The notes under the pieces are model-generated. The model was given only the letters and a program-made list of their open reading frames with translations. It did no database searches and had not been told where the DNA came from. From NCBI RefSeq assembly GCF_014279595.1, contig NZ_CP047943.1:496001-560000 (forward strand): 64,000 nucleotides of DNA. The letters are read 5' to 3'. The first letter of the stretch is position 1. The number at the start of each line of letters is the position of its first letter. The DNA is from Synechococcus sp. RS9909. GTDB taxonomy: Bacteria; Cyanobacteriota; Cyanobacteriia; PCC-6307; Cyanobiaceae. The translations under genes and the position numbers were made by a program. Positions 1-64,000 of this stretch are shown piece by piece.

Positions 1-17
1 CTTGTCAGTCCAGACGC

Positions 18-896
18 TCAGCGTGGGTGAGTGGCCATCAGCCGTTGAACCTCCGCCGCGTGATAGCTGCTGCGCGTCAGCGGGCTGCTCACCACCTGCA
101 GGAAGCCGAGCTGGTCTTCACCATGTCGGCGGAAGCTCTCGAATTGCTCCGGGGTCACGAACCGATGCACCGGCAGATGCTTAGGCCCCGGCGAGAGGTA
201 CTGGCCGATGGTGACGATGTCGACCGCATGGCGCCGCAGGTCGGCCATTGTCTCGCGCACCTCGGCATCGGTTTCCCCCAGCCCCACCATCAGGCCTGAT
301 TTGCTGTAGGCCTTCGGCCAGCCCTCCCGAACGCGTTGCAACAGCTCCAGCGAGCGGCTGTACATCCCCTGCGGTCGCGCCCGTTTGTAGAGGCTGGGAA
401 CGGTTTCGATGTTGTGGTTCAGCACATCCGGTGCGGCGTCCATCACGGTGGCCAGGGCGTTCCAGTCGCCGCAGAAATCAGGAATCAGCAGTTCGATCGT
501 GGTCAGGGGAGAGCGCTGACGCACCTGTTGGATGCAGGCGACGAACTGACTGGCCCCGCCGTCGTTCAGGTCGTCGCGGTTCACCGAGGTGATCACCACG
601 TGGCGAAGTCCAAGTCGCGCCACCGCCTCGCCCAGCCGTTCGGGCTCGGTGGGGTCGAGTTCCCGCACGCTCTTGTCGAAATCGATGTCGCAGTAGGGGC
701 AGGCGCGGGTGCAGCCGGGCCCCATGATCAGAAACGTGGCGGTGCCACCGGCGAAGCACTCGCCGATATTGGGGCAGCTCGCTTCCTGGCAGACCGTGTT
801 GAGCCTGAGATCGAGCAGCAGATCGGCCACGGCGCCGATCCGTTCCCGCTGCGGCGCTTTGACGCGCAGCCACTCAGGTTTCAAGGCGGAGGTCAT
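18..896 (-). CDS. lipA: lipoyl synthase LipA
   Basis: Radical-SAM enzyme that inserts two sulfur atoms into protein-bound octanoyl groups to make the lipoyl cofactor of pyruvate dehydrogenase and the glycine cleavage system. The 292-residue protein shows the N-terminal auxiliary-cluster cysteines ([12 protein letters not shown], around residues 36-47), the radical-SAM triad CTRACPYC just after, and a near-C-terminal RSSY serine that in the family ligates the auxiliary cluster. Length is normal for the family. The ATG is at 894-896, only 18 bases from the 5' end of a tRNA-Pro gene on the other strand, so its promoter must lie in or beyond that tRNA gene. No obvious Shine-Dalgarno is visible. 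Family assignment is secure. Confidence 0.96.
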
Positions 897-906
897 CTTC
901 TACAGT
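878..906 (+). promoter_or_regulatory. candidate promoter of tRNA-Pro inside lipA start
   Basis: TACAGT at 901-906 is a reasonable -10 hexamer placed about eight bases before the tRNA 5' end, with a weak -35-like GTTTCA at 878-883, 17 bases upstream. The site overlaps the first codons of lipA on the opposite strand. This is inferred from position and motif only. Confidence 0.3.
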
Positions 907-914
907 CGAGCCAT

Positions 915-988
915 CGGGATGTAGCGCAGCTTGGTAGCGCACTTCGTTCGGGACGAAGGGGCCGCAGGTTCGAATCCTGTCATCCCGA
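915..988 (+). tRNA. tRNA-Pro (anticodon CGG)
   Basis: A 74-nt cloverleaf. The acceptor arms CGGGATG (915-921) and CATCCCG (981-987) pair perfectly, the T-loop GGTTCGAATCC is standard, and the anticodon stem CTTCG/CGAAG encloses the loop TTCGGGA with anticodon CGG. The discriminator is A and CCA is not encoded. It sits between the divergent lipA start and the converging end of the CbiG-CobJ gene, 11 bases away. Confidence 0.96.
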
Positions 989-999
989 CTGCATGACGA

Positions 1000-2880
1000 T
1001 CAGCTCAGGGCAGCGCCGGGGTACCCCCTCGGCGTCACCATCCGATCTGAGGCCACGTAGGTGCTGCTGTTGCCCACGAGCAACACTGTCAACATATCGA
1101 CGTCGTCTGGATTGAGAGCACCCAGGGTGGTGTGGTGCAGGCTCTCCTCCGGGCGGCCGAGCTGGCGAGCCAGCAGCACGGGTGTGACATTGCTCCGTTC
1201 CGCCAGCAGCAGGTCTTTGGCCCGGGCCAGTTGCCAGTCCCGATCCCGGGAGCGGGGGTTGTAGAGCGCTACGACGAAATCGCCCTTGGCGGCTGCCTCC
1301 AGCCGTCGTTCGATCACGGGCCAGGGGGTGAGGCGATCACTGAGGCTGATCGTGCAGAAGTCGTGCATCAGGGGGGCTCCTGCCCGGGCTGCCGCCAGCT
1401 GCAGGGCGGAGATGCCGGGGTGCACGGTAAAGGCGGGTCGCTCACATTCCGGCAATGCGAGCCAGAGCTCCAGGGCCAGTCCCGCCATGCCATAGATGCC
1501 GCTGTCGCCAGAGGACACCAACGCCACCCGCACGCCCTGCCGGGCCAGGTCCAGCGCCTGGACACAGCGTTCCCGTTCCCGGGTCAGCTGGCCATCCAGG
1601 CGCACCTGATCGCAGCGCCGCAAGGGTTCCAGCAGGTCGAGGTAGAGGCCATAGCCCACCCAGACGCTGCACTGGGCCAGGGCGCGCCGGGCCTCGGGAG
1701 TGAGGAGATTCAGATCTCCAGGACCGCTTCCGATCAGATGGAGCTGCCCCCGCTGGGGAGCGTGGGGCTGGGGCGCCTGGGCGATCGCCACTGTGGCGGC
1801 ACCCCGTTCCTGGCTGCTCTGTGGTTTTTCGATCGTTTTGGCCTGCCGGAGTCGGCCCTGTTCACCTGCAGCGAGAAGGGCCGCGGCTTCCGCCACCGAT
1901 GCCGTGCCCATCTCCGCTTCCACCACCTCGGACGGGTTGGGCACCGCCACGGCCGCCAGTGCTTCAGAGCTCTGCAGGCGCAGGGGCCAGCCGTGCTGCT
2001 GCGCCAGGGCGATCAGGGCTGGTTCATCGCCTTTGCGGTCGATGCTGCTCAGACCGGCCACCGCTTCGATCGCCAGGCCGGCGGCTTCGAGCGACCGTTC
2101 GATTGCCCGGGTGATGAGGCTCAGGCTGGTGTCCCTTTCGCAGCCCACCCCCAGCCAGAGGCAGGCGGGATGCCAGGCACAGCCGTCGTCGCGGCGCTGC
2201 TCCGGGCCGATGGTCAGATCAGCTTCTAGCGCATCATCCGTCGCGCTGCAGTTGTGTTGCGCCCCTGGTGCCAGACGCCAGTGCGGGCTGCCGGCGGTCT
2301 GTAGCACACGGCTGCTGCGATTCTGCGCTCGCGCAATCATCAGCGCGCTCCAGCGGCTGCCCTGGCCGCTGCGCTGCCAGCCCCAGGCTTCGCCGAAACC
2401 ATCCAGGGCCAGGCGGTCGTGGCTGGCGCTGTCGCCCGTGATCACCGCCTTCCCGTTGAGCGCAGCCGCCAGACCATGGGCCCACGGTTCGGCGCCGGCT
2501 CGATGGCTGCCGAGGAGAGGAATCACCAGGCCGCCTTCCGCATCCAGAACGAGCACGGCCGGATCGGTGTCCTTATCGGATAACAGGGGCGCCACGAGGC
2601 GGGTGGCTGCTCCCACGGCCCCAATCAGGATCAGGCCGCCGCACCGATCCCAGTGGCTCGCCAGCAGATCAGCGGCAGCACCGACCAGCAGGTCGGCCGG
2701 TGGGCTGGGCAGAGAGGCTGACGCCTGCGGCGTGAGGGCGATCCAGTGGGCTTCGCCGGCTTGTTGAAGGCGCTGCAGCAGGGGAAGGGCCCGGCTGGAG
2801 AGTCCCAGAGCCAGGCAGGGCTTTGGGGCTCGGGTCGGTGACGGGGAAGCGGCGTTCAGAACAGCAGGGTCGAGGGTCAA
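1000..2880 (-). CDS. cobJ: CbiG-CobJ fusion, corrin ring contraction (precorrin-3B/cobalt-precorrin-3 C17-methyltransferase)
   Basis: A two-domain cobalamin-biosynthesis enzyme. Residues about 20-340 match CbiG (cobalt-precorrin-5A hydrolase, including the mid-protein LGVGCERDTS region typical of the CbiG C-domain). Residues about 378-626 are a CobJ/CbiH SAM methyltransferase, recognised by LHLIGSGPGDLNLLTPEA, VSSGDSGIYGMAGL and ALYNPRSRDRDWQ. CobJ/CbiH methylates C17 and drives ring contraction; CbiG opens the delta-lactone and releases acetaldehyde. The linker is rich in Ala, Gln and Pro. The likely start is a TTG at 2878-2880 that overlaps the stop of the upstream secreted-protein gene (TTGA, four bases), implying translational coupling; no ATG or GTG precedes the conserved N-terminus in that space. 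Picocyanobacteria make pseudocobalamin, so this is expected core metabolism. Confidence 0.9.
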   Translation of the reverse strand: MTLDPAVLNAASPSPTRAPKPCLALGLSSRALPLLQRLQQAGEAHWIALTPQASASLPSPPADLLVGAAADLLASHWDRCGGLILIGAVGAATRLVAPLLSDKDTDPAVLVLDAEGGLVIPLLGSHRAGAEPWAHGLAAALNGKAVITGDSASHDRLALDGFGEAWGWQRSGQGSRWSALMIARAQNRSSRVLQTAGSPHWRLAPGAQHNCSATDDALEADLTIGPEQRRDDGCAWHPACLWLGVGCERDTSLSLITRAIERSLEAAGLAIEAVAGLSSIDRKGDEPALIALAQQHGWPLRLQSSEALAAVAVPNPSEVVEAEMGTASVAEAAALLAAGEQGRLRQAKTIEKPQSSQERGAATVAIAQAPQPHAPQRGQLHLIGSGPGDLNLLTPEARRALAQCSVWVGYGLYLDLLEPLRRCDQVRLDGQLTRERERCVQALDLARQGVRVALVSSGDSGIYGMAGLALELWLALPECERPAFTVHPGISALQLAAARAGAPLMHDFCTISLSDRLTPWPVIERRLEAAAKGDFVVALYNPRSRDRDWQLARAKDLLLAERSNVTPVLLARQLGRPEESLHHTTLGALNPDDVDMLTVLLVGNSSTYVASDRMVTPRGYPGAALS

Positions 2881-4067
2881 CGCTGGGTGCCGTCTGGATT
2901 CAACAGCTCCCGCGCTGATCCTCCCAGGCTGGTGGTCGGCAGCCGCGGTGGTGGTTCGGCGCGCTGGAGGGGGGCGGCGCTGGAGTCGGCCTTGGCCTCC
3001 TCTTCAGTTTCAGGGGCGTCCTCATGGGCCATCTCCGGCTCGGGTTCCATGCCCAGCGCCGGCTCCGTTTCAACGTCCGGTTCCGGTTCAGGGTCCGACT
3101 TTGCTTCTGGCTCTGGCTCTGGCTCTGGCTTTGGCTCTGCTGGTGCCGGGGTCTCGCCCAGCAGGCGCGCGAGTTGGTTATCGCTCAGGTGGTCTTGCAA
3201 CCAGATGGGTGCCTGCTCCGAACTCTGCGGTGTGGCGCGCAACTGGTTGTTGAACACGGGCGTGATCGGTTCTCCGAGTTCATCCAGCAGCTCCATCTGC
3301 ACGGCCTGGGTGCCGCGTCCTCTGGTCTGCAACCACAGGGCCTGCTGCTGGTCCAACAGCACGCTGTCGCCGTTGAGGGTGAGTCGCAGTCGCCAGCGCC
3401 CATCCCCCTCGCGCAGGTTCTGCAAGGGGGCATTCCACACCAACCAGTCGAGAAGCAGGGGTTGGCCTTGGCTCAGTTCAGAGGGACTGACCAGCACCAG
3501 CCAGGGATCCTCGGGGCCGGGCTGGGTGTTGGGCAGGGCCTGAATCTGGTGCAGCCGCCACTGCAGGCTGGCGCCGGGGAGCTTGACCGCCTCTCCCCAT
3601 GGCGTGGCGGCGTAGGCCGTGAGCCGATGGCTGCCCGGGCTGAGCGCCGGCAACGTGACCTGGATCCGACCATCGCTGAGGTGGCTGAAGCGTTGAGGAG
3701 GTTCTCCGTCGATCTGCAGGGCGATGTGGGCGCCGGGTCCCAGGTCTGGATCGGCTGTGACCGGCCAGTCCTCGATCTGCAGGGTCAGGGTCCAGGAGGC
3801 CTCACGGAGCACCGCTCCGTCCGGCGGGCTCACCAGAGACAGCCGGGGCCGCCGGCCGTCGAGGCGCCGCTGCAGTTGTTGGACGGCGCCGGGTGCGGCG
3901 ACCTCCTGCAGTGTGCCGCTGGCGGCCGGGATCATCGGGGTCGCCCCGTCGCCGCCGGTCGTCTTGGACCAGGGGAGGGACAGGGCGGAAACCGGGCGGG
4001 TCCAGCTCAGCGTGATGCAGGCGCAGAGCAGAACCGTCATCAGGCGGCGCAGAGCCGGAGCCCCCAT
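2877..4067 (-). CDS. secreted Glu-Pro-repeat protein of unknown function
   Basis: A 396-residue protein I do not recognise. Residues 1-29 look like a signal peptide (RR near the start, a hydrophobic LMTVLLCACITLSW stretch, then a small-residue site before LSLPW). Residues about 55-290 form a globular, beta-rich region with phrases such as LSLVSPPDGAVLREASWTL and RIQVTLPALSPGSHRLTAYA that resemble Ig-like or bacterial surface beta domains. From about residue 300 the protein turns into an acidic Pro-Glu repeat segment followed by a disordered tail. Its gene is divergent from psaA and overlaps the CbiG-CobJ start by four bases. An envelope or periplasmic structural role is a guess from the signal peptide and domain style. 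Confidence 0.7.
   Translation of the reverse strand: MGAPALRRLMTVLLCACITLSWTRPVSALSLPWSKTTGGDGATPMIPAASGTLQEVAAPGAVQQLQRRLDGRRPRLSLVSPPDGAVLREASWTLTLQIEDWPVTADPDLGPGAHIALQIDGEPPQRFSHLSDGRIQVTLPALSPGSHRLTAYAATPWGEAVKLPGASLQWRLHQIQALPNTQPGPEDPWLVLVSPSELSQGQPLLLDWLVWNAPLQNLREGDGRWRLRLTLNGDSVLLDQQQALWLQTRGRGTQAVQMELLDELGEPITPVFNNQLRATPQSSEQAPIWLQDHLSDNQLARLLGETPAPAEPKPEPEPEPEAKSDPEPEPDVETEPALGMEPEPEMAHEDAPETEEEAKADSSAAPLQRAEPPPRLPTTSLGGSARELLNPDGTQR
3105..3140. repeat. CTCTGG hexanucleotide tandem repeat
   Basis: Six consecutive hexamers close to CTCTGG (two differ by one base) lie inside the secreted-protein gene and encode the alternating Pro-Glu segment on the minus strand. Slippage here would change length in units of two residues without a frameshift. 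Related Glu-Pro codons continue more loosely on both sides. Confidence 0.8.
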
Positions 4068-4484
4068 GGACGATGCGGCGGATGAAGGGCATTCTGAAGC
4101 TCAGCGGCAGCGCCGCCCAGCCGCCGCTGTTTGTGTTAGTCAGGGCGAAAAGATTCCCGTCAGCACGTGCGGAAAGAGCGCAAAGTTTCACGGGTTCGTT
4201 GTTAATCGCTTGCCGGCAGACCCCCTGTCACGACTGGTTCGCGGCGGGATTGAACCTTTGTAACTCCTGGGTCGGGAGATGGATCTTCGCCTCTATGCTT
4301 CCGCCAGCGGTCCCCTCTTTGGGGCCCAATGCTCCAGTGAGAGTCAGGGGTTTCTGTTCCTGGCAACCACTGGCGCCCGGGTGCGGTGACGCTCTGCTGA
4401 GCTGTGCCCGGGGCCCCGGCGAGCCATTCGGTTTGTCGGAGGGGTGGCCCACCACCTCGATCCCGTCCCTCGAGGAACGACTCG
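4068..4484 (+). promoter_or_regulatory. divergent intergenic region and psaA leader
   Basis: This 417-base gap contains no credible gene. It separates the minus-strand secreted-protein gene from psaA and must hold promoters for both. Visible elements are the candidate psaA promoter near 4257-4299, a perfect 12-base GC palindrome (CCGGGGCCCCGG) at 4408-4419, and a strong ribosome-binding site GAGGAA at 4472-4477. If the promoter is right, the psaA mRNA has a leader of roughly 180 nt, GC-rich and likely structured. Long leaders are known for psaA in other cyanobacteria. Confidence 0.55.
4257..4299 (+). promoter_or_regulatory. candidate psaAB promoter with HLR1-like half site
   Basis: TATGCT at 4294-4299 is a plausible -10. 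About 30 bases upstream, 4257-4264 read on the minus strand is GTTACAAA, an exact match to one half of the HLR1 element bound by RpaB at high-light-regulated PSI promoters. A second half-site at the expected spacing is not evident, so this is suggestive only. Confidence 0.3.
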
Positions 4485-6788
4485 ATGACCATCAGCCCAC
4501 CAGAGCGTGGGAGCACCGCGAAGAGCCAGGTCGAAAAGGTCAACAATCCGGCGACCTTTGAACTGTTCGGCAAGCCCGGGCATTTCGACCGAGCCCTCGC
4601 GAAAGGTCCCAAAACCACCACCTGGGTTTGGAACCTCCACGCCAACGCTCACGATTTCGACAGCCACACGAGCGACCTTGAGGAGGTCTCTCGAAAGATC
4701 TTCAGTGCTCATTTCGGCCATCTGGCCGTGATCTTCATCTGGCTGAGCGGCGCTTTCTTCCATGGCGCCCGCTTCTCCAACTTCTCCGGCTGGCTCGCCG
4801 ATCCCACCCACGTGAAGCCCAGTGCTCAGGTGGTGTGGCCGGTGTTCGGCCAGGAAATCCTCAATGGCGACATGGGTGCCGGTTTCCAGGGCATCCAGAT
4901 CACCTCCGGTCTCTTCCATGTCTGGCGTGCCTGGGGCATCACCAATGAGACCCAGCTGATGTCTCTGGCCATCGGCGCTCTGGTGATGGCCGGCCTGATG
5001 CTGAACGCCGGTGTCTTTCACTACCACAAAGCAGCGCCAAAGCTGGAGTGGTTCCAGAATGTTGAGTCGATGCTCAACCACCACCTGGCTGGCCTGCTGG
5101 GTCTGGGCTCCCTCTCCTGGACCGGGCACCTGCTGCACGTGTCTCTGCCCACCACCAAGTTGATGGATGCCATCGACGCCGGCCAGCCGCTGGTGCTCAA
5201 CGGCAAGACCATCGCTTCAGTGGCAGACATCCCCCTGCCGCACGAATTCTTCAACCAGGATCTGCTGGCTCAGCTCTATCCCGGCTTCAGTGCCGGCATC
5301 GGCGCTTTCTTCCGCGGCGATTGGGCTGCCTACAGCGACTTCCTCACCTTCAAGGGTGGCGTGAACCCCGTCACCGGCAGCATGTGGATGAGCGACATCG
5401 CCCATCACCACCTGGCCATTGCGGTGCTGTTCATCGTGGCCGGTCACATGTACCGCACCAACTGGGGGATCGGTCACTCCATCAAGGAGATCCTTGAGGG
5501 GCAGAAGGGCGACCCCCTGCTGTTCCCCGCCACCAAGGGCCATGACGGCCTGTTCGAGTTCATGACCACCAGCTGGCACGCTCAGCTGGCCGTGAACCTG
5601 GCGATGCTCGGTTCCCTGAGCATCATCGTGGCTCAGCACATGTACGCGATGCCTCCCTATCCGTACATGGCGATCGATTACCCGACCCAGATCGGTCTGT
5701 TCACCCATCACATGTGGATCGGTGGCTTCCTGATCGTGGGTGCGGCGGCCCACGGCGCGATCGCGATGATCCGCGACTACGACCCCGCCAAGCATGTCGA
5801 CAACGTGCTCGATCGGGTGCTCAAAGCTCGCGATGCCCTGATCAGCCACCTCAACTGGGTGTGCATCTGGCTGGGCTTCCACAGCTTCGGTCTCTATATC
5901 CATAACGACACCATGCGTGCCCTGGGACGTCCCCAGGACATGTTCAGCGACTCGGCGATCCAGCTGAAGCCCGTCTTCGCGCAGTGGATCCAGGGTCTGC
6001 ACGCTGCTGCTGCTGGTAGCACCGCACCCAATGCGCTCTCCAGCGTCAGTGAAGTCTTCAACGGCACCGTCGTCGCCGTTGGCGGCAAGGTCGCCGCTGC
6101 CCCGATTCCCCTGGGCACCGCTGATTTCATGGTGCACCACATTCACGCCTTCACGATTCACGTGACGGTGCTGATCCTGCTGAAGGGTGTGCTCTATGCC
6201 CGCAGCTCCCGCCTCGTGCCCGATAAGGCCAACCTGGGCTTCCGCTTCCCCTGCGACGGCCCCGGTCGCGGTGGCACCTGTCAGGTATCCGCCTGGGACC
6301 ACGTGTTCCTGGGTCTGTTCTGGATGTACAACTCCCTGTCCATCGTGATCTTCCACTTCAGCTGGAAGATGCAGAGCGATGTGTGGGGCACGGTGAATGC
6401 CGACGGTTCCGTCCAGCACATCACCAACGGCAATTTCGCCAACAGCGCTATCACCATCAACGGTTGGTTGCGTGACTTCCTGTGGGCTCAGGCCGCACAG
6501 GTGATCAACAGCTACGGCTCCAACACCAGCGCCTATGGCCTGATGTTCCTGGGTGCCCACTTCGTTTGGGCCTTCAGCCTGATGTTCCTGTTCAGCGGCC
6601 GCGGCTACTGGCAGGAGCTGATCGAGTCCATCGTCTGGGCTCACAACAAGCTGAAAGTGGCTCCGGCCATCCAGCCCCGTGCGCTGTCCATCACCCAGGG
6701 CCGTGCCGTGGGTGTTGCCCACTACCTCCTGGGCGGTATTGCGACCACCTGGGCCTTCTTCCACGCCCACATCCTTGTGGTCGGCTGA
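4485..6788 (+). CDS. psaA: photosystem I P700 apoprotein A1
   Basis: Core PSI reaction-centre subunit that binds P700, the A-branch electron carriers and, with PsaB, the FX iron-sulfur cluster in the thylakoid membrane. The start MTISPPERG is at 4485, seven bases after a GAGGAA ribosome-binding site, giving 767 residues, the usual length. Multiple transmembrane segments with conserved His pairs ([23 protein letters not shown]) are visible. FX ligands Cys590 and Cys599 lie in the hallmark [10 protein letters not shown]. The ORF could be read further upstream, but that extension lacks family similarity. It is the first gene of the psaA-psaB operon, 21 bases before psaB. Confidence 0.99.
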
Positions 6789-6809
6789 TCTCCACCTGTC
6801 TTTTCCCTA

Positions 6810-9020
6810 ATGGCAACGAAATTTCCTTCGTTCAGCCAGGGTCTGGCACAGGACCCGACAACCCGCCGTATCTGGTACGGCATCGCCACGGCTCACGACT
6901 TCGAGAGCCATGACGGAATGACGGAGGAGAAGCTTTATCAGAAGCTCTTCTCCACCCATTTCGGTCACCTGGCGATCATCGGCCTCTGGGTTTCGGGCAA
7001 CCTGTTCCATATCGCCTGGCAGGGCAACTTCGAGCAGTGGGTCGCCGACCCCCTGCACGTGCGCCCCATCGCTCACGCAATCTGGGATCCCCACTTCGGT
7101 CAGGGCGCGATTGACGCCTTCACCCAGGCGGGTGCGTCCTCCCCGGTGAACATCGCCTATTCAGGCCTGTATCACTGGTTCTACACAATCGGCATGAAGA
7201 CCAACGCCGAGCTGTACCAGGGTTCCATCTTCATGATGATCCTGTCGGCCTGGGCTCTCTTCGCCGGCTGGTTGCATCTGCAGCCCAAGTTCCGTCCCTC
7301 CCTGGCCTGGTTCAAGAACGCTGAATCACGCCTCAACCACCACCTGGCCGTTCTCTTCGGCTTCAGCTCCATCGCCTGGACCGGACACCTGGTTCACGTG
7401 GCGATTCCGGAGTCCCGCGGTCAGCACGTGGGTTGGGACAACTTCCTCAACGTGATGCCCCACCCCGCCGGTCTGGGACCCTTCTTCACCGGCAACTGGG
7501 GTGTGTATGCCCAGAACCCCGACACCATGGGTCAGGTGTTCGGCACCGCCGAGGGTTCGGGCACGGCGATCCTGACCTTCCTGGGTGGTTTCCACCCCCA
7601 GACGGAAGCCCTCTGGCTCACCGACATCGCCCATCACCATCTGGCCATCGGCGTGATCTTCGTGATCGCCGGCCACATGTATCGGACCAACTTCGGGATT
7701 GGTCACTCCATCCGCGAGATCCTCGAAGCCCACAATCCCCCCAAGGGCACCCCTGGTGACCTGGGCGCTGGCCACAAGGGTCTCTACGACACCATCAACA
7801 ACAGCCTGCACTTCCAGCTCGGCCTGGCCCTCGCCTCCCTGGGCGTGGTCACCAGCCTGGTGGCGCAGCACATGTATGCGATGCCCTCGTATGCCTTCAT
7901 CGCGAAGGACTACACCACCCAGGCAGCGCTCTACACCCACCACCAGTACATCGCCATCTTCCTGATGTGCGGTGCCTTCGCCCACGGTGCGATCTTCTTC
8001 ATCCGTGACTACGACCCCGAGGCCAACAAGAACAACGTTCTGGCCCGGATGCTCGAGCACAAGGAAGCGATCATCAGCCACCTGAGCTGGGTCTCTCTCT
8101 TCCTCGGTTTCCACACCCTCGGCCTCTACGTCCACAACGATGTGGTCGTGGCCTTCGGGACGCCCGAGAAGCAGATCCTGGTGGAGCCCGTCTTCGCCCA
8201 GTTCGTCCAGGCCGCTTCCGGCAAGGCGATGTATGGCTTCGACGTGCTGCTCTCCAACGCCGGTGGTGTGGCCGCCAATGCCAACGCGGCCTACATGGGT
8301 GGCTGGATGGATGCCATCAACAGCGGTGGCAACGATCTGTTCCTGCCGATCGGCCCTGGTGACTTCCTGGTGCACCACGCCATCGCCCTGGGCCTGCACA
8401 CCACGACCCTGATCCTGGTGAAGGGCGCCCTGGATGCCCGTGGCTCCAAGCTGATGCCCGACAAAAAGGACTTCGGCTACTCCTTCCCCTGCGACGGCCC
8501 CGGCCGTGGCGGCACCTGCGACATCTCCGCCTGGGACGCCTTCTATCTGGCCGTCTTCTGGGCTCTGAACACCGTGGGTTGGGTCACCTTCTACTGGCAC
8601 TGGAAGCACCTCGCCATCTGGCAGGGCAACGTCGCTCAGTTCAACGAATCCAGCACCTATCTGATGGGCTGGTTCCGCGATTACCTGTGGCTCAACAGCT
8701 CCCAGCTGATCAACGGTTACAACCCCTTCGGCAGCAACAACCTCGCCGTCTGGGCCTGGATGTTCCTGTTCGGCCACCTGGTGTGGGCGACCGGCTTCAT
8801 GTTCCTGATCTCCTGGCGTGGTTATTGGCAGGAGCTGATCGAGACCATCGTCTGGGCTCATCAGCGCACGCCTTTGGCCAACCTGGTGGGATGGCGCGAC
8901 AAGCCTGTGGCTCTGTCGATCGTTCAGGCTCGTGTGGTGGGTCTTGCCCACTTCACGATCGGCTACATCCTCACGTACGCCGCTTTCCTGATTGCTTCCA
9001 CCTCTGGCAAGTTCGGCTGA
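6810..9020 (+). CDS. psaB: photosystem I P700 apoprotein A2
   Basis: Partner of PsaA in the PSI heterodimer; it binds the B-branch cofactors and half of the P700 pair and FX. The 736-residue protein begins [20 protein letters not shown], a diagnostic PsaB N-terminus, and carries the FX loop [10 protein letters not shown] with Cys561 and Cys570. Conserved helix signatures include [20 protein letters not shown] and the C-terminal [17 protein letters not shown]. The gene follows psaA by 21 bases and ends about 40 bases before a strong intrinsic terminator, so the two form a complete bicistronic unit. Confidence 0.99.
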
Positions 9021-9062
9021 TTGTCAGTCGCTTGATTCGCCAACCAGCGAGTCCTTCATCCA

Positions 9063-9092
9063 CCCCGTCCGGTATATCGGGCGGGGTTTTTT
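9063..9092 (+). terminator. intrinsic terminator of psaAB
   Basis: A nine-pair stem (9063-9071 with 9078-9086, one T-G wobble) closes a six-base loop and is followed directly by six T at 9087-9092. It lies 42 bases after the psaB stop and before the next gene, the expected place for the operon end. Confidence 0.9.
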
Positions 9093-9149
9093 GATGGCGG
9101 CTGTGGCTTTCGTGTGGCCATAGGATCCGCCCTCTGCGGCCGCGATCGG

Positions 9150-9896
9150 ATGACCAGTCAGTGGGACAACTTCCTGCGCAACCTCGGCGAGTGGCACGGC
9201 ACGTTTGCGTCGCTTGATTCCCAGCAGCGAGAGCAGTCACGCACCTCCTCGATTCTCACCTTGGAGCAGGGAGACGATGCGCGTCTGGTGCGCTTCGGGT
9301 TGCAGCGCTGGGAGGACGCGGCGCTTTCAGGCCCGGCGGCTGAGCGTGGCACTCCCAGCAGCGCCATGCAGCAGGACTACCGCACCCTTGGCAAGCAGGT
9401 GGTGTTCTTCCCTTCCGGCACGTTCTGCAAAGGGTCCCAGCAGTTGGCGCCTGGAACGGCCTTCGGTGGCGAATTCGGCTTCCTCGCCGGCGACCGGCGC
9501 CATCGCCTGGTGATTCTTTACAGCGAGGTCGGCCGCTTTGAGCGTTCGGTGCTGATTCGCGAGTTCCGAGCCGGCACGACGACTGAGGAGCAGCCCTCCC
9601 TTGCGGCCGAGCAGTTACTCGGCTCTTGGCAGGGAGAGGAGGCCACGATCAGCGCAGACTGGCTCGAGCCCAGTGTTCAGGCCATCACGACCACGATCGA
9701 ATCGGCTGATCTTGCCGGCGTCCGCTGGCTGCCCGACGCCGGTGGTTTTCGCGTGCCGGAGCAGGTGAGCCATCGCCAGGCCTTCCTGGTTGAGGCCTGG
9801 TGGAAACCGGGCCTCAACCAGTTGGAGCATTTGATGCGTCGCTACGACGGCAGCGGCGCCTGGCAGTCGGCGACTCTGCGGCGCCTGCGGCGCTGA
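9150..9896 (+). CDS. DUF3598-like conserved cyanobacterial protein
   Basis: A soluble protein of 248 residues from the ATG at 9150, where MTSQWDNFLRNLGEWHGTF matches the way DUF3598 proteins begin; an in-frame ATG 36 bases earlier adds residues without similarity. The rest alternates short beta-strand-like stretches (VVFFPSGTFCKGS, FGGEFGFLAGDRRHRLVILY, AFLVEAWWKPGLNQLEHLMRRYD), consistent with the lipocalin-like barrel reported for this family. No catalytic motif is evident. It follows the psaAB terminator and converges on the bicupin gene with only one base between stop codons. Function is unknown; lipocalin-fold relatives in cyanobacteria include bilin lyases of the CpcS type, but I see no specific support for that role. 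Confidence 0.75.
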   Translation: MTSQWDNFLRNLGEWHGTFASLDSQQREQSRTSSILTLEQGDDARLVRFGLQRWEDAALSGPAAERGTPSSAMQQDYRTLGKQVVFFPSGTFCKGSQQLAPGTAFGGEFGFLAGDRRHRLVILYSEVGRFERSVLIREFRAGTTTEEQPSLAAEQLLGSWQGEEATISADWLEPSVQAITTTIESADLAGVRWLPDAGGFRVPEQVSHRQAFLVEAWWKPGLNQLEHLMRRYDGSGAWQSATLRRLRR

Positions 9897-9897
9897 T

Positions 9898-10827
9898 TCA
9901 GGCGCTGAAGGTGATGTCTAGGGTGCGCAGGTAGGTGTGCAGGCCGGCATCCTGAATCGGCAGCACATAGGCATCGGCGCCCGAGTTGTTGTGGTGCGAA
10001 TGCCAGTAGCCCGGCGGCGTCACAAAGGCGGCGCCCTCCACCCAGTTTTCCCGGTGGGGATTGCGGATACTTCCATCAGGATTCAGCTCGGTGCCGATCA
10101 GGGTGTAACAGCCCGGTTGGCAGGCCACCGCGAAATCGAGGGCGATCGATTGGTGCCGGTGCGGTTTCTGCACCTGACCCGCCGGCAGAATCCCGAGCAT
10201 GGCCCAGAGGGTGTGGCTCACGGTGCGCGACTGGGGAAAGGCGCTGTTGCCCATGAGGATGCTCACCCGATTGGCCCTGGCACCGCTCGGACTGGCGGCA
10301 ATCTCGGCGAGGTGCCTCTGGCTGTCGTGATGGCTGTAGAAGGTGGGGGCGAAGCGGGCTTCGCTGGGGATCACGCCGAGATGGCGCAGCAGGGGAGCGT
10401 CATGCACCCAGTAGAGACCAGCGCGGCCGTCACTCGCATGCACCGCATCACCTCCTGCCGGCAGCACGAGCATGTCGCCCTTGCTCCAGCGGAACTGGGC
10501 GCCGCAGGCTTCGGTTTCGCCCTCGCCTCCGGCCACGAAGAACAGCTGACTCGTGGCGGTCGCGCTTGTGCGCAGATCACCGTGATCGAGGCGCACGAAA
10601 TTGGCACAGAGGGAAGGGCCTGTGGCCGGCCCTTCGCAGCCCAGCTCCACACTGAGGTCAAGGGGCAGCACGGCGCTGCCTGGTTCCTGGAAAAAGTCGG
10701 GCGAGAAGGCGCGGTAGGGCACTGCAGCCGTAAGGCCGTTGCGGATTGGATTGGCTGCTTCTCCATAAGGAAAAAACTGCGCCTGCTTTGAGGAGGCTGA
10801 CCCTTCAGTAGGGCTGCTGCTCACCAT
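9898..10827 (-). CDS. bicupin protein, gentisate-dioxygenase-like fold
   Basis: A 309-residue protein with two cupin domains. The N-terminal half (about 80-160) has a beta-barrel pattern ending LVLPAGGDAVHAS. The C-terminal half (about 205-300) contains the clearer cupin motif GQVQKPHRHQSIALDF and, later, TPPGYWHSHHNNSG, which supply several His residues able to bind a metal. The two-domain layout resembles gentisate 1,2-dioxygenase and related ring-cleavage or sugar-binding bicupins, but the substrate cannot be told from sequence. It lies 92 bases downstream of the desaturase gene on the same strand and could share its transcript. Confidence 0.7.
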   Translation of the reverse strand: MVSSSPTEGSASSKQAQFFPYGEAANPIRNGLTAAVPYRAFSPDFFQEPGSAVLPLDLSVELGCEGPATGPSLCANFVRLDHGDLRTSATATSQLFFVAGGEGETEACGAQFRWSKGDMLVLPAGGDAVHASDGRAGLYWVHDAPLLRHLGVIPSEARFAPTFYSHHDSQRHLAEIAASPSGARANRVSILMGNSAFPQSRTVSHTLWAMLGILPAGQVQKPHRHQSIALDFAVACQPGCYTLIGTELNPDGSIRNPHRENWVEGAAFVTPPGYWHSHHNNSGADAYVLPIQDAGLHTYLRTLDITFSA

Positions 10828-10919
10828 GACCTGCTTGCTCCAGAACGACGAAGCTCTTACACCCTACAAATGGATGCGCCTTGTTTTGGTATGGATCGCG
10901 TCGCTTTGACCCTGTTGAA

Positions 10920-12071
10920 TCAGCCGGCCGTGGCCACTTGCCCTATCACTTCGTTGGGTGAGATGAGTTGGTGTCCTTCCCGATCCCAGAGAATCAGACT
11001 AAAGCATTGACCCAGATCTTTGATCTGAAGGCGGTGCACCCCATGCAATCGATCGCGGTTGGCTTGATGACAACGCTTCAGTTTGTAGTTGGGAATGCGT
11101 TCGGACAGGTGGTGGATGTGGTGGTAGGCGATGTCTGCGGTGAACCAGTTCAGAAAGGCAGGAAGCTGCAGAAAAGAGGATCCTTCCAGAGCTCCCTTGA
11201 GATAGCTCCAGTTTTCACTGCCGCTGGTGTAGGAGCCTGGGAAGTTGTGTTGAACAAAAAAGACGGCGATCATGACTGCCGCGCTGCAGCTCATCACCAC
11301 GGTGTAGAGGATCCAGAAATGCCAATGGCCGATCCAGCTCCCGAGCTGCCACCACAACAGTGTCACGATCAGTGTGTTGGCGGCAATATCGATGAGCTCG
11401 CCGCTCGTATAGAAGAAGCTTGACCGGTAGCTCTTGGCAACTTCTATTGGTGTCTGCCATTGACCAGTCTGCAGCATCTTGAAGAGGCTCGTCAAGCTGT
11501 GCGCCGTGAATTCAAAACTGCTCAACAGCAGCGACAGCCTTGGTTTGATGATGAGGTAGTAGAAGCCGCCGGGAAATAGCAATAAAGGATGGCGAAGGGC
11601 CCGGTAGATCCACTGCGAGAATGGTGTTTTTTCTTGGTATTGTTGGCGTGTGATCAGTGCGGATGGGCCTCGATAGAGGTCCCAGTTTCCATTGTGTCGG
11701 TGATGAAAGGCATGGCCACGGGACCATGGGTGTTGGGGCATGCCGTGAATCAGGCTCAAGCCAAAGGCCGCCATTCGATTGGCGCGTTTGGAGCGAAACA
11801 GGCTCCCATGGCCGCAGTCATGCATCAGGGAGAAGCTTCTGCTCAGCAGCAGAACCATCAAGGTGATCAACACAGGTGCGCTCATGAGGCTCCAGGCCTG
11901 CAGCGTCTCGGTGATTGCCGCCAGAGCGATGGCGACGGCGATGATCGGGATCACGGTGCTCGCCAACTGCCAGATGGCAATGCCGTTGTTGCTCTCCATG
12001 AAGGGAGCGAGTTCGAAGTCGATCCTGCGAAGCGAAGCTGAAGGTGCAGCTGGATCGACAACGTTGTTCAA
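10920..12071 (-). CDS. membrane fatty-acid desaturase, DesA type
   Basis: A 383-residue integral-membrane di-iron desaturase that introduces double bonds into membrane lipid acyl chains. All three histidine boxes are present: HDCGH (about residue 85), HAFHH (about 120) and HHIHH near 315, with hydrophobic segments before and between. The C-terminal phrase HHLSERIPNYKLKRCH is typical of DesA/delta-12-like enzymes, though regiospecificity cannot be assigned. The longest frame starts at a TTG (12069-12071); an ATG at 11999 would remove a 24-residue hydrophilic N-terminus and keep every motif. By eye the gene is less GC-rich than its neighbours, which may reflect transfer or weaker constraint. 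Confidence 0.85.
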   Translation of the reverse strand: MNNVVDPAAPSASLRRIDFELAPFMESNNGIAIWQLASTVIPIIAVAIALAAITETLQAWSLMSAPVLITLMVLLLSRSFSLMHDCGHGSLFRSKRANRMAAFGLSLIHGMPQHPWSRGHAFHHRHNGNWDLYRGPSALITRQQYQEKTPFSQWIYRALRHPLLLFPGGFYYLIIKPRLSLLLSSFEFTAHSLTSLFKMLQTGQWQTPIEVAKSYRSSFFYTSGELIDIAANTLIVTLLWWQLGSWIGHWHFWILYTVVMSCSAAVMIAVFFVQHNFPGSYTSGSENWSYLKGALEGSSFLQLPAFLNWFTADIAYHHIHHLSERIPNYKLKRCHQANRDRLHGVHRLQIKDLGQCFSLILWDREGHQLISPNEVIGQVATAG

Positions 12072-12142
12072 GACGGTTGCTCTCGGGGGATCCCGTTGAT
12101 GGCACGGTGTCTGAATCTATGCCGTTTCCTGCTGCGTCGGCC

Positions 12143-15100
12143 TCATCCATCCAGCTGGGGTGTTGGCTCCGGTCGTACACCGCGCCAGCGCTTGAGCAGC
12201 AGATACATCGCCGGCACCACAAACAGCGACAGCAGCGTCGACACCAGCAGGCCACTGAACACCACCGTGCCGATACTGATGCGGCTGGCGGAGCCGGTGC
12301 CGCTGGCCAGCAACAGGGGCAGGAATCCCGCCAGGGAGGTGACGGCGGTGAGCAGGATCGGGCGCATCCGGTTGATTGCCGCCCCTTCGATCGCGTCCAG
12401 CAAGGCCATCCCCTGATCCAGGCGCTGGTTGGCGAATTCCACGATCAGGATGCCGTTTTTGGCGGCCAGGCTCACCAGCACCAACATGCCCATCTGGCCA
12501 TACACATCGAGTGGCAGCCCCCGCAGCTTCAATCCGATCAGGGCGCCGAGCAGGGCCATGGGCACCGTGAGCAGGATGATCAGCGGGTCGAGGAAGCTTT
12601 CGTAGAGCCCTGCCAGGAGCAGATACACCACCAGAATTCCCAGGCTGAACAGAATCCACGACACGTCCTCCGCCTTGGTTTCCTCGTTGGCCAGGCCGGT
12701 GAAGGCAAGGCCGAGGCTGCTGCCGCCGGTGCGGTCGCTGATCGCTTCCAGCAGGTCGATCGCCTGGCCGCTGCTGACGCCATCGGCAGGAATCGCCGTG
12801 ATGCTGATCGAACGACGCTGGTTGTAGTGGGTGATGCTGTTGGCTCCCTCCGCCCGTTCCAGTCGCGCCACATTGGCCACGGAGACCAGCGCCCCCTTGC
12901 GGTTGCGCACCATCAAGCCGGTGAGGTCGCCTGGATTGGCGCGCTCATCACCCTCGAGCTGCAGGTAGATCGAGCGGATCTGGCCTCCTTCGAAGGTGTC
13001 GTCGATGTAGCGCCCCCCGATCGCCGTGCCGATGTCCCGCAGGGTCTGCCCCACCGGGAGATCCAGGGCCGCCATCTGACTGCGATCGATCTGCAGCCGC
13101 CAGCGAGGTGAGCTGGCATCAAAGCGGGTGCTCACCCGCTCGAACTGACCGGTTGCTTCCGCGGCGCGGATGAAGCGCTGGGCCTGCTCCTCAAACTCCT
13201 TCAGGCTGAGCTTACCGGCGCTGCGGTCGAGCAGTTCCAGCTGCAGACCTGCCTCACTGCTGAAGCCGCGCACGGTGGGGGGTGTGGTCACGATCACACG
13301 GGCATCGCTGATGCGTTGGCGCAGGGCCTGATTCAGGCGGTCTTTCACCGCTTCACTGCTCTGATCCCGGCCCGGACGTTCCTTGAGCGGCACCAGCCTG
13401 AGATAAAACGACCCCTTGTCTTCGCCGCTCTGGCCGAAGGAGCGACCGGCATAGAAGTTGCCGGTGCGGATCAGTGGTTCGTCGGCCACCACTTGCCGGA
13501 TCTGCTCCATCACCGCCTCGGTGCGTTCCAGGCTGGCGCCATCGGGCAGGGTGAAATAGCCACGAACCTGACCCTGGTCTTCGTCGGGGATGAAGGCGGT
13601 GGGCATGCTCGCCAGTCCGATGCCCGTGACCACCAACCCTGCCAGCAGCAGTCCAATCACCAGCCGGCCGCGGGGCAGCCAGGTGGCCAGCACGCGGCCA
13701 TAGGTCTCCTGGGTGCGGCTCATCCCGTTGCGGAGAGAGGCGCTCAAACGCTTCAACGGTCCGGGCAGGCGACCGCCCCCAGGCCCCAGCACCCGGGCAC
13801 AGGCCATTGGTGTGAAGGTGAGGGCGTTGAAGGTGGAGAACAGAATGGCGCCGGTGATCGCCAACGCGATTGGCTGATAAAGGCGGCCGATCGAGCCTGG
13901 AATCAGCAGCACCGGCACGAACACCGCCGCCAGCACCAGGGAGGTGGCAATCACCGCTCCGGCGAGTTCGGCCATGGCATCTTCGGCGGCGCCCTGAGGT
14001 TCGGCTCCCCGTTCGATGCGTCCGGCGATGTCTTCACTCACCACAATCGCGTCATCCACCACGATCCCGGTGGCGAGCACCAGGCCGAACAGGATCAGGC
14101 TGTTGAGGTTTGAGCCGCTCAGTTTCACGATCACCAGGCTGCCGATCAGGGCCACGGGCACGGCGATGCCGGGGATCATCGCCAGACGCCAACGCCCCAG
14201 AAACAGCACCAGCACCACCAGCACCAACAGCACCGCATCGCGCAGGGTGTCGGTGGTGCGATCGAGGTTGGCCTGCACGGTTTCGGCCACATCCACGATC
14301 ACTTGCATGGTGAGACCGGGCGGGAAGCTTTCCTGCAGCTTCGCCAGCTCCGCCTGCACCGCCCGGCTCAGCTCCAGCGCATTGGCGCCATCCCGCTGGA
14401 AAATGCCCACGGCCACGGCGCTCTCACCCTGGAGGTTCATGGCGCTGCTGCCGTAGTTCTCCTTGCCGAGTTCCACCCGGCCCACATCCCGGAGGCGCAC
14501 CAAACCGCCGCTGTCACTGCGCTTCACCACCATGGCCTCGAACTCGGCCTGACTCAGCAGGCGCCCCTCCGCATCCACCGGCAGGCTGAACACCTGACCC
14601 TCCGGCGCCGGCGCTTCGCCGAGGCTGCCCAGGGCCGCCAGCACGTTCTGTTCGGCCAGGGCCGTGGTGATGTCGTTGCTGGTGAGGTCGTATTGCTCCA
14701 GTTGGTCGGCATTCAGCCAGAGCCGGAAGGCCAGCTCACTGCTGCCAAACACGCGAATCTCGCCCACCCCGGGCGTGCTGCGGAGCGATTCGCGCAGATT
14801 CTGGTCGAGCCAGCCGCCGATGAAGGTGGGGGCATAGAGGCCCTTGGGGGCGCTGAAGCCCAGGATCAAGAGGATGTCATCGGAGGAGCGGCGCACGCTC
14901 AGCCCCTGACGCGTGACGGGCTGAGGCAGGCGTCGGTTCGCCAGGTTCACCTCGTTCTGCACCTTGATCGCGTTCAGCTCGGGATCGCCGCTCTCAAAGC
15001 GCAGGCTGATGCTGGCGCCCCCCTGACGGCTGCTGGAGCTCATGCTCTCCAGGCCTTCGAGGCCGTTGAGTTGTTTCTCGAGCACCGCGGTCACGCTCTG

Positions 15101-15283
15101 CTCCACCACCTCCGGGCCCGCGGCCGGGAAGGTGGCGCTGACGCTCACCCGCGTCGGGGCCAGTTGGGGAAGGTCCTCCAGACCCAGGCCCACCAGGGCC
15201 ACCAACCCTGCCAGCAGCACAAGCAGGCTGCACACGATCGTGAAGACCGGTCGGCGCAGAAACGGCTGGGAAATCGACCGCAA
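12143..15283 (-). CDS. RND efflux pump, HAE1/AcrB-like inner-membrane transporter
   Basis: A proton-driven tripartite efflux transporter of about 1046 residues. It shows the usual 12-helix, two-large-loop plan: an N-terminal helix (RRPVFTIVCSLLVLLAGLVAL), the TM4 aspartate pair in GIVVDDAIVVSEDI and the TM10 lysine in AAKNGILIVEFANQR, both needed for proton relay. The start is uncertain: TTG at 15281-15283 has an AGGA six bases upstream and gives MRSISQPFLRRP, while another TTG at 15325 adds 14 residues. No ATG or GTG fits. No membrane-fusion protein or outer-membrane channel is adjacent, so partners must be encoded elsewhere. Substrates are unknown. Confidence 0.9.
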   Translation of the reverse strand: MRSISQPFLRRPVFTIVCSLLVLLAGLVALVGLGLEDLPQLAPTRVSVSATFPAAGPEVVEQSVTAVLEKQLNGLEGLESMSSSSRQGGASISLRFESGDPELNAIKVQNEVNLANRRLPQPVTRQGLSVRRSSDDILLILGFSAPKGLYAPTFIGGWLDQNLRESLRSTPGVGEIRVFGSSELAFRLWLNADQLEQYDLTSNDITTALAEQNVLAALGSLGEAPAPEGQVFSLPVDAEGRLLSQAEFEAMVVKRSDSGGLVRLRDVGRVELGKENYGSSAMNLQGESAVAVGIFQRDGANALELSRAVQAELAKLQESFPPGLTMQVIVDVAETVQANLDRTTDTLRDAVLLVLVVLVLFLGRWRLAMIPGIAVPVALIGSLVIVKLSGSNLNSLILFGLVLATGIVVDDAIVVSEDIAGRIERGAEPQGAAEDAMAELAGAVIATSLVLAAVFVPVLLIPGSIGRLYQPIALAITGAILFSTFNALTFTPMACARVLGPGGGRLPGPLKRLSASLRNGMSRTQETYGRVLATWLPRGRLVIGLLLAGLVVTGIGLASMPTAFIPDEDQGQVRGYFTLPDGASLERTEAVMEQIRQVVADEPLIRTGNFYAGRSFGQSGEDKGSFYLRLVPLKERPGRDQSSEAVKDRLNQALRQRISDARVIVTTPPTVRGFSSEAGLQLELLDRSAGKLSLKEFEEQAQRFIRAAEATGQFERVSTRFDASSPRWRLQIDRSQMAALDLPVGQTLRDIGTAIGGRYIDDTFEGGQIRSIYLQLEGDERANPGDLTGLMVRNRKGALVSVANVARLERAEGANSITHYNQRRSISITAIPADGVSSGQAIDLLEAISDRTGGSSLGLAFTGLANEETKAEDVSWILFSLGILVVYLLLAGLYESFLDPLIILLTVPMALLGALIGLKLRGLPLDVYGQMGMLVLVSLAAKNGILIVEFANQRLDQGMALLDAIEGAAINRMRPILLTAVTSLAGFLPLLLASGTGSASRISIGTVVFSGLLVSTLLSLFVVPAMYLLLKRWRGVRPEPTPQLDG

Positions 15284-15403
15284 GGCGGGTCCTGCTGAAG
15301 AAGCCGCCAGATCCTGGCAGCACAAAGCCCCTTATGGACGGCGTGCCGTTCATCCGGGGCGATGAGGTTGTGACGGGTTCAGTCCAGGGGTTGACCTGGA
15401 GAA

Positions 15404-15895
15404 TCAGCCGACGCTCCAGACACCACCAGCAATGTTCACCAGCGGGGCCACGATGGCGGTGCCTGCCAGGAACCAGGCGAAGGCGGCGCCGCCGCAGCCA
15501 CCCAGCCAGAAGCCGCTGGCGAATTCAGCCCAGCCAGCCTTGGTGAACAGATCGGCGGGAGGATTGTCGATCGTGGCGTCAGCGGGCTGCACGCTCGGGC
15601 CATGACCGGCTGTGCCGTAGATCGACAGGCACACGGTCAGGATCGAAACAAGGCCGATGGCGGCGAGCAGGCCAGCGGTGGCGGCGTAGTCGGTGTTGCG
15701 CAGGGGGCCGCAGACCGCAAAGGGGCCGTAGAGGAAGAAGCCATGGGCCATGCCCACTTCCAGGCCGCGACGGTTGGGGGAGAGGGCCGGCCGATAGGCC
15801 GGAAGGGCGTTGAGGAAGGCCTTGGCGAAGTAGCTGCTGTTCACCGGAGTGGCCAGGTTGCCGACGGTGGGATCGGCGACGGGGGTCACGGTCAT
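15404..15895 (-). CDS. psaL: photosystem I subunit XI
   Basis: Membrane subunit that forms the trimerisation domain of cyanobacterial PSI. The 163-residue protein has the PsaL hallmarks [19 protein letters not shown] and [30 protein letters not shown], then the C-terminal helix [18 protein letters not shown]. It lies 42 bases downstream of psaI on the same strand; the pair is the conserved psaI-psaL operon. No T-rich terminator is obvious after the stop. Confidence 0.97.
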
Positions 15896-15937
15896 GGGAG
15901 GAATCGGAAGGACGGAGCTGGACGCAGGGGGAGCGAC

Positions 15938-16054
15938 TCAGTCGCTGGCTTCGATCACGTTGAAGAGCAGCGCCATGGCCACGGCCGGGCCCATGATTCC
16001 CACCAGGGGCACGAACACGGAGGGCATCCAGGCGGCGACGAAATCTCCAGTCAT
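15938..16054 (-). CDS. psaI: photosystem I subunit VIII
   Basis: A 38-residue single-helix PSI protein read from the ATG at 16052-16054 to the TGA at 15938-15940. The sequence begins MTGDFVAAWMPSVFVPLVG and ends in LLFNVIEASD, matching PsaI size and layout (short lumenal or stromal ends around one membrane helix). It helps position PsaL. It precedes psaL in the same operon. A TACAGT at 16087-16092 on the minus strand is a possible -10, giving a leader of about 25 nt; no strong ribosome-binding site is visible. Confidence 0.93.
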   Translation of the reverse strand: MTGDFVAAWMPSVFVPLVGIMGPAVAMALLFNVIEASD

Positions 16055-16117
16055 GGCGATGGCCAAAGCCAAAAAGGTCCGCCGTTACTGTAGGGATCGC
16101 TTTTCCGAGCGCTTGCC

Positions 16118-16135
16118 GTCGCCTTTCACGGCGAC
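16118..16135. repeat. inverted repeat in the psaI divergent promoter region
   Basis: GTCGCC (16118-16123) and GGCGAC (16130-16135) form a perfect six-base inverted repeat with six bases between, about 20 bases before the HEAT-like gene and upstream of the psaI promoter. It could be an operator or a leader hairpin for the plus-strand gene. No protein can be named. Confidence 0.35.
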
Positions 16136-16154
16136 ATAAAAGTTCAATCCCACG

Positions 16155-16634
16155 ATGTCTCAGTTCTTCGCTGGTGGCGCTGCCCTCGTTCTGGCTCTCG
16201 TGCTCTGGGGCATCGGGCGACGGCCGCGCAAACCGTTGCTGCGCAGCACGGACGCCGGCGCTGTGGCCGCTCTCAATCGCGCTCAGGTGGAGTTGGTGCA
16301 AGCCGAGCGGGCCTTGGCGGAGCCAAGCGCCGAGGATCCACTCGACGGTTGGACGGCGCCGGTGACCCCGGCCGAGCGGCGCGCCCTTGAAGAGTGTCTG
16401 CGCCATGCCATCGCCGGCGATCCCGATCAGCGGCTCCTGGCGGTGCGTCTCGCCGGCCTCTGGGGACACCGTTCCGGTTTGCCCGTGCTGAGGCGCGGCT
16501 TGCGTGATGTCGATCCCCGCGTTGTGGAGGCGGCTGCAGCGGCGATCGACACGCACCGCTGCGCTGGGCCGATTCGCCCGAGCGAGCGACTTCAGCAGGC
16601 GCGTCCACCTCGCAACGTGGCCCGGATGCGGTAG
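16155..16634 (+). CDS. membrane-anchored HEAT-repeat-like protein
   Basis: A 159-residue protein with an N-terminal membrane helix (about residues 4-20) followed by basic residues, then an alpha-helical soluble region. Residues about 75-135 contain two helical pairs (RRALEECLRHAIAGDPDQRLLAVRLAGL and GLPVLRRGLRDVDPRVVEAAAAAI) that fit the HEAT or PBS-lyase-like repeat pattern. It is divergent from psaI-psaL and overlaps the end of the glycosyltransferase gene tail-to-tail by 43 bases. The repeats suggest a protein-interaction role at a membrane; nothing more specific is supported. Confidence 0.75.
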   Translation: MSQFFAGGAALVLALVLWGIGRRPRKPLLRSTDAGAVAALNRAQVELVQAERALAEPSAEDPLDGWTAPVTPAERRALEECLRHAIAGDPDQRLLAVRLAGLWGHRSGLPVLRRGLRDVDPRVVEAAAAAIDTHRCAGPIRPSERLQQARPPRNVARMR

Positions 16635-17596
16635 ATCGGGCGGCCCTGGCTTTCGTGGTAGGTGCGGATCAGCAGTTCCGCCAGCAACCCGAAACAGAAC
16701 AGCTGCACGCCTGCGAGGCCCAGCACCACCGCCAGTGTGAGCAGGGGGCGGTTGCCGATGTCTTCACCCATCAGCTTGATTGCCAGCAGATAGGCACTGG
16801 CCATCAAACTGCCGGCGATCGCCACCAGCCCGCCGAACCCGAACACATACATCGGGCGGGTGAGGAAGCGCTTCATGAACCACACCGTCAGCAGGTCCAT
16901 CAGCACGCGAAAGGTGCGATCGATGCCGTATTTGCTGCTGCCGTATTGACGAGCGCGGTGATTGACCTTCACCTCCGTGATCCGCGCCCCTTCGATGAAG
17001 GCCAGGGCGGGGAGGAAGCGGTGCAGTTCACCGTATAACCGCATGTCGGCCAGCACCTCGCGTCGATAGGCCTTCAGGGAACAGCCGTAGTCGTGGAGGC
17101 GCACACCGGTCACGCGCCCGATCAGGCGATTGGCGATGCGGGAGGGGAGCTTGCGTTGAATCGCCGCATCCTGGCGCTGGTGACGCCAGCCACTCACCAG
17201 GTCGTAGCCCTCGCGCAGGGTGGCCAGCAGCAGCGGGATGTCGGCGGGGTCGTTCTGGAGATCGCCATCGAGGCTCACGATCACCTCGCCGCGGGCCACA
17301 TCGAAACCGGCGGCCATGGCGGCGGTCTGGCCGTAGTTCTTGCGCAGCAGGACGGCCACCAGCTCGGGGATCTCCCGGCTCAGTCGCTCGAGCACCGCCG
17401 CGGTGCCGTCGCGGGAGCCATCGTTCACCAGCACCAGCTCGAAGCGCTCGCCGCTGGGCCGCAACGCCTGGAGCAGTTGTTGCACCAGCTCCGGAACGCT
17501 CTCCTCTTCGTTGTAGAGGGGCACCACCACGGAGAGATCGAGAGCGGCGCCGTCCTGATCCGGGGCGATGGCTGAAACGGCGGCGCTGAGGGGCAT
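16592..17596 (-). CDS. family 2 glycosyltransferase with C-terminal membrane helices
   Basis: A DPM1/GtrB-like polyprenyl-phosphate sugar transferase. Residues about 20-240 form the GT-A domain: SVVVPLYNEEESV at the start, VNDGSRDGT for nucleotide binding, and DGDLQNDP, the DxD-type metal site, then a QRKLPSRIANRLIGRVTG segment. Two or more helices follow (FGFGGLVAIAGSLMASAYLLAI and LLTLAVVLGLAGVQLFCFGLLAEL). ATG at 17596 is preferred; a TTG at 17620 would add eight residues. Such enzymes load glucose, mannose or related sugars onto undecaprenyl phosphate for wall or glycolipid assembly. The donor sugar is not predictable. Its 3' end overlaps the convergent HEAT-like gene by 43 bases. Confidence 0.87.
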   Translation of the reverse strand: MPLSAAVSAIAPDQDGAALDLSVVVPLYNEEESVPELVQQLLQALRPSGERFELVLVNDGSRDGTAAVLERLSREIPELVAVLLRKNYGQTAAMAAGFDVARGEVIVSLDGDLQNDPADIPLLLATLREGYDLVSGWRHQRQDAAIQRKLPSRIANRLIGRVTGVRLHDYGCSLKAYRREVLADMRLYGELHRFLPALAFIEGARITEVKVNHRARQYGSSKYGIDRTFRVLMDLLTVWFMKRFLTRPMYVFGFGGLVAIAGSLMASAYLLAIKLMGEDIGNRPLLTLAVVLGLAGVQLFCFGLLAELLIRTYHESQGRPIYRIRATLRGGRAC

Positions 17597-17649
17597 CCCG
17601 ATGTGGAGGGGTGAGGGCAACCTAGATCGGGCTGTCGCGGCCGGAGTTG

Positions 17650-18390
17650 TTACGGCAGGGTGCTGCCGTCATGGCAGCGCTCCACGCGCCCGGCACCGCG
17701 CAGTTCCGCCCGGTAATGACAGGCCACTGGATGCTGATCGCTCGGATGGAGGCTGTCGCAGCCGATGCCGTTGCGGCCGTGCTCCCGGCCGGAGCTGTGC
17801 CAGTACTGCCCGCGGCCCCGATGAATCGCCACATGGGTGCAGCGTTGCGGGGTGCCGAAAAAGATCAGATCACCCGGACGCAGCAGGCGGTCGTCACCGG
17901 GACGGACCGCGACCGGCGTGCAGAAACGCTCCTGCTGATAGGCGTCGCGTGGCAGCCAGATGCCAGCGCTTGCAAACGCCGTCTGCACCAGGCCGGAACA
18001 GTCGAGATCGGGCCCCAGGGTGCCGCCCCAGAGGTAGTGATTCGGTGCCGCGGCGGCGGCGGCAATCCACTCCAGCACCGCCGGCAACCGCCGGCGGATG
18101 GTGCCGGCATCCAGCAGTTGGGGCTGCCAGGCCCCAGTCGACACCGCCTGTCCAGCCAGGTCGGCGAGACTCAGCCAGCAGGGGTAGCCGTCTTCGAGCA
18201 GGGTTACCCTCACGCGTCCCTGCCGGATCGCCGCGCCGCTCCCTTGCACCCGAAACCGACGGCCGGCCGCCGCCTGGGTGGCGAGGCCATCACCGCCGTT
18301 GCGGGCGTAGCCGTTCACAGGCCGCCGCAGTTGCCAGACACTGCCCGGCAGCAGCAGTTCCGGGGCAAGCGGTGTGCCTAAGGTCGGCAT
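17650..18390 (-). CDS. NlpC/P60 cysteine endopeptidase of peptidoglycan
   Basis: A 246-residue cell-wall peptidase. The N-terminal half (about 15-85) looks like a bacterial SH3 domain (LPGSVWQLRRPVNGY, RVTLLEDGYPCWLSLADL). The C-terminal half is the NlpC/P60 domain with catalytic Cys in DCSGLVQTAF, catalytic His in RCTHVAIHRG and a third polar residue in the following HSSGREHG region. The same SH3-NlpC layout is found in the Anabaena and Nostoc gamma-D-glutamyl-diamino-acid endopeptidases that recycle stem peptides. No signal peptide is visible, as in those enzymes. It starts 18 bases from a divergent serine-hydrolase gene. Confidence 0.88.
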   Translation of the reverse strand: MPTLGTPLAPELLLPGSVWQLRRPVNGYARNGGDGLATQAAAGRRFRVQGSGAAIRQGRVRVTLLEDGYPCWLSLADLAGQAVSTGAWQPQLLDAGTIRRRLPAVLEWIAAAAAAPNHYLWGGTLGPDLDCSGLVQTAFASAGIWLPRDAYQQERFCTPVAVRPGDDRLLRPGDLIFFGTPQRCTHVAIHRGRGQYWHSSGREHGRNGIGCDSLHPSDQHPVACHYRAELRGAGRVERCHDGSTLP

Positions 18391-18408
18391 GATTCAACAG
18401 CCAGTGTG

Positions 18409-19305
18409 ATGGCGTTCTACCGTCCCGACCCGGCGATGCAGGAGCAGCTGGTTGCGCTGCTGCGCCGGCTGGAGGCGGAGGACCGGCCCGGGCTCACGGA
18501 GCAGGTGGCGATCACCTGGGTGCGATACGACCGGCAGGAGCCCGGCGCCGGCAGTGGCCGGGGGGCGGCTTGGGCCGACCAACGGATGCTGTATCCCGCC
18601 AGCGTGGTGAAGCTGATCTATGCGGTGGCGGTTGAGCACTGGTTGCAGCGTGATCTGTTGCTGGACCACGAGGAACTGCGCCGCGCCCTGCGCGACATGA
18701 TTGCCGACTCCTGCAATGACGCCACCGGTCTGATCGTGGACCTGCTGACCGGCACCACCAGCGGTCCGATGCTGCGGGGTGAGGCCTGGACCACCTGGCA
18801 GCGCCAGCGCCAGTTGGTGAATGACTGGTTGAAGACCCTGGGATGGCCGGAACTGGAGCGGATCAACTGTTGCCAGAAAACCTGGAATGAAGGCCCCTAT
18901 GGCCGTGAACGTGACTTCTATGGGGCTGGGAACACCAACCGCAATGCCCTCAGCACCGCTGCCACGGCGCGCATGCTGGAAGCGGTGATGACCGATGCGG
19001 TGCTGTCGCCGCCGGCCTGCCGTCGCCTGCGGGATCTGCTGGATCGTTCGCTTGATCCGGCCCTGCGGGCGGCCGATCCGGAGAATCAGGTGGATGGCTT
19101 CCTCGGGGAAGGTCTGCCGGAGGGGAGCCGGCTCTGGAGCAAGGCCGGCTGGATGAGCCAGGCACGCCACGATGCGGCCTGGTGGGTCTCACCGGAGAGG
19201 CCCCCCAGTCTGCTGGTGGTGTTCAGTGAGGGGGTGGATCGGGCGAAGGATTCGAATCTGCTGCCGACTCTGGCGCGGGAGCTCTCGGCCGAACAGGCGA
19301 TTTAA
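18409..19305 (+). CDS. serine hydrolase, class A beta-lactamase/PBP fold
   Basis: A 298-residue protein from the ATG at 18409 (a GTG directly before it is also possible). It has the SxxK motif in YPASVVKL (Ser65, Lys68) and a KxG-like motif in SKAGW near the end, with a DSCNDATG segment in the place of the SDN loop. These are the hallmarks of penicillin-recognising serine enzymes. No signal peptide is evident, so it may be cytoplasmic or have an unusual export route. Its start is 18 bases from the divergent NlpC/P60 gene, so the two wall-related enzymes may share regulation. It could be a peptidase or esterase; antibiotic hydrolysis is not implied. Confidence 0.8.
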   Translation: MAFYRPDPAMQEQLVALLRRLEAEDRPGLTEQVAITWVRYDRQEPGAGSGRGAAWADQRMLYPASVVKLIYAVAVEHWLQRDLLLDHEELRRALRDMIADSCNDATGLIVDLLTGTTSGPMLRGEAWTTWQRQRQLVNDWLKTLGWPELERINCCQKTWNEGPYGRERDFYGAGNTNRNALSTAATARMLEAVMTDAVLSPPACRRLRDLLDRSLDPALRAADPENQVDGFLGEGLPEGSRLWSKAGWMSQARHDAAWWVSPERPPSLLVVFSEGVDRAKDSNLLPTLARELSAEQAI

Positions 19306-19310
19306 TTCAA

Positions 19311-19399
19311 CGGAGAGGGAGGGATTCGAACCCTCGACAGAAGTTGCCTCCTGTAACTCCTTAGCAGGGAGCCGCTTTCAACCACTCAGCCACCTCTCC
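19311..19399 (-). tRNA. tRNA-Ser (anticodon GCT)
   Basis: An 89-nt type II tRNA with a long variable arm. The acceptor arms GGAGAGG and CCTCTCC pair perfectly, the T-loop is GGTTCGAATCC, and the anticodon loop CTGCTAA lies in a GCTCC/GGAGT stem. The discriminator is G and CCA is not encoded. It lies 47 bases downstream of alr on the same strand and five bases from the converging serine-hydrolase stop. Confidence 0.96.
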
Positions 19400-19446
19400 A
19401 GCGGCGCCACCACCATATCAAGGAGTGGGCGCCGGGGGAATGCGGT

Positions 19447-20619
19447 TCAGATCACCAGCCGTGGCAGCCGGTGTTTGAAGCCGCAGAGCACCTCCCAGGG
19501 GATCGAATCGCACTGATCACTCCAGTCGCGGGGATGGATCGTCAGATCGCCATCCCGCCCCAGCAAGGTGACCACGGCGCCGGGTTCCAGGTTGGGGTGA
19601 TCGGTGACATCCAGGATCAGCTGATCCATGGTGATCGCACCCACCTGGGGCAGGCGGCGGCCTTGGTGAAGCGCGCAGATGCGGCCCGAGAGGGCGCGGC
19701 TGACGCCATCGGCATAGCCGATGGCCACCACCGCCAGCCGGCTGGGTCTTGCGGTGATGAAGCGATGGCCATAGCTGACACCCACTCCGGCGCCCACCTG
19801 GCGGATCAGGCTCACGCGCGCTCTCACTGTCATCGCCGGCTCAAGCGCCACGGCGTGATCGAGGTGCGGACTGGGGCTGTGGCCATACAGCGCCAGCCCC
19901 ACCCTGACCAGATCGTGATGGAGCTCAGGATCGCGCAGGGTGCCGGCTGAATTGGCGAGATGGTGCACAGCGTCTCCTTCGGGCAGCAGACGCAGGGCTT
20001 CGCGGAAGCGTTGGTGTTGTTGCTGCGTCACCCGTTCGCCGTCGCCATTGGGGTCGCCATCGGCGAGGGCGAGGTGGCTGTAGATCCCCTCGAGTCGAAT
20101 CCGGTCGAGCTGCTGAATCGCGTCGACCAGCCGTGGTGCTTCCTGCCAGTCGCAGCCGAGACGGGTCATGCCCGTGTCGAGTTTCAATTGCACGTCGAAG
20201 CGTCGCCCGCTGTCGCTGGCCAGGTTCTGACAGAGCAGGGCTTCGCGCATGCCGCTCAGGGTGGGCATCAGCTGCCAATGCAGGCAGCGGCGCAGGTCGT
20301 CCGCCTGGGTGAGGTTGCCCATCACCAGCACCGGCTCGCGCAGCCCGGCCTGACGCAGCTCGATGCCCTCCTGCAGGGTGGCCACGCCCAGCTGGGTGGC
20401 GCCACCAGCGAGGGCGGCCCGTGCCACGGTGACCGCACCGTGGCCATAGCCGTCGGCCTTCACCACGGCCATCAAGGCACAGCCGGGCCGCAGCAGGCTG
20501 CGGATCGATCGGGCGTTGTGGCTGATGGCTGCCGGTGCCACCTCAAGCCAGGCCCGCTGGCGGGGGTCTGGCAGCTCAGGCCCCCGTTGTGGTGCCATCG
20601 GTTCGGTCGTGAAGGACAC
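19447..20619 (-). CDS. alr: alanine racemase
   Basis: PLP enzyme that interconverts L- and D-alanine for peptidoglycan precursors. The 390-residue protein has the PLP lysine Lys54 in VVKADGYGHG and the second catalytic residue Tyr283 in VSYGHRF, in a beta-barrel domain followed by the C-terminal beta domain with AIGYADGVSRAL and GAITMDQLILDVT. Length is normal. A second in-frame ATG seven codons in is an alternative start. It is divergent from the HNH gene and sits near two other wall-related genes in the window. Confidence 0.96.
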   Translation of the reverse strand: MSFTTEPMAPQRGPELPDPRQRAWLEVAPAAISHNARSIRSLLRPGCALMAVVKADGYGHGAVTVARAALAGGATQLGVATLQEGIELRQAGLREPVLVMGNLTQADDLRRCLHWQLMPTLSGMREALLCQNLASDSGRRFDVQLKLDTGMTRLGCDWQEAPRLVDAIQQLDRIRLEGIYSHLALADGDPNGDGERVTQQQHQRFREALRLLPEGDAVHHLANSAGTLRDPELHHDLVRVGLALYGHSPSPHLDHAVALEPAMTVRARVSLIRQVGAGVGVSYGHRFITARPSRLAVVAIGYADGVSRALSGRICALHQGRRLPQVGAITMDQLILDVTDHPNLEPGAVVTLLGRDGDLTIHPRDWSDQCDSIPWEVLCGFKHRLPRLVI

Positions 20620-20669
20620 CTTGACGGGCGTGGAATGCCGATAGCATGCCGTTTAAACAGGCGGCTGGC

Positions 20670-21170
20670 ATGGGCCAGGTACTCGTTCTCAATGCGTCCT
20701 ACGAGCCGCTGAACATCACCACCTGGCGCCGCGCCATGGTGATGATGCTCAAGGGCAAGGCCGAGGGCCTGGAGCACGACCCCAACCACTGCGTGCGAGC
20801 CGATCTGTTGGTGCCCACGGTGATCCGTCTACGTCAGTTTGTGCGGGTGCCGTTCCGCCAGCTACCGCTCACCCGCCGCAACCTGTTTCAGCGCGACAAT
20901 CACTGCTGCCAATACTGCGGCAGCCGCGGTGATCAGCTGTCGATCGATCATGTGATTCCCCGCAGTCGAGGCGGATCCGACACCTGGGAGAACGTGACGA
21001 CGGCCTGTCTGCGTTGCAACGTGCGCAAAGGCAACCGCACCCCCCAGGAGGCGAACATGCCCCTGCGCCGGGTGCCCCGCCGTCCGCTCAGCAGTCTCAG
21101 TTTCGAGGCCACCCGCCAGATCCATTCCGGCCGCCGCAGCGAGTGGGCCAAATATGTGATCGGTGCCTGA
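20670..21170 (+). CDS. HNH endonuclease family protein
   Basis: A 166-residue protein whose conserved start is MGQVLVLNASYEPLNITTW at 20670; an ATG 24 bases earlier adds unrelated residues. The HNH core is CCQYCGSRGDQLSIDHVIPRSRGGSDTWENVTTACLRCN broken by the family spacing: two zinc CxxC pairs around the IDH and the ENV Asn. This single-domain type is found across cyanobacteria and is not obviously linked to a restriction or mobile system. It ends three bases from the convergent prfA stop. Role unknown; a structure-specific or housekeeping nuclease is the family expectation. Confidence 0.87.
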   Translation: MGQVLVLNASYEPLNITTWRRAMVMMLKGKAEGLEHDPNHCVRADLLVPTVIRLRQFVRVPFRQLPLTRRNLFQRDNHCCQYCGSRGDQLSIDHVIPRSRGGSDTWENVTTACLRCNVRKGNRTPQEANMPLRRVPRRPLSSLSFEATRQIHSGRRSEWAKYVIGA

Positions 21171-21173
21171 CCC

Positions 21174-22271
21174 TCAGGCGTCCGCCTCGTTGCTGAGCGC
21201 TTCCAGCTTGGCCCGTTGCTCTTCGGCGATGCAGGCGCCGATCACCTCGTCCAACTGCCCCTCCAGCACGGGGTCAAGCCCGAAATTTCGACCGAGGCGG
21301 TGATCGGTGACGCGGTTGTCTTTGGCGTTGTAGGTGCGGATCTTCTCGCTGCGGTCGCCGGTTCCCACCTGGGCGCGTCGGGCCGAGCTCTCGCGGGCGT
21401 TGGCTTCGGCCAGCTGCCGTTCGTAGAGCTTGGCGCGCAGAATCTCCAGCGCCCGCTCCCGGTTCTGCAGCTGGGAGCGCTCCTGGGTGCAGAACACCCG
21501 GATGCCGGTGGGTTTGTGGAGCAGATCCACGGCCGTTTCCACCTTGTTGACGTTCTGGCCGCCGGCGCCGCCGGAGCGGGCCGTGCTGATCTCCAGCTCC
21601 GTGGGGTCGATCTGCACCTCCACCGGATCCGCTTCCGGCATCACCGCCACCGTCGCCGTGGACGTGTGCACCCGTCCCTGGGATTCGGTGGCCGGCACGC
21701 GCTGCACCCGATGCACGCCGGCCTCGAATTTCAGTTTGCTGAAGACGGCCTCACCCTTCACCGAGAGGATCAGTTCCCGGTACCCGCCGAGATCAGCGGC
21801 ATTGGCACTCACCGGTTGCACCGTCCAGTGTTGGCGTGTGCCATAGCGCTCGTACATGCGAGCCAGATCGCCGGCCCAGAGGCAGGCCTCATCGCCGCCG
21901 GCGCCGGCTCGGATCTCGAGCATCACACTGCGCCCATCGCGGGGATCCGTGGGGAGCAGCGCCAGGGTGAGTTGCTCGAGCAGTGCGCTGCGACGTACCT
22001 CGAGCTGATCCAGTTCCTGCTGCGCCAGCTCCTGCATGGCGGGATCCTCCCGGCTCTCACGCAGCAGCGCTTTCGCCTGGTCCCGTTCTGATTCCACCTG
22101 TTGCAGGCTGGCGAAATCCTGAACCAGCGGTTCGAGCCGGGATCGTTCCCGGGCAATCGTTTCCAGCCGCTTCGGATCAGCCGCCACATCGGGATCGGCC
22201 AGTTGCCGCTCGAGGTTGCGGAAGCTGGTGCTGGCCGCCTCAAGGCGGCTGATCAGGGTTGAGGTGTCCAT
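21174..22271 (-). CDS. prfA: peptide chain release factor 1
   Basis: RF1 ends translation at UAA and UAG. The 365-residue protein has the GGQ loop ([15 protein letters not shown], mid-protein) that triggers peptidyl-tRNA hydrolysis and the PAT tripeptide in [10 protein letters not shown] that reads the stop codon and marks it as RF1, not RF2. It is the last gene of the long minus-strand ribosomal cluster, 110 bases after rpmE, with a terminator-like hairpin between. Confidence 0.97.
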
Positions 22272-22296
22272 CCCTTCCGATCGGTGGGTGGTGATG

Positions 22297-22328
22297 AAAA
22301 ACCCCCAACCTCAGACTTCAGTCCGGGG
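22297..22328 (-). terminator. terminator-like hairpin between rpmE and prfA
   Basis: On the minus strand, CCCC (22325-22328) and GGGGG (22302-22306) can close around an inner GGAC/GTCT stem, followed by five T (22297-22301). A second perfect hairpin, GTCGCT-CCTG-AGCGAC, lies just upstream at 22342-22357. The outer stem is imperfect, so it may act as partial termination or attenuation before prfA. Confidence 0.4.
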
Positions 22329-22381
22329 CCGGGGGGGGAGAGTCGCTCAGGAGCGACGTTGGATTGTGATGCACTGAATGC

Positions 22382-22633
22382 TCAGGATTCAGTTGCAGCT
22401 TTCTTTTCGCCAGCGGCTTTGCCAGCACCACCCATGCCGTATTTGCGCATGAAGCGATCGACACGACCTTCCGTGTCGAGGATTTTCTGCGTACCAGTGA
22501 AGAACGGATGATTGCCGCTCCACACATCGACGTGAATTTCGGGCTGGGTGGAGCCAGTGGTCATCACCACTTCGCCATTGCAGATGACCTTGGCGTCGGA
22601 ATACCAGGTGGGATGGATGTCGGGCTTGGGCAT
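22382..22633 (-). CDS. rpmE: 50S ribosomal protein L31
   Basis: An 83-residue L31 that contacts the 5S rRNA region and bridges subunits. It begins MPKPDIHPTWYSDAKVICNG and has the conserved HPFFTGTQKILDTEGRVDRF core. It keeps only one of the four zinc-binding cysteines of the C+ form, so it is a zinc-free type. It is eight bases downstream of rpsI. Confidence 0.96.
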   Translation of the reverse strand: MPKPDIHPTWYSDAKVICNGEVVMTTGSTQPEIHVDVWSGNHPFFTGTQKILDTEGRVDRFMRKYGMGGAGKAAGEKKAATES

Positions 22634-22641
22634 GACGGAAA

Positions 22642-23046
22642 TCAGCGCTTGGAGAACTGAGGAGCTTTGCGGGCTTTCTTGAGGCCGTATTTGCGGCGTT
22701 CCTTGGCGCGGGGATCGCGGCTGAGATGGCCTTCCACCTTGAGGGGCTTGCGATTGTCGGCGGAGAGCTCGCAGAGGGCCCGAGCTGCGCCCTGCTTGAT
22801 CGCATCAGCCTGGCCGGTCAAGCCGCCGCCCCGCACGTTCACCAGAACGTCGTACTCAGTGGCGAGACCCAGGGTCTGGAGAGGAGCCTTGACCGCAGCC
22901 AGGTAGGCCGGGTTGTAGTTGAGGTAGTTGTCGCCGGGGCGACCATTGATGGTGATCGTGCCACTGCCGGGCACCAGACGGACACGGGCCACAGAGGTTT
23001 TGCGGCGACCGGTGCCCCAGTAGACGACGGAGTTGGACATGCTCAT
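22642..23046 (-). CDS. rpsI: 30S ribosomal protein S9
   Basis: A 134-residue S9 with [19 protein letters not shown] at the N-terminus, the [20 protein letters not shown] core, and the basic C-terminal tail ending FSKR, whose last Arg contacts P-site tRNA in the family. Its ATG overlaps the rplM stop as ATGA, so the two are coupled as in most bacteria. Confidence 0.98.
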
Positions 23047-23495
23047 TGGGCGGTGGCGGCGGGATCGAGCGCGAGGGGCTTGGGCTGCTGGGCGGCGTGC
23101 GGATGTTCGGCACCGCGATACACCTTCAGCTTGCGGAACAGCTGACGACCCAGGGCATTGTGGGGAAGCATGCCCTTGATTGCTTTCTCCACGATGCGCT
23201 CGGGGAGACGTTCCTGCAGGTGGGCGAAGGTTTCCACCTTCATGCCCCCGGGACGACCGGAATGGCGGCGATAGAGCTTGTCTTGCGCCTTATTGCCACT
23301 GACCCGAATCTTGTCGGCGTTCACCACGATCACGAAATCGCCGGTGTCCAGATGGGGGGTGTAACTGGCTTTGTTCTTGCCCCGCAGCACGGAGGCAACT
23401 TCTGTGGCCAGTCGACCGAGAGTCTGATTCTCAGCATCCACCAGATACCACTGGCGGTCGATCGAATCGATGGAAGGAACGGATGTCTTGTTCAT
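23043..23495 (-). CDS. rplM: 50S ribosomal protein L13
   Basis: A 150-residue L13, an early assembly protein of the large subunit. Family signatures are [37 protein letters not shown] and [18 protein letters not shown]. It is first of the rplM-rpsI pair. Its 157-base upstream gap carries two adjacent hairpins (23553-23600) that could be a leader element. Confidence 0.98.
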
Positions 23496-23552
23496 CGCGC
23501 CGGCATGCCGGTTCGGATATGCCCCACCTGAGCGGGCGGAGCTGGTCAGATG

Positions 23553-23600
23553 GAATCAGTTCACGCTGGCGTGAACTGATTCGAGCTCAAACAATGAGCT
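23553..23600 (-). promoter_or_regulatory. two adjacent hairpins upstream of rplM
   Basis: A 14-base perfect inverted repeat (GAATCAGTTCACGC at 23553-23566, complement at 23569-23582) with a two-base centre is immediately preceded on the minus strand by AGCTCA-5-TGAGCT (23584-23600). They lie 58-105 bases upstream of the rplM ATG and are not followed by a T tract, which argues against a simple terminator. They may be an L13-responsive leader, an RNase processing site or a DNA operator. Confidence 0.55.
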
Positions 23601-23652
23601 TACCTTGTGGTGGGTGTCCTCTTGAAGAGTGCCGAGCCTGCAAGGGGCGGAG

Positions 23653-24555
23653 TCAATTGATTCCCGGCAGCGGTGGTGGATCCGGTGGTGGATCCTGGCT
23701 TGCCAGAAAAAACCGCGGTTGACAATCATACCATCCGCCTTCTGTAAAAACTGGATCCGGATAGCCGGCGCGCAGTAGGCAGAGACCTTGCGGCGGGGCT
23801 GCTTCCTTCACCTCCTGGCGCCGCCGCTGCCGCCAGCGTTGTTCGAAGGCCTGCGGGTGGAGCCGATGCTCACCCACCGCCACCAGCTGACCCGTCAGCA
23901 GACGCACCATGCCGTAGAGAAAGCCACTGGCCTGGATCTCCAGGATCAGGACATCGCCCTGTCGCTCGAGGCTCACGTCCTGAACGGTGGTGCGGGCATG
24001 GGCCCGGCGGCTGCCGGCCCGCATGAAGGCGCTGAAGTCGTGGCTGCCGATCAAGCCGTCCAGGCCTCGGCGCATGGCGTCCTCGTCGAGACGGCAGTGG
24101 TACCGGTGCCAGCTCCAGGGGGCGAGGAAGAGGTTGGGCCGGCGTCCGTTGTAGATCGTGTAGCGGTAACGCCGATAGCTGGCGGAATGGCAGGCATGCC
24201 AGTGGAGGGGGCGTTCCACCGCTTCACGCACGCGGATCGTGCCGGGCAGGCGGCCATTCAGGGCTGGGGCCCAGCGTTGGGCCGGAATCGGTCCACAACA
24301 GTCGAAATGCACCACCTGCCCGGCGGCATGAACACCGGCATCGGTGCGACCGGCGGCGACAGCCTGCACCGGTCGGTGTGGATCGAGCGCGGCGATCGCC
24401 TTCTCCAGTTCACCCTGAACACTGGTGCCCTGGCGCTGGCGCTGCCAGCCGCAAAACGACGAACCCTCATACTGCACGCTGATGGCAATCCGTTGGATGC
24501 GGATGCCTTCAGCAGCAGACGAGGGTGACGATTCCGTGGACTCCGTGGGCTTCAG
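23653..24555 (-). CDS. truA: tRNA pseudouridine synthase A, probable CTG start
   Basis: TruA makes pseudouridine at positions 38-40 of tRNA anticodon arms. Catalytic Asp lies in [15 protein letters not shown], and [13 protein letters not shown] and [15 protein letters not shown] are conserved. From the first available GTG (24475-24477) the protein is 274 residues but lacks the first beta strand expected before QYEG. In frame upstream the codons read IRIQRIAIS, a good family match, back to the rplQ stop, with no ATG, GTG or TTG. A CTG at 24553-24555 overlaps the rplQ TGA as CTGA, mirroring the four-base overlaps elsewhere here, and would give 300 residues. ATC or ATT codons nearer the strand are alternatives. 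Function is certain, start is inferred. Confidence 0.9.
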
Positions 24556-24902
24556 ACCAATTCGATGATGGCCATTTCTGCATTGTCACCGCGACGGCGC
24601 ACGGTGCGGGTGATGCGTGTGTAGCCGCCCTGACGGTCGCCGTAGCGATCCTGCGCTTTGGAGAAGAGGGCATGCACGAGCTGCTTGTCGTACATGTAGC
24701 CGATGGCCCGGCGGCGGGAGGCGAGGCTCCCCTCTTTGGCCAGGGTGATCATCCGTTCGGCTTCGTCACGCAGGGCCTTGGCGCGGGCCTTGGTGGTGGT
24801 GACGCGGCCTTCGCGGATCAGCTGGGTGGTGAGGCCACGGAGCATGGCCTTGCGTTGGTCAGCCGGACGACCCAGCTGGGGAACTCGACATTGGTGACGC
24901 AT
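24552..24902 (-). CDS. rplQ: 50S ribosomal protein L17
   Basis: A 116-residue L17 with the start [20 protein letters not shown] and core [25 protein letters not shown]. It lies at the subunit surface near the exit tunnel. It follows rpoA by 37 bases in the alpha-operon order and its TGA is shared with the probable CTG start of truA. Confidence 0.98.
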
Positions 24903-24939
24903 GGTTCAGGCGCTGGGAGGGGAGAAAACGGGATGGGGG

Positions 24940-25878
24940 TCAGGCGCTGGTGCGGCTCTGAGGGATGGAGATGCCGATGCGCTCCAGCGCTTCGATCACT
25001 TCATCGGCCGACTTGGAGCCGAAGTTTTTGATCTCCAGAAGGTCTTCGTAACTGAAGCCCATCAGATCAGAGACGGAATTGACCTGAGCACGCTTCAGGC
25101 AGTTGTAAGCCCGAACGGAGAGGTTGAGTTCTTCAAGAGGAATCTGCGCCTCAGCCGAAGGTTCCGGCTCCAGGCCCGGCTCCTCCACCATGGTGACGGT
25201 GGCCAGGGGTTGGAACAGCTCAATCAAAAGATTGGCCGCCTGGGCGATCGCATCGTCGGGAGTGATCGACCCATCGGTGACCACTTCCATGCGGAGACGT
25301 TCCCGGGCGGAGCCACCCTCAGCGACAGCCGTTTCGTCAATCGAGAAGTTGACCCGCTGCACCGGCATGAACACGGCATCGATCTGAAGCAAATCGATCG
25401 CGCTGGTGTCTTCGTTGTGACGATCCACCGGGCGGTAACCGATGCCGCGCTCGACATGCACTTCCAGTTCGAGGCTGTGCCCGTCGCTGACCGTGGCAAT
25501 CGGCCGCTCCGGATCCACCACCTGCACCTGGGAGGAAAACTGCAGATCGCGAGCTTTCACTTCAGCGGGGCCGGCCACCACCAGGCGGCCGATCTCCAGC
25601 TCGCTGGTGCGGCTGTTGACGCTCAATTGCTTGCAATTGAGCAGAATGTCGAGGACGTCTTCCCGCACCCCGGGCACGGTGGCGTACTCGTGGTTGACCC
25701 CAGCGATGCGCACCGCGGTCACCGCACTGCCCTCCAGGCCACCCATCAGCACACGGCGCAGGGCATTGCCCAGGGTGGTGGCCTGGCCGCGTTCCAGCGG
25801 ACCGATCAGGAACACACCCGTCTGAGCGCGATCATCAGAGATCTGATGCTCGATACGGTCAATCTGGTATTGCAGCAC
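24940..25878 (-). CDS. rpoA: RNA polymerase alpha subunit
   Basis: A 312-residue alpha subunit that nucleates RNA polymerase assembly. The N-terminal dimerisation domain shows [20 protein letters not shown]; the C-terminal domain (from about 235) has [22 protein letters not shown] split over the helix-hairpin region used for UP elements and activators. The start is GTG at 25876-25878. It follows rpsK by 47 bases. Confidence 0.98.
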
Positions 25879-25925
25879 GGTCTGTAGCGGTGAAGAGCGA
25901 GGGAAGCCTGGTGATGAAACGTCGA

Positions 25926-26318
25926 TCAGACGCGGCGACGCTTGGGACGACGGCAGCCGTTGTGGGGCAAGGGGGTGACATCACGGATGAGCGTGATTTC
26001 CAGGCCGGCCACCTGCAGAGCCCGGATGGCAGTTTCACGACCTGAGCCGGGGCCGCGCACCAGCACTTCGATCTGTCGCATGCCCTGCTCGAGAGCACGA
26101 CGTGCCGCGGCTTCGGCAGCGGTCTGGGCGGCGAAGGGGGTGCCTTTACGGGCACCTTTGAAGCCGCTGGCTCCGGCGGAGGACCAGGAGATCACCTCAC
26201 CGGTGGTGTCGGTGATCGACACGATCGTGTTGTTGAAGGTGCTCTGGATATGGGCAACACCGTTGGGGACGTTGCGCTTGGCCTTCTTTGGGCCTGATTT
26301 TTTGGCGGGTTTGGCCAT
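25926..26318 (-). CDS. rpsK: 30S ribosomal protein S11
   Basis: A 130-residue S11 of the 30S platform. After a Lys-rich N-terminus it shows [21 protein letters not shown] and ends [10 protein letters not shown], both diagnostic. It is 77 bases after rpsM and precedes rpoA. Confidence 0.98.
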
Positions 26319-26395
26319 GGGCTGGGGCCTGGAGACGGGTGGGAGGGGATGACAGACAGCAGATCCGAGTCGGAGGAAGACTCAGCCTCTGCGGA

Positions 26396-26761
26396 TTACT
26401 TCTTCTTGCCGGCGACGGTCTTGCGGGCACCACGGCGCGTGCGGGCGTTGGTGCGGGTGCGTTGACCGCGAACCGGAAGGCTCATGCGGTGACGACGACC
26501 GCGCAGACAACCAATGTCCTGAAGGCGCTTCAGGGCCATGCCCTCCTGTCGTCTCAGGTCACCCTCGATGGTGTAGGCCTCAGTGGCACCGCGCAGTTTC
26601 TGCACATCTCCGTCATCGAGATCCTTGACGCGGATGTCGGGATTGACACCGGTCTTGGAGAGGATGGTGCGGGCCCGGGTGGGTCCGATTCCGTAGATGT
26701 AGGTGAGGGCGACTTCGATCCGCTTGTCGCGGGGAATGTCGACACCAGCAATCCTTGCCAC
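26396..26761 (-). CDS. rpsM: 30S ribosomal protein S13
   Basis: A 121-residue S13 of the 30S head that contacts P-site tRNA. It has [28 protein letters not shown] and the C-terminal basic tail [19 protein letters not shown] hairpin at 26789-26810 lies just upstream, between rpmJ and this gene. Confidence 0.98.
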
Positions 26762-26788
26762 TGAGCGATCAAACGAGGGGGACAGAAA

Positions 26789-26810
26789 GGTCCGCCCTGT
26801 GGGCGGATCC
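26789..26810 (-). promoter_or_regulatory. hairpin in the rpmJ-rpsM gap
   Basis: Minus-strand GGATCCGCCC and GGGCGGACC pair over nine bases with a single bulged A around an ACA loop, followed by TTTC. It is compact and stable but has a poor T tract. It may slow transcription, protect the mRNA or be a ribosomal-protein target. Confidence 0.4.
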
Positions 26811-26868
26811 GTTGGGGCTGGGGTGGGATCTGCGGCTGTGAATCAGCCATCAGTCCAGCAGCTGGGCT

Positions 26869-26982
26869 TCAGCCCTGACGCTGCTTGTGCTTGGGGTTGG
26901 TGCAGATCACCATGACCCGGCCGTGGCGGCGAATCACACGGCACTTCTCACACATTTTCTTGACCGAGGCGCGCACCTTCAT
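26869..26982 (-). CDS. rpmJ: 50S ribosomal protein L36
   Basis: A 37-residue protein read from the ATG at 26980-26982 to the TGA at 26869-26871. It begins [19 protein letters not shown] and keeps the zinc site CxxC, then Cys and His in [11 protein letters not shown], the C+ form. It lies 51 bases after adk, so there is no room for infA, which sits here in some cyanobacteria. Confidence 0.97.
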
Positions 26983-27033
26983 GGGGTGTGGCTCTCCAAA
27001 ATTCCAAACAGCTAACCTATCACAACGACCTGA

Positions 27034-27591
27034 TCAAGCCCCTTGAAGGGTGGCTTCAATCCGCTTGGTAATCGCCTCGATGCTGCCCTGCGCTTCCACC
27101 GAGCAGAGCAGACCCTGTTGACGGTAGAAGTCGATCAGGGGTGCTGTTTTCTCCCGGTAGACCTCCAGCCGATGGCGGATCACGGCTTCGGTGTCATCGG
27201 CCCGGCCGCGCGCCAGCATGCGCTCGATCAGCACGGCATCATCGAGCTCGAGGAGTAGCACCGCTTCGAGGGGTTGTTGGAGTTCCGCCAGCAGCGGGGT
27301 GAGGGCTTCCGCCTGGGCCACCGTGCGAGGAAATCCGTCGAGCAGCCAACCGCCTGTGCTGAGGCGGCCGAGCTGGCCTTTCACGATCGCCAAAACCAGC
27401 GCATCACTCACCAGTTCGCCGCGGTTCATCACCGCTTCAGCTTCCTGTCCTAGGGCGGTTCCGGCGGCCACCTCCGAGCGCAGCAGATCGCCGGTGGAGA
27501 GATGCTGCATGCCATGGGCGGCACACAGTCGGGCCGCCTGGGTGCCCTTGCCGGCGCCGGGAGGGCCGAGGAAGAGGAGCCGTTGCTTCAT
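27034..27591 (-). CDS. adk: adenylate kinase
   Basis: Interconverts AMP plus ATP with two ADP. The 185-residue protein has the P-loop GPPGAGKGTQA at residues about 8-18, AMP-site TGDLLR, and WLLDGFPRTVAQA. The lid is the short form (ARGRADDTEAV) without zinc cysteines, which explains the length. It is placed after secY in the spc region, as in many bacteria. Confidence 0.97.
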   Translation of the reverse strand: MKQRLLFLGPPGAGKGTQAARLCAAHGMQHLSTGDLLRSEVAAGTALGQEAEAVMNRGELVSDALVLAIVKGQLGRLSTGGWLLDGFPRTVAQAEALTPLLAELQQPLEAVLLLELDDAVLIERMLARGRADDTEAVIRHRLEVYREKTAPLIDFYRQQGLLCSVEAQGSIEAITKRIEATLQGA

Positions 27592-27646
27592 GGTCGAGAC
27601 GAGAATTCTGGAAATGGATGCGGCTGCCTGGTGGGCCAGGCGGGGG

Positions 27647-28966
27647 TCACTGGCGCACGAGGCCTTCGTAACGCTGTGAGATCACATAGGTCTGCACCTG
27701 CTTGGCGGTGTCGATCGCCACGCCCACCAGGATCAGCAAGGACGTGGCCCCAAGGCCCTGGAAGGTGGTGACGCCCGTGGCCCTTTCGACGGCCGACGGA
27801 ATGATGGCCACCGCCCCAAGAAACAGACCACCCAGCAACGTGAGTCGGTTCTGGACGCCAGAGAGGTAAGCCGCCGTTGCGCTGCCGGGGCGTACGCCTG
27901 GAATGGCGACGCCTCCTTTCTTGAGGTTGCTGGCGATGTCGGTGGGATTGACGGTGAGTGAGGCGTAGAAATAGGCGAAGCCGAGGATCAGGGCGAAAAA
28001 GAGCAGGGCATAGGGCCAGGGATTGGCCGCGCTCGGATTGAGGGCACTGGCGGCTCTGATCAGGAGCGGGTTTTTGGTGACGTTGGCGATCGTGAGTGGC
28101 AGGAAGATCAGCGCGGAGGCAAAGATGATCGGCATCACGCCACCGGCATTGAGCTTCAGGGGCAGATAGCTCTGGCGACTGGGCAGCAGGGCTGTGCCAC
28201 CCACCTGGCGTTTGGCACTCACGATCGGCAGGCGTCGGGCTCCCTCCTGCACAAAGATGATCCCCACGATCGTGACCAGGAACACGAGCACCAGCACGAT
28301 GATGCCCACCACATCGTTGCGGTCACCGGTCTGCGCTTTCTCGATCGTGGCTCCGAGGGCCTGGGGCAGGGTGGCCACAATGTTGAGGAAGATCACCAGG
28401 GAGGCGCCCTGACCGATGCCCCGTTCGGTGATCACTTCGCTGAGCCACATCACCACCATCGAGCCTGTCACGAGCGCCAGGGCGGTCTGCACGACGAACA
28501 CGGTGTCGCTGAGACCCTCCACCGCGTACTGCCGCAGGATCATCGCGAACACGATGCTCTGGATCAGGCCCCAGCCCAGGGCCACATACCGGGTGATCTG
28601 AGCAATCTTGCGTCGGCCCGCTTCCCCCTCATTCTTCTGGAGATCCTCGAGTTGGGGCAGGGCTGCGGTGAGCAGTTGCAGGATGATCGAGGCATTGATG
28701 AAGGGCAGGATGCCCAGGGCGAAGACGCCCAGGGTCGAGATGCCGCCCCCGGTGAAGATGTCGAGGAAGCCGATCAACTGCCCTCCCTGCTGCAGAAACT
28801 GCTGGAAGGCGACCCGGTCGATGCCCGGCATGGGGATGTAGATCCCGAGGCGCACCAGCATGAGCAGGCCGAGCGTGGTGAGCACCCGGCTGCGCAATTC
28901 CCTGTTCTGCACCAGCTGGGTGATCACCTCTCCGGCGCTGGGATTGCGTCCCCGACTGACGAACAT
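27647..28966 (-). CDS. secY: protein translocase subunit SecY
   Basis: The channel-forming subunit of the Sec translocon, serving both plasma and thylakoid membranes in cyanobacteria. From the ATG at 28964-28966 (MFVSRGRNPSAGEVI) it has 439 residues and ten predicted helices; an in-frame ATG 33 bases upstream adds unrelated residues. Signatures include GIYIPMPGIDR, the plug region around GGGISTLGVFALGILPFINASII and EGARRLPIVSAKR in the cytosolic loop. A terminator-like hairpin separates it from rplO. Confidence 0.98.
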   Translation of the reverse strand: MFVSRGRNPSAGEVITQLVQNRELRSRVLTTLGLLMLVRLGIYIPMPGIDRVAFQQFLQQGGQLIGFLDIFTGGGISTLGVFALGILPFINASIILQLLTAALPQLEDLQKNEGEAGRRKIAQITRYVALGWGLIQSIVFAMILRQYAVEGLSDTVFVVQTALALVTGSMVVMWLSEVITERGIGQGASLVIFLNIVATLPQALGATIEKAQTGDRNDVVGIIVLVLVFLVTIVGIIFVQEGARRLPIVSAKRQVGGTALLPSRQSYLPLKLNAGGVMPIIFASALIFLPLTIANVTKNPLLIRAASALNPSAANPWPYALLFFALILGFAYFYASLTVNPTDIASNLKKGGVAIPGVRPGSATAAYLSGVQNRLTLLGGLFLGAVAIIPSAVERATGVTTFQGLGATSLLILVGVAIDTAKQVQTYVISQRYEGLVRQ

Positions 28967-28997
28967 GGATGAATGGATGTGGAGTGGGCTGAATGCC

Positions 28998-29034
28998 AAA
29001 AAGCCGTCCGCAGACCGTAGTTCCGCGGACGGCT
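28998..29034 (-). terminator. terminator-like hairpin between rplO and secY
   Basis: On the minus strand AGCCGTCCGC (29025-29034) and GCGGACGGCT (29002-29011) form a perfect ten-pair stem around a 13-base loop, followed by T residues at 28998-29001 that continue the T ending the stem. It sits 38 bases after the rplO stop and 32 bases before the secY ATG, inside the cluster. It fits an intrinsic terminator or attenuator that lowers expression of secY and downstream genes relative to ribosomal proteins. Confidence 0.7.
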
Positions 29035-29071
29035 CAGACCTTAGATCTGCACTGACGACTGCGGTGCGGCC

Positions 29072-29524
29072 TCAGTCGAGCAGTTCACAGCTGCCACCGG
29101 CGGCTTCGATCTTGGCGCGGGCGGAGGCGGTGAAGGCCGCAGCCTGCACGGTGAGTTTGGCCTTGAGTTCACCGTTGCCGAGGATCTTGAGGGGATGCTT
29201 CGGGCTGGTGACGATGCCGTCCTTGACCAGGGAGTCGAGGTTGACGGTGCTGCCGGCTTTGAGCTCGTTGAGGGCCGAGACATTCACCACCGTGAAGAAC
29301 TTGGGGTTCACCAAGGGGAAGTGCTTCAGCTTGGGCACCCGGCGGTAGAGGGGCATCTGGCCACCCTCAAAACCGGGACGGGTGGGACGACCGGAGCGGG
29401 ATTTCTGGCCACGCATGCCGAAGCCGCAGCTGGCGCCCTGGCCTGCGGCAATGCCACGGCCTTTGCGCAGTTTGCGGCGTCGCGCGCCTTTGTTGGCCTG
29501 GAGAGAGTCGAGTCGGAGGGTCAT
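29072..29524 (-). CDS. rplO: 50S ribosomal protein L15
   Basis: A 150-residue L15 with the Gly- and basic-rich N-terminus [20 protein letters not shown] and the globular C-terminus ending in [18 protein letters not shown]. It directly follows rpsE by six bases; rpmD (L30), found between them in E. coli, is absent as is usual for cyanobacteria. Confidence 0.98.
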
Positions 29525-29530
29525 CGGGAA

Positions 29531-30175
29531 TCAGGAATAGATCTGCTCGAGGGAGATCCCCCGTTCCTTGGCGGTCTCCTTGTGGGTGCGGAGCGCTTCG
29601 AGGGCCACCATGGCAGCCCGGGCGTTGTTGAGGGGGGTTTTGCTGCCGAGCCGTTTGGCCAGCACGTTTTTGATGCCAGCCAGTTCCAGCACCGTGCGGA
29701 TCGAGCCGCCCGCAATCACGCCGGTACCGGGAGCGGCGGGGCGGATCAGCACGCTGGCCGCACCATCGCGACCATTGGACAGGGTGGGGATGGAGTTGTG
29801 GCGGGTGAGGGGCACCTTGACCAGATGCTTCTTGCCGTCGGCCACGCCCTTGCGCACGGCACCGATCACATCACCGGCCTTGCCGACACCGACGCCCACC
29901 TGACCGCGCTCGTTGCCGACCACGACGATGGCGCGGAAACTCATTTTCTTACCGCCTTTCACGGTCTTGGAGACGCGGCGGATCTGCACAACGCGTTCTT
30001 GCCATTCGGAGTCACGCTCCTGGTTCCGGCGATCGCCGCGACGGCCGCCACCACGGCGGTCGCGGTCGCCCCGGCCACCACCACGGCGCTGCTCCTGCTG
30101 GCCTTCTGCCGCTGCAGGAACATCGGACGCCGCCGGGATGTCGTTGGGGTTGGTCTGGGGGGTTGATTCGGTCAT
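29531..30175 (-). CDS. rpsE: 30S ribosomal protein S5 with RG-rich N-terminal extension
   Basis: S5 of the 30S decoding region. Residues about 60-214 are the conserved S5 body ([60 protein letters not shown]). The first 60 residues are a disordered extension, first acidic-polar, then rich in Arg, Gly and Asp (about 30-55). Total length 214 exceeds the roughly 165 of E. coli. The extension may bind rRNA or partners. Confidence 0.97.
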
Positions 30176-30188
30176 GGTGAGAGCAGGG

Positions 30189-30557
30189 TCAGAAGTGCAG
30201 GCCCGCTTCCCGGGCGGCGTCGGCCAGGGCTTTCACCCGACCGTGATACAGGTTGCCGCCGCGATCGAAGACCACCTGTTGGATTCCTTTGGCGAGGGCA
30301 CGCTTGGCCACCAGCTCACCGACGGCAATGGAAGCATCGCAGCTGCTGCCATCGGCCTTGAGGCTGGTGCGCAGATCCTTGTCGAGCGTTGAAGCGGAGC
30401 AGAGGGTGCTCTGGGCCTCGTCGTCGATGACCTGGGCGTAGATGTGATTGTTGGAGCGGAACACCGCCAGCCGGGGACGATCGGCGGAACCGCTGAGATG
30501 ACGACGCAGGCGCCGGTGGCGCTTTTGCGTCTGCTGTTTGCGGGAGGAGGTTGACAT
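30189..30557 (-). CDS. rplR: 50S ribosomal protein L18
   Basis: A 122-residue 5S rRNA-binding L18 with [23 protein letters not shown] split by the family pattern and ending [26 protein letters not shown] in the expected way. It lies between rplF and rpsE. Confidence 0.97.
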
Positions 30558-30590
30558 GGTGAGGGTTGCGGAAGGTGATCTGGCAGGGGC

Positions 30591-31130
30591 TTATTTCTTG
30601 CCCGACTTACCGGCCTTGCGCAGGATGCGCTCGCCCGCATATTTGATGCCCTTGCCCTTGTAAGGCTCGGGTGGACGGATGGCGCGAATCTTGGCGGCCT
30701 CGTTGCCCACCAGCTCCTTGTCGCTGCCGGACACGGTGACGTTGGTGTTGTTCTCCACCGCAAACGTGATGCCTTCGGGCGGAACCATCTCGATCGGATG
30801 GCTGTAGCCGGCGCTGACCACGAGGGTTTTGCCTTTCACCTGGGCGCGGTTACCCACGCCGACGATCTCCAGCTTTTTCGTGAAGCCGGTGCTCACGCCC
30901 TCGACCATGTTGGCCACCAGGGTGCGACAGAGGCCATGCCGTTCCCGTGACTTGCGCTTCTCGCTGCTGGGAGCCACAACCAGGGTGTTCTCTACCTGGC
31001 TGATGGTCACACCATCGGGCAGGGTGCGTTTGAGTTCGCCCTTCGGGCCCTTCACGGTGACGGCGAGTCCATCGAGGCTCACGCTCACCTTGTCGGGAAT
31101 GGGGATGGGGGATTTACCGATACGAGACAT
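30591..31130 (-). CDS. rplF: 50S ribosomal protein L6
   Basis: A 179-residue L6 near the factor-binding site. It starts [19 protein letters not shown] and has the C-terminal motif [20 protein letters not shown] that is diagnostic. It follows rpsH by 15 bases. Confidence 0.98.
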
Positions 31131-31145
31131 AGTTCTGGCTCCGGA

Positions 31146-31547
31146 TCAATAGACGTAGCAGAGCACTTCACCGCCCACACCCTGTTTACGGGCATCGCGG
31201 TCGCTCATCACACCTTTGGAGGTGGAGATGATCGCCACCCCAAGGCCACCGAGCACCTTGGGCAGGCCTCGGGTGTTCTTGTAGATGCGTAGACCAGGCT
31301 TGCTGACGCGCTGCATGGAGCGAATCGTGGGCTGGCGGTGCTTGCCGCTGTACTTGAGTTCAAGGACGAGATGGGTTTGAACACCCTCGCCTTCCTCACT
31401 GATTTCAGCGATGAAGCCTTCCTGTTGCAACACCTTGGCGATGCTGCGGGACATCCGGGAGGCCGGAACTTTGGTGGATTGGTGACGCTTCTCACTCGCA
31501 TTGCGAATGCGAGTGAGCATGTCGGAAATAGGGTCGTGGTTGGCCAT
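31146..31547 (-). CDS. rpsH: 30S ribosomal protein S8
   Basis: A 133-residue S8 that organises the 16S central domain. It begins [17 protein letters not shown] and ends with [20 protein letters not shown] and CYVY, both typical. It follows rplE by 18 bases; rpsN, between them in many bacteria, is not here. Confidence 0.98.
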
Positions 31548-31565
31548 GGTGGGTCCGAGGGGGGC

Positions 31566-32105
31566 TCAGTTGCTGCGGAATGGCATTCCCATCTCGCGGA
31601 GGAGGGCCCGGCCCTCTTCATCCGTGCGGGCAGTGGTCACGATGGTGATGTCCATGCCCCTGATGGCGTCGATCTTGTCGAAGGAGATCTCCGGGAAGAT
31701 GATCTGTTCCCTCACCCCCAGGGTGTAATTGCCACGTCCGTCGAAACTCTTGGGGCTGACGCCGCGGAAGTCGCGGATCCGGGGCAGCGCCAGGTTGATC
31801 AGACGCTCCAGGAAGGCATACATCCGTTCACCGCGCAGGGTCACAGCACAGCCGATCGGCATGCCCTGGCGGATCTTGAAACCGGCGATCGCTTTCTTGG
31901 CACGGGTGACCACCACTTTCTGGCCGGTGATCTGTGCCAATTCGCTCACCGAAGCTTCGAGGGCCTTGGCGTTCTGGGCGGCTTCGCCGAGTCCCCGGTT
32001 GACGGTGACCTTCACCACCTTGGGAACTTCATGGATGTTGGAGAGACTCAGATCCTTCAGCAATTTGGGCTGAATGGTCTCCCGGTAGCGCTGTTTGAGT
32101 GACAT
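31566..32105 (-). CDS. rplE: 50S ribosomal protein L5
   Basis: A 179-residue 5S rRNA-binding L5 with [38 protein letters not shown] and [21 protein letters not shown] small hairpin (CTTCTG-8-CAGAAG, 32122-32141) lies in the 49-base gap upstream after rplX. Confidence 0.98.
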
Positions 32106-32154
32106 GGCTGGGGATAGGGGACTTCTGGGCTTGGTCAGAAGACGGGACGGGTGA

Positions 32155-32511
32155 TCAATCGATCACTTCGCCGGTTTTCTTGAGACGACGTTTTTTGGTG
32201 CCGTCTTTTTCGGTCACCATCTCGACACGGCTGGCGACCTTCTGGCTGGTGGAATACAGCATCACGTTGGAGGCGTGCAGAGACGCTTCTTCCGTGACGA
32301 TCCGGCCAGACTCACCCTCCTGGGTGGGTTTGACGTGACGGGTGCGCAGGTTGATGCCCTGGACCACGACACGGTTTTCATAGGGCAGGGTGCGGAGCAC
32401 TTCACCTGTTTTGCCCTTGTCCTTGCCGGAGATCACCTGCACGGTGTCGCCTTTGCGCAGCCGCATCTTGATGCGCTGGCTGCTGCTGGATTTGGGAGTT
32501 GCTGTTGCCAT
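32155..32511 (-). CDS. rplX: 50S ribosomal protein L24
   Basis: A 118-residue assembly-initiator L24 with the KOW motif [20 protein letters not shown] and [18 protein letters not shown]. It starts one base after the rplN stop. Confidence 0.98.
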
Positions 32512-32512
32512 C

Positions 32513-32878
32513 TCAGATCACCTCCGGGGCGAGGGAGACGATTTTGGTGAAGTTGCGCTCGCGCAGCTCACGCGCCACAGGACCGAAGACGCGGGTTCCG
32601 CGAGGATTGTTGTCGGCGTTAATGATCACCGCTGCGTTGTCATCGAAACGGATCGAGTTGCCCGTGTCGCGACGCAGGGTGGCTTTGGTGCGCACCACCA
32701 CAGCCTTGACCACATCCGACTTTTTCACGCCCATGTTGGGCATGGCGTCCTTGACGGCGGCCACGATCACATCGCCCACGTGGGCGTAGCGACGGTTGCT
32801 GCCCAGAACGCGGATGCACTGGATGCGTTTGGCGCCACTGTTGTCAGCGACGGTGAGGAATGTTTCCTGCTGAATCAC
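32513..32878 (-). CDS. rplN: 50S ribosomal protein L14
   Basis: A 121-residue L14 of the subunit interface with [20 protein letters not shown] and the C-terminal [23 protein letters not shown] split over the family signature. Its ATG overlaps the rpsQ stop by four bases. Confidence 0.98.
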
Positions 32879-33195
32879 TTCGACACCTCCTCTTGGGCGG
32901 CTTCGGCCCTGGCGGCACTGGCTTCGGCCTTGGCGGCTTCCGTTTCCGCCTTGGCACTGTGGCTGAGCACTTCGGCGATGGCCCAGCGCTTGTGGCGACT
33001 GAGCGGGCGGGTCTCGGTGATCCGAACCCGGTCGCCGACGCGACAGCTGTTGTCTTCGTCGTGAGCCTTGTAACGGGTGGTGCGGCTCACCGTCTTCTTG
33101 TAGATGGGATGGGGGAAGCGGTTCTCCACCGCCACCACCACCGTTTTGTCCATCTTGTCGCTGACGACGGTGCCGACCCTTTCCTTGGTTGCCAT
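32875..33195 (-). CDS. rpsQ: 30S ribosomal protein S17 with Ala-Glu C-terminal tail
   Basis: S17 body occupies residues about 1-80 ([40 protein letters not shown]). It continues into a helical tail of about 25 residues rich in Ala, Glu and Lys, making 106 residues against about 84 in E. coli. The tail may be a coiled or disordered extension. It overlaps rplN by four bases. Confidence 0.97.
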
Positions 33196-33215
33196 GTCTG
33201 GTTCTCCTTAGGGGA

Positions 33216-33425
33216 TCAGGAAGCGGCGGAGCGCTGGCGCTCCGCTTGCACCGTCAACAACTGGGCCAGCTTGATGCGGCTTTCCTTGAAACGGTGCGTG
33301 TTGGTCAGCTGGCGCGTGGCTTGCTGAAAGCGCAGGTCGAACAGCTCGCGGCGCAGGCCATTGATCTGTTCGGTGATGTCTGCGTCGGTGAGCTGGCGCA
33401 GCTCGGATGCATTAGGGCGTGCCAT
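33216..33425 (-). CDS. rpmC: 50S ribosomal protein L29
   Basis: A 69-residue L29 at the exit-tunnel rim, with two helices and the signature [19 protein letters not shown]. It starts two bases after the rplP stop. Confidence 0.97.
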
Positions 33426-33427
33426 CG

Positions 33428-33904
33428 TCAGGCCTCCACGGTTGCGCTGGACGCAGCCTTGGCATCACTGCCTGAGGCGGCGCTCTCCTGGTCGTCCAGG
33501 GAGATGAACTTGGTTTTCACGGGCAGCTTGTATTGCGCCAGGCGCATGGCTTCCCGGGCGATGGATTCGGTGATTTCCGCACCACCCATTTCAAACAGCA
33601 CCCGCCCCGGCTTGATCACAGCCACCCAGAATTCCGGGTTGCCCTTACCGGAGCCCATGCGGGTTTCGGCGGGGCGCATCGTGATCGGTTTGTCGGGGAA
33701 GATCCGGATCCAGATCTTGCCGCCACGCTTGACGTGGCGGGTCATGGCGCGACGACTGGCCTCGATCTGGCGCGAGGTGATCCAGCCGCACTCCTGGGCC
33801 TGCAGTGCGAACTGACCGAAGGCAATCGTGTTGCCTCGGGTGGCGACGCCGCGCATGCGGCCGCGCTGCTGCTTGCGGAATTTGACGCGTTTTGGACTCA
33901 GCAT
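33428..33904 (-). CDS. rplP: 50S ribosomal protein L16
   Basis: A 158-residue L16 at the A-site tRNA elbow. It begins [19 protein letters not shown] and has [20 protein letters not shown]. The C-terminus is about 20 residues longer than E. coli and ends in an Ala/Ser-rich tail. Confidence 0.98.
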
Positions 33905-33920
33905 GGTTCAGGCCTCCTGT

Positions 33921-34652
33921 TCAACCCTCGTTGGAGCGGTCTTCGAACTGTTGGGGCCTGCGACCGGCCCGCCGCCGTGGGGTTGCGCCCACCGGCAGTT
34001 GCTGACGGGCTTCATCCCCCAGCACTTCCCCTTTGAAGACCCACACCTTGATGCCCAGCACCCCATAGGTGGTGCTGGCCACTTTGGTGGCGTAGTCGAT
34101 GTCGGCACGCAGGGTGTGCAGCGGCACGCGCCCTTCACGCGTCCACTCGGTCCGGGCGATTTCGGCGCCGTTCAGGCGACCGCTCACCTGAATTTTCAGG
34201 CCGAGCACGCCAGCCCGTTGCGCCCGCTGCACCGCCATGCGGATGGTGCGGCGGAAGGCCACGCGCTTCTCCAGTTGCTGGGCGATGTACTCGGCCAGCA
34301 GGAAGGCGTCGGCGTCCACACGCTCCACTTCCACCACGTTGATCCGCACCTGACGGCTCAGATCACCCACGGTTTTCTGGATGCCGCTGCGCAGCTCCTC
34401 GATGCCGCTGCCCTGGCGGCCCACCAGCACGCCAGGGCGTGCGGTTTTCAGTTCCACTTCGAGCTGGTCGGCTTTGCGGGCGATCAGCACTTCGCTGATG
34501 CCGGCGGCGCCGTACTTCTTGTGGATGAACTTGCGAATCCGATCATCTTCTTGAAGAAGGGTCGGATAATTGCGGCTGGAGGCGTACCAGCGTGACCGGT
34601 GCTCCTGGGTGATCCCCAGGCGTAAGCCGGTTGGATGGATTTTGTGTCCCAT
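33921..34652 (-). CDS. rpsC: 30S ribosomal protein S3
   Basis: A 243-residue S3 at the mRNA entry. It starts [20 protein letters not shown] and includes the KH domain ([16 protein letters not shown]) and [19 protein letters not shown]. The last 30 residues are a variable basic tail. It lies 16 bases upstream of rplP. Confidence 0.98.
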
Positions 34653-34671
34653 CAGTCGGTGTGCTCGGGGG

Positions 34672-35037
34672 TCAGGAGTCGGTCGGAGCTGCCACAGCGA
34701 TGCTGATGTGGCAGGTCTGCTTCTTGATCGCGTAGGCGCGACCCTGGGCGCGGGGCCGATACCGCTTCATGGACGGGCCCATGTCGGCGCTCGCCTGGGC
34801 GATCACCAGCGTGGAGGGGTCCAGGCCCAGGTTGTGCTCGGCGTTGGCGACCGCCGACCGCAGCACCTTGGTGATCGGGCCGGTGGAGCGGTAGGGCATG
34901 AACTCGAGCATGATCAGCGCGTCGCGATAGCTGCGACCGCGGATCTGATCGAGGACACGGCGCACCTTGGACACCGAACCGCGGATGAAGCGGCCATGGG
35001 CCCGGGCGGTGGGAGCCGTTGGGGATGACGTTGTCAT
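34672..35037 (-). CDS. rplV: 50S ribosomal protein L22
   Basis: L22 lines the exit tunnel with its long beta hairpin. The ATG at 35035-35037 ([20 protein letters not shown]) gives 121 residues; the frame is open 60 bases further, but that would run into the rpsS stop region and lacks similarity. Core motifs: [17 protein letters not shown] and [18 protein letters not shown]. Confidence 0.96.
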
Positions 35038-35041
35038 GGTC

Positions 35042-35317
35042 TCAGCGGCCTCCTTTCTTGTCTTTGATGTGGCCCTTGAAGGTGCGGGTGGGGGCAAATT
35101 CCCCCAGCTTGTGACCCACCATCTGCTCGGTCACGAAAACCGGCACGTGGGTTTTGCCGTTGTGAACGGCAATGGTGTGGCCGATCATCATCGGCAGGAT
35201 CGTGGAGGCCCGAGACCACGTTTTGATCACCGACTTGTCGTCGGCGGCATTTTGCTTTTCAACCTTGCGAAGCAGGCTGTCGGCGATGAAAGGGCCTTTT
35301 TTGAGTGAACGTCCCAT
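35042..35317 (-). CDS. rpsS: 30S ribosomal protein S19
   Basis: A 91-residue S19 of the 30S head with [20 protein letters not shown] and [20 protein letters not shown]. It is four bases upstream of the rplV start. Confidence 0.98.
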
Positions 35318-35352
35318 GGCGGGTTAGGCGAACGGCAAAACGGTGATGTGCA

Positions 35353-36216
35353 TCAGGAGTCGCGTCCGCCACGGCTCCGCTTGGACGTCTTGCGACGCTT
35401 CCGGAGGACGAACTTGTTACTCGGCTTGTTCCGCTTGCGGGTCTTGAGACCAAGAGCGGGTTTGCCCCAGGGGGTCACCGGGCCGGAACGGCCGATCGGG
35501 GCCCGGCCTTCACCACCACCGTGGGGGTGGTCGCAAGGGTTCATCACACTGCCGCGCACCTGGGGACGACGACCCAGCCAGCGACGACGACCGGCCTTGC
35601 CCAGGCTGGTGTTGCGGATCTCCGAGTTGCCCACTTCGCCGAGGGTGGCGTAGCACTCCCGTCGGACCAGCCGAACCTCGGTGGATGGCAGTTTGAGAGC
35701 GACATAGTCGCCTTCCTTGGCCATCACCTGGGCACTGGCGCCAGCGGTTCGCACCATCTGGCCACCGCGACCGGCATAGAGCTCGACGCAGTGCACGCTG
35801 GAACCGAGGGGAACCGCCGAAAGCGGCATGGCGTTGCCGTTCTCGATCGGTGCTTCCGGACCGGAGACCACGGTCTGGCCCACGGTCACACCCGCCGGAG
35901 CAAGGATGTAGCGCTTCTCGCCGTCGGCGTAGAAGAGCAGAGCCAACCGCGCATTCCGGTGGGGGTCGTAATGGATGGCGGCCACCTTGGCGGGCACGCC
36001 GTGCTTGTTGCGCCGGAAATCGACGGTGCGATAGAGGCGCTTGTGACCGCCGCCGCGATGACGGCAGGTGATCACACCGCGGTTGTTGCGACCCTTGCGG
36101 CGGTGCTTGGACACCACCAGGGACCGTTCCGGCTTGCGGCCGGTGACTTCACTGAAGTCGGTGACGACCCGGGTGCGGGTTCCGGGCGTATAGGGGCGGA
36201 AAGTACGAATTGCCAT
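35353..36216 (-). CDS. rplB: 50S ribosomal protein L2
   Basis: A 287-residue L2 needed for subunit joining and peptidyl transfer. It contains [20 protein letters not shown] and the C-terminal [20 protein letters not shown] loop whose His is important in the family. It lies 15 bases after rplW. Confidence 0.99.
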
Positions 36217-36231
36217 GACGTTTCAGACCCC

Positions 36232-36534
36232 TCAGGACTCAGGGAAGAGTTGGATGGAGTTGCCCTCGGCCAGGCGCACCACCGCCTTCTTCACCTGGGC
36301 GCGTTTGCCGGCGAAGCGACCAACGCGGCGACTGCGGCGAGGCGGATTCATGGTGCTGATGCCGGTGACCTTCACATCGAAGAGCTGCTCAATCGCAGCT
36401 TTGATGTCGGGCTTGGCCGCACGGTGATCCACCTCAAAGGTGTACTGGTTTAGTTCCAGGGCACGGGTGGCTTTTTCAGTGATCAGCGGGCGGCGAATCA
36501 CATCGGCCAGACGTTCGGTGAAGCGCTCAGTCAT
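36232..36534 (-). CDS. rplW: 50S ribosomal protein L23
   Basis: L23 at the tunnel exit, docking site for trigger factor and SRP. The ATG at 36532-36534 ([20 protein letters not shown]) gives 100 residues and overlaps the rplD stop by eight bases; an in-frame start 39 bases upstream is less likely. Signature: [18 protein letters not shown]. Confidence 0.97.
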
Positions 36535-37162
36535 CGCCGTAGACCTCCTGAATCGTTGCGAGAGCGTCTTCACCCACCACCAACGCCTGGGCGTTGAGGA
36601 GATCGAAGACGTTGAGTTGGTCGGCGGCGATCAGCTTCACCTTGTCGAGGTTGCGCACCGAGCGGCGCACGACCTCGGAGGGGTTCGAGAGGATGATCAA
36701 CACCTTGCTGTCGGCGGCAATGCCGAGACGACCCAGGGCATCGCTGATCTCTCGGGTCTTCGGCACGTCGAGGGAAGCGCCGAAATCCTTCACCACGGTG
36801 ATGGCCTCAAAGCGCGCCATCAGGGCTGTGCGCAGGGCCAGGCGCCGCTCCTTGCGGTTCATCGCCAGGTTGTAGCTGCGAGGCTTCGGACCGAAGACAA
36901 TGCCACCACCGGGGCGCAGGGGGGTGCGAATCGAACCCTGACGAGCGCGACCGGTGCCTTTCTGCTTGTAGGGCTTGCGACCACCACCGCGAACTTCCGC
37001 TCGCGTGAGGGTGCTGGCGGTGCCCTGACGCATGTGGGCCTGCTGGCGCAGGACGGCGCGGTGCATCAAATCGGTGGCAGTGGACTCTTTTGCCACCTTC
37101 AGGTCGAGGCTCGCCTTGCCGGCGTCCTTGCCCTGCCAGTCACGGACAACACATGTGGCCAT
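36527..37162 (-). CDS. rplD: 50S ribosomal protein L4
   Basis: A 211-residue L4 with the tunnel-lining loop [20 protein letters not shown] and the helical body. The ATG at 37160-37162 overlaps the rplC TGA by one base (TGATG); a GTG directly before it is possible. In E. coli L4 represses its own operon by binding the leader; no matching leader is proven here. Confidence 0.98.
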
Positions 37163-37818
37163 CACTTACCTCCAGTTGCGGGCTTGGCGCCCACACGGTT
37201 GGCGGGCCGGATGTTCAGGAGCGAACCGGGTTTGCCCGGCACCGACCCTTTCACCACCAGCAGATTGCGCTCGCTGTCGATCTTCAGGATCGTGAGCCCA
37301 CGGGTGGTGATTTTTTTGCCGCCGTAGCGGCCGGCCATGCGCTTGCCGGGATAGATGCGACCCGGTGTTGTGCCGGCGCCTGTCGAACCCGGTTCGCGAT
37401 GGTTCTTGGAACCGTGCGTCATCGGGCCACGGCTGAAGCCGTGACGTTTCTGATAGCCCGCGAAACCGCGGCCCATGGAGTCGCCACTCACGTCCACCTT
37501 CTGACCGGCTTCGAAATCACCAACGGTGATCGCCCCACCGAGTTCGAGGCCGGCGACATCGTCAACGCGGTACTCGCTCAGGTGGCGCAGCAGCTCCTCG
37601 CCTGATTTGGCGAGATGACCCTTGGCGGGTTTATTGACCAGCTTCTCGCGGGTGTCGCCGAAGCCGATCTGAACGGCCGCATAGCCGTCCGTTTCAGTTG
37701 TTTTCAGTTGGGTGATGCGGCAAGGTCCCGCCTCGATCAGGGTGACCGGGACGGCTTTGCCTTGCTCGTCGAAGAGCTGGGACATACCCAGCTTCTTCCC
37801 AAGGATGCCGATGGACAT
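37162..37818 (-). CDS. rplC: 50S ribosomal protein L3
   Basis: First gene of the cluster; L3 starts 50S assembly. The ATG at 37816-37818 ([20 protein letters not shown]) gives 218 residues; the frame is open 33 bases further without similarity. Signature: [21 protein letters not shown]. rpsJ is not upstream, as usual in cyanobacteria where it sits with the str genes. Confidence 0.98.
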
Positions 37819-38200
37819 GGGGGTAGAAACGCCAGCGTGAACAACCTCCATCCAGGTGGATGGTGGCCAGGGGCGCTGATCGAAGTGACGCAGTCATGGC
37901 CGGAGTGGTGATCGCCTTCAATGAGGCGCACATCCGGAATGGGGCTAGCGAGCGAATCAGCTGGCTGGGACTTGGCCGGTGGAACCGGTCAGTTTCCCGG
38001 CAACGCTTCCGACGTAATCGTCTGAACCATTGCTCTGGCCTGGGGATCCGGCGCAATCGCCGGACCTGCGACACGTTCTGGAGGCCCGGCTAGCGGACGG
38101 GCACAGAAGCGCGAAGCAAACAAAAACACTACACCACAGCTTGCCTCCACTTCAGAAGTCTCATCTCTGCTGCCACACTGGCCGCAGTTGGTTCGGTTCC
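37819..38200. promoter_or_regulatory. divergent gap between the ribosomal cluster and ndhN
   Basis: This 382-base gap contains no convincing gene. It must hold the main promoter of the ribosomal cluster (minus strand) and one for ndhN-ldpA (plus strand). The AT-richest part is 38110-38140, the likeliest promoter zone, with TAGTGT on the minus strand near 38130 as a weak -10 candidate. The rplC leader would then be about 300 nt and could hold regulatory structure, but I can point to no strong hairpin. Confidence 0.4.
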
Positions 38201-38662
38201 ATGCCGCTGCTGCTCTCCGGTCGTGGCTTCCGGCGCGAGCTTGAGTCGGAAGGCTGCATGGCCGTGCATGCGCCGCTCGAGGGTGGGGCGGAAACCCGCT
38301 TGCTGCGCCGTCTTCGCGCTGCTGGGTACCGCACACTCCTCACGTCGGCACGGGGCCTCGGGGATCCTGAGATCTATCTCTTTCAAAAGCATGGTGTGCG
38401 ACCTCCCCACCTGGGGCATCAGAGCGTCGGACGTGGTGCCGCGGTTGGTGAGGTGCACGAGGTGATGCCCTGGCTCGGTGAGCGGCTGCTCGGAGACCAG
38501 CCCGTTGTGCTCTGGCTTCTGGAGGGACAGGTGCTGTCACGTTCGGAACTGCTGTCGCTGTGTGCCCTGACGCAGCGGGAGCACCGTCTCAAGGTGGTGG
38601 TGGAGATGGGCGGTGCCAGAAGTCTGCGTTGGGAGCCTCTGGCCACCCTGCTCGGAGCCTGA
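38201..38662 (+). CDS. ndhN: NDH-1 subunit N
   Basis: A peripheral subunit of the cyanobacterial/plastid NDH-1 complex used in cyclic electron flow, respiration and CO2 uptake. The ATG at 38201 starts [20 protein letters not shown] and gives 153 residues. Hallmarks are [40 protein letters not shown] and the end [16 protein letters not shown]. The frame is open for 57 codons upstream, but that part has no similarity. ldpA begins six bases after the stop. Confidence 0.96.
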
Positions 38663-38668
38663 GCCCCT

Positions 38669-39715
38669 GTGACCGCTCCGGCGTTGTCGGCGGATGCCGC
38701 CGAACGCGCTCTGAGCCAGGGGCGTTGGGTCAAGTTGATCTGCGGGGCCAGCAACCAGGATCTGCCTGCGATCGCCGATCTCTGTGCTGTGTACGCCATG
38801 GCGGGGGTGCACTGTGTGGATGTCGGTGCCGATCCCGCCGTGGTCCATGCCGCCAGGGCAGGGTTGGCTTGGGCGCAAGAGCGTCAGGCCCATCGTCCCT
38901 GGTTGATGGTGAGCATCAGCGATGGTCAGGATCCCCACTTCCGCAAGGCGTTCTTTGTGCCGGAGCGCTGCCCGCCCGATTGCTCCAGGCCCTGCGAGCG
39001 GGTCTGCCCGGCGATGGCGATCAGCCCAGATGCAGGGGTGGCACCCAGCCTCTGTTATGGCTGTGGTCGATGTTTGCCTGCTTGTCCTCTGGGGCTGATC
39101 GAGACCCGGGAGCATCGAATCGGCAGGGATGGGCTGACCGCCCTGCTGCGAGAGCTCAGGCCGGATGCCCTGGAGATTCACACCGCACCCGGCCGGGCCG
39201 AGGCCTTCGAAGCGACGCTCGCCGCCATCGGCGCTGCGACGGTTCCCCTGAGGCGTCTGGCGGTCAGCTGCGGTCTTGAGGGGCATCACTGCACGGTTGC
39301 CGACCTGTCGCGGGAGCTCTGGAGTCGTCATGCCGCCTTGCGGGCCAGGGCTCAGCGCCCGCTCTGGCAGCTCGACGGCCGCCCGATGCGTGGTGATGTC
39401 GGTGCGGGAACGGCCCGTGCCGCGGTGCGTCTGTGGAATCAGTTGCGTCCACTGGCGCCCCCCGGGCCGCTCCAGTTGGCCGGGGGCACGAACGCGGCCA
39501 CCATCGATCTGCTGCCCACCAGCCCCGAAGGTGGGCCTGCAGGGGTGGCCTTCGGGGGCATGGCCCGCGCCCTGTTGCAACCGCTGCTGCAGGAGGCCGA
39601 ACGGCGTGGTCAACGGCTGCGGGACTGGCCGGAGGGATGGTCCGTCGCGCTGCAGCGGGCCAGGGCGCTGATCCGCCCCTGGTTGCAGCGGCCTTCGGGT
39701 GCGAAAGCCTGCTAA
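38669..39715 (+). CDS. ldpA: light-dependent period protein LdpA
   Basis: An iron-sulfur protein that passes redox information to the circadian clock in Synechococcus elongatus. The 348-residue protein has two four-cysteine clusters: CPPDCSRPCERVCP (about residue 106) and CYGCGRCLPACP (about residue 130), the latter a ferredoxin-type 4Fe-4S motif. The C-terminal half is the LdpA-specific domain. The start is GTG at 38669, six bases after ndhN, indicating cotranscription. Whether it acts on a clock here depends on kai genes that are not in the window. Confidence 0.92.
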   Translation: MTAPALSADAAERALSQGRWVKLICGASNQDLPAIADLCAVYAMAGVHCVDVGADPAVVHAARAGLAWAQERQAHRPWLMVSISDGQDPHFRKAFFVPERCPPDCSRPCERVCPAMAISPDAGVAPSLCYGCGRCLPACPLGLIETREHRIGRDGLTALLRELRPDALEIHTAPGRAEAFEATLAAIGAATVPLRRLAVSCGLEGHHCTVADLSRELWSRHAALRARAQRPLWQLDGRPMRGDVGAGTARAAVRLWNQLRPLAPPGPLQLAGGTNAATIDLLPTSPEGGPAGVAFGGMARALLQPLLQEAERRGQRLRDWPEGWSVALQRARALIRPWLQRPSGAKAC

Positions 39716-39751
39716 AAGGCTGTTAAGGCCGGGGACTGGCCGGAGAAGGGC

Positions 39752-41395
39752 ATGAGCACCGAGCGGATCACCGATGACCTGGACCGTCTGCTGGCGCTGC
39801 TGCCGGCGGATGTGGGTGAAGCGTTGCAACCCGAGGCGCGCCGCGACCAGCTGCTTGAAGTGGTGCTCGATCTGGGTCGGGTCCCGGAAGCCCGCTATCC
39901 GGGCCGCTCCCTGGCGCTGGGCGAACGCTGCCTCACCAGGGAGGATCTTCAGAGCACGGTGGAACGCCTGGGTCAGTTCGGTGCTGACAATCGGGCCGGC
40001 ATTGAGCGCACACTGCATCGGATCAGTGCGATCCGGAATCGTCGCGGTGATGTGGTCGGCCTGACCTGCCGGGTCGGTCGTGCCGTGTTCGGCACGGTGG
40101 CCCTGGTGCGCGACCTGCTCGACAGTGGACAGTCGTTGCTGTTGATGGGCCGTCCCGGGGTGGGTAAGACCACCGCCCTTCGGGAGATCGCCCGTGTCCT
40201 CGCTGATGAGCTGGAGAAGCGGGTCGTGGTGATTGACACCAGCAACGAGATCGCAGGCGATGGCGATATTCCCCATCCGGCGATCGGTCGGGCCCGGCGC
40301 ATGCAGGTGGCGCGCCCGGAGTTGCAGCATCAGGTGATGATCGAGGCCGTGGAGAATCACATGCCCGAGGTCATCGTGATCGATGAAATCGGCACGGAAC
40401 TCGAAGCTCAGGCGGCCCGCACGATCGCGGAGCGTGGCGTGATGCTGGTGGCCACCGCCCATGGCAATGCCCTCGCCAATCTGATCAAGAACCCCACCCT
40501 CTGCGATTTGGTGGGTGGCATCGAATCGGTCACGCTTGGCGATGAGGAGGCCCGCCGTCGCCGCAGTCAGAAAACCGTGCTGGAGCGCGCCGCTGAACCC
40601 ACCTTTCCCCTGGCGGTGGAGATGCACAGCCGCCATCGCTGGGCCGTGCATGCCGATGTGGGACGCACGGTGGATCTGCTGCTGCGCGGTCAGACGCCCC
40701 GGCCTCAGGAGCGCTCCCTTGCGGCCGACGGCTCCGTTCAGCTGGTGGAGTCGCCTGACCCGGTGATCGGGGCCAGCCGCCCCCGCGCGAGGCCGATGCG
40801 GCAGCTCCGTCAGGCCCATGCTGCGGCGCCTCAACTCGCCGCTGTGCCCACACCGGATCCTGTGGCGACATCCCTCCCGGAAGCCGTGGATTCCGTCTCG
40901 CCTGCGGAGGATGCTCTGCAGGTGCTCTGCTGCGGCTTGACCCCTCGGCTTGTGGAGGAGGCGAGCCGTCGCCATCGCTGGCCGGTGCGTCTGGTTGACG
41001 ACCTGGCCGAGGCCGATGTGGTGCTCAGCGTGCGCCAGGGCCTGGGCCGTCAACCGGGGCTGCGCCGTCAGGCCCGGGAGGCTCGGGTGCCGATCCTGGT
41101 GATCAAGGCCGACACGCTGCCTCAGGTGGAGCGGGCGCTGGAGCGGTTGTTGTCGCGGCGAGCGGGTGCCGAGCCCCCTGCCGTTTCTGAGGATCAGGCC
41201 GATGCCCTGGCGGCTCTGGAGGAATGCCGCCTGGCGGTTGAGCGGGTGGTGGTGCCTCAGGGGCGGCCGGTGGAGCTGTTGCCCCGCACGGAGGATGTCC
41301 GGCGCATGCAGGCGGATCTGGTGGCCCGCTACCGGCTGCGCAGCGATGTGTTCGGCCGGGCTGATCAGCAGCGTCTGCGGGTGTTTCCGCCCTGA
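39752..41395 (+). CDS. Ycf45-like R3H/AAA ATPase
   Basis: A 547-residue P-loop ATPase of the Ycf45/SpoIIIAA-like type conserved in cyanobacteria and some plastids. Walker A is GRPGVGKTTALREIARVL (about residue 135) and Walker B EVIVIDEIGTELEAQAA; an ATAHGN segment follows. After residue about 310 comes a low-complexity linker, then a second globular region. The C-terminal 65 residues (LAALEECRLAVERVVVPQGR, RYRLRSDVFG) resemble an R3H nucleic-acid-binding end. A GGAGAAGG ribosome-binding site precedes the ATG. It follows ldpA by 36 bases. Function is unknown; RNA or DNA remodelling is an inference. Confidence 0.85.
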   Translation: MSTERITDDLDRLLALLPADVGEALQPEARRDQLLEVVLDLGRVPEARYPGRSLALGERCLTREDLQSTVERLGQFGADNRAGIERTLHRISAIRNRRGDVVGLTCRVGRAVFGTVALVRDLLDSGQSLLLMGRPGVGKTTALREIARVLADELEKRVVVIDTSNEIAGDGDIPHPAIGRARRMQVARPELQHQVMIEAVENHMPEVIVIDEIGTELEAQAARTIAERGVMLVATAHGNALANLIKNPTLCDLVGGIESVTLGDEEARRRRSQKTVLERAAEPTFPLAVEMHSRHRWAVHADVGRTVDLLLRGQTPRPQERSLAADGSVQLVESPDPVIGASRPRARPMRQLRQAHAAAPQLAAVPTPDPVATSLPEAVDSVSPAEDALQVLCCGLTPRLVEEASRRHRWPVRLVDDLAEADVVLSVRQGLGRQPGLRRQAREARVPILVIKADTLPQVERALERLLSRRAGAEPPAVSEDQADALAALEECRLAVERVVVPQGRPVELLPRTEDVRRMQADLVARYRLRSDVFGRADQQRLRVFPP

Positions 41396-41501
41396 CTCCG
41401 TGCCGGTGAGCTCACCAATGGATTGACGAAGGTCACTCCGCTGTGGGTAACTATCTGAACGCAAGTCAGCGCGCCAGCAGGCATCAGCCGACCTGGAACG
41501 T

Positions 41502-41573
41502 TGGGCCGTCGCCAAGTGGTAAGGCAGCGGGTTTTGGTCCCGCCATTCCTAGGTTCGAATCCTAGCGGCCCAG
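41502..41573 (+). tRNA. tRNA-Gln (anticodon TTG)
   Basis: A 72-nt cloverleaf with acceptor TGGGCCG/CGGCCCA (the first pair T-A is typical of Gln), T-loop GGTTCGAATCC, and anticodon stem GCGGG/CCCGC holding TTTTGGT with anticodon TTG. Discriminator G, no encoded CCA. Six T follow at once and the HAD gene begins nine bases after the tRNA end. Confidence 0.96.
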
Positions 41574-41582
41574 TTTTTTCCG

Positions 41583-42359
41583 ATGAGCATCTCCAGGCCT
41601 TCCCTCCTGGTCTTCGATTTCGACGGTGTCATCGTTGATGGCATGGAGGAGTACTGGTGGGCGGCCCGCGGCGCTTACCTGCAGCTCAGCCAGGCATCAG
41701 CAGGGGGGCTCCCTTCGGCCGTGCCGTCGCTCTTTCGCCAGTTGCGCCCCTGGGTACACCATGGCTGGGAGATGGTCCTGATCGCCGCCCAGCTGCTCGA
41801 AGCGGAAAGCCCTTTGCGCCGGCGGGGCGCAGAGGCTTACGCGGCCGACTACGACCGGCAGACAGCGCTGGCGCTTGAGGAGCGGGGTTGGAGTTCGCTC
41901 CAGTTGCAGGAGGCGCTTGAAGCGGTGCGCCGTGAGGCGATCGCCAACGATCGTGCCGCCTGGCTGGGGCGCCATCGCCCTTTTCCCGGTGTGGTGGATC
42001 GGCTGCGCCATCTGGCGGAGGAGGGGGTGGACTGGGCCGTGCTCACCACCAAGGGGGCGGCATTCACGGCCGAGTTGTTGCAGGCCTTTGCCCTGCAACC
42101 GGCCCGCCTTCTCGGCCATGAGGCCGGCCCGAAGCCGCAGGTGCTGTTGCAGTTGCAGGAGGCCTGGCGCTTGCGTGGCTTTGTGGAGGATCGACGGGCG
42201 ACGCTCGAAACCGTGCGCGGCACCGCCGGCCTGGAGGCCCTGCCCTGTTTTCTGGCCAGTTGGGGCTATCTGCGGCCGTCCGACCGGCAGGGGCTGCCGC
42301 GCGGCATTGACCTGCTCGAACCGGATCGCTTTGCGGCCCCCTTGGCGACCTGGGCCTGA
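41583..42359 (+). CDS. HAD-superfamily hydrolase
   Basis: A 258-residue phosphatase-like protein. Motif I LVFDFDGVIVDGM is at residues 8-20 with the nucleophile Asp in DFDG, a helical cap follows, motif II is VLTTKGAAF and motif III/IV are GPKPQ and FVEDRRATLETV. The start at 41583 must be close to right because motif I begins eight residues in. No Shine-Dalgarno fits, as a T tract and tRNA-Gln lie directly upstream. It is similar to phosphoglycolate-phosphatase-type HADs, but the substrate is not determined. Confidence 0.87.
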   Translation: MSISRPSLLVFDFDGVIVDGMEEYWWAARGAYLQLSQASAGGLPSAVPSLFRQLRPWVHHGWEMVLIAAQLLEAESPLRRRGAEAYAADYDRQTALALEERGWSSLQLQEALEAVRREAIANDRAAWLGRHRPFPGVVDRLRHLAEEGVDWAVLTTKGAAFTAELLQAFALQPARLLGHEAGPKPQVLLQLQEAWRLRGFVEDRRATLETVRGTAGLEALPCFLASWGYLRPSDRQGLPRGIDLLEPDRFAAPLATWA

Positions 42360-42367
42360 TTCGTTAA

Positions 42368-42381
42368 CGTACGTTTGTACT
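42368..42381 (+). promoter_or_regulatory. LexA-like SOS box upstream of recA
   Basis: The 14-mer CGTACGTTTGTACT matches the cyanobacterial LexA consensus RGTACNNNDGTWCB at 13 of 14 positions (first base C instead of purine). It lies 108 bases before the recA ATG and just after the HAD stop, where a recA promoter would be. TACTAC/TACATG beside it could be a -10. Confidence 0.65.
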
Positions 42382-42489
42382 ACATGAGACGGATGGCGTT
42401 CGGCGGGGCACTGGATGGTCTGTCCGGCGCTTCCAGTGCTGTCACGGCACCTGGTCTCAGCGTCTGTCAGCCCCTTACCGTTTGCATCC

Positions 42490-43692
42490 ATGCCACTCGA
42501 CGTGAAAGCTTCTCCCGCCTCCGGCTCCGACCCCCGTCCAGGTGAGCGCGACAAAGCGCTGAATCTTGTGCTCGGTCAGATCGAGCGCAATTTCGGCAAG
42601 GGGTCGATCATGCGCCTCGGGGATGCGTCCCGGATGCGGGTTGAGACCATTCCCACCGGTGCCCTCACCCTGGATCTCGCCCTCGGTGGCGGCTATCCGA
42701 AGGGGCGTGTGGTTGAGGTGTATGGACCGGAAAGCTCCGGTAAGACCACGCTGACGCTCCATGCGATCGCCGAGGTGCAGCGCCGTGGTGGTGTGGCCGC
42801 CTTCGTGGATGCGGAGCATGCTCTGGATCCGGTGTACGCCGCCTCCCTGGGCGTCGACATCGAGAACCTGCTCGTCTCCCAGCCCGACACCGGCGAGATG
42901 GCCCTGGAGATTGTCGATCAGCTGGTGCGATCCGCGGCTGTCGACATCGTCGTGGTCGACTCGGTGGCGGCCCTCACGCCGCGGGCCGAGATTGAGGGTG
43001 AGATGGGCGATCTGGCTGTGGGCAGCCAGGCCCGCCTGATGAGCCAGGCGATGCGCAAGATCACCGGCAACATTGGCAAATCCGGTTGCACGGTGATTTT
43101 CCTCAACCAGTTGCGACTCAAGATCGGCGTCACCTACGGCAATCCGGAAACGACCACCGGCGGGAATGCCCTCAAGTTCTATGCATCGGTGCGCCTGGAT
43201 ATTCGTCGCATTCAGACGCTCAAGCGCGGCACTGAGGAATACGGGATCCGCGCGAAGGTGAAAGTGGCGAAGAACAAGGTGGCGCCACCCTTCCGCATCG
43301 CCGAGTTCGACATCCTTTTCGGCCGTGGGATCAGCACCCTTGGTTGCCTGCTCGATCTGGCGGAGGAAACCGGTGTGGTGATTCGCAAGGGGGCCTGGTA
43401 CAGCTACGAGGGCGACAACATCGGGCAGGGCCGCGACAACACCATCGGCTGGCTGGAGCAGAACCCGGACGCGAAGGACGCGATCGAAGCCCTGGTGCGT
43501 CAGAAACTCACGGAAGGTTCCGAAGTGACCGCCAATTCGATGCGTCCCCTCGCTGCGGCAGCGCGCAGTGCCGCCAGCCAAGCGTCTTCGGCAGCGGCGA
43601 CCTCGGCAGCGGCGACGTCTGCACCGTCTGCGGCTAGCAATGACAAACCGGCTGCCGCAAACAAGCCGGGCGCTGCCTCGTCAGCTGCCTGA
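42490..43692 (+). CDS. recA: recombinase RecA
   Basis: DNA strand-exchange ATPase and LexA coprotease. The ATG at 42490 ([14 protein letters not shown]) gives 400 residues; the frame extends 25 codons further without similarity. Walker [13 protein letters not shown]-type [16 protein letters not shown] loop L1 area, and [17 protein letters not shown] loop L2 are intact. After residue about 350 the C-terminus is an unusually long Ala/Ser/Pro tail instead of the short acidic tail of E. coli. It overlaps the convergent DUF1815 gene by 12 bases. Confidence 0.98.
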
Positions 43693-44028
43693 GCTGGCGG
43701 CGGCAGCTGTTGCCTCGGCGAAGGGAGCCTGCAGGAACTGGGTGACACGCTGCAGTTCCTGAATGGCTTCCGCGCCTTCCAATTTCACCAGTTCGCGGCC
43801 GTTGCGGGATTCCACCCAGCTGATGCCGAAGTCCGACACGAGAAAGCGCACCATGTGCCCGTCGCCGAGGTCGGCGACAAACGAGGCGCCATGGTCGTCG
43901 CGGCCGTCATCGCAGACGTAGCAGGTGGCGGTGATCCCGCGTTTTTTCAGGCTGGATGCCAGAGCCTGAAGACTCATCACGAGATCCTGAACCACGGAGC
44001 GGTATTGCTGGGCGAGCCGAGGAAACAT
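43681..44028 (-). CDS. DUF1815 family protein
   Basis: A small soluble protein conserved in cyanobacteria next to recA. From the ATG at 44026-44028 ([20 protein letters not shown]) it has 115 residues with an alpha-beta pattern: [31 protein letters not shown] and [20 protein letters not shown], then an Ala/Ser tail. No catalytic motif is recognised. A GTG or ATG three codons earlier is possible. Its 3' end overlaps recA tail-to-tail by 12 bases. Function is unknown. Confidence 0.82.
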
Positions 44029-44109
44029 GGTGACCACCGAGGAGTCCCATGAATCTTAAATGTTTTCTTCAGGTTTCGCAGTTGTGTTCGGATTCGCGGT
44101 TCCGGTCGA

Positions 44110-44349
44110 TCAGGGCATGTCAGCCAGGGTCCACCAGCCCGCGGCTGGGCCGATGAAGCGCACCATCACCCAGAACAGCACCAGCGCACCGATGCCGATC
44201 CAGGCGCCGCGGGTGGTCACCGCCATGAACTGGCGGGTCTGCCCTTTGCTGAGGGGCAGCCACGAGACGACCCGTTCCGCCTCTGCAGGGTCAGGCCGGG
44301 GACGACGGGGCGGAAGTCCTTGGCTGGCGCGGCGGCGTGCTTCTCCCAT
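44110..44349 (-). CDS. DUF2839 family membrane protein
   Basis: A 79-residue protein from the ATG at 44347-44349 (MGEARRRASQGLPPRRPRPD). The N-terminal half is basic and Pro-rich with the MGEARRR start typical of the family. The C-terminal half holds one or two membrane helices (AWIGIGALVLFWVMVRFIGP, then GWWTL). Function is unknown. It lies 40 bases downstream of the helicase-like gene on the same strand. Confidence 0.82.
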   Translation of the reverse strand: MGEARRRASQGLPPRRPRPDPAEAERVVSWLPLSKGQTRQFMAVTTRGAWIGIGALVLFWVMVRFIGPAAGWWTLADMP

Positions 44350-44389
44350 GCGGTCGCGAAGGGCGGAACTGTCGGAGCCTAGAAGCGAC

Positions 44390-45838
44390 TCAATCGGGAA
44401 GCAGTCGATGCAGGGGCGTCCAGGGCTGCAGGGCGCTGAAGACCTGTTCGCCCCAGCTGCGCCCTCGCAGTCGGCCATCCAGTACCGCCAGGCGACCTCC
44501 ACTGCGGCGCAGGGGGGCGACCGCCGGAGCCAGCAGACTGAGGGCCTCCGGCAGCAGGAGGTCACGGAACCAGTCGCGGCCCTGCCGTTTCAGCGCTTCG
44601 ACCCGTGCTGCAGTCAGTGGTGCCTCCAGGCTGGCGATCGGCAGCAGGGCGATGATCAGCTGTTCTGGTGGCGGCAGTTGGGTCTGATGCTGCAGCCACC
44701 AGCTCCAACGGCAGCAGATCACGCCATTGGCTTCGGGGGCGGTGGCGGCTTCGATCACCCGGCTGCCGAATTCAGAGGCCAGTTCGCTGGTGAGGCGTTG
44801 GCGCAGACGGTTGTCGTCGAGAAGGATCACGGTGAGGCCGGCGCGACCGAGAATCAGTCGGCGCGATTGCTCCAGCAGGTGCTGAGCGAACACTTCGGTG
44901 TTCGGGAGGGGTTGACGGCGGGGGGCGAAGAGGGGCAGGGGTTCGAGCAGCGTCGGTTCCCGCAGTCGCACCACCACCTCGGCGTCGAAGCCGGCATCGT
45001 TGAGTTCGGTCTGTAGCGGAGCAGACTCGCCGGCGCTGCTGATCAGGATCGCCGCCCGTTGGTTGAGCAGGCCTTGGTGCTGCCGCAGCGGTTCGAGCAT
45101 CTGCAGTTGCCAGCGCCATTGCAGCAGGCGGTGGTCGAGGTCAGCCCAGCAGGCCCAGTGGCTCGGATCCGCCTTCAGCACGCGATCCCATGGGGCGGGC
45201 AGGGGATGGAGCACGGTCAGAAGATCGCGCAGCGCCTGCAGCTGCCCGCTCTCCAGCCGCACCGTCGCATCCCGGCGCGTGGCCTGGCGAAACACCTGCC
45301 TGCTCAGGCGGTCGTGCAGATCCAGCAGGCTGGCATCGGCATTCGGGTGGGCTTGCCGCAGCCGTTCCCAGTCTTGGCTCTGGAGGGTCAGGGCCAACGC
45401 CTGGCGCAGTCGGTGGCTGAGTTGATCCGCGTCGGGAATCAGCAGCAGGTGGTCGTTGTGGAGCTGTCCCTGGCGATGGGCCTGCACCAGCTCCTGCGTG
45501 GTGAGCAGCCACAACTGCTCGCCATCCGGTGGCTCCAGGCCTTGCCAGCAGGGGAGATGCAGCCCGGCCTCCCGCAACCTGGGACGCTCCACCTGCAGCA
45601 GCCGACGGCGCTGGTCGGCTTCCAGCACCAACACGCAGCGGTGGCGCTGCAGGCAGAGGGGCACCAGCAGGCCCAGCCACCACTGCTCTTCACTGCCGGG
45701 TGTCAGCTGGATCAAGGCGCGATCGCCGCGCCGCACGCTGCGGGCGATCAGGCGACTCAGGGTGAGGTGGTGCGGCCAGGCGACCCGGTCGTGTTGCAGC
45801 AGGGTTTTCAGCTGCTGATGGGCGCGGGCTTCCAGCAT
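44390..45838 (-). CDS. DinG/helicase-like protein lacking the Walker A lysine
   Basis: A 482-residue protein with an overall superfamily 2 helicase layout related to DinG/Rad3. The segment LIQLTPGSEEQWWLGLLVPL occupies the Walker A position but has no GKT/GKS. LLIPDADQLSHRL stands in for the DEAH box. The C-terminal LDGRLRGRSWGEQVFSALQPW matches motif VI of DinG proteins (DxRLxGRxYG). The iron-sulfur cysteines of DinG are not evident. It therefore looks like a helicase fold that has lost ATP hydrolysis, or one that uses altered motifs. It is divergent from tyrA with 58 bases between starts. Confidence 0.65.
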   Translation of the reverse strand: MLEARAHQQLKTLLQHDRVAWPHHLTLSRLIARSVRRGDRALIQLTPGSEEQWWLGLLVPLCLQRHRCVLVLEADQRRRLLQVERPRLREAGLHLPCWQGLEPPDGEQLWLLTTQELVQAHRQGQLHNDHLLLIPDADQLSHRLRQALALTLQSQDWERLRQAHPNADASLLDLHDRLSRQVFRQATRRDATVRLESGQLQALRDLLTVLHPLPAPWDRVLKADPSHWACWADLDHRLLQWRWQLQMLEPLRQHQGLLNQRAAILISSAGESAPLQTELNDAGFDAEVVVRLREPTLLEPLPLFAPRRQPLPNTEVFAQHLLEQSRRLILGRAGLTVILLDDNRLRQRLTSELASEFGSRVIEAATAPEANGVICCRWSWWLQHQTQLPPPEQLIIALLPIASLEAPLTAARVEALKRQGRDWFRDLLLPEALSLLAPAVAPLRRSGGRLAVLDGRLRGRSWGEQVFSALQPWTPLHRLLPD

Positions 45839-45896
45839 TGATGGAGCCTAGGCATCGTCCTGGGTTCGAACGGTTCAGGCTGATCCGTCAACGAAC

Positions 45897-46850
45897 ATGG
45901 AACAACCTTGTGGCACAGCGATGCAGCAGCAGGTGGCCGATGTCCCGAAGCTCCCCGCAGCAGTCGGCATCGTTGGCTTGGGCCTGATCGGGGGCTCTCT
46001 CGGGCTGGATCTGCAGGCCCTGGGTTGTCAGGTTGTCGGTCTGGTGCATCGTTCTTCCACGGCCGAACGGGCCATGGAGCGGCATCTGGTGCACCAGGTG
46101 AGCACCGATCCGGCGATTCTGCGCGACTGCGAGCTGATCATTCTGGCGTTGCCGATCGAGTCTCTTCTCGATCCCGATCCCGGGCTCGTGGCGGCCTTGC
46201 CGCCGCATGCGGTGGTCACGGATGTGGCGTCGGTCAAGGCCCCGGTGCTGGAGGTCTGGCGTGATCGGCATCGCCGTTTCGTGGCCAGCCATCCGATGGC
46301 GGGAACCGCTGAGTCCGGAGTGGATGCGGGCCTGTCTGGGCTGTTCCGTGGTCGCCCCTGGGTCGCCACGCCGGAGCTGGCCACCGACGCCGAGGCGCTT
46401 GCGCTGGTGGCGCAACTGGCGCGTGCCCTGGGCAGTCACTGGCTCACGGCCACGGCCCCCTGCCATGACCAGGCCGTGGCGCTGATCTCCCATGTGCCCG
46501 TGCTGGTGAGTGCGGCGCTTCTGCGCGCAGCCGGTTCGGAGCGGGATCCGTCCGTGCGGGAGCTGGCTTGCCAACTCGCATCGAGTGGTTTTGCCGACAC
46601 CACCCGGGTGGGAGCGGGCAACCCCGCGCTCGGGACGGCGATGGCCGCCCGCAACACCGACGCGGTGCTGCGGGGGTTGGCGGCCTATCGCTGGAGCCTG
46701 GAGCAGCTGGAGGGAGCCATCCTCGCGGGGAACTGGGCGCAGCTGGAGCGGGAACTGGAGCACACCCGCGCCCTCAGGCCCGCCTTCCTCGAGGCTGACG
46801 GGGCTGGCATCAGTGCTTCAGCTCCAGCGGCAGGCCGCGCTGGGCTGTGA
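45897..46850 (+). CDS. tyrA: prephenate/arogenate dehydrogenase
   Basis: Makes 4-hydroxyphenylpyruvate or tyrosine from prephenate/arogenate; cyanobacterial enzymes are usually NADP-dependent arogenate dehydrogenases. The nucleotide-binding motif is GIVGLGLIGGSLGLDL (about residue 24), and the Arg after the second strand (LVHRSSTAE) fits NADP. VTDVASVKAPVL and SHPMAGTAESGVD follow, the latter carrying the catalytic His. The 317-residue length is normal plus a short N-terminal extension. Its 3' end overlaps the convergent CrtD-like gene by 41 bases. Confidence 0.93.
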   Translation: MEQPCGTAMQQQVADVPKLPAAVGIVGLGLIGGSLGLDLQALGCQVVGLVHRSSTAERAMERHLVHQVSTDPAILRDCELIILALPIESLLDPDPGLVAALPPHAVVTDVASVKAPVLEVWRDRHRRFVASHPMAGTAESGVDAGLSGLFRGRPWVATPELATDAEALALVAQLARALGSHWLTATAPCHDQAVALISHVPVLVSAALLRAAGSERDPSVRELACQLASSGFADTTRVGAGNPALGTAMAARNTDAVLRGLAAYRWSLEQLEGAILAGNWAQLERELEHTRALRPAFLEADGAGISASAPAAGRAGL

Positions 46851-48357
46851 GCTGCCGACAGGCCATCAGGGCCGAAAGGCTGACGCCCGCCGTGCCCTCG
46901 CCTGGGTGGATCGCGTCGCCGCAGAGCCAGAGATTGGCCACCGGGGTGCGACTCGCCAGGCCGAACGGACCGAAGCGTGCCGGGCTCTGACCAAGACCGC
47001 CCACGATGCCTCGGGGGCGGCCGGTCCAGAAGGCAAAGGAGCGGGGCGTGGCCAGCTCCTGATGCCGCCACTGCTCCGGGGTGATACCGAGCCAGTCCTG
47101 GAGGGTGGTCACGATCGTCTGTTGCACGTCCTGCTTGCGTTGCCGGTACTCGGGATCGGCTAGGTCGCACCAGCTGTCGGGATCGGTGAACACGCTGGCA
47201 ATCAGGGTGGCTTCGCCCTGGGGAGCGCGTCCATCGCCCTCTCGGCTCACCGACACAAACAGCGATCCAGGCGTGTTGCCATCGCGCTGGAGATGGGCGG
47301 GGCAGTCGGCTGGGAGCGACGAACGGGAGACGGCTGCATACAGCACCAGGGCGCCGCTGGGGGCGTTCAAGTGCTTGAGATGGCGCCGATAGGAGGGGGG
47401 CATCGGGTCGCGGCTGCCGCCAGCGGAGACCGCCGGGATCAGGCTGGGCAGGCACTGGGGCGGCAGGCTGCACACCACATCGGCGGCCTCCAGGTTCAGG
47501 GTGTCGCCGTTGGCGCGTTGCGCCCGCACCTGCCAGGCACCCCGCGCCGGATGGCGCTCCAGGGCCACCACCCGATGGCGCAGCAGCAGGGTGCCGCCAT
47601 CGCGCCTGATGGCGGTGGCCAACTGATCGCTCAGGGTCTGCATGGAGCCCTGAAGATGCCAGAGTCCCTGGGGCTCCTGGGCCATCTGCAGCACCGTGGC
47701 GCCATACAGAGCCGCCGTGCGCGCCGCCGGCTCCTGGGAGTAGAGCCGCAATTGCAGATCGAGAAAGCGACGCAGCCGCTCGTGGTGCTGGCAGCTACTG
47801 AGTCGGAGCAGATCCGCCACGCTGAGCAGGCTCAGGGGTGCACTGGCGAGGTTGCCGGGCCCGATCGCTCCCAGGGTCTGGAGCAGATCCCAGCCGGAGC
47901 GGACCGGCAGCACCGGATCTTGGACGGCGAAGGCCCAGTTGCTGCGATGCAGCCGTTCGCAGAGCGCCCAGAAGGGTGCGCTGCCTGGAAAGTGCCACTC
48001 CCGTTCCTGCTTCCAGCGCTCTGGCTGGCGCCAGAGCCGGATCGGTTCCGTGCCATCGGCCAGGTCCACCACGCAGCCGGGATCGAGCGGTTCGGCGGCG
48101 GGCAAGGCCAGCTCCAGGTGGGCCAGGATTCGCGCATGGCTGCCCCCCGGCTCCAGCCCGGCCACCTGGGTGGCACCCACATCAAAGGTGTAGGGGCCAC
48201 GCCGGAAGGTGCCGGCACAGCCACCGAGCTGGTGATGGGCCTCCAGCAGGGTGACCCGCAGGCCATGGCGGGCCAGGAGCGCTGTGGCCGTCAGACCGGC
48301 GATTCCGCCGCCGATCACAACCACGTCTTGTGCTGGCTCCATGGGCGCTGGCTCCAT
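46810..48357 (-). CDS. CrtD-like carotenoid desaturase/isomerase (FAD oxidoreductase)
   Basis: A 515-residue flavoprotein of the phytoene-desaturase family. The FAD-binding motif VVVIGGGIAGLTATALLARHG is followed by GCAGTFRRGPYTFDVGATQV, and the C-terminal NLWLCGDAIHPGEGTAGVSL is the second FAD signature. Best match by feel is CrtD (C-3',4' desaturase) of cyanobacteria, with CrtH/CrtO-type isomerases the alternative. Two ATGs, at 48357 and 48342, sit in a duplicated CCATGG, so the N-terminus is either MEPAPMEPAQ or MEPAQ. The gene is divergent from the fructosamine-kinase gene with starts overlapping or 13 bases apart. Confidence 0.8.
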   Translation of the reverse strand: MEPAPMEPAQDVVVIGGGIAGLTATALLARHGLRVTLLEAHHQLGGCAGTFRRGPYTFDVGATQVAGLEPGGSHARILAHLELALPAAEPLDPGCVVDLADGTEPIRLWRQPERWKQEREWHFPGSAPFWALCERLHRSNWAFAVQDPVLPVRSGWDLLQTLGAIGPGNLASAPLSLLSVADLLRLSSCQHHERLRRFLDLQLRLYSQEPAARTAALYGATVLQMAQEPQGLWHLQGSMQTLSDQLATAIRRDGGTLLLRHRVVALERHPARGAWQVRAQRANGDTLNLEAADVVCSLPPQCLPSLIPAVSAGGSRDPMPPSYRRHLKHLNAPSGALVLYAAVSRSSLPADCPAHLQRDGNTPGSLFVSVSREGDGRAPQGEATLIASVFTDPDSWCDLADPEYRQRKQDVQQTIVTTLQDWLGITPEQWRHQELATPRSFAFWTGRPRGIVGGLGQSPARFGPFGLASRTPVANLWLCGDAIHPGEGTAGVSLSALMACRQLTAQRGLPLELKH

Positions 48358-48360
48358 GGG
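48332..48360. repeat. 15-base-period direct repeat carrying start codons on both strands
   Basis: GCTGGCTCCATGGG occurs twice, at 48332-48345 and 48347-48360, one base apart. Each copy contains the palindrome CCATGG, which supplies an ATG to the plus-strand gene (48341, 48356) and one to the minus-strand gene (48342, 48357). The repeat duplicates five codons at the N-terminus of both proteins. Confidence 0.85.
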
Positions 48361-49291
48361 GGCATGTTGGCAGCAGTGGCGGCCGGTTCGGGTGCAGGCG
48401 GAGTTGGAGCAACTGCTGGATCGCCAGCCCCAGTTGGCTGCAGGCGCCCGGTTGCAGCGTTTTCAGCCGGTGGGTGGCGGCTGCAGTCAGCAGGCCTATC
48501 AGCTGCAGCTCAGCGATGGGCGCCTGCTGTTCGCCAAAGCCGGTGACCCTTCGATGCTCAAGGCGGAGCAGCGTGGTCTGCAGGCCTTGCATCGTCATCT
48601 CGATCCCACCGACCTGTGGGTGCCGGAGCCCCTGGTGTTCGACGCTGGCACGTCCGCTCGTGGTTGGCTGCTGCTCTCCTGGCATGGGTTCACCCAGGGC
48701 GACCAGGCGAGGCTCGGGCGCGGTCTGGCTCGCCTGCATCGGCGATCGGCGCAGCAGGGTTCGCTTGAGAACGGGGCTGGTTGGTTCGGCTGGGCCTGGG
48801 ATGGCTACATCGGCCTGGGCCATCAACCCGGCGGTTGGTGCCAGAGCTGGGGTGAGGCGTTCGTGGAGTTAAGACTCAGGCCCCAGCTGGAGCAGGCCCA
48901 GTCGTGGGGGTTGGCGCTGGCTGATCTCGATCCGTGGCTCGACGAGCTGCGGGATCGGCTCGATCGGCATGGGCCTGACGCTGCCTTGGTGCACGGCGAT
49001 CTCTGGGGCGGGAATGCGGCCGTGCTGGCGGATGGTCGAGGCCTGATTTTCGATCCGGCCAGCTGGTGGGCCGATCGTGAGGTGGATCTGGCGATGACCC
49101 GGTGCTTCGGAGGCTTTTCGCAAGCCTTCTACAGCGGTTACCACCAGGAATGGCCCTTGCCTCCAGGAGCTGACCAACGGGTGGAGATCTACAACCTCTA
49201 TCACTGGCTCAACCATGCCAACCTGTTTGGTGGTGGCTACAGGCAGCAGTGCCTGCGCTTCCTTCACCACCGGCCGGCGCTGTCGTGGTGA
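48356..49291 (+). CDS. fructosamine kinase family protein
   Basis: A 311-residue protein with the aminoglycoside-phosphotransferase/FN3K fold, which phosphorylates ketosamines on glycated proteins to promote deglycation. VGGGCSQQAYQLQL near residue 38 is the glycine-rich lobe, LFAKAG holds the ATP-binding Lys, LVHGDLWGGNAAV is the catalytic loop with Asp, and LIFDPASWWADREVDLAMTR is the metal-binding DxD-like loop. ATG at 48356 is used; 48341 or a GTG at 48392 are alternatives. It is convergent with the CAAD gene. Confidence 0.88.
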   Translation: MGACWQQWRPVRVQAELEQLLDRQPQLAAGARLQRFQPVGGGCSQQAYQLQLSDGRLLFAKAGDPSMLKAEQRGLQALHRHLDPTDLWVPEPLVFDAGTSARGWLLLSWHGFTQGDQARLGRGLARLHRRSAQQGSLENGAGWFGWAWDGYIGLGHQPGGWCQSWGEAFVELRLRPQLEQAQSWGLALADLDPWLDELRDRLDRHGPDAALVHGDLWGGNAAVLADGRGLIFDPASWWADREVDLAMTRCFGGFSQAFYSGYHQEWPLPPGADQRVEIYNLYHWLNHANLFGGGYRQQCLRFLHHRPALSW

Positions 49292-49340
49292 ACGGCCCTG
49301 CGGGTGGTGAAGGTTGGCGCGTTGGGGATGGGCTGGACGA

Positions 49341-49727
49341 TCAGCCCAGGTAGTCCTGACGCAGGGTCTGGACGCGACTGATCAGGGCCTGACGTTTTTC
49401 GCTGGTGGTGAGGTTCTTCCAGCTCCACTGGCCGACCACCACCACACCGAGCAGCTCCAGCAGGCCGGGCACGACAGGGAGCAGATTGATGGTGTCGAGG
49501 ATGCCCTTGATCAGGATCTGCGCCACGATCACCGCCGCGAAAATGCCCACGATCTTGCCGATGCGACCCACTTGGCTCCAGTCGACCTGATCGAGCGTGG
49601 CATTCACCTTGCCCAGCACTTCGCTGTAGCGCTCACTGAAGTTGACGCCCTCAGCAGCGGTGGCCGTGTCGGTTTCAGGGGTTGCGGTAGACGTCGAGTC
49701 GTTCACCGCGGTGCTGTCCTCGCTCAT
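49341..49727 (-). CDS. CAAD-domain (CURT1-like) thylakoid protein
   Basis: A 128-residue membrane protein of the CURVATURE THYLAKOID 1 family that bends thylakoid margins. Residues 1-27 are a Thr/Ser/Asp-rich disordered head. VGRIGKIVGIFAAVIVAQIL and INLLPVVPGLLELLGVVVVGQW form two membrane helices, with the amphipathic segment ahead and the C-terminal helix LTTSEKRQALISRVQTLRQD after. This order is the CAAD pattern. It is divergent from the JAMM-protease gene. Confidence 0.9.
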   Translation of the reverse strand: MSEDSTAVNDSTSTATPETDTATAAEGVNFSERYSEVLGKVNATLDQVDWSQVGRIGKIVGIFAAVIVAQILIKGILDTINLLPVVPGLLELLGVVVVGQWSWKNLTTSEKRQALISRVQTLRQDYLG

Positions 49728-49780
49728 GAAACGATCACGGGTGGAAAATGCCAGCCGAGCGTATCGGTCGGCTCTCCGAA

Positions 49781-50263
49781 ATGCCAGAACGGCTGCTCCT
49801 CGGTCGGCAATGCCTGATCGTTCTCAAACGCACCCTGGCCGCTCCGGCGCCGGAGGAGGGCTGTGCGCTGCTGCTTGGCTCGCTCGTCATCGGTGGTGCA
49901 TCAACACGCAGCACCTGGCGGGTGCATCGGGTGTGGCCCTGCTGCAACGTCTGGAGCCCTGGCCTGGCCGCCTTGCCGGAGCCGCCCGATGCCTCCCTCA
50001 CGCGTCGCCATCGCTTCGCTCTGGATCCACGGGAACAGTTGCATGCGCAGCGCTGGGCCCGCGCCCGTGGGCTGCAGGTGCTGGGGACAGCCCATTCCCA
50101 TCCGGAAGGGGAGCCGGAGCCGTCACGGCGCGATCTTGACTGGGCGACGACGCCGAGCCTGATGCTGATCCTGGGTGGCTCGGGCGCGTTGGGGGCATGG
50201 TGGATCGAGGCGGATGCGGCATCGCCACTCTTGCTCGAACACACTGATGGGGAAGCGAGCTGA
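49781..50263 (+). CDS. JAMM/MPN metalloprotease
   Basis: A 160-residue Zn-protease domain of the JAB1/MPN+ type. The family Glu lies in PEEGCALLLG, and the JAMM motif HSHPEGEPEPSRRD supplies two His, the Ser and the Asp of HxHx(n)SxxD. From the ATG at 49781; an upstream ATG at 49748 adds 11 residues. The stop touches the GTG of the moeZ gene (TGAGTG). In actinobacteria a JAMM protease (Mec) frees cysteine from the carrier CysO, which is activated by a MoeZ-type enzyme, so the pair suggests sulfur-carrier chemistry. No carrier gene is in the window. Confidence 0.88.
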   Translation: MPERLLLGRQCLIVLKRTLAAPAPEEGCALLLGSLVIGGASTRSTWRVHRVWPCCNVWSPGLAALPEPPDASLTRRHRFALDPREQLHAQRWARARGLQVLGTAHSHPEGEPEPSRRDLDWATTPSLMLILGGSGALGAWWIEADAASPLLLEHTDGEAS

Positions 50264-51433
50264 GTGTCGATGGTTCCGTTGGATGCTGTGCCCGAAGAGC
50301 TCAGTGCCGAAGAGCGCCAGCGCTATGCCCGCCACCTGAGCCTGCCGGAGCTGGGCCTTGAAGGGCAGAAGCGTCTCCGCAGTGCTTCGGTGTTGTGCGT
50401 GGGCACTGGTGGCCTGGGGTCACCCCTGCTGCTTTATCTGGCAGCCGCGGGTGTGGGGCGGATCGGCGTCGTCGATTTCGATCAGGTGGAGGCGTCCAAC
50501 CTGCAGCGTCAGGTGATTCATGGCAGCGCCAGCGTTGGCCAGGCCAAAACCCGCTCGGCGGCCAGCCGGCTCCACGACCTCAATCCTCATGTACAGGTGG
50601 TGGAGCACAACACGAGGCTCGATCCGAGCAATGCCCTGCAGATTCTCGAGCCCTACGACCTGGTGTGCGACGGCACCGACAACTTCCCCAGCCGCTACCT
50701 CATCAACGATGCCTGTGTGCTGCTCGGCAAGCCTTGCATCTATGGATCGGTGCAGGGCTTTGAGGGGCAGGTGAGCGTGTTCAACCGCACGGCTGACAGT
50801 CCGAATTACCGGGACCTGGTGCCGCAGCCGCCTCCGCCGGGCCTGGTGCCATCGTGCGCTGCCGCTGGCGTGCTGGGCGTGATGCCCGGTTTGATCGGTC
50901 TGATCCAGGCCACCGAGGCGATCAAGCTGATCGCCGGACTCGGCACCTGCCTGGATGGTCGGGTGCTGTTGGTGGATGCGTTGGCGATGCGCTTTCGGGA
51001 GTTGACGCTTGCCCCGTCGCCCACGCGCGAGCCGATCCAACACCTGATTGACTATCAGGCATTCTGCGGCCACTCCGGATCCGCATTCGCCCAGGAGAAG
51101 CAAGTGGAAAGCGTGTCCGTGCGGGAGCTCAAGGCGTTGCTGGATTCAGGCGCCGACCTGCTGCTGATCGATGTGCGCAACCCCGCTGAAGTGGAGGTGG
51201 CGGTGATCGAGGGATCGGAACATTTCCCCCTCAGCGCCATTGAGAGCGGCGCGGCGATCGAGCCCATCCGCAACCGGGCCAGCGGCCGCAGTCTCTACAT
51301 CCACTGCAAGCTGGGAAGTCGCTCCGCCAAGGCGGTGGCACTGCTGGCTGAGCACGGCATCGAGGCGATCAATGTCAGCGGCGGCATCGAGGCCTGGTCG
51401 TTGGAGGTGGATGAAACGGTGCCGCGCTACTGA
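50264..51433 (+). CDS. moeZ: MoeZ/MoeB-type adenylyltransferase with rhodanese domain
   Basis: An E1-like enzyme that adenylates the C-terminal Gly of ThiS/MoaD-type carriers and transfers sulfur through its rhodanese domain. Residues about 20-250 are the ThiF fold (VLCVGTGGLGSPLLLYLAAA, ASNLQRQVIH, CDGTDNFPSRY, GLVPSCAAAGVLGVMPG). Zinc CxxC positions are replaced by NYRD, as in the MoeZ clade. Residues about 285-389 are rhodanese with active Cys in YIHCKLGSRS. GTG at 50264 has GGGGAAG eight bases upstream; ATG at 50270 is the alternative. It directly follows the JAMM protease. Confidence 0.92.
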   Translation: MSMVPLDAVPEELSAEERQRYARHLSLPELGLEGQKRLRSASVLCVGTGGLGSPLLLYLAAAGVGRIGVVDFDQVEASNLQRQVIHGSASVGQAKTRSAASRLHDLNPHVQVVEHNTRLDPSNALQILEPYDLVCDGTDNFPSRYLINDACVLLGKPCIYGSVQGFEGQVSVFNRTADSPNYRDLVPQPPPPGLVPSCAAAGVLGVMPGLIGLIQATEAIKLIAGLGTCLDGRVLLVDALAMRFRELTLAPSPTREPIQHLIDYQAFCGHSGSAFAQEKQVESVSVRELKALLDSGADLLLIDVRNPAEVEVAVIEGSEHFPLSAIESGAAIEPIRNRASGRSLYIHCKLGSRSAKAVALLAEHGIEAINVSGGIEAWSLEVDETVPRY

Positions 51434-51472
51434 CGCTCAGCCCGTGAAAGTTTCTGACATAGCGGATCACCC

Positions 51473-52633
51473 TCAGTAATCCACGCCGCGTTTGAGATCG
51501 ACGCCCTGTTCGGCGTAGTGCTTGTGGCACACCATCTCGGAGTGCACGCTGGCCAGATCGAAATAGGCGGGAGGGTTCTTGCAGCGGCCGGTGATGATCA
51601 CCTCGGTTTCCGCCGGCTTGCGCAGCAAGGTCTGGAGGATCGGCTCCACCGGCAGCAGTTCCAGATCCACGCTGGGATTCAGTTCATCCAGGATCACCGT
51701 TTTGTAGAGCCCGCTGGCAATCGCGGCGCGCGCTATTTCCCAGGCCCGCTCGGCTTCCACGTAATCGATCGGTTGCTGCTGGCCGCGCCAGACGATCGCA
51801 TCACGGCCTGAGCGCAGGTGATCCACCAGGTGGGGGTAGCTCTCGCGCAGGGCAGCGATGGCCGCATCTTCGGTGTAGCCGCTGCCCCCCTTGAGCCACT
51901 GCAGGATCAACACCCGGTGGCTTTTGTCTTGCGAGATGCCGCGGCCGATGGCCTGGAGGGCCTTGCCCAGGGCGCTGGTGGACTTGCCCTTGCCTTCGCC
52001 GGTGTAGATCTCGATGCCTCCCTGGGGTGCCATGGCCGTCACGCCGGCCTCTGAGGGTTCGGGCCGCCGGTGAGCGCGCATCTCTGAATGGAGATCCGCC
52101 ATCTGCACCAGGGTGCGGGGGGCGGCCCGTCCGGTGACGATGATCTCCATGCCCTCCGGCCGCTCGCGCAGGCTCCGCAACACGTCGTCGAGATCGAGCA
52201 ACCCCAGCTCCAGCACCGGGTTGAGCTCATCGAGTACCACCACGGAATAGAGGGCGCTGGCGATCGCTCCCTTAGCGATGTCCCAGCCCCGCTGCGCTTC
52301 CTGCCGGTCAAAGCGGCTCACCTCATCAGCCCCGAAATACTCGCCACGACCGGTGCGCACCTGGTCGATCAGATGGGGGAACCCCTGCTGCAGGGCTTCG
52401 ATCGCCGCATCCTCGTCGTAGGCCCGGCCTGGCCCCTTCAGAAACCGCAGCAGCAACACCCGGGTGCGGCGTTGTTCGCAGATGCCAAGCCCGATGGTGC
52501 GCAGCACCACGCCAAGCGCAGCCTGGCTTTTGCCCTTGCCCTCCCCGTCGTAGACATGCAGTTGACCGAGGCTGCGTTCGCGGCTGTCAGCGGCAGTCAC
52601 GATGCCGATGGCTGGTCGTCGATTCCCTGCCAT
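51473..52633 (-). CDS. tandem CobO-like corrinoid adenosyltransferase
   Basis: A 386-residue protein made of two CobO/BtuR-like halves. Each half has a P-loop, GEGKGKSQAALG (about residue 31) and GEGKGKSTSALG (about residue 213), followed by a VVLDELNPVL- or VILDELNPSV-type Walker B and IIVTGR or VIITGR strands. The second half keeps the family C-terminus (DLKRGVDY). A single CobO is about 190 residues. The substrate loop of CobO (normally with a Phe-x-Trp) is changed in both halves (YFGADE and IVWRGQQQ). It probably adenosylates cob(I)yrinate, consistent with the cobJ fusion in the window, but a related P-loop role is possible. Confidence 0.82.
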   Translation of the reverse strand: MAGNRRPAIGIVTAADSRERSLGQLHVYDGEGKGKSQAALGVVLRTIGLGICEQRRTRVLLLRFLKGPGRAYDEDAAIEALQQGFPHLIDQVRTGRGEYFGADEVSRFDRQEAQRGWDIAKGAIASALYSVVVLDELNPVLELGLLDLDDVLRSLRERPEGMEIIVTGRAAPRTLVQMADLHSEMRAHRRPEPSEAGVTAMAPQGGIEIYTGEGKGKSTSALGKALQAIGRGISQDKSHRVLILQWLKGGSGYTEDAAIAALRESYPHLVDHLRSGRDAIVWRGQQQPIDYVEAERAWEIARAAIASGLYKTVILDELNPSVDLELLPVEPILQTLLRKPAETEVIITGRCKNPPAYFDLASVHSEMVCHKHYAEQGVDLKRGVDY

Positions 52634-52761
52634 GGCCAGAAGATGGGCTCTCGGAGCTTACCGAGCTCGAACCGCGTTGTGGTTGTGGTTGTGGTGGCGG
52701 TTCTGCAGAGTGTGCACACCGCTGGTGGCTCCGAAGGTCGCTTTGCATGGCTTGACCTTGT

Positions 52762-53970
52762 ATGGACATCATTCCGGTTGAAAACCAGGCTCGCCTGTTC
52801 TTGGCGATTGCCATTGCGGCCTGGTTACCCGCGGTGATGCCCTGGCTGGTGTTGCCTTCCGCAGTGTTGGAAATCCTTCTCGGCGTGATGCTCGGTCCCC
52901 ATGGCTTTCAGCTGGACCATCCAGGACCGGCTCTGACCTTGCTCGCCAATCTGGGGATGGGCTTTTTATTCCTGCAAGCGGGATTTGAGCTCGATCCTCG
53001 AGGCGTCCTAAGCCGTGGCTTTGGTCAGGGGCTGGGCGCTTGGTTGCTGTCGATTCCGCTCGCGGCACTTTCGGCCTCGCTGCTGATCAGCGTTGGCACC
53101 ATCCCCCCGGCAGGCGTCATGTGGGTGATGTTGGCCTTGATCACCACATCACTTGGGATCGTCCAGCCGCTCTTGCGGGATCGCGCCTGGTTGCCCACCA
53201 ACTATCGCTCTCTGCTCATGGTGCACGCCGTGGTGGGGGAAGTGATTCCGGTCGCAGTGCTGAGTGTCCTTCAAAATCATCACTCTGGTCGTGGCATGGC
53301 GTTGATCCAGTTGATGGCCTACGCCTTGATCAGTGCTCTCTTGCTGATCTTGCTGCTCAAGCATCGTCAGGCTTGGGAGCAGTTCTTACAGCGCACCATG
53401 GGGGGGAGCTCCCAGGTGCCGATGCGCTTCGTCGTCGGTTTGCTGGCCGTGATGGTGGCGCTGGCCCACCTGCTCGAAGTTGACTTGATCCTGGGTGCTC
53501 TAATGGCGGGCGTCTTGCTTCGATTTGGCGCTAATACGGCGCTCTGGCCTCAGTTTCAAGCCCGTTTGGATGGGGTGGGCGGAGGTTTTTTGGTGCCGCT
53601 CTTTTTCGTGGTGACCGGGATGAATCTCGATTTCCATCCCCTCCTCTCTCAGCCCCAAGACTTGCTTCTGATTCCATGCCTGGTGGTGGTGATGCTTCTG
53701 GTGCGGGGGCTTCCGGTGTGGTGGATGAGCCGCCGCGACTGCGCGCAGCCGGCTGCGCGCATTGCCTTGGCCTTCGACGTCTCGACCCAGTTGCCTTTGG
53801 TGGTGGCGGTGGTCGTGATAGCGCAGCGACAGGGAGTTTTGAGCATGCGCGTTGTGACTTTATTCATCTCGGCAGCGATGGTGACGGTGATGCTCTTTCC
53901 TGGCATCGCGAGCAGGATCCTGGCGTTGATTGACGCTTCCCCCAGGACGCTGAAATCAGAAGTCCCTTAG
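52762..53970 (+). CDS. cation:proton antiporter, CPA2 type
   Basis: A 402-residue membrane protein with about 12 helices. The N-terminal LPSAVLEILLGVMLGPHGFQL is the CPA2/KefB-like re-entrant signature and LGMGFLFLQAGFELD contains the acidic residue of TM5. A second half with LEVDLILGALMAGVLLRFGAN follows. No TrkA-N domain is present, so it is a short form. Na+/H+ or K+/H+ exchange is expected from the family; ion choice is not predictable. larE begins one base after its stop. Confidence 0.87.
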   Translation: MDIIPVENQARLFLAIAIAAWLPAVMPWLVLPSAVLEILLGVMLGPHGFQLDHPGPALTLLANLGMGFLFLQAGFELDPRGVLSRGFGQGLGAWLLSIPLAALSASLLISVGTIPPAGVMWVMLALITTSLGIVQPLLRDRAWLPTNYRSLLMVHAVVGEVIPVAVLSVLQNHHSGRGMALIQLMAYALISALLLILLLKHRQAWEQFLQRTMGGSSQVPMRFVVGLLAVMVALAHLLEVDLILGALMAGVLLRFGANTALWPQFQARLDGVGGGFLVPLFFVVTGMNLDFHPLLSQPQDLLLIPCLVVVMLLVRGLPVWWMSRRDCAQPAARIALAFDVSTQLPLVVAVVVIAQRQGVLSMRVVTLFISAAMVTVMLFPGIASRILALIDASPRTLKSEVP

Positions 53971-53971
53971 C

Positions 53972-54892
53972 GTGAAAGAGTCTGATCAATCCAGGGAGTG
54001 GGCCGGTGTGATGGAGGGGACGGCTCGCACATTTCGCCAGCTCGATCTTCTCTCTGATGAGTTGCAGAGCCAGCTCGAGCAGCTGCGCGCCTGGCTGCGC
54101 TCACAGCAACGGGTGTGTGTGGCCTACTCCGGCGGGGTGGACAGCAGCTTGGTGGCGGCCATCGCCTGGGAGCAGCTCGGCACTGGGGCGATCGCGATCA
54201 CCGGGGTCTCCCCGGCGTTGGCGCCTCAGTTGCACGAAGAGGCCCGGCAACAGGCCGCCTGGCTGGGCATCCGCCATCAGGAGGTGGCCACCAGCGAACT
54301 GGAGGATCCTGACTACACCAGCAACCCGCCGGAGCGCTGTTTCGCCTGCAAGCGGGAGCTGCATCGGCACTTGGCTGCCATCGCAGCCCAGGCCGGTCAG
54401 GCCCAGGTGGTGGATGGGGTGAATCACGATGATCTGGGTGACCACCGCCCCGGCATTGAGGCGGCCAGGCAGGCGGGTGTGCGCTCGCCCCTGGCCGAAC
54501 TGGGGCTGAGCAAGCTGGCTGTGCGCCAGATCTCCCGCTCGCTTGGATTCCCCTGGTGGGACAAGCCCGCTCAACCGTGCCTGGCGTCACGCTTCCCTTA
54601 CGGTGATCCGATCGGCGCCGAACGCCTGCGCCGCGTTGGCGCCGCAGAGGCGTGGCTGCGGGGGCAGGGTTTTGACGACGTGCGCGTCCGTTGCCAGGGG
54701 GCAACGGCACGGATCGAGGTGCCGAGCGACCAAATCGACACGTTGCTGCTCAGGCTCCCCCGCGTTGCCCTGGTGGAACGGTTTCTGGCGCTGGGGTTCA
54801 CCAGCGTCAGCCTGGATCTTGAAGGCCTTGTCAGCGGCAAGCTGAACCGTGAACTCGCCCTGGGGGATCACCAGCAGGTGGCGATCCCCTAG
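53972..54892 (+). CDS. larE: LarE-like sacrificial sulfur insertase
   Basis: PP-loop enzyme that adenylates a nicotinate-derived carboxylate and gives up a cysteine sulfur in making the Ni-pincer cofactor. The PP-loop VAYSGGVDSSLVAAI is near residue 50, NHDDLGDHRPGI follows, and the sacrificial Cys lies in QPCLASRFPYG at about residue 206. Length is 306 with GTG at 53972 (one base after the antiporter stop), or 293 from an ATG at 54011. larA, larB and larC are not in the window, so the cofactor or another thiolation target is unknown. Confidence 0.88.
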   Translation: MKESDQSREWAGVMEGTARTFRQLDLLSDELQSQLEQLRAWLRSQQRVCVAYSGGVDSSLVAAIAWEQLGTGAIAITGVSPALAPQLHEEARQQAAWLGIRHQEVATSELEDPDYTSNPPERCFACKRELHRHLAAIAAQAGQAQVVDGVNHDDLGDHRPGIEAARQAGVRSPLAELGLSKLAVRQISRSLGFPWWDKPAQPCLASRFPYGDPIGAERLRRVGAAEAWLRGQGFDDVRVRCQGATARIEVPSDQIDTLLLRLPRVALVERFLALGFTSVSLDLEGLVSGKLNRELALGDHQQVAIP

Positions 54893-54922
54893 CAAGGCCA
54901 GCCGGGCAGGCCACCTTCAGGT

Positions 54923-55411
54923 TCACGCTGCCCGGAGTTCGGCCTGGGGATCCCGAGGGGTGTGGGCCACAGCGGCGGGGGTCTCGCGCCTGAAGCTGCG
55001 GAGTTGATGGCGACCGGCCCTCAGTTCATCCCGCAACACGGCGCAGGCTTTCTCGGGCATGGTGTGATCACCGCAGGTGAACACATCCACCGCCGCGTAG
55101 CCGCTTTCAGGCCAGGTGTGGATCGAGATGTGGGATTCAGCCAGAAGAGCCAGTCCCGTCACGCCCTGAGGTTCGAATCGGTGGGTGATCAGGTTGAGGA
55201 GTGTGGCACCAGCACGTTTCGCTGCAGTGGTGATGGTGGTCCTCAGGAAGGCTTCGTCGTCGAGCTTGGAGGCGTCGCAGTCGTAGAGCTCGAGAATGCA
55301 GTGCTTGCCCACCATGTCGGTGGCATTGGGCACGTCGGAACCGGTGGCTGTTGAGGAATCGGCGCCGCCCCATCCCGGGTTGGGATGCAGGCAAGACAGG
55401 GTCTGCTCCAT
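54923..55411 (-). CDS. speD: S-adenosylmethionine decarboxylase proenzyme
   Basis: Makes decarboxylated SAM for spermidine. The bacterial class 1B motif [20 protein letters not shown] has the Glu-Ser self-cleavage site that generates the pyruvoyl group; VDVFTCGDH supplies the other conserved Cys and His. The 162-residue protein carries an N-terminal extension of about 30 residues before [14 protein letters not shown]. It is 30 bases downstream of recF on the same strand. Confidence 0.95.
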
Positions 55412-55441
55412 CAGGGTATCAAAAGAAAACAGCTATTGATC

Positions 55442-56557
55442 TTAACGCAGTTCCATGTCGTGGTTCAACAACTCCGCGTTGAGGATCTGGGATCCGGCGC
55501 GCCAGCTCCCTTCAAAGGCGTCCAGGTGGGTGGCGCTGATCAGGCATTGATGCGTGCCGCCCACGGCCTCCAGCAGCGCCAGTTGGCGATGGGGATCCAG
55601 TTCTGCCAGCACGTCATCGAGCAACAGCAGTGGCGGTTCCCCCCAGAGCTCCTGCACCAGCTGCAGTTCGGCCAGTTTCAGGGCCAGCACCAGGGTGCGC
55701 TGTTGCCCGGCGGACGCGAATCGGCGCGCGGCGATGCCATCGAGCATCAGGGCGATTTCATCGCGCTGGGGTCCGACGCGACAGCTCCCCAGCCGAGCCT
55801 CTTCGGCACGCTGGGCCAGCAGCTGGGCCGCAATCGCCTGCCGCCAGGGCTCCTCCGCTTCTTCGCCCTCCAGTCGGCTGCCCGCCTCATACCGAAGTTC
55901 GAGCGCTTCGTGGCCGTCGCTGAGCTGGTGCTGCCAGGCCGCCGCCAGGGGTTGCAGCCTCGCCAGGGCCCGGCGCCGGCGCCGATGGATCCGGGTGCTC
56001 ACCAGGGCCATCTGCTGATCAAAGACCTCGAGCAGCTGCTCCCGTTCCGGCGTGGCGGTGCTCTGCCGCCGCCAGAGCTGGGCCCGTTGACGCAGCAAGC
56101 GGCCATAGCGACTGATCAGATCGCCATAGACCGGCTCCAGTTGGAGAACCACCCGATCCAGCCATTGGCGGCGCAGCGCCGGCTCCCCCCGCACCAGCTG
56201 CAGGTCGAGGGCGCTGAATCCCACGCAACGCAGGGGGCCGATGAGATCGAGCTGACGCTCCAGCACCCGACCGTTGCGGCGGGCCTGCCGACCTCCCTTG
56301 CGTCGCAGTTCCAGCTCCAGCTGATCCTGCTCTGCCGCCATGGCTCGGAGCACGGCCCGGCTCTGATCCCAGTGGATCAGATCCTGATCCTGGCTGGCGC
56401 GATGGGAGCGCAGGCTTCCAAGCAGCTCGACCGCTTCGAGAAGATTGGATTTCCCCACCCCATTGCGGCCGATCACCAGCAGTCGAGGTGCCTCGATCCT
56501 GAGCTGCAGGTGGCCGTAGTTCCGGAACCCCTGCAGCTCGAGCTGGTGTAGCCGAAT
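55442..56557 (-). CDS. recF: DNA replication and repair protein RecF, ATT start
   Basis: SMC-like ATPase that loads RecA at gaps. Walker A is [19 protein letters not shown], the signature is [20 protein letters not shown] and Walker [15 protein letters not shown]. From the first GTG (56474-56476) the protein lacks its first two beta strands. The frame continues upstream as [20 protein letters not shown] before a stop at 56579-56581. ATT at 56555-56557 aligns exactly with Met1 of E. coli RecF (FRN at the same distance), and no ATG, GTG or TTG exists upstream. The ATT start gives 371 residues. It is 84 bases from the divergent tRNA-Arg. Confidence 0.92.
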
Positions 56558-56641
56558 CGGTCCGGGTGCGACGTGTCGCTAAGGTACAAGGCTTGGGGAG
56601 ATCTGCGGATGCATCCCCTCTGCAGCGGCATCAGCCGATGT

Positions 56642-56715
56642 GGGCATGTAGCTCAGTTGGATAGAGCATCAGATTCCGGTTCTGAGGGTCGGGGGTTCGA
56701 GTCCCTCCATGCTCG
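56642..56715 (+). tRNA. tRNA-Arg (anticodon CCG)
   Basis: A 74-nt cloverleaf with acceptor GGGCATG/CATGCTC (one G-T pair), T-loop GGTTCGAGTCC, and anticodon stem TCAGA/TCTGA around TTCCGGT with anticodon CCG. Discriminator G, no encoded CCA. It is convergent with the GNAT gene, 17 bases away. Confidence 0.95.
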
Positions 56716-56732
56716 TCATAAGGCGTCGCGAC

Positions 56733-57194
56733 TCAGCGAAGCCACAGCCCCATGGCTCGGATCCCGCCGGGGTCGAGCACGAATCCCTGGTCTTTGAGGG
56801 CCTGGAGTGCGGCGGGTGGGGCTGAGATCGAGATGCTGCAACCCGGCAGGTCCCGGCGCAGGATCGCCAGGGAGCGGTGCACCAGCACGGCCATCACCTG
56901 CCCCTGGCTCTCGCCCGGATGGGCGCAGAGGTTCCAGAGATTGGCATTCAGGGCCCGATCACTGGTCGCCCGCACAAAGCCGGCGAGCCTGTCGTCGTGC
57001 TCCCGGCGCACGCTGAGGCACCAGAGACTTCGCTCCAGGGCCGCCATCCAGCGCTCCTCAGGGATGGAGGGCTCGCCGCAGGCCTGGAGCAGGGCGTCGA
57101 TCGCCCTGGCGGTCGGCTGGCTCTCGGGCTCCAGCACATAGCCGGGGGGAAGGGCCGGGACGGCTGGTCTGGAGCGAAAGGGAAGCAGCGCCAC
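56733..57194 (-). CDS. GNAT-family N-acetyltransferase
   Basis: A 153-residue acyl-CoA transferase fold. LAGFVRATSDRALNANLWNLCAHPGESQGQVMAVLVHRSL split over motifs A/B gives the acetyl-CoA-binding QGQVMA loop (variant of Q/RxxGxA). The C-terminal strand has the family Leu-rich end LKDQGFVLDPGGIRAMGLWL. GTG at 57192-57194 directly follows the ppc stop (TGAGTG). The substrate is unknown. It may be the last gene of a trpE-gshA-ppc-GNAT operon. Confidence 0.8.
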   Translation of the reverse strand: MALLPFRSRPAVPALPPGYVLEPESQPTARAIDALLQACGEPSIPEERWMAALERSLWCLSVRREHDDRLAGFVRATSDRALNANLWNLCAHPGESQGQVMAVLVHRSLAILRRDLPGCSISISAPPAALQALKDQGFVLDPGGIRAMGLWLR

Positions 57195-60100
57195 TCAGCC
57201 CGTGTTGCGCATGCCGGCGGCGATGCCATTGATGGTGAGCAGCGCTCCGCGCAACAGTTCACTGCGGCTGTAGGTGCGGCCATCCGGATCGGTGTTGGGG
57301 GCCTCGCTCATCGGCGGCTGCCGGTTCTGATCCCGCAGTCGGCGCAGCAGCGCCACCTGCAGGAAGCCGAGTGGAACAATCGTGCGGTTGCGCAGGTCCA
57401 CCGAGAGCTGCAGGGCTGGATCGGCATCGAGCAGCCGTTCCTGGCCGGTGATGGCGAGCACCAGGCGGCGGGTGAGGCTGTATTCATCAGCGATCGTGGC
57501 GTAAATCCGCTCGAACGCCTCCCGGTGGTCGGCGCTGCCGAGACTGGTCACGTAGTGGCGCGCCAGCTCGAGATCGACTTTGGAGAGGGTCATCTCCACC
57601 TTGGAGATCAGCATCCGGAAGAAGGGCCAGCGCTGGTGCAGACGGCGCAGGAGTTCCAGTTGTTCCTGGTCGTTGGCCACCTCGTCCGCCAGGGCCGTGC
57701 CGACGCCGAACCAGCTGGGAAGAAGGAACCGGCTCTGGGTCCAGCCGAACACCCAGGGAATGGCCCGCAGGCTGGAGAGATCTTTGGCGCCGCTTTTGCG
57801 GCGGGCCGGACGGCTGGAGATCTGCAGCTTGCTGATCTCCTCGATCGGCGTCACCTGTTGGAAGAAGGCCACAAGGTCGGGGTTGTCGTGCACCAGGGCT
57901 CGGTAGTGACTGCGGGAGCGGCTGGCGAGACGGCTCATCAGGTCGTTCCAGCTCGGTGTGGCGTCCAGCTGGCTGGTGACCAGGCTGTTCTGCACCACGG
58001 CGGTGCTCATCGTTTCCAGGTTGTAGAGCGCCAGTTCCGGCAGGCTGTATTTCGAGGCCAGCACTTCGCCCTGTTCGGTGATCTTGATCCGACCCTGCAG
58101 GGTGCCGCTGGGCTGGGCCAGGATGGCCTGGTAGGCGGGGCCACCGCCACGGCCGACCGAACCGCCACGGCCGTGGAACAGACGCAGGCCGATGTCGTGG
58201 CGACTGGCGAGATCCTGCAGGGCGATCTGGGCCTGATGGATCTCCCAGTTGCTGGAGAGGAAACCGGAATCCTTGTTGCTGTCGGAGTACCCGAGCATCA
58301 ATTCCTGCAGGGGCTGGGCCTGTTCGCCCGCCCGTGGCAGAAGCTGCCGGTAGAGCGGGTGCTCGAACAGCTGGCCCATCACCTCCGGAGCCCGCTGCAG
58401 ATCTTCCACCGTTTCGAACAGGGGCACCACCAGAAGATCGGCATGGTGGGCCGCCGGATCGACCAAACCGGCTTCCTTGGCGAGCAGCAGCACCTCCAGC
58501 AGATCGGAGACGCTGTGGCTCATGGAAATCACATAGGTGCGGCAGATCCGGCTGCCGAACTCTTCCTGGAGGCGATGCAACATCCGGAAGACCGCGATGG
58601 TTTCCGCCGTTGCCGCCGACCATTCCACCGCAGGGGGGATCAGGGGACGGCGGGTCTGCATCTCCTCGAGCAACCACTCCACCCGGGCGCTTTCGTCCAT
58701 CGCCCCATAGGCGGTGGGGAGCTTCAGGTAGCGGGTCAACTCGTCGAGGGCATCACTGTGGCGTGTGCTCTCCTGACGGATGTCGAGGCTGGCGAGCGAG
58801 AACCCGAAGATGTGCACCTGGGTCAGCAGGGTGTCGAGAGGGTCACAAGTGAGCTCTGTGCTCACCAGGCTGTTGCGGATCAGTTCCAGGTCGCTGCGGA
58901 ACTCGGCCACCGAGCCGTAGTGAAGGGCTTCGCCAGCGCTGGCGCCGGTCGGTTGGCAGGGCACCAGGCCCTCCGGTGGAGTGCGCCAACCCGCTTCCGA
59001 CAACTGCTGATTGCGCTGTTGGGTGAGCCGGAGCCGCTCCAGCGTGTAGCTGAGCTTGAGCCTGTAGGGCTCCAGCCTGTATCGCGCTGCACGCTCCTCA
59101 TAGACCTCGGGAAAGCGAAGCCGGTCCATTTCCAGGGACTCCAGCAGCGGCGCGCTCACCTGGCTCCATTGCATGGAGATGCTCAGTTGGTCGCGCAGGT
59201 CCTGCACGGCCGAGACGTAGCGATCGAGCATCAGCTGCCGCTGATAACAGGCCGTTCGCCAGGTGATTTCCGGTGTCACGGAGGGGTTGCCATCCCGATC
59301 GGATCCCACCCAGGAACCGAAGGTGCAGAAGGCTGCGGGCGGCAGCCTCACATCGGGATAGTTCTGGCTCAGTGCCGCCTGGATGCGGCGACGCAACTGG
59401 GGCATCGCATCGAACAGCACCTGCTGGAAGTAGTGCAGGGCGTAATCCACTTCATCCAGCACGCTGGGCTTGAACTGGTGCAGTTCATCGGTGCGCCACC
59501 ACAGCCGGATCTCCTCTTCCAGCTGGCGGCGGAGGCTCGCCTGATCGCTGCTGGCCATGTCCACCGTGCCCTGCAGCTGCTGCAGCAGGCTGGCCACCCG
59601 GCGCTGCTTGTGCCGCACGGTGTGCCGCACGATCTCAGTGGGGTGGGCGGTGAACACCAACCGGATGTCGAGGTTCTGCAGCAGGGCTTCCAGCTGCGCC
59701 GGTGGCACATTCAGGCGCCGCAGGCGCTCGAACAGATCCCTGAAGGTGGCTGGTTCCGTCTGGCTGGCGAGGGGCGGGGCAAAGGGGTCCACCCCCTCCG
59801 CTTCCGAGGACTCCTGGCAGCGGCTCATGCTGGCCAGATAGCTGTCTTCCTCGATCCGCTGCTCGAGGATGTTCACCAGTTGGAAATAGAGCGAGAAGGC
59901 CCGGGCCGCGGCGATGGCCTCCACCAGATCCATTTCACGGATCAGCTGCACCACCGCATCACTGCTGCTGCTGTCGCCGTCGCCAGCCAGGGGTTCGCTG
60001 AGCTGCTTCATCCGCAGCAGTCGTTCTGCCTGCTCGGGCGGACATTCGCTGCGGAGCACCGTTTCCCAGAGCTCCTCCACCAGCTCCAGACGCTGTTGGA

Positions 60101-60215
60101 GGAGCTGGTCGTCGCCATTGGGACACCTTGACATCCCCCGGGAGTCGCACTCGGAGTTGAGGGCGGATGTCGAAGGCATCGGGGTGGGACTGTCTGCAGG
60201 TGTGGGCATGATCAT
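57195..60215 (-). CDS. ppc: phosphoenolpyruvate carboxylase
   Basis: Anaplerotic enzyme that fixes bicarbonate on PEP to make oxaloacetate. Motifs: [15 protein letters not shown] with the catalytic His, [36 protein letters not shown], and the C-terminal MRNTG. ATG at 60213-60215 overlaps the gshA stop as ATGA and gives 1006 residues, a normal cyanobacterial length; MPTPADS at 60209 is next. The first 35 residues are a variable tail. It lies between gshA and the GNAT gene with no gap on either side. Confidence 0.98.
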
Positions 60216-61354
60216 CCCAAAGCGCCCATTCCGCTGCTCATCCAGAGCTCTTCGGCGGCCATCGCGGCAATTCCCTCCCGCATCACGTCCCTCAGGCTGG
60301 AGCCGCTGCGGATGGCCTTCAGCCAACGCATCGCCTGATTCCCTTCCTGCAGGAGGGTGTCGATCGGCCGCAGGCGCTGGCGCAGGTTCAGCTCCTCCGC
60401 CAGTGGGGTGACGTCGGCCAGCAGGGCCTGAATCCAGTCGCTGCAGCGGATCGTGCGGCCATCGCGCCAATGCCGGAGTTCGGCCACCAGGCTTTGCCGG
60501 GCGGCTGCCGCCTCATTGGCGTCACAGAGATCGGCCAGCTCTCGGGCCGACAGCGCACTGTTGTGGAGTGGATCGAGTCCGACGGGGTGGCGCAACAGGC
60601 TGAGCACCCTCAGTTCCAACAGGGTGGTGACGGCAAGCAGGAGCTGGGGGTCGGTGATCAGATCGCAGATGCGCAACTCGAGCCGGTTCAGATCGTGGGG
60701 ACGGTTCGGTCCGTTGGGCCGCACGGACGTCCAGAGGTGGCGCACGTTGTGCATCTGACCCAGGGCCATCTGCTCCTCCATCCAGCTCACGTAATGGTTC
60801 TGGTCGCGGAACAGGGGCACCCACTGCGGCGTGAGCGGGAACTGCAGCCAGCGCTGCGAATGGGCTGTCATCACCTGCCCTCCAAGGAAGGGCGAACTGG
60901 CACTCATCGCCAGCCAGAGGGCGGCTTCACAGCGGATCAGGCGCAGGCTCCGGAACAGGGCCTCCGACTCGGCGATGCCGAGGTTGATGTGGATACTGGC
61001 GGTCACGACCCGAGTGCCGTAGAGGCTTTCGATCAGGTCGTGATAGGCATTCTGTGGATCTGAGCGTTCGAAGCGGTTGGGATCGCCGAGGCTGAGGGTG
61101 CTGCCCGGCAGCAGGGTGAGGTCCCGTTGGGCCAACCACTGCCTCAAGCGGCGTCGGGGCGCGATCAGAGCCTGTTCCAGCGGCTCGTAGCGCGCTTCCG
61201 GTGCTGTGACGTATTCCAGGTTGCGATGGTCCGGTTCGGTGACAAAATCACCCAGGTCCCGGGCGGCTTCCACGGCGACGCCGACGTTCTCTCCGTCGTT
61301 GCGGCCGGTGAACAGCTCCACTTCAAAGCCCTTGAGCAGCAGGGGGCTGGTCAT
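60212..61354 (-). CDS. gshA: glutamate-cysteine ligase, cyanobacterial type
   Basis: First step of glutathione synthesis. The 380-residue protein fits the cyanobacterial GshA family: [40 protein letters not shown], and [20 protein letters not shown] are characteristic. It is distinct from E. coli GshA. Its ATG overlaps the trpE stop (ATGA) and its stop overlaps the ppc start. Glutathione is a main redox buffer in phototrophs. gshB is not in this window. Confidence 0.94.
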
Positions 61355-62880
61355 GGGGTGGGGTCCCCGAGGCAGGCGATCGCGGTGAGCATGCCCCGGG
61401 CCTTGTTGAGGGTTTCCTGGTATTCCGCTGCCGGCCTGGAGTCGGCCACCACGCCCGCACCGGCCTGCACCTGGATCCGACAGCCCCCGGCGGGATCGGG
61501 ATGCACCACCATGGTGCGAATCGTGATCGCGGTGTTGAGTGCGCCGGCCAGGTCCACGGCGCCATAGACCCCGGAATAGGGCCCGCGGGCCTCAGGCTCC
61601 AGCGCATGGATCAGTTGCATGGCGCGGATCTTGGGTGCGCCACTGACGGTGCCGGCGGGGAACGCGGCCATCAGCAGATCCCAGATGTCGTGGTCGTCCG
61701 CGAGTCGCCCCTCCACCTCACTCACGATGTGCATCACGTGGGAGTAGCGCTCGATCACCATCAGGTCCTTCACGGCAACGCTGCCGGGCCGACAGACCCG
61801 GCCGAGATCGTTGCGTCCGAGATCCACCAGCATCACGTGTTCGGCCCGTTCCTTTGGATCGGCCAGCAGGTCCGCCTCCAGGGCCCGATCCTCCTGGTCC
61901 GTGTCGCCACGGGGTCGGGTGCCGGCGATCGGCCTGAGGCTGGCGCGGATGCCCTCCGCATCGGGTTCGGCCTTGACCATCACCTCCGGGCTGGAGCCGA
62001 TCAACTGCCAGTCGCCGAAGTCAAAGAAGGCCATGTAGGGCGATGGGTTCACCATCCGCAGGCTGCGGTAAAGCTCCAGGGGCTTCTGGGGCACCGTCGT
62101 TTCCAGTCGCTGACTCAGTACCAGCTGGAACACATCGCCGGCGGCGATGTGGTCGCGGCCGCTGCGCACGGCGGCCTCAAAATCGTCCTGATCGCGGTTG
62201 CTGCTGGTGGGGGGGATCCCGCTGTTGGGTTGCCAGCGAAGGGGGCGGACCGAAGGCAGAGGTGCTGCCATCCGCTCCTCCAGGTGGCGGATTCGCACCA
62301 TCGCCTGGTCCCAGGCCTCATCGGCGCTGGAGGCACTGCCCCTGCCGCCGCTGAGATCTCCGTAGGCCACGGCTGTGATCAGACGCTTGGCCTGGTCGAT
62401 GATCAGGATGCTGTCCATCAGCATCCAGAGGCCATCGGGCGGATCGGTTGCGGCCGGGGTGTGAATCGGCACCGTGGGCTCGATCCAGCGAATCAGTTCA
62501 TAGCCCCAGATGCCGTAGAGCTGCCCCAGTGGTGGCAGACCGGGGATGTGGCCGGGGCGGTAAGGCTTCAGTTGGCTGCGCAGGAGGTCGAAGGGATTGC
62601 CCTGTAAAGACTCCACCGCTCCATCACGCCAGCGACGGCTGCATGCCTCGCCGCGAGCTGTCAGCGTCCAGAGCGGGTCACAGGCCACCACGCTCCATCG
62701 GCCTAGGTGAACACCGCCTTCGACGGATTCGAGCAGCACACCCGGCGGTCGGCCTTCACCCACCTTCAACCATGTGGTGAGAGGCGTTTCCAGGTCGGCC
62801 GGCCAGCTGTGAGCCACCGGAATGAAGGTGGCTCCCGCAGCGGCGGCCTCAAAAAAGGAGGCGCGGTCAGGGCTGAGCAT
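61351..62880 (-). CDS. trpE: anthranilate synthase component I
   Basis: Makes anthranilate from chorismate with TrpG. The 509-residue protein has the N-terminal Trp-inhibition region (LLESVEGGVHLGRWSVVACD) and the C-terminal chorismate-binding domain: IAGTRPRGDTDQEDRALEAD, HVMLVDLGRNDLGRV, VSGAPKIRAMQLIHALEPEARGPYSG broken over the family signature. It starts 35 bases after psaD on the same strand and overlaps gshA by four bases. trpG is not in the window. Confidence 0.97.
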   Translation of the reverse strand: MLSPDRASFFEAAAAGATFIPVAHSWPADLETPLTTWLKVGEGRPPGVLLESVEGGVHLGRWSVVACDPLWTLTARGEACSRRWRDGAVESLQGNPFDLLRSQLKPYRPGHIPGLPPLGQLYGIWGYELIRWIEPTVPIHTPAATDPPDGLWMLMDSILIIDQAKRLITAVAYGDLSGGRGSASSADEAWDQAMVRIRHLEERMAAPLPSVRPLRWQPNSGIPPTSSNRDQDDFEAAVRSGRDHIAAGDVFQLVLSQRLETTVPQKPLELYRSLRMVNPSPYMAFFDFGDWQLIGSSPEVMVKAEPDAEGIRASLRPIAGTRPRGDTDQEDRALEADLLADPKERAEHVMLVDLGRNDLGRVCRPGSVAVKDLMVIERYSHVMHIVSEVEGRLADDHDIWDLLMAAFPAGTVSGAPKIRAMQLIHALEPEARGPYSGVYGAVDLAGALNTAITIRTMVVHPDPAGGCRIQVQAGAGVVADSRPAAEYQETLNKARGMLTAIACLGDPTP

Positions 62881-62915
62881 GGAGGGATTCTCGCAGCCGA
62901 CCGCGCCGCTCGACG

Positions 62916-63347
62916 TCAGGCGTCGAAGGTGTTGCGTCCGCTGAACTTGAGCGTGGAAGGGTCGGGATTGGCGCCGATTCGTCGGGGGTTGTGGCCCACC
63001 ATGGTGCGACCGTCATTCACTTTCTCAGGGAACACACCATCCTTGGGATGCAGGAATTCGGTGTCTCCACCCGGGAAAATCCGATAGATCTTGTAGTCCT
63101 CGATCCGGGGCTTGAACTTGGTGCGCAGCTGGGTGCCGAGGGCGAGGCACTGCTCCTTGCGAGCGAAATACATGAGGTTTTCGCCTTCATGCATCATGGC
63201 GGCACCACCGGTGGGCAGTTCAAAAGCCTGAGCAGAGGCGCTGGTCCAGGTGATGGCGTACTTCTCTTCCGTCTCCGCGGCGTTCAGAAGTCCACCGGTG
63301 CTGCCGATGAACTGGGGGAGCTGACCGTTCAACGCCGTTGCTGTCAT
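62916..63347 (-). CDS. psaD: photosystem I subunit II
   Basis: Stromal PSI subunit that docks ferredoxin and holds PsaC. The 143-residue protein has [59 protein letters not shown] and [20 protein letters not shown], all diagnostic. GAGGA a few bases upstream of the ATG is the ribosome-binding site. trpE follows by 35 bases with no terminator, so some read-through is likely. Confidence 0.98.
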
Positions 63348-63441
63348 GGCTGTCCTCGAAAAATCGGCATGCCGTTACGGCTGGAAAGTAGCACCGTGAT
63401 TCCGGTTGGATCGCCTGTCCTGCAGCCAAGCTTCACACCCG

Positions 63442-64000
63442 TCAACATTGAGTCGAGCCGGCCACCGGGAAGAACACCGTGAGGCCTCGGTCCCGTTGTT
63501 GCGTCAGCCTGCCACCCAGGCTGGCGAGCAGGCGACGGGTGGCTCCCTGGCTGAGCTGCAGGCTGCCGGTGTCTGGATTCCAGCTCAGCACGGGGCCGAG
63601 TTCTGCGCTGGGCTCCGCTGCGCTGACGCCGGCACCATCGGGATTGGGATTGTGGCCGCGGATCTGCAGCTTCAGGCGTGCTCCCGCCGCTCGCAGCTGC
63701 AGCACCAGCCTGCCGCCGTGTTGCAAGCTGCGACTGCTGCGGTCGATCAGGCCACCGAGCATCGGTTCCAATCGGCCGGGATCACTGAGCACAGCCGGGA
63801 GTGCCGCGCTGATGTCGAGCTGAAGGGCAAGCCCGCGCCGCTCGAGCTGTTGTTGCCAGGCTGGTGCCAGCTGGAGCAGCATCGCGCCGAGGTCGGTGCG
63901 GGCCAGGCCTGCCGAGTCCTTCGACTGGCGATGGCGCTCGCTGCTCTGCAGTTCGGAGGCATGCAGTTCCGCTGCATGAAAAATCAGGCCGAAGCGGTCG
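63442..64000 (-). CDS. histidine-kinase-like ATPase domain, 5' end outside window, degenerate
   Basis: The last 186 or so residues of a larger protein whose start lies beyond the window edge. It has a helical segment, then an HATPase_c-like order: PAVLSDPGRLEPMLGGLIDRSSRSL at the N-box position, LVLQLRAAGARLKLQIRGHN as the following strands, and LSQGATRRLLASLGGRLTQQ plus LTVFFPVAG as the end. The N-box Asn and the DxGxG loop of active kinases are missing. It may be a pseudokinase sensor or use altered motifs. It lies upstream of psaD on the same strand, 94 bases away. Confidence 0.7.
   Translation of the reverse strand, partial: DRFGLIFHAAELHASELQSSERHRQSKDSAGLARTDLGAMLLQLAPAWQQQLERRGLALQLDISAALPAVLSDPGRLEPMLGGLIDRSSRSLQHGGRLVLQLRAAGARLKLQIRGHNPNPDGAGVSAAEPSAELGPVLSWNPDTGSLQLSQGATRRLLASLGGRLTQQRDRGLTVFFPVAGSTQC

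Follow-up and report, generated by a model that had tools for sequence, protein, structure and literature searches.

The S10-spc-alpha cluster of Synechococcus sp. RS9909 (host genome 2.6 Mb, single contig) is encoded on the minus strand of the 64,000-nt stretch of DNA analyzed here, hereafter the window. Within it, rplO (50S ribosomal protein L15; 29072–29524, minus strand; TIGR01071, E 7.4e-45) lies upstream of secY (27647–28966, minus strand; TIGR00967, E 4.6e-128), and the 105-nt gap between the two genes (28967–29071, minus strand) holds a stem and a short box. In minus-strand order the sequence reads ...GATC TAAGGT CT GAGCCGTCCGCGGA ACTACGG TCTGCGGACGGCTT TTTGG.... The box, TAAGGT (29038–29043), is one form of a TANNNT motif conserved in relatives' copies and represents a putative -10 element. 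The 5' arm of the stem, GAGCCGTCCGCGGA (29022–29035), the 7-nt loop, ACTACGG (29015–29021), and the 3' arm, TCTGCGGACGGCTT (29001–29014), follow on the same strand; the arms are supported by pairing, folding, and covariation, and the loop by folding. A run of five Ts (28998–29002, minus strand) completes the element. The extended stem also takes in the first two of these Ts as paired bases, and the length of the run varies by genus. The predicted start of a secY transcript is the G at 29030 (minus strand), which is preceded by C and is invariant in 56 of 56 aligned copies.

At the core of the stem, AGCCGTCCGC (29034–29025) pairs uninterrupted with GCGGACGGCT (29011–29002) over 10 bp, and weaker end pairs extend it to 14 bp (29035–29022 with 29014–29001). 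The first-pass annotation had described a ten-pair uninterrupted stem and T tract between rplO and secY at 28998–29034; both the structure and its coordinates proved exact, on the minus strand. The two hallmarks of an intrinsic terminator, a stable GC-rich stem and a U tract, are present in the window: the 14-bp stem alone folds at -25.9 kcal/mol, and TTTTT lies directly 3' of it. A 116-nt minus-strand fold has a z score of -2.88, with 2 of 200 shuffles equally stable. On the plus strand, 8 of 200 shuffles are as stable as the native fold. That strand has no T tract behind the stem, so the signal is one-way, from rplO toward secY.

This is the strongest stem of the ribosomal cluster. Among cluster gaps of at least 15 nt, just one other combines a T run with a GC-rich stem of 8 bp or more. 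This gap lies before prfA, where a GC-rich hairpin with TTTTT (22302–22335, minus strand) forms an ordinary terminator for the end of an operon; members of the genus do not share its stem. The truA-rplM gap carries a perfect 13-bp hairpin, GAATCAGTTCACG-CCAG-CGTGAACTGATTC (23553–23582, minus strand), with no T tract. Across 464 kb of the genome, with gaps defined by crude gene calling, we counted 49 stems (at least 8 bp, at least six G-C pairs) in co-directional or convergent gaps. At least five Ts stand behind 5 of the 49, the rplO-secY stem included, and this stem alone has a TANNNT box 3–5 nt in front of it (1 of 49). A mechanical terminator scan did not list it. Likewise, Rfam covariance models (cmscan, positions 22000–36500) gave no match to the stem and one sub-threshold hit elsewhere, and identity with an Rfam RNA or a known ribosomal-protein leader was rejected accordingly.

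Conservation of the stem in Cyanobiaceae

Relatives' gaps were drawn from 80 loci of a named collection, 30 of a family search, one further locus, and 120 fetched stretches. These 231 loci, one of which (L080, without rplO) was dropped, yielded 194 distinct rplO-secY gaps. The stem is found in all but seven of the 103 distinct gaps whose Cyanobiaceae locus exceeds 50% GC (96 copies) and in 0 of 91 low-GC gaps (mostly Prochlorococcus). The count of 96 copies follows removal of a spurious low-GC copy (L109), correction of four anchors, and addition of four copies by hand. Six of the seven GC-rich gaps without the element are only 28–31 nt long, and the seventh (L146) retains the 5' arm alone. 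Overall, the element spans 15 labeled genera; among more distant cyanobacteria, it is absent from the 18 same-class gaps inspected.

Pairing is maintained in 95.7% of 559 cells for the ten core pairs of 56 non-redundant copies, whereas slid partners pair in only 34.5–51.3%. Compensatory changes in relatives, which the first-pass annotation had named as a check on the stem, were found: 6 of the 10 pairs show changes on both sides (36 cells versus a shuffle mean of 10.3), and 0 of 500 shuffles reached as high. Examples are GCAGTCC/GGACTGC in L110, GTCGTCC/GGGCGAC in L182, and GTCTG/CAGAC in L085. The mean folding energy of the full stem over the 56 copies is -26.5 kcal/mol. A covariance model built from the copies has one match in the RS9909 genome (E 5e-10), followed by the same palindrome on the opposite strand and two matches at chance level; it finds a match in 95 of 151 family genomes, and the second match present in 6 of those 95 is either the palindrome on the other strand or weak. 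We rejected a dispersed repeat because the stem is practically single-copy per genome. The element is a conserved, terminator-like RNA hairpin common to marine and freshwater Synechococcus-type cyanobacteria.

Several variants were observed in the same gap. In loci resembling Synechococcus elongatus (L243 and L244) it contains an unrelated stem (GGGGCAG..CTGCCCC), perhaps a convergent boundary signal. Genus g37 (L186, L203, L212) features a second terminator-like hairpin, for example ACCCCACCAGC..GCTGGTGGGGT in L203, which immediately precedes the conserved element. One low-GC Prochlorococcus locus (L018) has kept CTAAAGTCTCAGCC, which resembles the box and the first stem bases, while the stem is gone. 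Finally, in g1 and g5 copies only, and judged by eye, GGTCTGA could pair with TCAGCC before secY.

The T run and the TANNNT box

The T run is far more variable than the stem it follows. At least five Ts occur in 42 of 96 distinct copies, and at least four fall within 8 nt after the stem in 85 of 96. By genus, the run is 8 in g19, 4–7 in g45, 6 in nine of ten g10 copies, and 5–6 in g31, g47, and g59; it is 3–5 in g1 (the genus of the window), 3 in g35, 2–3 in g5, and 1 in eight of nine g6 copies. Because the tract ranges from one to eight Ts by genus, termination strength is not conserved, and the stem persists in genera where a long run is gone. The terminator in the prfA gap, at the cluster end, served as a control (17 of 30 fetched loci examined, with the upstream gene of the gap presumed). 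Here, members of the window's own genus have unrelated stems, and the seven g5 loci examined have no hairpin with a T run. Judged by this control, a stem that outlives its T run appears unusual.

Copies were anchored on the stem, and the box played no part in their selection. TANNNT (TAAGGT or TAGGGT) stands just before the stem, at a constant spacing, in 78 of the 96 distinct copies. In the non-redundant set it is present in 48 of 56, with a spacing to the invariant G of 7 nt in 47 and 6 nt in one; the chance of TANNNT at one position is approximately 0.005. Information content is low upstream and rises sharply at the box. Its constant letters are the three spelled out in TANNNT, and the third position is free (A in 23 copies, G in 27, T in 5, and C in 1; n = 56). 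The GG inside it is also well conserved, more than a plain -10 needs, and TAAGGT and TAGGGT match only three of the six letters of TATAAT. One candidate, the box as a mimic of 23S rRNA CCUAAGGU, was dropped, as the box varies to TAGGGT, TATGGT, TAATAT, TAGTGT, and TAGCGT.

The box is absent while the stem stays in 18 of 96 copies, which comprise, in the labeled set, all of g35, most of g6, the one g48 copy, and one of three from g37. Every run of at least five Ts belongs to a copy that has the box (42 of 78 such copies versus 0 of 18 lacking it; one-sided Fisher 0.003 in the non-redundant set, a value that ignores kinship).

The 6S RNA gene provides a yardstick for promoters in the genus. TAAATT or TAGATT precedes it in 12 of 12 loci inspected, out of 13 genus loci (L304 was omitted owing to its position close to the end of a contig), and the conserved 6S RNA begins 6–7 nt after that box. 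Yfr1, sought by its motif as a second yardstick, was matched in 0 of 14 genomes. No -35-like excess was found upstream of the rplO-secY box (2.27 versus 2.57 matches in shuffles; n = 30). Since a strong -35 consensus is reported to be absent in S. elongatus and MED4, as is normal for cyanobacteria (PMC3219970), this result does not exclude a promoter. We infer that TANNNT is a putative -10 element like that of the 6S RNA promoters, and a conserved box of this kind right before the stem suggests that secY has its own start.

In low-GC Prochlorococcus gaps, there is no general TANNNT excess at the matching place (12 of 30 versus 16.0 expected). Across 15 pattern and position tests, only TA[AG]G.T at 66–80 nt from the ATG was clearly above shuffles (4 of 30 versus 1.0; 7 of 500 shuffles as high). 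With a single such result among 15 tests, we claim no support for persistence of the box in these genomes.

Readings of the element

We consider the chances about even that the element is compact punctuation where the ribosomal-protein operon gives way to secY. In this reading, the 5' arm of an intrinsic terminator, which would be strong or weak depending on the genus, coincides in part with the region in which a secY promoter starts transcription. Polymerase arriving from rplO would transcribe the whole stem, which would form directly against the T tract and cause a partial stop. Polymerase at the internal promoter would instead start inside the 5' arm. Transcription usually starts approximately 7 nt after a -10 element, and the 6S RNA distance of 6–7 nt agrees, which places the predicted secY start at G 29030. 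RNA begun there would be missing GAGCC, one side of the stem's bottom pairs beside the T tract, so what remains of the stem would end 3 nt short of the Ts and no stop would follow. In folding, this shortened stem averages -17.2 kcal/mol versus -26.5 kcal/mol for the full stem, and in 54 of 56 copies an interval of 3 nt separates it from the T tract. Termination needs a stem close to the U tract. As the full stem reaches it and the shortened one does not, the same DNA would stop read-through and spare its own transcript; escape of the internally started RNA is plausible in this model. Expression of secY and the genes behind it would come from their own promoter together with any read-through that gets past the stop. 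We infer all four parts of this scheme: a working -10 at TANNNT, a start at 29030, termination by the full stem, and none by the shortened stem. More tentatively, and with the odds somewhat against it, a promoter nested in its own terminator may act as a one-way filter against transcription from the ribosomal operon, kept through much of the Synechococcus/Cyanobium radiation and tuned in each genus by the T run.

A local secY promoter has precedent. In Synechocystis 6803, rpl15 is the last gene of an 18-gene ribosomal operon, and a separate transcription start site is reported for secY (PMC3925133), which by analogy supports a local promoter in cyanobacteria. An operon that ends at this gene and a secY start of its own would be common to both cases, though the account of this boundary in PMC3925133 describes no arrangement in which the start overlaps a hairpin. 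A 31-ORF ribosomal transcript is reported in S. elongatus (PMC3219970), so the rplO/secY boundary may not be universal.

These observations bear on the function that the first-pass annotation had assigned to the stem, namely to split the supply of ribosomal proteins from that of SecY, Adk, and RpoA, or to control it through attenuation. The terminator-like conserved RNA structure stands, but the proposed function is not supported as stated: a run of at least five Ts is limited to the 42 copies noted above, the stem persists without a T tract, the -10-like box suggests an independent secY start, and a separate start is reported in Synechocystis.

An explanation along the lines of the first-pass annotation, rather unlikely yet the likeliest of the alternatives, is a plain partial intrinsic terminator or attenuator within one long operon that has no local promoter; it would reduce the output of secY, adk, and rpoA compared with that of the ribosomal proteins. 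The stem and five Ts of the window fit it, as does the number of copies with at least four Ts in 8 nt (85 of 96), which is near the U-tract criterion for 3' ends in S. elongatus (PMC13289151); partial terminators that set stoichiometry have also been described in that species (PMC3219970). It leaves unexplained the fixed TANNNT box and the conserved sequence of a stem whose prfA counterparts are unrelated even within a genus, and the separate secY start reported in Synechocystis (PMC3925133) also speaks against it.

We likewise regard as improbable a sequence-specific RNA element, in which the stem binds a protein, either an RNase or a ribosomal protein, and thereby governs how the rplO-secY transcript is processed, how stable it is, or how it is translated; the T tract and box would be secondary. 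In its favor, the stem sequence GCCGTC is conserved beyond the needs of termination and, unlike the prfA terminator, persists in genera without the box and a long T run. Neither the loop nor the upper stem is conserved in sequence or length, however; no Rfam family matches; and L110, among other copies, has a different stem sequence through paired changes. Conservation of the stem may also be inertia, because change needs two mutations.

That the fixed box is a non-promoter motif, such as a site of transcription-factor binding or of processing immediately 5' of the stem, has very little probability: the conserved GG would fit, but a constant TA and final T around a variable position 3 form the pattern expected of a -10, and similar boxes precede 6S RNA. 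A chance palindrome in GC-rich DNA, for which the plus-strand shuffles give some room, is barely credible given compensatory conservation over 15 labeled genera.

Relation to known systems and significance

Rho is absent from cyanobacteria. In S. elongatus, canonical intrinsic terminators are reported at the ends of only 22% of transcription units, and higher U content gives less read-through (PMC13289151). The rplO-secY stem resembles cyanobacterial intrinsic terminators in its 10–14 bp GC-rich stem, the Ts that follow at once, and its intergenic place. It differs in a stem sequence conserved between genera, a T run of one to eight, and an overlapping -10-like box. Terminators inside cyanobacterial operons lower downstream expression (PMC3219970). 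Incomplete ones, as in the phycocyanin operon described there, similarly comprise a stem between co-directional genes whose upstream products are needed in larger amounts, but the rplO-secY stem has a promoter-like box directly in front.

A 2005 comparative RNA screen of four marine strains gives an rpoBC attenuator and an rplKAJL terminator (PMC1242208). The rpoBC leader/attenuator of rplKAJL-rpoBC (cluster 245) is likewise a conserved structure that parts ribosomal-protein genes from a non-ribosomal essential gene, although at another locus. The rplO-secY element is absent from Table 1 of that study, and we found no report of it in article texts of the open-licence PMC literature, which is a weak absence.

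In summary, a conserved, putative stop/start element within an essential cluster offers a natural series of T runs, from one to eight, on one stem. It suggests how compact genomes could keep ribosomal proteins apart from the genes for protein secretion and RNA polymerase, an idea that can be tested. If the start inside the stem is true, the element would also be a ready-made insulated promoter part.
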